Below are positions 1 through 17,457 of a stretch of 17,457 bases of DNA, in pieces (within the stretch, counting starts at the first letter, position 1; the number at the start of each line of letters is the position of its first letter). The position numbers were made by a program, and so were the translations under genes. The DNA comes from Candidatus Micrarchaeum sp. (lineage in GTDB: Archaea; SpSt-1190; DYHY01): assembly GCA_020723935.1 (NCBI GenBank), contig DYHY01000017.1, forward strand, positions 1 through 17,457, read 5' to 3'. The notes beneath the pieces were generated by a model, which did no database searches, had not been told where the DNA came from, and saw nothing but the letters and a program-made list of their open reading frames with translations.

Positions 1-18
1 GGCCCTCCGCAGAGGGCC
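1..18. terminator. GC-rich perfect hairpin at window edge
   Basis: Bases 1-7 (ggccctc) pair perfectly with 12-18 (gagggcc) around a 4-nt loop. It lies about 25 nt beyond the 3' end of the minus-strand tRNA-Arg, so it may act in termination or 3' processing, or belong to a neighbour outside the window. No T-tract is visible next to it. Confidence 0.35.
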
Positions 19-42
19 TGTTATCGCGCCATCCGAGGATAG

Positions 43-117
43 CGGACGAGGTGGGATTTGAACCCACGGCCTAGAACTTAGGAGGTTCTCGCTCTGTCCA
101 AACTGAGCTACCCGTCC
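43..117 (-). tRNA. tRNA-Arg (anticodon CCU)
   Basis: Read on the minus strand, a complete cloverleaf is visible: acceptor GGACGGG/CTCGTCC with one G-U pair, D-arm beginning TAGCTC, anticodon stem AGAAC/GTTCT with loop CTCCTAA (anticodon CCU, decoding AGG), and T-arm GTGGG-TTCAAAT-CCCAC. The discriminator is G, and no CCA follows in the DNA, unlike the other three tRNAs here. AGG is visibly common in the neighbouring genes. The likely promoter is the palindromic TATA element at 142-149. Confidence 0.95.
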
Positions 118-141
118 TTGCCAGGTTGCCGCCCACTATGG

Positions 142-149
142 TTTTAAAA
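142..149. promoter_or_regulatory. Palindromic TATA box shared by tRNA-Arg and the divergent CDS
   Basis: TTTTAAAA is self-complementary. It sits about 25-32 nt upstream of the tRNA-Arg 5' end (117, minus) and about 25-32 nt upstream of ATG 174 (plus). Both distances match archaeal TATA-to-start spacing, so one element may serve both directions. Confidence 0.55.
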
Positions 150-173
150 GCTGTTGGCTGGGCCTGGCGAGGG

Positions 174-545
174 ATGGCTGGCGCAAGGACCCTTCCCGCG
201 GCGAAAACGAACGCAGGCGAGGTCGCTAGGGACTCCCTCAGGATACTCCTGGGATTCAAGTCGACCCTTGAGGGGAGCGTGCCGCTAGGGGAGAAGGTCC
301 AGATAGCGGCTGCGTGCGCCAAGGTCGAGGGAGCGCTCTCCAGGATCTCCGCGGCGCCGGAATTCTCCGAGGACGCGAGGACCGCCCTCGGATACCTGGC
401 GGGCTTCGTCCAGGGCCTCCCTGACTTCACAGACAGGAACATGAAGGCGCGCAGGGCCGCCAGGGACAACCTAAAGGAGGCGGTGAGGCACGTCGCGCGG
501 ATAGTCGCGATATCCAACAGGGCGGAGAGGAAGCGGCAGGAATAG
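174..545 (+). CDS. Small helical protein of unknown function
   Basis: I do not recognise this 123-aa protein. It has no membrane segment. It reads as mostly alpha-helical, with alternating Ala/Leu/Val and Arg/Lys/Glu, a short Pro/Gly-containing middle and a very basic C-terminus (RRAARDNLKEAVRHVARIV..., ending in RAERKRQE), which would suit nucleic-acid or ribosome contact; that is inference. The frame is open upstream to TTG 126 and ATG 138. I chose ATG 174 because it lies about 28 nt from the TATA element at 142-149, whereas the upstream starts would lie in or before that promoter. It is followed 59 nt later by the membrane-protein gene at 605, possibly in one transcript. Codons show the GC-rich third positions typical of real genes here. 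Confidence 0.65.
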   Translation: MAGARTLPAAKTNAGEVARDSLRILLGFKSTLEGSVPLGEKVQIAAACAKVEGALSRISAAPEFSEDARTALGYLAGFVQGLPDFTDRNMKARRAARDNLKEAVRHVARIVAISNRAERKRQE

Positions 546-604
546 CCGGCGCTCGGAAGGAAAGAAGACAGGACAAGACAAGGGAGAAGTGGGATGACTA
601 CAAG

Positions 605-1585
605 ATGAAGCTTTCGACGGAACTGGGGCTGTGCCTGCTAGCGTTTCTTTTCGCGTTCATGATCCCCTTCTTCGTGAAGTCCCCCGACTTCTCGATGCCG
701 CTGACCGCGCTCCTCGTCCCGGTCGTCCTCTTCTCGCTCTCCGTGTCGGCCTTCACGATGATAGCGATAACGCCGGTCGGCGTCCCCTTCGCCCTCTCGG
801 CGGCGGCCCTCTCGGCGCTCTCGTTCCCCGTGGTGATGGGCTTCTCCGGCGCATCTTTCATCCTGGCAGGGGGCTTCTTCCTCGCCTGCGTCCTCTTCAT
901 GAAGGAGGCGAGGGACGACCGCCACGACCGGATAAGGATCTCGATTGGCAAGCACGTTGAGGCGGGCCTCGGGACCTTCTTCCTGATATTCTTCGTCTCT
1001 GCCGCGGCGTTCTCCTACGTCTCGTTCAGTGGCAAGGCGATGGCGCCAGGCGAGCTCATCCCGGACAAGATATACGACCTCGCGGTCGGCGTCTCGTCGC
1101 GCTACCTGGACAGCATCGGGTGCTCCGGGACGGACACGCTTGACAGGTGCGTCGCCAAGATAGCGCAGGAGCAGGTGAAGGCCGGGGCGGCGCAGGCGTC
1201 CTCTCAGTGCGACACGATGCCCGCCGAGGCGCGCCCGGCGTGCGTCCAGCAGATAACGGAGGCGGTGAACTCCCAGCTCCCGGACTACACCAAGCAGGTG
1301 CGCGAGAACCTCCTCTCCCAGTTCGACCCGGACGCCAAGGGGGCCGAGACGGTGTCCGCGATACTCAAGCGCGGCCTGAAGATGAAGGCTGACGAGGTCC
1401 TGGCGCCCTTCGCCAAGTTCATCCCGGGCCTCGTGGCGGTCCTTACGTACAGCACCCTCAACCTCCTCTCCTTCCCGGCCGCGTTCCTGATAAAGGCGGT
1501 CTCGGGCGCCTTCTTCTTCGTCATGATGGCGATGGGCCTGGTCACGAAGAAGACCGAGAAGGCCGACGTCGAGGTAATCGAATAG
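605..1585 (+). CDS. Multi-pass membrane protein, unknown function
   Basis: This 326-aa protein has four or five closely spaced hydrophobic helices in the first ~140 residues, a polar central region of about 120 residues and two further helices near 265-312, ending in a short acidic tail. The central region has cysteines (C-S-G-T-D ... C-V-A-K ... C-D-T-M ... C-V-Q-Q) in helical, Gln/Ala-rich sequence, consistent with an exposed domain stabilised by disulfides. I see no enzyme or transporter signature. ATG 605 is preceded by a purine-rich stretch (gggagaagtggg). The ATG at 594 is in another frame and stops after four codons. It is probably cotranscribed with the small gene upstream and ends convergently, 12 nt from the opposite-strand gene. 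Confidence 0.8.
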   Translation: MKLSTELGLCLLAFLFAFMIPFFVKSPDFSMPLTALLVPVVLFSLSVSAFTMIAITPVGVPFALSAAALSALSFPVVMGFSGASFILAGGFFLACVLFMKEARDDRHDRIRISIGKHVEAGLGTFFLIFFVSAAAFSYVSFSGKAMAPGELIPDKIYDLAVGVSSRYLDSIGCSGTDTLDRCVAKIAQEQVKAGAAQASSQCDTMPAEARPACVQQITEAVNSQLPDYTKQVRENLLSQFDPDAKGAETVSAILKRGLKMKADEVLAPFAKFIPGLVAVLTYSTLNLLSFPAAFLIKAVSGAFFFVMMAMGLVTKKTEKADVEVIE

Positions 1586-1597
1586 ATCGCCGCGCCC

Positions 1598-2083
1598 TCA
1601 GACCTCGGCGAGGAGCACGGTGTAGTTCTTCCCGTAGGCCTTGGCGCACGCCGGGCACGTCGTGAAGAAGAACAAGAGCCGCTTCATCGCCCGCCCCGCC
1701 TTCCCCGCCACGTAGCCTTCCATCTCCTTGACCAACTTCCCAGTGCCCTTGTAGTCGCCCTCGAAGACCTTCGAGAGGAACCTTCCCGAGATTCTCGCCA
1801 GCTTGGCGCCTGCGACGGGCTTCCCGACCGCGACGTACACGTCCGCCCCGAAGGCCGACGTCTCGTCGTAGAGCATCACTGCCCGTTTCGGGCGGGCCTT
1901 CGCAGCGTTGATGATTTCCATGTCCCGCTTCATCACAGAGTCCATGTTGAGCGGAATGTGGAAGAGGGCGAACACCCTGGCCTTCAGGAAGAGCTTGTTT
2001 TTCCACACGATTTCCTTTTCGTCCCAGGGCCCGGGATCAAACCTCGGGCAGCAGCCGGTTTCGGCGAGTGGCGGTTTTGCCAT
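1598..2083 (-). CDS. Conserved CPxC-containing protein (PWDEKEIxWK family)
   Basis: This 161-aa protein matches, from memory, a family widespread in bacteria and archaea and often auto-labelled 'hydrolase', though I know of no demonstrated reaction. Visible hallmarks are a Cys pair (C11-C12) before PRFDPxPWDEKEI, FHIPLN at about 41-46, an MLYDETSAFGADVYVAV core, a GTGKLVKEME segment, and C143-P-A-C146 followed by AKAYGKNY. The C11C12 and CPxC pairs may bind metal or act in redox chemistry; that is inference. The frame extends to GTG 2119, but ATG 2083 is preferred because TTAAAAG (2110-2116, read on minus) lies about 30 nt upstream. It is convergent with the membrane-protein gene. Confidence 0.85.
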   Translation of the reverse strand: MAKPPLAETGCCPRFDPGPWDEKEIVWKNKLFLKARVFALFHIPLNMDSVMKRDMEIINAAKARPKRAVMLYDETSAFGADVYVAVGKPVAGAKLARISGRFLSKVFEGDYKGTGKLVKEMEGYVAGKAGRAMKRLLFFFTTCPACAKAYGKNYTVLLAEV

Positions 2084-2109
2084 TGCGGCTCCCGGCGCGG
2101 CGGCCCGTT

Positions 2110-2116
2110 CTTTTAA
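2110..2116 (-). promoter_or_regulatory. TATA-like element for the CPxC protein
   Basis: TTAAAAG on the minus strand lies about 30 nt upstream of ATG 2083, the spacing of a leaderless archaeal promoter. It decides the start over GTG 2119. Confidence 0.4.
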
Positions 2117-2150
2117 CACCTGGCCGGCATTCGGCGCCCCCGCCGGATTC

Positions 2151-2158
2151 TATTTAAA
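2151..2158 (+). promoter_or_regulatory. TATA box of tRNA-Ser
   Basis: TATTTAAA is the only AT-rich block in a GC-rich stretch and lies 34-41 nt upstream of the tRNA-Ser 5' end. Confidence 0.55.
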
Positions 2159-2191
2159 CGGCCCCACCGGAAGGAGGCCAAGTTCAACCAT

Positions 2192-2278
2192 GCCGTGGTG
2201 GCTGAACCCGGTCAAGGCGCTAGACTCGAGATCTAGTCCCCTCAGGGATTCCAGGTTCAAATCCTGGCCACGGCGCCA
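2192..2278 (+). tRNA. tRNA-Ser (anticodon CGA), with encoded CCA
   Basis: This is a class II tRNA with a long variable arm. The acceptor is GCCGTGG/CCACGGC, the anticodon stem CTAGA/TCTAG with loop CTCGAGA (anticodon CGA, decoding UCG), the variable arm contains CCCCTCAGGG, and the T-arm is CCAGG-TTCAAAT-CCTGG. The discriminator is G (2275) and CCA is encoded at 2276-2278. A broken copy of its T-arm and 3' end lies about 80-140 nt downstream. Confidence 0.95.
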
Positions 2279-2332
2279 AAACCCCTTTTCTCTTGCGAAG
2301 CGAAAAAGTCTTTTACGGTCAAAAAGAGAAGC

Positions 2333-2351
2333 GTCCGTCCAGAGGACGGAC
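2333..2351. other. Perfect 8-bp hairpin beside the tRNA-Ser partial copy
   Basis: gtccgtcc (2333-2340) and ggacggac (2344-2351) pair perfectly around a 3-nt loop, immediately before the duplicated T-arm fragment. It could be a terminator, a recombination-site arm or part of a small RNA. Confidence 0.45.
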
Positions 2352-2354
2352 AAG

Positions 2355-2420
2355 ACAGTTCAAATCTTGAGCCTCGGCGAAATCCTGAGCGCGGAGCGAA
2401 GGGCTGGCCACGGCGCTCCA
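2355..2420 (+). repeat. Interrupted partial copy of the tRNA-Ser T-arm and 3' end
   Basis: gttcaaatc at 2358-2366 repeats tRNA-Ser 2255-2263. ctggccacggcgc at 2404-2416 repeats 2264-2276 exactly. These two segments are contiguous in the tRNA but here are separated by 37 nt (2367-2403), which contain GAGC (2369), CGGCGA (2375) and GGAGC (2393). A similar insert occurs in the tRNA-Gly partial copy at 10258-10311. Direct repetition of a tRNA 3' end is the usual scar or att site of an integrative element; here the copy is split. No complete gene lies between the tRNA and the copy. Confidence 0.7.
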
Positions 2421-2472
2421 ACCCCTCAAGTTGAGATTTTCTCTTCGGTTTATTAAGAAAGAGAAACGGCCC

Positions 2473-3042
2473 TCACGTCGCGATGGAAAAAACTCCGTCC
2501 ACGACTTCGTCACAATGAGCTCTGGCCTCCATTTCCGAGTATCCAACGGTCGCGTCGGTATAATAGTGACCCACGACTTCGTTCCCACTCCCTAGGTCCC
2601 GAGTGCATGTCGCAACATAACGCGGCGGGCAGGGCTTGTTGAACGTTATGAGCGTCCCTTCCCGGCAGTCCTTCCCCACGCGGGTCTTGGCCGCATAAAG
2701 CCCCTTTGTCCAGCCATCGCCGCTGTAAGTATAGCACGCTCCGTCAGATTTCTTGCACGAATAGATGACCGGATTGACGAAGAACCGGAAAAGGAACAGC
2801 AGGACGAATATCCTGAATGCCAGGCAAACCGCGCCCGAGGCGATTTTCGCCCATTTTTTCTTGTCGGAAAGGCCCCTACGCAGTAAGACGGTGAAAAGCC
2901 AGGAGAAATGGTAGACCCAGACGAAGAATGACGCGTTGATTATCGAGCCGATGTCGAAAGGCCTGATGGGTGTGCCGTTCTCATGTGCTGGCTGAAGATT
3001 CAAGAGGACGAAGATCATGCCTGCCAGGAGAGCGGCGAGCAC
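2473..3042 (-). CDS. Membrane protein with Cys-rich C-terminal domain
   Basis: I do not recognise this 189-aa protein. It has an N-terminal hydrophobic helix (LAALLAGMIFVLLNL), a second near 35-55 (SFFVWVYHFSWLFTVLL), a third near 70-92 (AVCLAFRIFVLLFLFRFF), then a roughly 95-residue soluble domain. That domain has six cysteines (SCKKSDGACYTY..., KDCREG, NKPCPPRYVATC, AHCDEV) and aromatic/Gly-rich segments, suggesting a disulfide-linked extracytoplasmic domain. GTG 3042 comes 6 nt after the stop of the upstream membrane gene, so they form a two-gene operon. Codons are more mixed and less GC-rich than in the housekeeping genes, hinting at accessory origin. Confidence 0.7.
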   Translation of the reverse strand: MLAALLAGMIFVLLNLQPAHENGTPIRPFDIGSIINASFFVWVYHFSWLFTVLLRRGLSDKKKWAKIASGAVCLAFRIFVLLFLFRFFVNPVIYSCKKSDGACYTYSGDGWTKGLYAAKTRVGKDCREGTLITFNKPCPPRYVATCTRDLGSGNEVVGHYYTDATVGYSEMEARAHCDEVVDGVFSIAT

Positions 3043-3048
3043 GGTTTT

Positions 3049-3471
3049 TCAGCCCAGCTTCCACCTCTGGAGAGCGATCCCCAGGAGGAAAACGGCGACG
3101 GAAATCCCTATTGTGGCAGTCAGTATGTGAAAAGTCAGGTGCTTGATGAACCAGTTGGGCTTGAAGAGATCTCTGATGTGTACCGAGAATTCCGTTAGGA
3201 AGACATAGACGTAGGAGACGGCTACGAAAAGGGGCAACTCCTTCGGATTGAAGTAGGATTTCTTCAGCCCGGATTCGACTTGCTGGTGGGAATGCCGCGC
3301 CAAGAGCGTCACCCCGACGGCGAAAACGTAGAAGGACACGTAAGATGCGATGTTGCCTGCCGTGGGATCCTTGTTGAACGATGGGACCAGAAGGGCCGCC
3401 GCAAGGGTGAATAAAACGATGAGCGCCGCCCACGGAAGCTCTTTGCGGTCTAGGTATTTCTTGAAATTCAG
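3049..3471 (-). CDS. Four-helix membrane protein with probable CTG start
   Basis: This is an unrecognised protein of about 140 aa. The frame is open from just after a TAA upstream of CTG 3471 (MNFKKYLDRKELPW...). It has four hydrophobic segments (WAALIVLFTLAAALLV; YVSFYVFAVGVTLLA; LPLFVAVSYVYVFL; FHILTATIGISVAVFLLGIAL). The only conventional start, GTG 3339, would delete the first helix and begin in the middle of the second. CTG 3471 lies about 29 nt from a TATA-like element (GATATA on minus, 3497-3502), which supports a leaderless non-canonical start. A mutated ATG or a missed indel is the alternative. It is the first gene of an operon with the Cys-rich membrane protein, and co-expression suggests the two may form a complex. 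Confidence 0.65.
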   Translation of the reverse strand: MNFKKYLDRKELPWAALIVLFTLAAALLVPSFNKDPTAGNIASYVSFYVFAVGVTLLARHSHQQVESGLKKSYFNPKELPLFVAVSYVYVFLTEFSVHIRDLFKPNWFIKHLTFHILTATIGISVAVFLLGIALQRWKLG

Positions 3472-3496
3472 TTCGGGTTAATGGCGTTAGCTTCCG

Positions 3497-3502
3497 TATA
3501 TC
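3497..3502 (-). promoter_or_regulatory. TATA-like element of the two-gene membrane operon
   Basis: GATATA on the minus strand lies about 29 nt before CTG 3471. It is one of the arguments for that start. Confidence 0.35.
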
Positions 3503-3761
3503 TGATTGCCGAAAAAGGAGAACTGCGGCTGCATGAGTAGCATGCGCGAGAAGATGACTCAGCTCAACGGCTTGTCCGGTTGGTGAAACGGATGTCGGTT
3601 CAAGGCGTACCTTGGCGGCTTTTGAAAGTAGGGACGGCGTATGTACGGCGAGCGGACAAACGACATAGGCCGGAGAACGGAACCTCTGCTTGCCTTTGTC
3701 GTCCCGGCCACGGAGCCAAGCCCTATCCGCCCGCCGGACCTAGGAAAAAATTCAAGGAGGA

Positions 3762-4398
3762 TTAGTATTTGTTGTCGCCGGACTTCGCGGACCACTCGGT
3801 CACCGATGTCCGAAGCCCGCTGCGCAGGATTTGTTTTTCCGGGTCTACCTGCGGTACGGACCCATGAGCCTGGCCTGGCGCCTGTACATTTCCTGGGACG
3901 CGGTGTCGGGCGCCCTGTGGATGTCCTTGTCTATCTTTTCCCTCGTTTCCGCGGGAAGGTGGTCCGGGCCGTCCGCCAGCACCGGCGTCCTGCCGATCGG
4001 CTAGGCGGCCGTCCCCCCTGAAACGGGTCCGCCGCTGGCGGCATTCTCCCTGAACGCCAGCTCCTTGTCCAATTTAGAAACGTACTCGGCGGGCGCGTAA
4101 AGCCTCCTGCCGTTCCGGCGCCTGACCCTGCGCTCGTCGGATGGGTTTGCCTGCGAACCTGGTGATCCTTCGGGCGAAGCGTATTCCGAGGGCGAGCTGC
4201 CTAGCGGATATTTTGCAAGTTTCGATAGTGCCATGTCGGACCAGTATTTGAAAGCGGGGCGGTCCCTGTCGATCGCTGCCTTCTGAGCTTCTTGCAGCGC
4301 CCGGCGCGAGGACAGGATGGGAAGGTCTGATACTGCCCCGTCCCGGCCTTTGTCTCCTTGTCTAGGACGGATAGTTTGATATTGACTACATTTATCAT
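3762..4398 (-). pseudogene. Decayed or error-disrupted protein gene
   Basis: Read on minus, ATG 4398 begins MINVVNIKLSVLDKETKAG. Adding one G at the G4 run (cccc near 4338-4341 on plus) joins it to a long frame including ALQEAQKAAIDRDRPAFKYW, a basic RRVRRRNGRRLYAPAEY segment and KLDKELAFRE. That frame hits TAG at 4001-4003, yet continues in the same phase for 51 codons with GC-rich third positions (e.g. ETREKIDKDIHRAPDTASQE) to a TAG at 3845-3847. A further shift would add VDPEKQILRSGLRTSVTEW... to TAA 3762. I recognise no family. The AT-richer start, mixed codons and two or three disruptions suggest an acquired, decaying gene; short separate genes or a shadow frame remain possible for the last part. 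Confidence 0.35.
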
Positions 4399-4621
4399 CT
4401 ATGAATAGTATAGTTTTTATCCCGGTTAAACCTTTCCTATAATGGCCGATACGAAGCAATTAGTTAGTATAACGCGGTAAACCCCGCGCGGAGGGCCTTC
4501 GGAATCCGCTGTCGCGCCTACCTGACTTTGGGCGCGTACACGGAAGTCGAGTTCGGGATAAAGAAGCAGCGGCATTGAGTTCTGGAGGCGCAGTTTTTCG
4601 GTCTGGGGCCGCGGCCATTTC

Positions 4622-6387
4622 TCACGCCGGCCAGAGCAGGAAGACATGGTAATAGTAGTCCTCCCAACCCAGATTGATGCGCCGCATCTCACAGCCGCTT
4701 CGAGCCGCCATCCCTTGCACGCGCGAAAGGATCTCGCCCTTCGGGACCGTGGCCTCGTCCTCCCAGCCCCAGAGGTTCGGGGCGGCAGTCCGGGGGTTCT
4801 CGAAGAGGAGCAGGAAGGCGCCCCCCCTTTCCTGCGAGACGATCCTTTCGTACTCTGCGAGGGAGCCGACGCGCCTCAGGTCTAGGCCCGAATCCCCGCG
4901 CAAGTAGGAGATAGATATCGCCGACTGGCAGGTGGAATAGTAGATGGGCCCGCGCGGCAGGGGGCTTTCCGCCCGCCACCCGCCCAGCGACGGCGCGTTC
5001 CTTCCGGCCATCGCCGCCGCGCCCAAGGCCAGGATCGCCGCCGCGCCCAAGAGCGCGCGCCAGGGGAAGTGAGAGGTCCCGCCGCCGGAAATCCCCGAGG
5101 CCAGGGGATGGACGAGGACGAGGAAGAAGATTGACCGGCCCGCCTCCATCTCCAGGGGATCGAGCGGATGGTAGCTGAGAGTGGTCGCGGCGAGGAAGAA
5201 CAGGGCGAGCCAGAACACGTACGCCGCCGCAGGTTTCCCGCCGGGCTGCCTGTCCGACTTCCAGAAGAACGCGAGATGCGCCGCCGATGCCAGGGCTGCG
5301 GCAGGCAGTATCCAGGCCGTCCAGCCGTTCCTCCCGGCCTCGACGGCGAGGTGCGAGGCGCGCGCGAGGATGTTCGTCCCGAAATCCAGCGGGCTGTAGC
5401 CGTATTGCGCGGTGTATCCGCTGGAGAGGGCTTGCGTCGTCTCGCCGAAGACGAGGAAGCCGGTCCGCAGGTTGTATGCGAAGAAGGGGACTGCCGCGAT
5501 TGCGAGCGCAAGAATGAACGCCGCGGCGGCGTTAAGGTTCGCCGCCTTGCGCAGGACTCCCTTGCGCCCGGTCACGACGAGGGCCGCGGCGGCCGACAGG
5601 AGGAACGGGACGAAGTATATCTTGGCCGTCACGCCGAAGCCGGCGAGGAAGCCGAGGCTTGCGGCAGCGAGGGGCCCGCCGGGGCCGTCCAGGAACGCGA
5701 GGAGCGCTATCACGAACGCGACCGAGACGGCGTTCTGCATCCAGGTGTCGTGGAGGAGCAGGCCCTTGTCCGGCCAGAAGGCGAGGCCCTGCAGGACGAA
5801 GACGGCTAGCACTGCGAGGGCCGCCGGCCGGCTGTAGATTCGCTTGGCGAGGACGTAGGTTAGGAAGGCGGCTATCGCGAAGATTGCGGCGTATGCGAGG
5901 CGCAGGGAATCCTGCGTCCTGCCGAAAAGCGAATCGACCAAGAAGAGGAGGATCGACATGTTCGGCCCGAACATTGGGGTCGTCGCCTTCTCGTTCCCGG
6001 CGTAGCAGGCGGCAGGCTCGCCCCTCGCCATCTGGGCGTACCAGATCCCCTCGAACTGCGACCCGCTCTCCTGCGTGAGGAGGAACGTCCCGGCGAAAGC
6101 GAGGGCGAGGAGAAGGACGAGCGCCAAGGCGGGGAAGAAGGCCTTCCTGGAGAGCGGACCCGCCGCCCCCTTCTCTTCCGCCTGCCGAAGAGAGCCGTCT
6201 GGGCGAAGACGAGCGCCGCGAACAGGGCCGCCCCCGCGGGGATTGCGACGGAGGATTGGAAGAAATTGAACGCCGGGGCGCCGGAAAGGTCCAGGGACGC
6301 GGCGAAGACAAGGAAGAGCGCGATTCCTGCGCCGGCGGCATGCCGCAGGTTCTTCCACATATGGCTTTTTGCGCCCGGAGCCTTCAT
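4622..6387 (-). CDS. GT39/PMT-like membrane glycosyltransferase, one apparent frameshift
   Basis: This looks like a GT-C-fold dolichyl-phosphate-sugar-dependent transferase or related membrane glycosyltransferase, acting in surface-glycan or glycoprotein assembly. About 10-12 hydrophobic helices are visible. After the third helix comes an acidic-aromatic loop motif (QFEGIWYAQMARG) then TTPMFGPN, the position of the catalytic acid loop in GT-C enzymes. A soluble C-terminal tail of about 110 residues follows. The N-terminus (MKAPGAKSHMWKNLRHAAG..., two helices, ending FGRRKRR) and the rest (GAAGPLSRKAFFPALAL...) lie in different frames; adding one base at the C5 run 6166-6170 yields a continuous 588-aa protein. 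ATG 6387 is about 40 nt below the divergent TATA at 6426-6434. Substrate unknown. Confidence 0.75.
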
Positions 6388-6425
6388 TTTAACTGTTTGG
6401 CGGCTTTTTTCGGCCACTCTTAAAT

Positions 6426-6434
6426 GTTATAAAT
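6426..6434. promoter_or_regulatory. Divergent TATA element
   Basis: gttataaat contains the palindrome TTATAA. It lies about 40 nt upstream of ATG 6387 (minus, glycosyltransferase) and about 41-49 nt upstream of ATG 6475 (plus), so the two genes may share one core promoter. Confidence 0.45.
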
Positions 6435-6474
6435 CACCTTGTCATATCCACTTCCGGGGGGGGTACTGGGCAGC

Positions 6475-6898
6475 ATGACGAGCTTGATTGGCAAAGTTGA
6501 CCTTCCGAAGGTGGGCACAGTTTCGTACTTCCTGGACGACGCGGCGGGGCGCCTCGTGTTCAACGGGGCGGTCTCCGCGGACGGGACGAAGCCCTTCGAC
6601 TATCCCGGGGGCAAGGAAGCTCTACAAATACCTCGCGGGGGAGGACGTCTTGATGCCCTACGAGGTCATAGTTCTCGAGACCGACGATGTCAGGCGCGCG
6701 AGGGCCAACAGGGTGGCTGCCGACAGGCGGGCGGCCAGCCAGAGCATGGAGCCCAAGCGTCCCGACGAGTACGAGAGGCTTTCCAAGGCCGCGAGCCTCG
6801 GCGGGAAGTTCACGCCGATATTCCGCAGGCACGGCACGTCGACTGCCGCAGGGAAGACGGTGCCCCTGGAGAAGTTCCTAGACTCCGTCCGGGGATGA
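6475..6898 (+). CDS. Small protein of unknown function, one apparent frameshift
   Basis: I do not recognise the family. From ATG 6475 the frame reads MTSLIGKVDLPKVGTVSYF then LDDAAGRLVFNGAVSADG and FDYPG. At the G5 run 6607-6611 the coding signal moves to another frame, continuing KLYKYLAGEDVLMPYEVIVLET, a long basic helix, and TVPLEKFLDSVRG. Removing one G gives a single 140-aa protein: a beta-rich N-terminal half, then a basic helical region and a possible C-terminal strand-helix. Both halves have the GC-rich third positions of local genes, so the split is almost certainly not the native reading. It lies 41 nt upstream of the DUF47/Pit pair and may be cotranscribed with it. Confidence 0.65.
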
Positions 6899-6939
6899 AC
6901 GGTTAGGTTCAAAAGGAGACGAAAGGAGGATACGAGAAG

Positions 6940-7584
6940 ATGAAAAACGCGCTGGAGATAGTCTTTCCCAAGGAGACCAAGTTCTTCGACCTGCTCTACG
7001 AGCAGGCTACGAACGTGTCCGTAATGCACCAGAAGTTCACCGAGTTCCTAGACAGGTACGAGAAGCTGAAGCCCGGCGAGAAGGTGCAGATGGTGAAGAA
7101 GATCAAGGAGCTCGAGAGCCTCGGGGACAAGATGCTCTCCCTCATCCTCTCGGAGCTCGAGAGCGCCTTCATAACCCCCCTTGACCGCGACGACATACAC
7201 CGCCTGGCGATGAAGACGGACGACGTCGCGGACGCGATATACCACATGTCAAAGCGGATGGTCCTCTTCAAGGTGAGGCGCGTCCCGCCCCAGTTCCCAC
7301 GGATAAACAAGACAATAGGCCAGCAGCTCTCCATACTCTCCCAGATAATGGGCGGCCTGAAGACGAACGGCAAGGACACTGCCCTGCAATGCATAAAGAT
7401 CCAGAGCCTGGAGAACGAGGCCGAGGACCAGATAGACGAGGGCCTGGCAAAGGTCCTCTCCTCGAAGATGCCCGCCGACGAGCTCCTCAAGCTCAAGGAC
7501 CTCTACGACACAATGAAGCTCATAACGACGAACGCGGAGGACGTCACGTACCTCTTGCAGAACATAGAAGTGAAGCACGGCTAG
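6940..7584 (+). CDS. DUF47 / PhoU-like phosphate-transport regulator
   Basis: This 214-aa protein matches the length and helical pattern of the DUF47 (PhoU-related) family of four- to six-helix bundle proteins paired with Pit-type permeases. Family-like features are the opening FPKETKFFDLLYEQATNV, the metal-ligand-type E/D-xxx-D repeats (ELESLGDKM..., TPLDRDDIHRLAMKTDDVADAIYHM) and a second half-repeat (LENEAEDQIDEGL ... LKLKDLYDTMKLITTNAEDVTYLLQ). It is cytoplasmic and presumably gates or tunes the phosphate transporter encoded 18 nt downstream. A strong Shine-Dalgarno AAAGGAGG (GGAGG at 6925-6929) sits 10 nt before ATG 6940, one of the few clear ribosome-binding sites here, consistent with an internal operon position. 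Confidence 0.9.
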   Translation: MKNALEIVFPKETKFFDLLYEQATNVSVMHQKFTEFLDRYEKLKPGEKVQMVKKIKELESLGDKMLSLILSELESAFITPLDRDDIHRLAMKTDDVADAIYHMSKRMVLFKVRRVPPQFPRINKTIGQQLSILSQIMGGLKTNGKDTALQCIKIQSLENEAEDQIDEGLAKVLSSKMPADELLKLKDLYDTMKLITTNAEDVTYLLQNIEVKHG

Positions 7585-7602
7585 TCCCGCACGAGCGCAA
7601 AG

Positions 7603-8601
7603 ATGGTCTCAGCACTGATAATCGGCCTCGTCGTCCTCGCCCTCGTCTTCGACTTCGTGAACGGCTTCCACGACGCGGCCAACTCCATAGCGACCGTCGT
7701 CGTCACGCGCGTCCTCTCGCCCAAGAAGGCGATACTAATGGCGGCTTTCGCGAATTTCATAGGATTCTTCTTCTTCTTCGGCGTGGCGGTGGCGAGCACC
7801 ATAGGCGAAGGAATAGTCCCCCCTGCGTTCATGACGCTGAAGGTGGCCGCCGCCGCCCTCGCCGGCGCCATAATCTGGAACGGGGTCACATGGCTTTTCG
7901 GGATCCCCGCCTCTAGCAGCCATGCCCTTGTCGGCGGCCTAGTCGGCGCGGGCCTCCTCGCCGCCGGGCCTTCCGCGGTGAACTTCGCTAGCGTCTGGAA
8001 GATCGCCGCGTTCATCGTCGTGGCTCCACTCCTCGGTATGCTTGGCGCCCTCGTCATGGCGGCCGCGACCTTCAGGCCGTTCCGGGCGATGCGGCGCGGG
8101 GCGAGAACGCGCCTCGCCGGGTTCCTCCAGATAGTCTCGGCGTTCTTCCTCTCGGTGAGCCACGGCGTCAACGACGCGCAGAAGACAATGGGCCTCATAG
8201 CCGCGATGCTCCTGTCGGAAGGGATGATAGCGAACTTCTACGTCCCAAAGTGGGTGGAGCTAGCCTGCTACACGATGATCTCCCTCGGCACGCTCACGGG
8301 CGGCTGGAAGATAATCAAGTCAATGGGCGAGAAGATAACGCGCCTGGAGCCCCTCGACGGCTTCTGCGCCCAGACGGGCGGGGTGGCTGTCCTGTTCATG
8401 ACTGCGGGCCTCGGGATACCTGCGAGCACGACGCACGTGATATCGGGCTCGGTGATGGGTGTGGGAGTCGCGAAGAACGCGGCGAGGGTGAACTGGTCGA
8501 CCGTGCGCGAGTTCGCGATAGCCTGGATCCTCACCATCCCCGCGGCCGCGGCCCTCTCGGCGGCGACCTATTTCGCGCTGGGCTTCTTGCACCTTTTCTA
8601 G
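7603..8601 (+). CDS. pit: Pit-family inorganic phosphate (or sulfate) permease
   Basis: This 332-aa integral membrane transporter belongs to the PiT family (low-affinity cation-coupled phosphate uptake). Both signature repeats are present: DFVNGFHDAANSIA at 17-30 and VSHGVNDAQKTMGL near 184-197. The paired motifs IPASSSHALVGG (about 102-113) and IPASTTHVISGS (about 265-276) mark the inverted repeat of the transport core. About ten hydrophobic helices are visible. ATG 7603 is 18 nt after the DUF47 stop. Pit-DUF47 pairs are a known archaeal and bacterial arrangement, and the partner argues for phosphate rather than sulfate. No truncation or missing motif. Confidence 0.93.
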   Translation: MVSALIIGLVVLALVFDFVNGFHDAANSIATVVVTRVLSPKKAILMAAFANFIGFFFFFGVAVASTIGEGIVPPAFMTLKVAAAALAGAIIWNGVTWLFGIPASSSHALVGGLVGAGLLAAGPSAVNFASVWKIAAFIVVAPLLGMLGALVMAAATFRPFRAMRRGARTRLAGFLQIVSAFFLSVSHGVNDAQKTMGLIAAMLLSEGMIANFYVPKWVELACYTMISLGTLTGGWKIIKSMGEKITRLEPLDGFCAQTGGVAVLFMTAGLGIPASTTHVISGSVMGVGVAKNAARVNWSTVREFAIAWILTIPAAAALSAATYFALGFLHLF

Positions 8602-8615
8602 GGAGCCTTCCCTGT

Positions 8616-8938
8616 TCAGGTGCTCTTCCGATGGCCCCAGCCTTGTTTTTCGCTGCGAGGAGCTAGGCAGTCCTTGTATGCCTCGCGCAGTTCGCTCGCA
8701 GTTATCAGGATGGGTATGGGCGGGGCGGCGAGGGACACGACGAGGGCGCCGAAGGTCATGAGGCCGTGCAGGCCCGCGACGACGAGGGGCCGGTCGGCGT
8801 ATTCCTCCGCCACCTCGCAGTAAATCCCGATGGCGTTCCTGCCGAAGCGGTCCGCGACCGCCCTCGCATATGTTCCGATGCGACCCCTTTCCCGTCAGGT
8901 TCCGCGTAGTCCGTCCGCGCCAGGGTGTTCGTTTTCAC
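8616..8938 (-). CDS. Small membrane-anchored protein, one apparent frameshift
   Basis: This is an unrecognised protein. The C-terminal part (IGTYARAVADRFGRNAIGIYCEVAEEYADRP, then the hydrophobic segment LMTFGALVVSLAAPPIPILI, then SELREAYKDCLAP) is open on minus but has no start before GTG 8822, deep in the protein. A GTG at 8938 opens another frame (MKTNTLARTDYAEPDGKG). One added base at the C4 run 8884-8887 (G4 on minus) joins them into 107 aa. GTG 8938 lies about 33 nt below GTATAAG (8968-8974 on minus), the spacing of a leaderless transcript. It is divergent from the membrane protein at 9070 and convergent with pit. Confidence 0.5.
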
Positions 8939-8967
8939 TCCTCCTAGTGACCGGGCGGCGGGCCGGG

Positions 8968-8974
8968 CTTATAC
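8968..8974 (-). promoter_or_regulatory. TATA-like element for the 8938 gene
   Basis: GTATAAG on the minus strand is about 33 nt from GTG 8938 and supports that start. Confidence 0.4.
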
Positions 8975-9034
8975 GCACGTCCGAGTTTGGCCCTTTATTC
9001 GTGCCGGGACGGGCGGCGCCTAGGGGGGATTTGA

Positions 9035-9040
9035 TATATA
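9035..9040 (+). promoter_or_regulatory. TATA box for the 9070 gene
   Basis: TATATA lies about 32 nt upstream of ATG 9070 in a GC-rich background, the usual leaderless distance. Confidence 0.5.
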
Positions 9041-9069
9041 TCCGCCGGACGTCTCCCCGCACCCATCCG

Positions 9070-9568
9070 ATGGAAAAAAGACGATTCTCCGCAAACAAGA
9101 TCCCACCCGCCCTGACATTCCTCGCGATCCTCACCGCCCTCGTTCTCGGGCCGGCGTCCGCCGCAGCAGCCGAAGTCTCCGAGCGCGAGGCGATGTTCTT
9201 CACGCTCAACACAGTCTTCTCCGTGATAAACGCGATGCTCGCGATAGGCTGCGCGCTCATATCCTTCAGGATCGTGAAGATCCTCTCGGACAAGAGGAAG
9301 GTGGCGCGCCTAAGGCCGGCTACTTCCTCTCGATGGAGTTCGTCTCCCTCTCCTGGAAGCTGATGTTCGCGGACTCGTCATCTTCGCCGCCGAATACAGC
9401 GCGACGACGATATTCCTCGTCGGAAGGTACGTCCTCCCTTCCGTGTTCTACGCGATACCCACCGTCTACATGCTTCTAGCGATGTACGTCCTGGAGGCGA
9501 TATTCATCATAATCCTCTCCTTCGGGATAATGGTCAACTATTACATAATGAAGAAGTACTGCGACTGA
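9070..9568 (+). CDS. Small multi-helix membrane protein, two apparent frameshifts
   Basis: ATG 9070 starts an N-terminal hydrophobic segment resembling a signal or anchor (ALTFLAILTALVLGPASAAAA), then a helix (FSVINAMLAIGCALISFRIV) and a basic turn (SDKRKV). Coding then moves frame near 9311 (AGYFLSMEFVSLSWKLMF) and again near 9379 (LVIFAAEYSATTIFLVGRY..., ending NYYIMKKYCD, TGA 9566-9568). Each junction is repaired by one added base (for example cta-aag and gac-ctc), giving about 166 aa with four or five helices. Its architecture resembles the 107-aa protein at 11924-12247 (helix, basic turn, paired helices), suggesting a distant relationship. Function unknown. Confidence 0.55.
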
Positions 9569-9588
9569 TCCGGGCGCCCGGGTAACGC

Positions 9589-9596
9589 TTTTAAAT
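9589..9596 (+). promoter_or_regulatory. TATA box of tRNA-Gly
   Basis: TTTTAAAT lies 27-34 nt upstream of the tRNA-Gly 5' end. It follows the 12-bp palindrome CCGGGCGCCCGG at 9570-9581 just after the upstream stop codon. Confidence 0.6.
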
Positions 9597-9622
9597 CCCC
9601 TGGAGGGGGTCTTGCCCAGCGC

Positions 9623-9698
9623 GCGATGGTCGTCTAGCCTGGTAGGACAGTGCGTTGCCAACGCACAAGCCCGGGTTCAAATCCCGGCCTTCGCACCA
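9623..9698 (+). tRNA. tRNA-Gly (anticodon GCC), with encoded CCA
   Basis: The anticodon stem is GTGCG/CGCAC with loop TTGCCAA (anticodon GCC), and the T-arm is CCGGG-TTCAAAT-CCCGG. The acceptor is GCGATGG/CCTTCGC, which pairs except for a T-T mismatch at position 5/68. The discriminator is A (9695) and CCA is encoded at 9696-9698. From 9679 onward (late T-loop to 3' end) the gene is part of an 89-bp direct repeat, so its 3' end may have been supplied by an integrated element. Confidence 0.93.
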
Positions 9699-9767
9699 TC
9701 CTCAGCTGGTGCAGATTGCGCACCTGCGGACAACAATTAGGTCCAGCTTTAGCTGGACCGGCCTTCG
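9679..9767 (+). repeat. 89-bp direct repeat, left copy (att-like, includes tRNA-Gly 3' end)
   Basis: This is identical base for base to 10296-10384. It begins in the tRNA-Gly T-loop (aaatcccgg), includes the acceptor 3' strand and CCA, then two alternative short hairpins (cacca/tggtg and ggtgc/gcacc), then an 8-bp hairpin ggtccagc-ttta-gctggacc (9740-9759), and ends in ccggccttcg, which repeats its own beginning. Confidence 0.9.
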
Positions 9768-9779
9768 TACTTCCCCGCA

Positions 9780-9796
9780 GGGGGGCTCCGCCCCCC
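9780..9796. terminator. Strong GC hairpin at the left end of the element
   Basis: ggggggc (9780-9786) and gcccccc (9790-9796) pair perfectly around a 3-nt loop. A second perfect hairpin, gcgatt-ttc-aatcgc, follows at 9831-9845, just before the TATA box of the cargo gene. They could insulate the cargo from tRNA transcription. Confidence 0.45.
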
Positions 9797-9849
9797 TTCA
9801 GGGCCAAGCTCCACCTGATTCCCCCCGGGTGCGATTTTCAATCGCGCAA

Positions 9850-9855
9850 TTTATA
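9850..9855 (+). promoter_or_regulatory. TATA box of the DUF457 cargo gene
   Basis: TTTATA lies 27-32 nt upstream of GTG 9882, giving a leaderless transcript and fixing that start. Confidence 0.55.
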
Positions 9856-9881
9856 GTAGAGCAGACTGGGATTAGTCGAAT

Positions 9882-10239
9882 GTGTCCGATAAACAAACTC
9901 ACATCTTTGTGGTTATTGGCGTTCTTTTCGTTGGTGGCTGGGCCTTCAACAAGTTCAACGTAGGCTGGCTTAGCCCATATGTGGTTTTTGTTCTAATCGG
10001 AGTACTTCTTCCCGACATCATAGAACCGGCAAGACATTATACTCACAGGAAATATTTTCACAGCAAACAGGTCGCCAAGACAATTGCCATGACCGCGGCA
10101 GTCTCCTTGCTTTTAGGAATTTTGTTGCACTGGCTGATTCGCTGGGATTCAGCTCTATACATTTCGTTTGTTGCCATAGGTAGGCTACGGTCTTCACCTC
10201 CTTATGGATTCAGCGACGAAGATCGGGTTGCCTGATTGA
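9882..10239 (+). CDS. DUF457 (YdjM-like) membrane metal-dependent hydrolase homologue, frameshifted
   Basis: The family comprises small membrane proteins with a metal-binding His/Asp set, annotated as putative hydrolases (YdjM is called LexA-regulated in E. coli); the reaction is unproven. From GTG 9882 the protein has N-terminal helices, then LLPDIIEP (D45), HYTHRKYFHS (H52, H55, H60) and a helix near 70-87. The direct frame ends in an atypical tail at TGA 10236, but removing one unit of the tandem duplication TAGG-TAGG (10177-10184) restores the expected family ending GYGLHLLMDSATKIGLP (H104, D108) and a stop at 10237-10239, giving 117 aa. The present reading therefore loses two predicted metal ligands. 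Codons are AT-richer than in neighbours, consistent with acquisition; the gene lies inside the direct-repeat element. Confidence 0.7.
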
Positions 10240-10257
10240 GCGCTTGACGATTTTGGA

Positions 10258-10311
10258 CCGGGTTCCCGAGCGACGGCGAGGTGCTCGGAGGAGCAAAATC
10301 CCGGCCTTCGC
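10258..10311 (+). repeat. Interrupted partial copy of the tRNA-Gly T-arm and 3' end
   Basis: ccgggttc (10258-10265) repeats the start of the tRNA-Gly T-arm. aaatcccgg (10296-10304) repeats the rest and runs into the acceptor strand. Between them are 30 nt (10266-10295) with a hairpin (ccgagc 10266-10271, gctcgg 10283-10288) and the pattern GAGC (10268), CGGCGA (10274), CT, GGAGC (10290). The same pattern interrupts the tRNA-Ser partial copy. Confidence 0.65.
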
Positions 10312-10384
10312 ACCATCCTCAGCTGGTGCAGATTGCGCACCTGCGGACAACAATTAGGTCCAGCTTTAGCTGGACCGGCCTTCG
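10296..10384 (+). repeat. 89-bp direct repeat, right copy (att-like)
   Basis: This is a perfect copy of 9679-9767. It is not attached to a functional tRNA body: its upstream flank is the interrupted T-arm described at 10258-10311. The following bases (cactcct versus tacttcc at the left copy) are still similar for a few positions. Confidence 0.9.
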
Positions 10385-10651
10385 CACTCCTCGGGACCGA
10401 AAAGAAAAGCCGCGCGCAGGGGTCACTTTCCGGCGCTCACGGCTGCGCCCGCCTCCGCCACCAATAAGTAGGAATGCCCCGAACGGATATTTTTGCGTTT
10501 TGGACAGAGGGCATGCACGCATTTATACGAGAAAGGGGGATTTGTTATGTTGCCTCTGGCTTGCTTTCGCCCCTGGCTTTCCTTTCCCGGGCCCCCTGCT
10601 GGCTCAATTACCTTTTTAAATCGCCGGCGGGCAGGCCTAGCTAACCCTAGT
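10385..10651. other. Gene-poor spacer before tRNA-Val
   Basis: No convincing gene lies here. A TATA-like atttatac (10520-10527) is followed by ATG 10548, which opens a 39-codon frame rich in Pro/Trp/Leu that runs through the tRNA-Val promoter and stops at 10663-10671 inside the tRNA. I consider that frame unlikely to be translated. A short untranslated transcript from this element is possible. Confidence 0.4.
10613..10621 (+). promoter_or_regulatory. TATA box of tRNA-Val
   Basis: TTTTTAAAT lies 31-39 nt upstream of the tRNA-Val 5' end, as for the other tRNAs here. Confidence 0.6.
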
Positions 10652-10727
10652 GGGCCTGTGGTCTAGTGGTTATGACGGCGCACTGACACTGCGCAGGTCG
10701 CCGGTTCAATTCCGGCCGGGCCCACCA
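10652..10727 (+). tRNA. tRNA-Val (anticodon GAC), with encoded CCA
   Basis: The acceptor is GGGCCTG/CGGGCCC with one G-T pair, the anticodon stem GCGCA/TGCGC with loop CTGACAC (anticodon GAC), and the T-arm GCCGG-TTCAATT-CCGGC. The discriminator is A (10724) and CCA is encoded at 10725-10727. A 10-bp inverted repeat starts in that CCA. Confidence 0.95.
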
Positions 10728-10770
10728 AATCTGCCGATTAGCGACCCTTGGATATAGCGTGCAGATTTGG
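10725..10770. repeat. Perfect 10-bp inverted repeat at the tRNA-Val 3' end
   Basis: ccaaatctgc (10725-10734) and gcagatttgg (10761-10770) are exact reverse complements separated by 26 nt. The left arm begins in the encoded CCA. It could be a terminator or processing hairpin, or an element end. Confidence 0.6.
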
Positions 10771-10844
10771 CGGCTTTGCTTGCCGAGTTCCTGGGAAATC
10801 CAGCCGGCCGCGCGCCCGCGCGGATCCTGGCCTGGACTGGCCGC

Positions 10845-11160
10845 AAAAAAAAGGGTTGTGGGGCGGAGAGCGTCCTCGGCTGTGCGAGCGATTGCTGTCC
10901 GCACCCAGACCACCCAACCCGAAAGGAAACCCTTCTTTCCTTTCGCCACCCTCTTTCTCAGAGGCCTTTCTTCCTTGTTTCTGGCCCCCTGTCGAACATC
11001 CCGTTCCGTGGCAGGTTTTCTCGGTTTTCCTTCCTTTCTTCCCGCCCCTGCGCCACGATATTTCTTTCCGGTGCCTGGGCGGTACTTCCTTTGTGCGCCG
11101 GTGGCCCGAGTTGTATTACCACGTGTTACCTAATAAGCATTTCCCGCCTCTAGCGCCAGA
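10845..11160 (-). ncRNA. Candidate structured RNA, identity unknown
   Basis: No gene explains 10771-11250. On the minus strand the sequence is purine-rich with A-rich interruptions, has a TATA-like CTTAAAAG at about 11183-11190, and ends in eight T (A8 at 10845-10852 on plus), giving a possible transcript of about 310 nt. Exact or near-exact stems are visible: 10920-10929 with 10936-10945 (10 bp), 10882-10886 with 10900-10904 enclosing agc/gct, 10950-10954 with 10960-10964, and 11008-11015 with 11047-11056 (one 2-nt bulge). The size suits RNase P or SRP RNA, but I could not find the conserved motifs of either. Long open frames across it on plus look like low-complexity Pro/Ser/Phe shadows. 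Confidence 0.3.
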
Positions 11161-11250
11161 ATTTCCCGGCGCGGCGCCGGGGCTTTTAAGCGGCGGAGCC
11201 GCCGCGCGCCCGCAAGTTTTGACCACTTCGGAATCGTCCGCGCACACGGA

Positions 11251-11622
11251 TCAGGACGCTATCTTGGGGAGGACCACTTTCTCCTTGTCCGCCTCGGTCT
11301 TGACGCTCTCTATCCCCTTCTCGACGTAGAGGTAGATGTTGTCGCCGATGATGTCGCGCACGTACGAGATTATCTCGGAGAATATCTCGTTTAGGGTCGT
11401 TATCTTCTCGGTCTTCGAGGAGTCCTTGAGTATTATCTGCAGGTCGTAGCGCGTGTAGTTCATCGTCCCCACCTTCTGGGAGAACTTCTGCTGCGCCGCG
11501 TTGACCGCGTGGAAGGCGAGGGCGGGCCCGGCCATCCTGCATACGAGCTCCAGGGTGTCGCGGATGAGGGAGCTGTAGATGCGCTCGGCCGAATCCATGC
11601 CGCCCTGCGCGCCCACCACCAT
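11251..11622 (-). CDS. Soluble protein of unknown function, third gene of operon
   Basis: I do not recognise this 123-aa protein. It has a helical N-terminal half (SAERIYSSLIRDTLELVCRMAGPALAFHAVNAAQQKF) and a C-terminal half with a predicted strand (RYDLQIIL), a helix (TTLNEIFSEIISYVRDIIG), a strand (NIYLYVE) and a charged end (TEADKEKVVLPKIAS). There are no obvious catalytic residues and no full membrane span. ATG 11622 lies 4 nt after the stop of the upstream membrane gene, so it is the last gene of a tight three-gene operon and may be a cytoplasmic partner of the two membrane proteins. Confidence 0.7.
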   Translation of the reverse strand: MVVGAQGGMDSAERIYSSLIRDTLELVCRMAGPALAFHAVNAAQQKFSQKVGTMNYTRYDLQIILKDSSKTEKITTLNEIFSEIISYVRDIIGDNIYLYVEKGIESVKTEADKEKVVLPKIAS

Positions 11623-11626
11623 CCCC

Positions 11627-11917
11627 CTAGAACACCTCCCCCGTCTCCTTGAAGAAGAGGAATAGGAGGCCGCCGGCTATGAGGACGGAGATCTTCTTGG
11701 TCGCGTCGTAGATGAACACGTTGAGATACCCCGTCGCGGTGAGGGCGCCGATGAGCGCCGAGAGGGTGAGGAGGATGCAGGCTATTGGGAGCACGGTCCA
11801 CATAAGCTTCTTTGAGCCCTTGGCTAGCTTCTTCACGTTGAAGGAGAAGACCGCCGCCATCATGAAGGTTGAGAAGATCATGGCGGATATGAAGATTGGG
11901 AACATTTCGTCGGCCAT
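11627..11917 (-). CDS. Small three-helix membrane protein, second gene of operon
   Basis: This is a 96-aa protein with three hydrophobic segments: IFISAMIFSTFMMAAVFSFNV, then a basic loop KKLAKGSKK, then WTVLPIACILLTLSALIGALTA, and ISVLIAGGLLFLFF before a short acidic end. The basic loop after helix 1 would place that loop in the cytoplasm. ATG 11917 is 6 nt downstream of the previous gene's stop, and the gap contains a Shine-Dalgarno-like GAAAGGAA. The layout resembles its upstream neighbour in short form. Unknown family; possibly a sensor or scaffold with the 107-aa protein. Confidence 0.7.
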   Translation of the reverse strand: MADEMFPIFISAMIFSTFMMAAVFSFNVKKLAKGSKKLMWTVLPIACILLTLSALIGALTATGYLNVFIYDATKKISVLIAGGLLFLFFKETGEVF

Positions 11918-11923
11918 TTCCTT

Positions 11924-12247
11924 TCACTTCTCCACGGGTTTCAGGAACGCCTCTAGGAGGAAGCGCGTCGCTATCATGAAGCAGATCGCCGAGACGAGGT
12001 AGATGGTGTTCGAGAGCGTCCAGAGGGGGCTCGTGAGTATGAAGAGGCGCTCCTCTATGGGCCCGAACATCCTGAAGAGGTCTATCAGGTGGTGCATCGC
12101 CATTATCAGGGCGGAGGCCGAGAACATTATCCAGGCGTTCGCGATCTTGAAGACGCCTATCTTGTTCGTGAGGCGCCCGGCGTAGATGGCGAGGAACGCG
12201 AACTCCGCCGCGATCGCGATGTCCAAGACGACCTCGAGGGCGACCAT
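11924..12247 (-). CDS. Small multi-helix membrane protein, first gene of operon
   Basis: This 107-aa protein has four hydrophobic segments: LEVVLDIAIAAEFAFLAIYAG, basic turn RLTNKIG, IANAWIMFSASALIMAMHHLIDLF with a His pair in or beside the membrane, LFILTSPLWTLSNTIYLVSAICF, and a short final stretch. Proteins of this type often resemble the membrane modules of archaeal sensor proteins, but no signalling domain is attached, so function is unassigned. ATG 12247 lies about 26-36 nt below a TATA box (12273-12283 on minus), indicating a leaderless operon start. The architecture resembles the frameshifted gene at 9070. Confidence 0.7.
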   Translation of the reverse strand: MVALEVVLDIAIAAEFAFLAIYAGRLTNKIGVFKIANAWIMFSASALIMAMHHLIDLFRMFGPIEERLFILTSPLWTLSNTIYLVSAICFMIATRFLLEAFLKPVEK

Positions 12248-12272
12248 TTTGCGGATAGAGGACGGGGCGCGT

Positions 12273-12283
12273 TAATATATATT
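12273..12283 (-). promoter_or_regulatory. TATA box of the three-gene membrane operon
   Basis: The AT-only block taatatatatt is centred about 31 nt upstream of ATG 12247. It is divergent from the nop5 promoter 30 nt away. Confidence 0.6.
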
Positions 12284-12312
12284 CGTTTCAGGGCCGGGCG
12301 TCCCGGTAGCCA

Positions 12313-12320
12313 TTATAAAG
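12313..12320 (+). promoter_or_regulatory. TATA box of nop5
   Basis: TTATAAAG lies 22-29 nt upstream of ATG 12342, indicating a leaderless nop5 transcript. Confidence 0.6.
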
Positions 12321-12341
12321 CGGGCCAGGGTCCCCGCGAAC

Positions 12342-13241
12342 ATGCTCAAATCCGGAAGCAGCGGCTATGCGATGACGGCGTTCGGCTCGGTGAAGGTCGA
12401 AGGCGGCGAAGCCTCCTCGCCCAAGCCCTTCGGCGCGGGCGAGCGCGTCTTTGTCCTCACGGGGGATGAGGGGGCAAGGCGCTCCTTCGCGGGCGGGGAC
12501 ATCGTCCCGTCCGAGGACATTGACGTCCTAGCCGCGGCCCCGCTCTTCGGCTTCCCCGACAGGCGCGAGGCGCTCCTGGAGATGCGCCGCGCGTGCCACG
12601 AGACGACGGCCGAGCTCATGAGGACGACCGTCCACCGCGACCAGATCCTGATCCAGGCGGTGAACGCCCTGGACGACGCCAACGTCGTGATAAACACGAT
12701 CGCGATACGCCTGCGCGAGTGGTGGGGCGTGCACTACCCGGAGCTCTCCGAGAAGTTCCCTGACCACGAGGCTTTCGCTAGGAAGGTCGCCGACGGGACG
12801 AGCCCCGCGGGGCCCGAGAGCATCGGCATCAAGATAACTCAGGAGGACGCCGAGGAAGCGGCGGCGCTCGCGAGGAAGCTCCTCTCCTTCTTCGAGGAGC
12901 GGAAGGCCCTGGAAGCCTACGTCGACAGGCTCGCCTCGCAGGTAGCCCCGCACCTCTACGAGGTCGCCGGGCCGTCCCTCGCCGCGCGCCTCATCTCGCA
13001 CTCGTCGGGCCTCGAGAAGCTCGCCTTCATGCCCTCAAGCACCGTGCAGGTCCTCGGGGCGGAGAAGGCGCTCTTCAAGCACCTCACCCGCGGGACGCCC
13101 TGCCCCAAGCACGGGATGATCTTCCAGCACCCGTCCCTACAGTCGGCCCCCCGCGACAGGAAGGGCAAGGCCGCGAGGCTGCTTGCGGCCAAGATCGCGA
13201 TAGCCGCGCGCATGGACTATTTCGGGGACCGGAAGGGTTAG
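12342..13241 (+). CDS. nop5: Nop5 (Nop56/58 homologue), C/D-box sRNP scaffold
   Basis: Nop5 bridges L7Ae-bound C/D guide RNA and fibrillarin in the archaeal 2'-O-methylation complex. The 299-aa protein has a short N-terminal fibrillarin-binding domain (1-75), a helical coiled-coil region (about 85-205, including VNALDDANVVINTIAIRLREW and HYPEL) and a classical Nop domain from about 210. The Nop hallmarks are clear: LEKLAFMPSSTVQVLGAEKALF, GTPCPKHGMIFQHP, then RKGKAARLLAAKIAIAARMDYF. The usual AGSL before the first motif is SSGL here. The Lys-rich C-terminal tail seen in many homologues is absent. Fibrillarin lies one gene downstream. Confidence 0.95.
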   Translation: MLKSGSSGYAMTAFGSVKVEGGEASSPKPFGAGERVFVLTGDEGARRSFAGGDIVPSEDIDVLAAAPLFGFPDRREALLEMRRACHETTAELMRTTVHRDQILIQAVNALDDANVVINTIAIRLREWWGVHYPELSEKFPDHEAFARKVADGTSPAGPESIGIKITQEDAEEAAALARKLLSFFEERKALEAYVDRLASQVAPHLYEVAGPSLAARLISHSSGLEKLAFMPSSTVQVLGAEKALFKHLTRGTPCPKHGMIFQHPSLQSAPRDRKGKAARLLAAKIAIAARMDYFGDRKG

Positions 13242-13277
13242 CCGGCCGCAAAAGGCCCAAAAAAGGGGAAACCCATA

Positions 13278-13289
13278 AATAAACGGCTG
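13278..13289 (+). promoter_or_regulatory. Promoter motif aataaacggctg, copy 1
   Basis: This 12-nt sequence lies 32-43 nt upstream of ATG 13321 and recurs exactly at 13650-13661 upstream of fibrillarin. The AT part is a plausible TATA box; the shared acggctg extension suggests common regulation or local duplication. Confidence 0.45.
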
Positions 13290-13320
13290 TGCTCCTGCTC
13301 TGAGAGGTATTCACAGCAAA

Positions 13321-13596
13321 ATGCCGAAGATCCGGGAAATCGCAATGACGCCAGTATCGCAGATGAAGCCAATGGAGAAGGTCTTCTTGGGGGTGGTCGC
13401 CCTCGTGGGCTTCGTCAACCTCGGGGTCATCGGGACGATCGCGCGCTCGATATACATCGGGAGCGCCGTCGGGACCGACGTCTTCAACGGCGTCATCCTC
13501 GCGCTCCTGCTCCAGGCGGTCCTCGTGAACACCGTCTTCGTCTGGAGGATAATGGACAGCCTCGAGACGATCAAGGAAGCCAAGGAGAAGAAGTAA
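13321..13596 (+). CDS. Two-helix membrane protein between nop5 and fibrillarin
   Basis: This is an unrecognised 91-aa protein. It has a short basic N-terminus, a first hydrophobic helix (KVFLGVVALVGFVNLGVIGTIA), a small polar loop, a second helix (GVILALLLQAVLVNTVFVW) and a charged C-terminal helix rich in Lys/Glu (SLETIKEAKEKK). Both termini would lie on the same side, probably cytoplasmic. It has its own TATA-like region and shares a 12-nt promoter motif with the fibrillarin gene, so it may be co-regulated with the rRNA-modification genes, although nothing in the protein suggests an RNA role. Codon use matches its neighbours. Confidence 0.75.
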   Translation: MPKIREIAMTPVSQMKPMEKVFLGVVALVGFVNLGVIGTIARSIYIGSAVGTDVFNGVILALLLQAVLVNTVFVWRIMDSLETIKEAKEKK

Positions 13597-13649
13597 GGGC
13601 CCGGCAAGGCAGGCCTCCCCGGGCGGGGGCCGCGCGGAGTAGTTTCATT

Positions 13650-13661
13650 AATAAACGGCTG
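13650..13661 (+). promoter_or_regulatory. Promoter motif aataaacggctg, copy 2 (fibrillarin)
   Basis: This exact copy of the 13278-13289 motif lies 38-49 nt upstream of ATG 13699. Confidence 0.45.
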
Positions 13662-13698
13662 GCTTCCTCCCTGACCCCAAGGTGCCTTTCACATAACG

Positions 13699-14460
13699 AT
13701 GGCAAAGAAGCATCACGGCGATGACAAGCGGCGTAGCGGCCCCGGCGGCCCGAGGAAATTCGGCCACGGAGGGCCCGCCCCGCGCCCGTTCCAATCAGGA
13801 GTCCTGCCCCCCCACGTCGTGCGGGTCGGACGCGACATCGCGACAGAGAACCTCGTCCCCGGGGAGACGGTCTACGGCGAGAGGCTCTCGCGCGTCCAAG
13901 GGACTGAGGTGCGCGTCTGGGATCCGAGGAGGAGCAAGCTCGCCTCCGCGCTCCTCAAGGGGATGAACGTCTACCTTCCCGAGGACGCCCTCGTCCTCTA
14001 CCTGGGCGTCTCCTCGGGGACGACCGCCTCGCACGTCTCAGACATTTGCAGGAACGGGATGGTTTTCGGCGTTGATCCGGCGCCGCGGGTCCTTCGCCAG
14101 TTCTACCTGCTCTCCAAGAAGCGCGAGAACCTCGCCCCGATATTCGCGGACGCGGCGCTTCCCGAGCAGTACGCCTTCCTTGTCCCGAAGGTGGACTTCG
14201 TCTACCAGGACGTCGCCCAGAGGAACCAGGCAGACATATTCTTCAGGAACTGCAGGGCGTTCCTCAAGCGCAAGAACGGCCGCGGCCTCCTGATGGTGAA
14301 GGCGCGCTCCGTCGACGTGAGGAAGCGCCCCGACGTCGTCTTCGAGGAGACGAGGAAGAAGCTGGAAGCGTCCGGCATGAATGTCCTCGCGACGATGCGC
14401 CTCGAGCCGTTCGAGCTAGACCACATGGCGATATACTGCTCCTGGGCGGGCAAGGAATAG
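13699..14460 (+). CDS. flpA: Fibrillarin-like rRNA/tRNA 2'-O-methyltransferase
   Basis: This is the SAM-dependent methyltransferase of the C/D-box sRNP. The 253-aa protein contains the fibrillarin core: PHVVRVGRDIATENLVPGETVYGE, WDPRRSKLASALLKG (K80), the SAM loop LYLGVSSGTTASHVSDI (99-115; usual form GASSGTT), VYQDVAQ (D171), LMVKARSVDV (K201) and ELDHMAIYC (D241, H242). The K-D-K-H catalytic set is complete. The N-terminus has about 30 extra residues, Gly/Pro/Arg/Lys-rich (KRRSGPGGPRKFGHGG...), recalling the GAR region of eukaryotic fibrillarins, which archaeal enzymes usually lack. ATG 13699 is supported by the promoter at 13650. The histidine-phosphatase gene follows 19 nt downstream. Confidence 0.96.
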   Translation: MAKKHHGDDKRRSGPGGPRKFGHGGPAPRPFQSGVLPPHVVRVGRDIATENLVPGETVYGERLSRVQGTEVRVWDPRRSKLASALLKGMNVYLPEDALVLYLGVSSGTTASHVSDICRNGMVFGVDPAPRVLRQFYLLSKKRENLAPIFADAALPEQYAFLVPKVDFVYQDVAQRNQADIFFRNCRAFLKRKNGRGLLMVKARSVDVRKRPDVVFEETRKKLEASGMNVLATMRLEPFELDHMAIYCSWAGKE

Positions 14461-14479
14461 CGCGGGGGCGGAGGCAGTC

Positions 14480-15241
14480 ATGTCAAGGCGCGGCCGCCTG
14501 CGCAACCGCAACAAAAGCAGCAGTAGAGGCATCGGCGGCAGCGCCCGCCCGGTCCAGAGCCAAGGGCAGGGCAGGGTGGGGGGCGGAAGGCCCCAGCAGC
14601 AGCAGCCACAAGGAAGGTTCTACCAGAGGTTCCCGCCGCTGCGGCTGATCTTCGTGCGCCACGGGCAGACCAGCTACAACCAGAACAGGGTCATGCAGGG
14701 ATCAATCGACGTCCCGCTCAACGGCAGGGGCAGGGCCCAGGCGAGGGCTGTCGCGAAGCGCCTGGCCGGCGAGAAGATAGACCTGATGTACGCAAGCCCT
14801 ATGAGGCGGGCCCGCGAGACGGCGGAAGAAATCACCCGCCTCCATCCGGGCCTCCCCATCGAGTTCATACCGGCGATCGTCGAGCAGTCCTTCGGGAGCT
14901 TCGAGGGGAAGCCCATCGCGGTCTGGCACGAGTGGAGGAAGACGCGGCCCGACCCGGGGCTCATCCACGAGCGGAGCCACGGCGGCGAGGCCTGGGACGA
15001 CGTGGACGCGAGGATCGCCCCCTTCGCCTCCAAGCTCCTCGCGATAAAGGGCAAGACAGTCGTCATCGTCTCCCACGGCGGCGTCTCGCGCGTCGTCATC
15101 TCGCGCATCCTGGGGATCCCCCTCGAGCACAGCCGCTCGCTCTTCATGGACAACGCGGCGATATGCGAGGTCGTCGTCGCGCACGACTTTACGAAGCTCG
15201 CCTCCTTCAACGACACCCGCCACCTTAAGGACATCTTCTAG
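14480..15241 (+). CDS. Histidine phosphatase (phosphoglycerate-mutase-like) with disordered N-terminus
   Basis: The branch-1 histidine phosphatase fold is clear: LIFVRHGQTSYNQ (phospho-acceptor H61), DVPLNGRGRAQARAVAKRL, YASPMRRARETAEEI (R109/R110), IVEQSFGSFEGK (E135, acid) and VVIVSHGGVSRVVI (H199). The substrate could be a phosphorylated metabolite such as phosphoglycerate or a cobalamin or sugar phosphate; the sequence does not decide. The first ~52 residues are unusual: a low-complexity Arg/Gly/Ser/Gln region with RGG-like spacing and a QQQQ run, probably disordered and RNA-binding-like, resembling the tail of the fibrillarin encoded 19 nt upstream. The two genes are probably cotranscribed. 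Confidence 0.9.
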   Translation: MSRRGRLRNRNKSSSRGIGGSARPVQSQGQGRVGGGRPQQQQPQGRFYQRFPPLRLIFVRHGQTSYNQNRVMQGSIDVPLNGRGRAQARAVAKRLAGEKIDLMYASPMRRARETAEEITRLHPGLPIEFIPAIVEQSFGSFEGKPIAVWHEWRKTRPDPGLIHERSHGGEAWDDVDARIAPFASKLLAIKGKTVVIVSHGGVSRVVISRILGIPLEHSRSLFMDNAAICEVVVAHDFTKLASFNDTRHLKDIF

Positions 15242-15301
15242 GCGCGCCTGCCGGGGACGGCATCCCTGCCAGCTTTTGTCATGCTCCGATGAGTATGGGG
15301 A

Positions 15302-16041
15302 CTATTTTGCGATCCTCCCTAGGACGGCATCCTTGCCATTCTTGCTCATCTTCTCCGAGGCGATCCTCAAGACCAGGAGGCTCGTCCGCCTGCCCGCGAG
15401 GAAGAAGACGACCTCGCGCTCGACTGTCTTGGAGCATTCCTTGAGGAGCCAGCCGACGCCCTTCTGCACCATCTCGTCCTCCAGCAGGCGGGCCGATATC
15501 TCGAAAGCGAGGGGGAGCAGCATTCCCCTGCGGGCGGGGAGGATGAGGGAGACGGCGGCCGCCCGCCTCGCCCACCTGTTTCTCGAGCCAGCCCACTTGA
15601 GGAGCTCGCGTCCGGTCACGTCCGGGAATTTCTCCGAAAGGTATCCGACGGAATGGTTGGAAAGCTCGTCGCAATGGGCCCAGTTGGAGACCTCGCCCAG
15701 CAGGCGCGAGAAGCGCGCGATCGTCCTCTCGTTCCATTCCCTCCTCGTGCGGTAGAGCAAGTCGAGCGCGACGGTCCCCTCCTCCCAATATCTTGGCAGG
15801 AGCATTTCCGCCAGCAGGAAAGCGGCATGCGCGTCCAGCTTTTCCTTCTTCCAGATCGCGCCCGAGATTTCCCTGCACTGCGGGACGGGTATCCCGAGGG
15901 GCCTTATAGTCTCCTTGAAATACCTCCTCTCGCCCTCGGTCCTTTTCGGGTCGGCGAATTTCCCGAGCTCCTTCCCTATCTTCCCCGCGAGGACCTTCGC
16001 GCCCGCCCGATCTTCTTCCCCGCCGCCTGCGCCCTAACCAC
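15302..16041 (-). CDS. AlkD-like DNA alkylation repair protein (HEAT repeats), one apparent frameshift
   Basis: Family features are RRYFKETIRPLGIPVPQCREIS (the usual GVRVPDLR-like segment), WNERTIARFSRLLGEVSNWAHCDELSNH (W then D, as around the AlkD catalytic Asp), NRWARRAAAVSLI (the conserved Arg) and GVGWLLKECSK. These imply removal of alkylated bases from DNA. The frame holding all of this has no ATG, GTG or TTG before Met 15805, which would delete about a third of the protein. GTG 16041, overlapping the DHH stop, opens another frame (MVRAQAAGKKIG); one added base in the C-runs near 16001-16009 fuses it to AKVLAGKIGKELG..., giving about 246 aa, a normal AlkD length. It is translationally coupled to the DHH gene. 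Confidence 0.75.
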
Positions 16042-17008
16042 TCAATTTCACTTTTATCTTCCTGATGAATGGCGCCAGCTTCCTTTCCGGGACGAAGCCG
16101 CCGACAGCCTGCAGATGCCCGCCGCCGTAGCCCCTGACGAGCTGCGGCAGGCCGCCCGGGCCGCGCGCGGAGAAGGACCATCCGCCCGCAGCCTTCTGGA
16201 ACACGAACACAGTCCCCCCTGGGTTCTCCAGCTTGAACCTCTGGACGACCTCGCTCTTCACACGCATGCGCGACGAGAACTTCAGGATAGCAAGCCTCCC
16301 TGCCCTCTCGCGCACGCCCGCCTTGGAGAGGACGCGCCCGACCTCGGCTTCGATCCTGCCCCTGGCCGCAAGGAGCCTGTCCGCGCCGTGCCTCCCGTCG
16401 AGGAATTCCTGCGGGGTCCTGCACGCGAGAAGGGCCTTCACGGCGAGCGAACAGCCCCTGTCCTTGCCGAGGACCGCTATCCCACAATCCACCGCCGAGG
16501 CGATCTTCCCCGCGTCCGAGCTGAAGTAGAGATCCTCCTGCGTGCCGTGCCAGCCCCACCCCTTCCAGATCCTGTCCATGAACTCGGGGAGGAGGGCGAC
16601 GCACCAGTCGGCGACGACGCCGACGAACGCCTGCCAGTCCCTGCCGCCGAACAGGAGGTATGTCATGTAGGAGACGGGATAGGTGGGATGCCTCCCGAGG
16701 ACCGGGTTTATGTGCAAGATCCCCTTGCCCGTTATCCTTCTGCTCTCGTGGTGGTCGATGATCGTCACGCGCGCACCGGTCGCGAGGGCCGACCTCTTGT
16801 CGGCGGTGCCCAGGTCAAGGACGTAGATTTCCGAAAATCTCCCCGCGGCGCCCCGCAGGAGCGAGGGCAGGGATTTCTGCTCGGAGACGGGGAAGAGCCT
16901 CGCTCCCGCGGCCCTCGCCCTTCCCAGGCCCGAAAGGACGTTCGCTGCCGATATGCAGCCGTCGGTGTCGGAGTGGAAGAACAGCGCGACAAAGTGTTTC
17001 TCGCCCAT
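16034..17008 (-). CDS. DHH-family phosphoesterase (RecJ-like)
   Basis: This 324-aa protein has the DHH domain motifs HSDTDGC (H12, D14, D16), YVLDLG (D65) and IDHHES (D85-H86-H87), which bind two metal ions, and a DHHA1-type C-terminal substrate domain with GYGGGHLQAVGGF near 292-305. Archaeal members include RecJ-like nucleases, the Cdc45/GINS-associated nuclease GAN and nano-RNA or cyclic-dinucleotide phosphodiesterases; this one is shorter than typical GAN, so the substrate is open. The frame extends to 17095, but the TATA box at 17035-17042 lies inside that extension and about 30 nt above ATG 17008, which I take as the leaderless start. The AlkD-like gene overlaps its 3' end, suggesting a joint role in DNA or nucleotide repair. 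Confidence 0.9.
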   Translation of the reverse strand: MGEKHFVALFFHSDTDGCISAANVLSGLGRARAAGARLFPVSEQKSLPSLLRGAAGRFSEIYVLDLGTADKRSALATGARVTIIDHHESRRITGKGILHINPVLGRHPTYPVSYMTYLLFGGRDWQAFVGVVADWCVALLPEFMDRIWKGWGWHGTQEDLYFSSDAGKIASAVDCGIAVLGKDRGCSLAVKALLACRTPQEFLDGRHGADRLLAARGRIEAEVGRVLSKAGVRERAGRLAILKFSSRMRVKSEVVQRFKLENPGGTVFVFQKAAGGWSFSARGPGGLPQLVRGYGGGHLQAVGGFVPERKLAPFIRKIKVKLSG

Positions 17009-17034
17009 GCGGATGGCAGCCCCCCTCTCCCCTG

Positions 17035-17042
17035 GATTTAAA
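17035..17042 (-). promoter_or_regulatory. TATA box of the DHH gene
   Basis: TTTTAAAT on the minus strand lies about 30 nt upstream of ATG 17008 and shortens the gene from its longest open frame. Confidence 0.6.
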
Positions 17043-17100
17043 ACCCGCGCCAGGCACGTTTTAAGGGCCGGAAGATTAACCCCCAAAGGGTCCAAAATGC

Positions 17101-17108
17101 TTTTATAT
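17101..17108 (+). promoter_or_regulatory. TATA box of the last gene
   Basis: TTTTATAT lies 30-37 nt upstream of ATG 17138. Confidence 0.6.
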
Positions 17109-17137
17109 CACAACGACTCCCAGTGAAACTTAGCGCA

Positions 17138-17457
17138 ATGTCAGAAGACGACTTCGAACTTGTCCCTATAACGCCCGTGCGCAAGCTTGAACGCGAGATT
17201 CAGTCCCTGAAGACCCAGCTCAAGAGCGCGCCGGACCAGACATCTCTCGTGAACCAGATAATCGAGATTCTCAGGATGAACCAGGCCATCGTCGACCAGC
17301 TTTCGACGAAGCAGGGCGAGCTCATCGGCAAGATCAACGACACGAACCAGAAGCTGGACAAGCTTTCCGACTCGATAAACGGCCTCGTGGAGGAGCTGAT
17401 CGCGGGAGCCGAGGAAGAGGTCGGGTCGGCGGGCCCGGCGGGGGGCGCCCCCGCCTC
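17138..17457 (+). CDS. Coiled-coil protein, cut by the window end
   Basis: ATG 17138 opens a frame that runs off the window after 106 codons. It begins MSEDDFELVPITPVRKLEREI, followed by about 75 residues of heptad-like helix (SLKTQLKSA, QIIEILRMNQAIVDQLSTKQGELIGKINDTNQKLDKLSDSINGLVEELI), then an acidic, Gly/Ala/Pro-rich linker that starts to look disordered. Short archaeal proteins with a VPxxPxRxLE opening and a coiled coil are known to me as uncharacterised; I infer oligomerisation. It is divergent from the DHH gene, with its own TATA box. What follows the linker is outside the window. Confidence 0.8.
   Translation, partial: MSEDDFELVPITPVRKLEREIQSLKTQLKSAPDQTSLVNQIIEILRMNQAIVDQLSTKQGELIGKINDTNQKLDKLSDSINGLVEELIAGAEEEVGSAGPAGGAPA

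Follow-up and report, generated by a model that had tools for sequence, protein, structure and literature searches.

What produced the truncated copies of tRNA 3' ends that lie behind their own tRNA genes in this archaeal contig? The window, that is, the whole stretch of 17,457 nucleotides that was analyzed, is one contig of a 47-contig archaeal draft genome of 1.14 Mb (G000) and contains genes for tRNA-Arg, -Ser, -Gly, and -Val, as identified with ARAGORN. G000 and its relatives belong to a lineage of little-sampled archaea, the genomes of which are mostly small. Genes for tRNAs are classic landing sites of mobile DNA, and the copies were analyzed here in the window and across the class.

Copies of tRNA ends at the serine and glycine loci

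The partial 3'-end copies that the original prediction noted downstream of tRNA-Ser and tRNA-Gly are real and far above chance, and they lie where it placed them: gttcaaatc (2358-2366) and ctggccacggcgc (2404-2416) are 37 nt apart behind tRNA-Ser, and ccgggttc (10258-10265) and aaatcccgg (10296-10304) are 30 nt apart behind tRNA-Gly. Each pair had been taken for a single T-arm split by an insert, a claim that gave way when the loci were compared with 3000 shuffles. The serine segment at 2358-2386, which reads GTTCAAATCTTGAGCC-TCGGCG..AAATCC, is an additional, fuller 3'-end copy that none of the shuffles equaled in score, and the glycine 8-mer ccgggttc is at chance level, being matched by 221/3000 shuffles. 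The supposed kinship of the serine and glycine inserts fails the shuffle control as well: the alignment score of 18 was reached by 729/3000 dinucleotide shuffles and by 158/3000 random window pairs. A split T-arm or an archaeal tRNA intron was rejected because a 5' half is missing upstream of the copies. An origin from processed RNA, the other possibility raised initially, is not supported, as the copies end at the encoded 3' end, and retro-copying of a mature tRNA was rejected because the copies carry no added CCA where the tRNA genes have none. In an Rfam search of the window and three loci from relatives, tRNA alone reached the gathering score, and no other family was convincing.

Table 1. 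Features of the tRNA-Ser and tRNA-Gly loci in the window
Feature	Position	Strand	Basis or remark
tRNA-Ser(CGA), anchor gene	2192..2278	+	ARAGORN; Rfam RF00005
Hairpin-rich insert, tRNA-Ser to first 3'-end copy	2279..2357	+	Fold of 2279-2403, z -2.3 vs shuffles
Second hairpin of Ser insert, GTCCGTCC/GGACGGAC	2333-2351	+	Fold
Degenerate tRNA-Ser 3'-end copy, T-loop to acceptor	2358..2386	+	Local alignment score 33, 0/3000 shuffles
Second tRNA-Ser 3'-end copy plus flank	2404..2426	+	87% over 23 nt
Possible cargo segment	2427..3703	.	GC 0.54 vs 0.62 for window; no family above cut-off
Predicted membrane ORFs in possible Ser cargo	2473-3042, 3049-3339	-	No family above cut-off
Third, weaker tRNA-Ser 3'-end copy	3704..3717	+	12/14 match; weak alone (a 14-nt probe at the looser 10/14 threshold matches 22 other places)
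tRNA-Gly(GCC), anchor gene	9623..9698	+	ARAGORN
Direct repeat copy 1: T-loop AAATCC to tRNA end, then insert, then mini-copy	9679..9771	+	
Insert with two hairpins inside Gly repeat copy 1	9699-9757	+	Fold
tRNA-end mini-copy CCGGCCTTCGTACT in Gly repeat copy 1	9758-9771	+	
Cargo segment between the 93-bp repeats	9772..10295	+	Holds the window's lowest-GC place, 0.449
Cargo ORF, 117 aa, hydrophobic	9882..10235	+	No family above cut-off
Right end of Gly insert, GGTGCTCGGAGGAGCA	10280..10295	+	Common with tRNA-Ala(CGC) insert (L044)
Direct repeat copy 2: tRNA-Gly 3'-end copy, hairpins, mini-copy 10375-10388	10296..10388	+	

The glycine locus contains a direct repeat of 93 bp (92/93 identity) that starts in the T-loop, and each repeat encloses a further tRNA-Gly end copy of 13-14 nt, at 9758 and 10375, respectively. 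The entire unit spans 617 bp and includes the cargo ORF, which lies in the window's lowest-GC stretch and for which no homologue was found in 20 other archaeal genomes. In its left part, the cargo segment matches the tRNA-Met insert of G001, one of the relatives, with 83% identity over 35 nt. The right end of the insert has a counterpart, GGTGCCCCGAGGAGCA, at tRNA-Ala(CGC) of G000, likewise abutting the copy of its own tRNA; among the 323 loci examined, this pattern occurs in these two places only.

Low-GC cargo flanked by a 93-bp repeat is compatible with att footprints, our main rival explanation, under which circular elements with a tyrosine recombinase would cross over in the T-loop and carry a substitute for the tRNA 3' end, so that the old end, displaced, is attR. 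The small inserts would then be reduced or satellite derivatives, and the glycine unit of 617 bp a recent, cargo-bearing one. In the acceptor stem of tRNA-Gly, a U.U mismatch at pair 5:68 (read by eye from the sequence) is also present in the copies, as it would be with an imported 3' end; judging from this mismatch, the end of tRNA-Gly could have been imported, which would favor att-type exchange at this locus.

Extent and boundaries of the copies

The class set comprised nine genomes, G000 and eight relatives, all drafts that are 84-98% complete. Seven bear arrays (G000, G001, G002, G004, G005, G007, and G008), and two, G003 (3.8 Mb) and G006, do not. In a permutation test, each tRNA 3' end was matched against the sequence downstream of that tRNA and against every other tRNA end; controls were the 3' end searched upstream and the 5' end searched downstream. 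Copies downstream of their own tRNA gave a z of 11.6 in G000 and of 7.6, 10.4, 3.2, 5.8, 8.8, and 3.2 in six class relatives. Throughout these seven genomes, the copies match their own tRNA and not other tRNAs, and the upstream and end-swapped controls were mostly flat. No 3'-end copies were detected by this test in G003 or G006, nor at the 68 tRNAs of the outside comparison, which came from nine further archaeal genomes. In G030, a candidate copy was seen at two of four tRNAs, a sample too small to carry weight. Further copies beside other tRNAs, which the original prediction had named as support, are thus found in G000 and also in six relatives. Its proposal of a family of tRNA-targeting elements survives on the strength of many tRNA genes in seven genomes and recognizable hairpin inserts, not of the split arms and serine-glycine likeness on which it was based.

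The most affected genomes have six to eight strong copies each; most tRNAs are without a strong copy, and many copies are decayed. Congeners differ in what they carry: tRNA-Cys has an insert in G005 and none in the congener G008. Tandem copies are found in G000 at Arg-TCG (4 x 53 bp) and Pro-CGG (3 x 75 bp), with others at His, Leu-TAA, Leu-CAA, Gly-CCC, Gly-TCC, Met, and Ala-CGC. Six contig ends of this genome lie in the 500 nt that follow a tRNA, against 0.9 expected, an excess of the kind that repeated or variable arrays would cause. A CRISPR array was rejected as an identification, given that the spacers repeat within arrays and that none of the nine class genomes contains Cas1.

Such arrays might arise by slippage alone, with no mobile element, if hairpins near tRNA genes caused the replication machinery to slip or switch templates, so that ends and hairpins were repeatedly duplicated in tandem. 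No enzyme would be required, and the fresh tandem arrays of G000 (Arg-TCG, Pro-CGG, His, and Gly-CCC) do contain trailer sequence, several duplicated units extending 43-80 nt past the tRNA. Outside G000, however, the copies terminate with the tRNA itself, and what is inserted is not a repeat of downstream sequence. The right edge is sharp, with exact identity continuing no more than 2 nt beyond the tRNA 3' end in 31 of 39 pairs, and the left edges mostly lie 13-25 nt before that end, in or near the T-loop. Copies of 5' ends upstream of tRNAs are few and are greatly outnumbered by 3' copies; those inspected start at or beside nucleotide 1, end in the D-loop, and are 11-20 nt long. The preponderance of 3' copies is a further difficulty for slippage. 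Conversely, it resembles known archaeal integrations (PMC6563490) and so favors att-type integration, for which a start in the T-loop and a stop at the tRNA end are also typical.

Hairpin inserts and their possible mode of movement

The sequence inserted between tRNA and copy consists of hairpins, usually two or three, and is mostly 40-150 nt long. In the f2 inserts, H1 is followed by GAYCAAAA, H2 is a palindrome rich in GC, and H3 directly adjoins the copy; native trailer hairpins often lie behind the copy. The inserts fold into separate hairpins, with no consistent pairing between the two insert ends. Within one genome, identical or similar inserts recur beside various tRNAs and are in each case accompanied by the end of the adjoining tRNA: those of Val-GAC and Val-CAC in G007 are identical over 63/63 nt, those of Ala and Gly in the same genome over 28/28 nt, and those of Arg and Glu in G002 share 86% identity over 77 nt. 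An insert core of ∼16-18 nt that is common to G002, G004, G005, and G007 spans genera, and the motif AAGGGGCGRAGCYCCTT abuts a tRNA 3'-end copy in all eight of its occurrences in the loci examined. Inserts common to different tRNAs and genera argue against slippage. To place one and the same insert at several tRNAs with their respective ends, att-type integration would require a separate attP per tRNA. Furthermore, inserts of 37-60 nt are too short for circularization as duplex DNA, which also weighs against that explanation. As to viral carriers, two exact patterns were searched for in viral contigs, and neither was present.

A covariance model of the tRNA leader was built from one family, f2, in which this leader consists of a hairpin, CGTGG, and a second hairpin. 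It yielded 42 matches in 683 kb, is conserved across genera, and in its stronger matches mostly stops at the first nucleotide of a complete tRNA or at a partial tRNA's edge. No match was obtained in G000, G001, or other archaea, so that the f1 inserts, hairpin-built too, differ in sequence. This conservation, together with hairpins that directly adjoin the first and last nucleotides of the tRNA in f2 genomes, would suit a selected RNA module, with the hairpins of leader and trailer aiding tRNA processing or termination and the copy acting as a functional decoy or small RNA. We consider such a role highly improbable, in view of the lack of a strong copy at most tRNAs, the differing presence between congeners, the decay of many copies, and the ordinary TATA leaders, without such hairpins, of f1 genomes.

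The orientation of the inserts bears on the remaining explanations. At Cys of G002, Ala-GGC of G005, and Thr of G007, the copy is directly adjoined by an inverted trailer-type hairpin together with its GAYCAAAA/AATCAAAA tail, and in three further cases, such a hairpin lies against the 5' end of a full tRNA. In the G007 Thr insert, the leader model hits the opposite end on the other strand (E 1.6e-4). These inverted ends, together with the native trailer hairpins behind the copy, point to a discrete piece that inserts in either orientation. The trailer-type hairpin H1 is also present away from tRNAs, and may accordingly be host sequence and not part of an element. Inverted inserts are at odds with both att-type integration and slippage. 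Simple tandem duplication as the sole cause was rejected on account of these inserts and of the exact stops at tRNA ends, and slippage in general appears quite unlikely.

The tyrosine recombinase family PF00589 was found in none of the seven array genomes, yet a PF00589 protein is present in the array-free members G003 and G006, a distribution that counts against att-type integration; taken together, we regard that rival as unlikely. Across the nine class genomes, Cas1 (PF01867) gave no match at E 0.1 or better, and neither the Y1 transposase of IS200-605 (PF01797) nor serine recombinase (PF00239) gave anything above the cut-off; one PF00239 match, at 20 bits in G001, was below the threshold. 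Because the genomes are drafts, these absences are only suggestive.

We interpret the arrays, at a probability of roughly one in two, as footprints of miniature hairpin elements that inserted at tRNA-gene ends with target duplication and were then amplified in tandem. We infer that the movement was transposition-like, by an enzyme that was either unrecognized or supplied from outside, by a virus, plasmid, or host. The elements, mostly 40-150 nt long, with longer ones in the window that carry a cargo ORF, would insert in either orientation and duplicate a 3' target that usually measures 13-25 nt and stretches from roughly the T-loop through the final nucleotide of the tRNA, or a 5' target of 11-20 nt, from nucleotide 1 to the D-loop. 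The tRNA would be left whole and the native trailer hairpin pushed behind the copy. Once two tRNA-end copies were present, slippage or unequal recombination could multiply the unit, as at Arg-TCG and Pro-CGG. Several observations count against this insertion account. The four enzyme families searched in the draft genomes did not reveal the enzyme, and an exact empty site within one species is lacking. The glycine repeat, at 93 bp, exceeds a normal target duplication, and several G000 units run 43-80 nt past the tRNA; both features fit tandem amplification or att-type recombination. The T-loop letters of the copies often deviate alike within one genome, as in hybrid att sites, and the H1 hairpin is possibly host sequence. 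More tentative, and in our estimate rather doubtful, is the extension of the insertion account to a new class of ultra-small hairpin transposons, which would recognize the ends of tRNA genes together with their D- or T-loops, duplicate the target upon insertion in either orientation, and rely on an enzyme, perhaps host- or virus-supplied, that belongs to none of the known archaeal recombinase families.

Comparison with known systems

A large share of the tRNA genes in one lineage carries tiny inserts with apparent target duplications, in genomes that yielded none of the usual enzymes. Such arrays also break assemblies and can mislead tRNA annotation. A search of the open-licence literature found no paper describing tRNA-end arrays of this kind. 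The rtT repeats downstream of tyrT in Escherichia coli are similar in being tandem and in each starting with the tRNA 3' end; unlike the arrays described here, they are confined to a single locus. The repetitive hairpin elements, or double-hairpin elements, of mitochondrial genomes are very short, mobile-looking hairpin repeats, the enzyme for which is unknown, but they lie between genes and show no tie to tRNA ends, and those of Allomyces lack target duplications (PMC2800124).

Archaeal elements with tyrosine integrases of the SSV or pNOB8 type leave a whole tRNA and a partial copy as a direct repeat, mostly at the 3' end and rarely at the 5' end (PMC6563490, PMC3293823). The direct repeat from the T-loop to the tRNA 3' end is the shared feature. 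However, known tRNA-integrated archaeal elements are kilobases long and flanked by tRNA fragments (PMC9897764, PMC6563490, PMC3293823), and they are far less frequent, amounting to 7 fragments in 20 Thermococcaceae genomes (PMC9897764) and 39 tRNA insertions in 20 thaumarchaeal genomes (PMC6563490), whereas the most affected genomes here have 6-8 strong copies apiece and no such integrase. Nor is the fixed orientation of these elements relative to the tRNA preserved here, three inserts having an inverted trailer-type end.

The closest resemblance is to casposase-type integration at tRNA 3' ends, although the elements are not casposons. Family 2 casposons are mostly found in tRNA genes; that of A. 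boonei has a target duplication of 14-15 bp, and its casposase reads TCAAATC, a T-loop sequence, near the 3' end of tRNA-Pro (PMC6614799). Tandem insertion of casposons into one site is known as well (PMC6563490). The likeness lies in the target duplication at the tRNA 3' end, here typically 13-25 nt. The differences are that the nine class genomes contain no Cas1 (PF01867), that the elements are hairpin-built and 40-150 nt long, and that the duplications reach ∼25 nt and occur at 5'-end sites too. Inserts of this length are too short to encode a family B DNA polymerase. The enzyme, once found, could reveal new integration machinery, possibly bearing on the origin of Cas1-type integration at tRNA ends.

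Features of the window

The acceptor stem of the tRNA-Gly gene contains a U·U mismatch at pair 5:68, the T of which is also present in the downstream copies. Elsewhere in the window, a PiT-type phosphate transporter adjoins a DUF47/PhoU-like protein, an ordinary pair.

Recombinases and candidate copies in other genomes

Among the genomes of the class, tyrosine recombinases were found only in G006 and G003, the two members without tRNA-end copies. In an archaeon of a different family (G030, locus L345), possible 3'-end copies were detected for tRNA-Cys and tRNA-Ser, 125 and 212 nt downstream, respectively.

Coordinates of the features discussed
Feature	Sequence	Positions
tRNA-Gly	window	9623-9698
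PiT-type transporter and DUF47/PhoU-like protein	window	6940-8601
Tyrosine recombinase	G006, contig 34	2129-2623
Tyrosine recombinases	G003, contigs 31, 53, 76, 88	

Leaders and tandem arrays at tRNA genes

A two-hairpin leader, conserved across genera, lies directly 5' of tRNA genes at loci L175-L222 (class relatives G002, G005, G007, and G008) and adjoins tRNA nucleotide 1; the first hairpin contains TGAG...GCGAA within its stem and is followed by a CGTGG hairpin. At tRNA-Pro(TGG) of G007 (L209), a unit of ~35 nt, AAGCTTTTGTCCGCAGACAAAACCTTGACCAAAAC, is repeated in tandem 3' of the gene as far as the contig end. The 5' end of tRNA-Ser(GCT) in G002 (L180; nucleotides 1-18) is repeated in tandem 5' of the gene in units of 73 bp, a mirror image of the 3' arrays.
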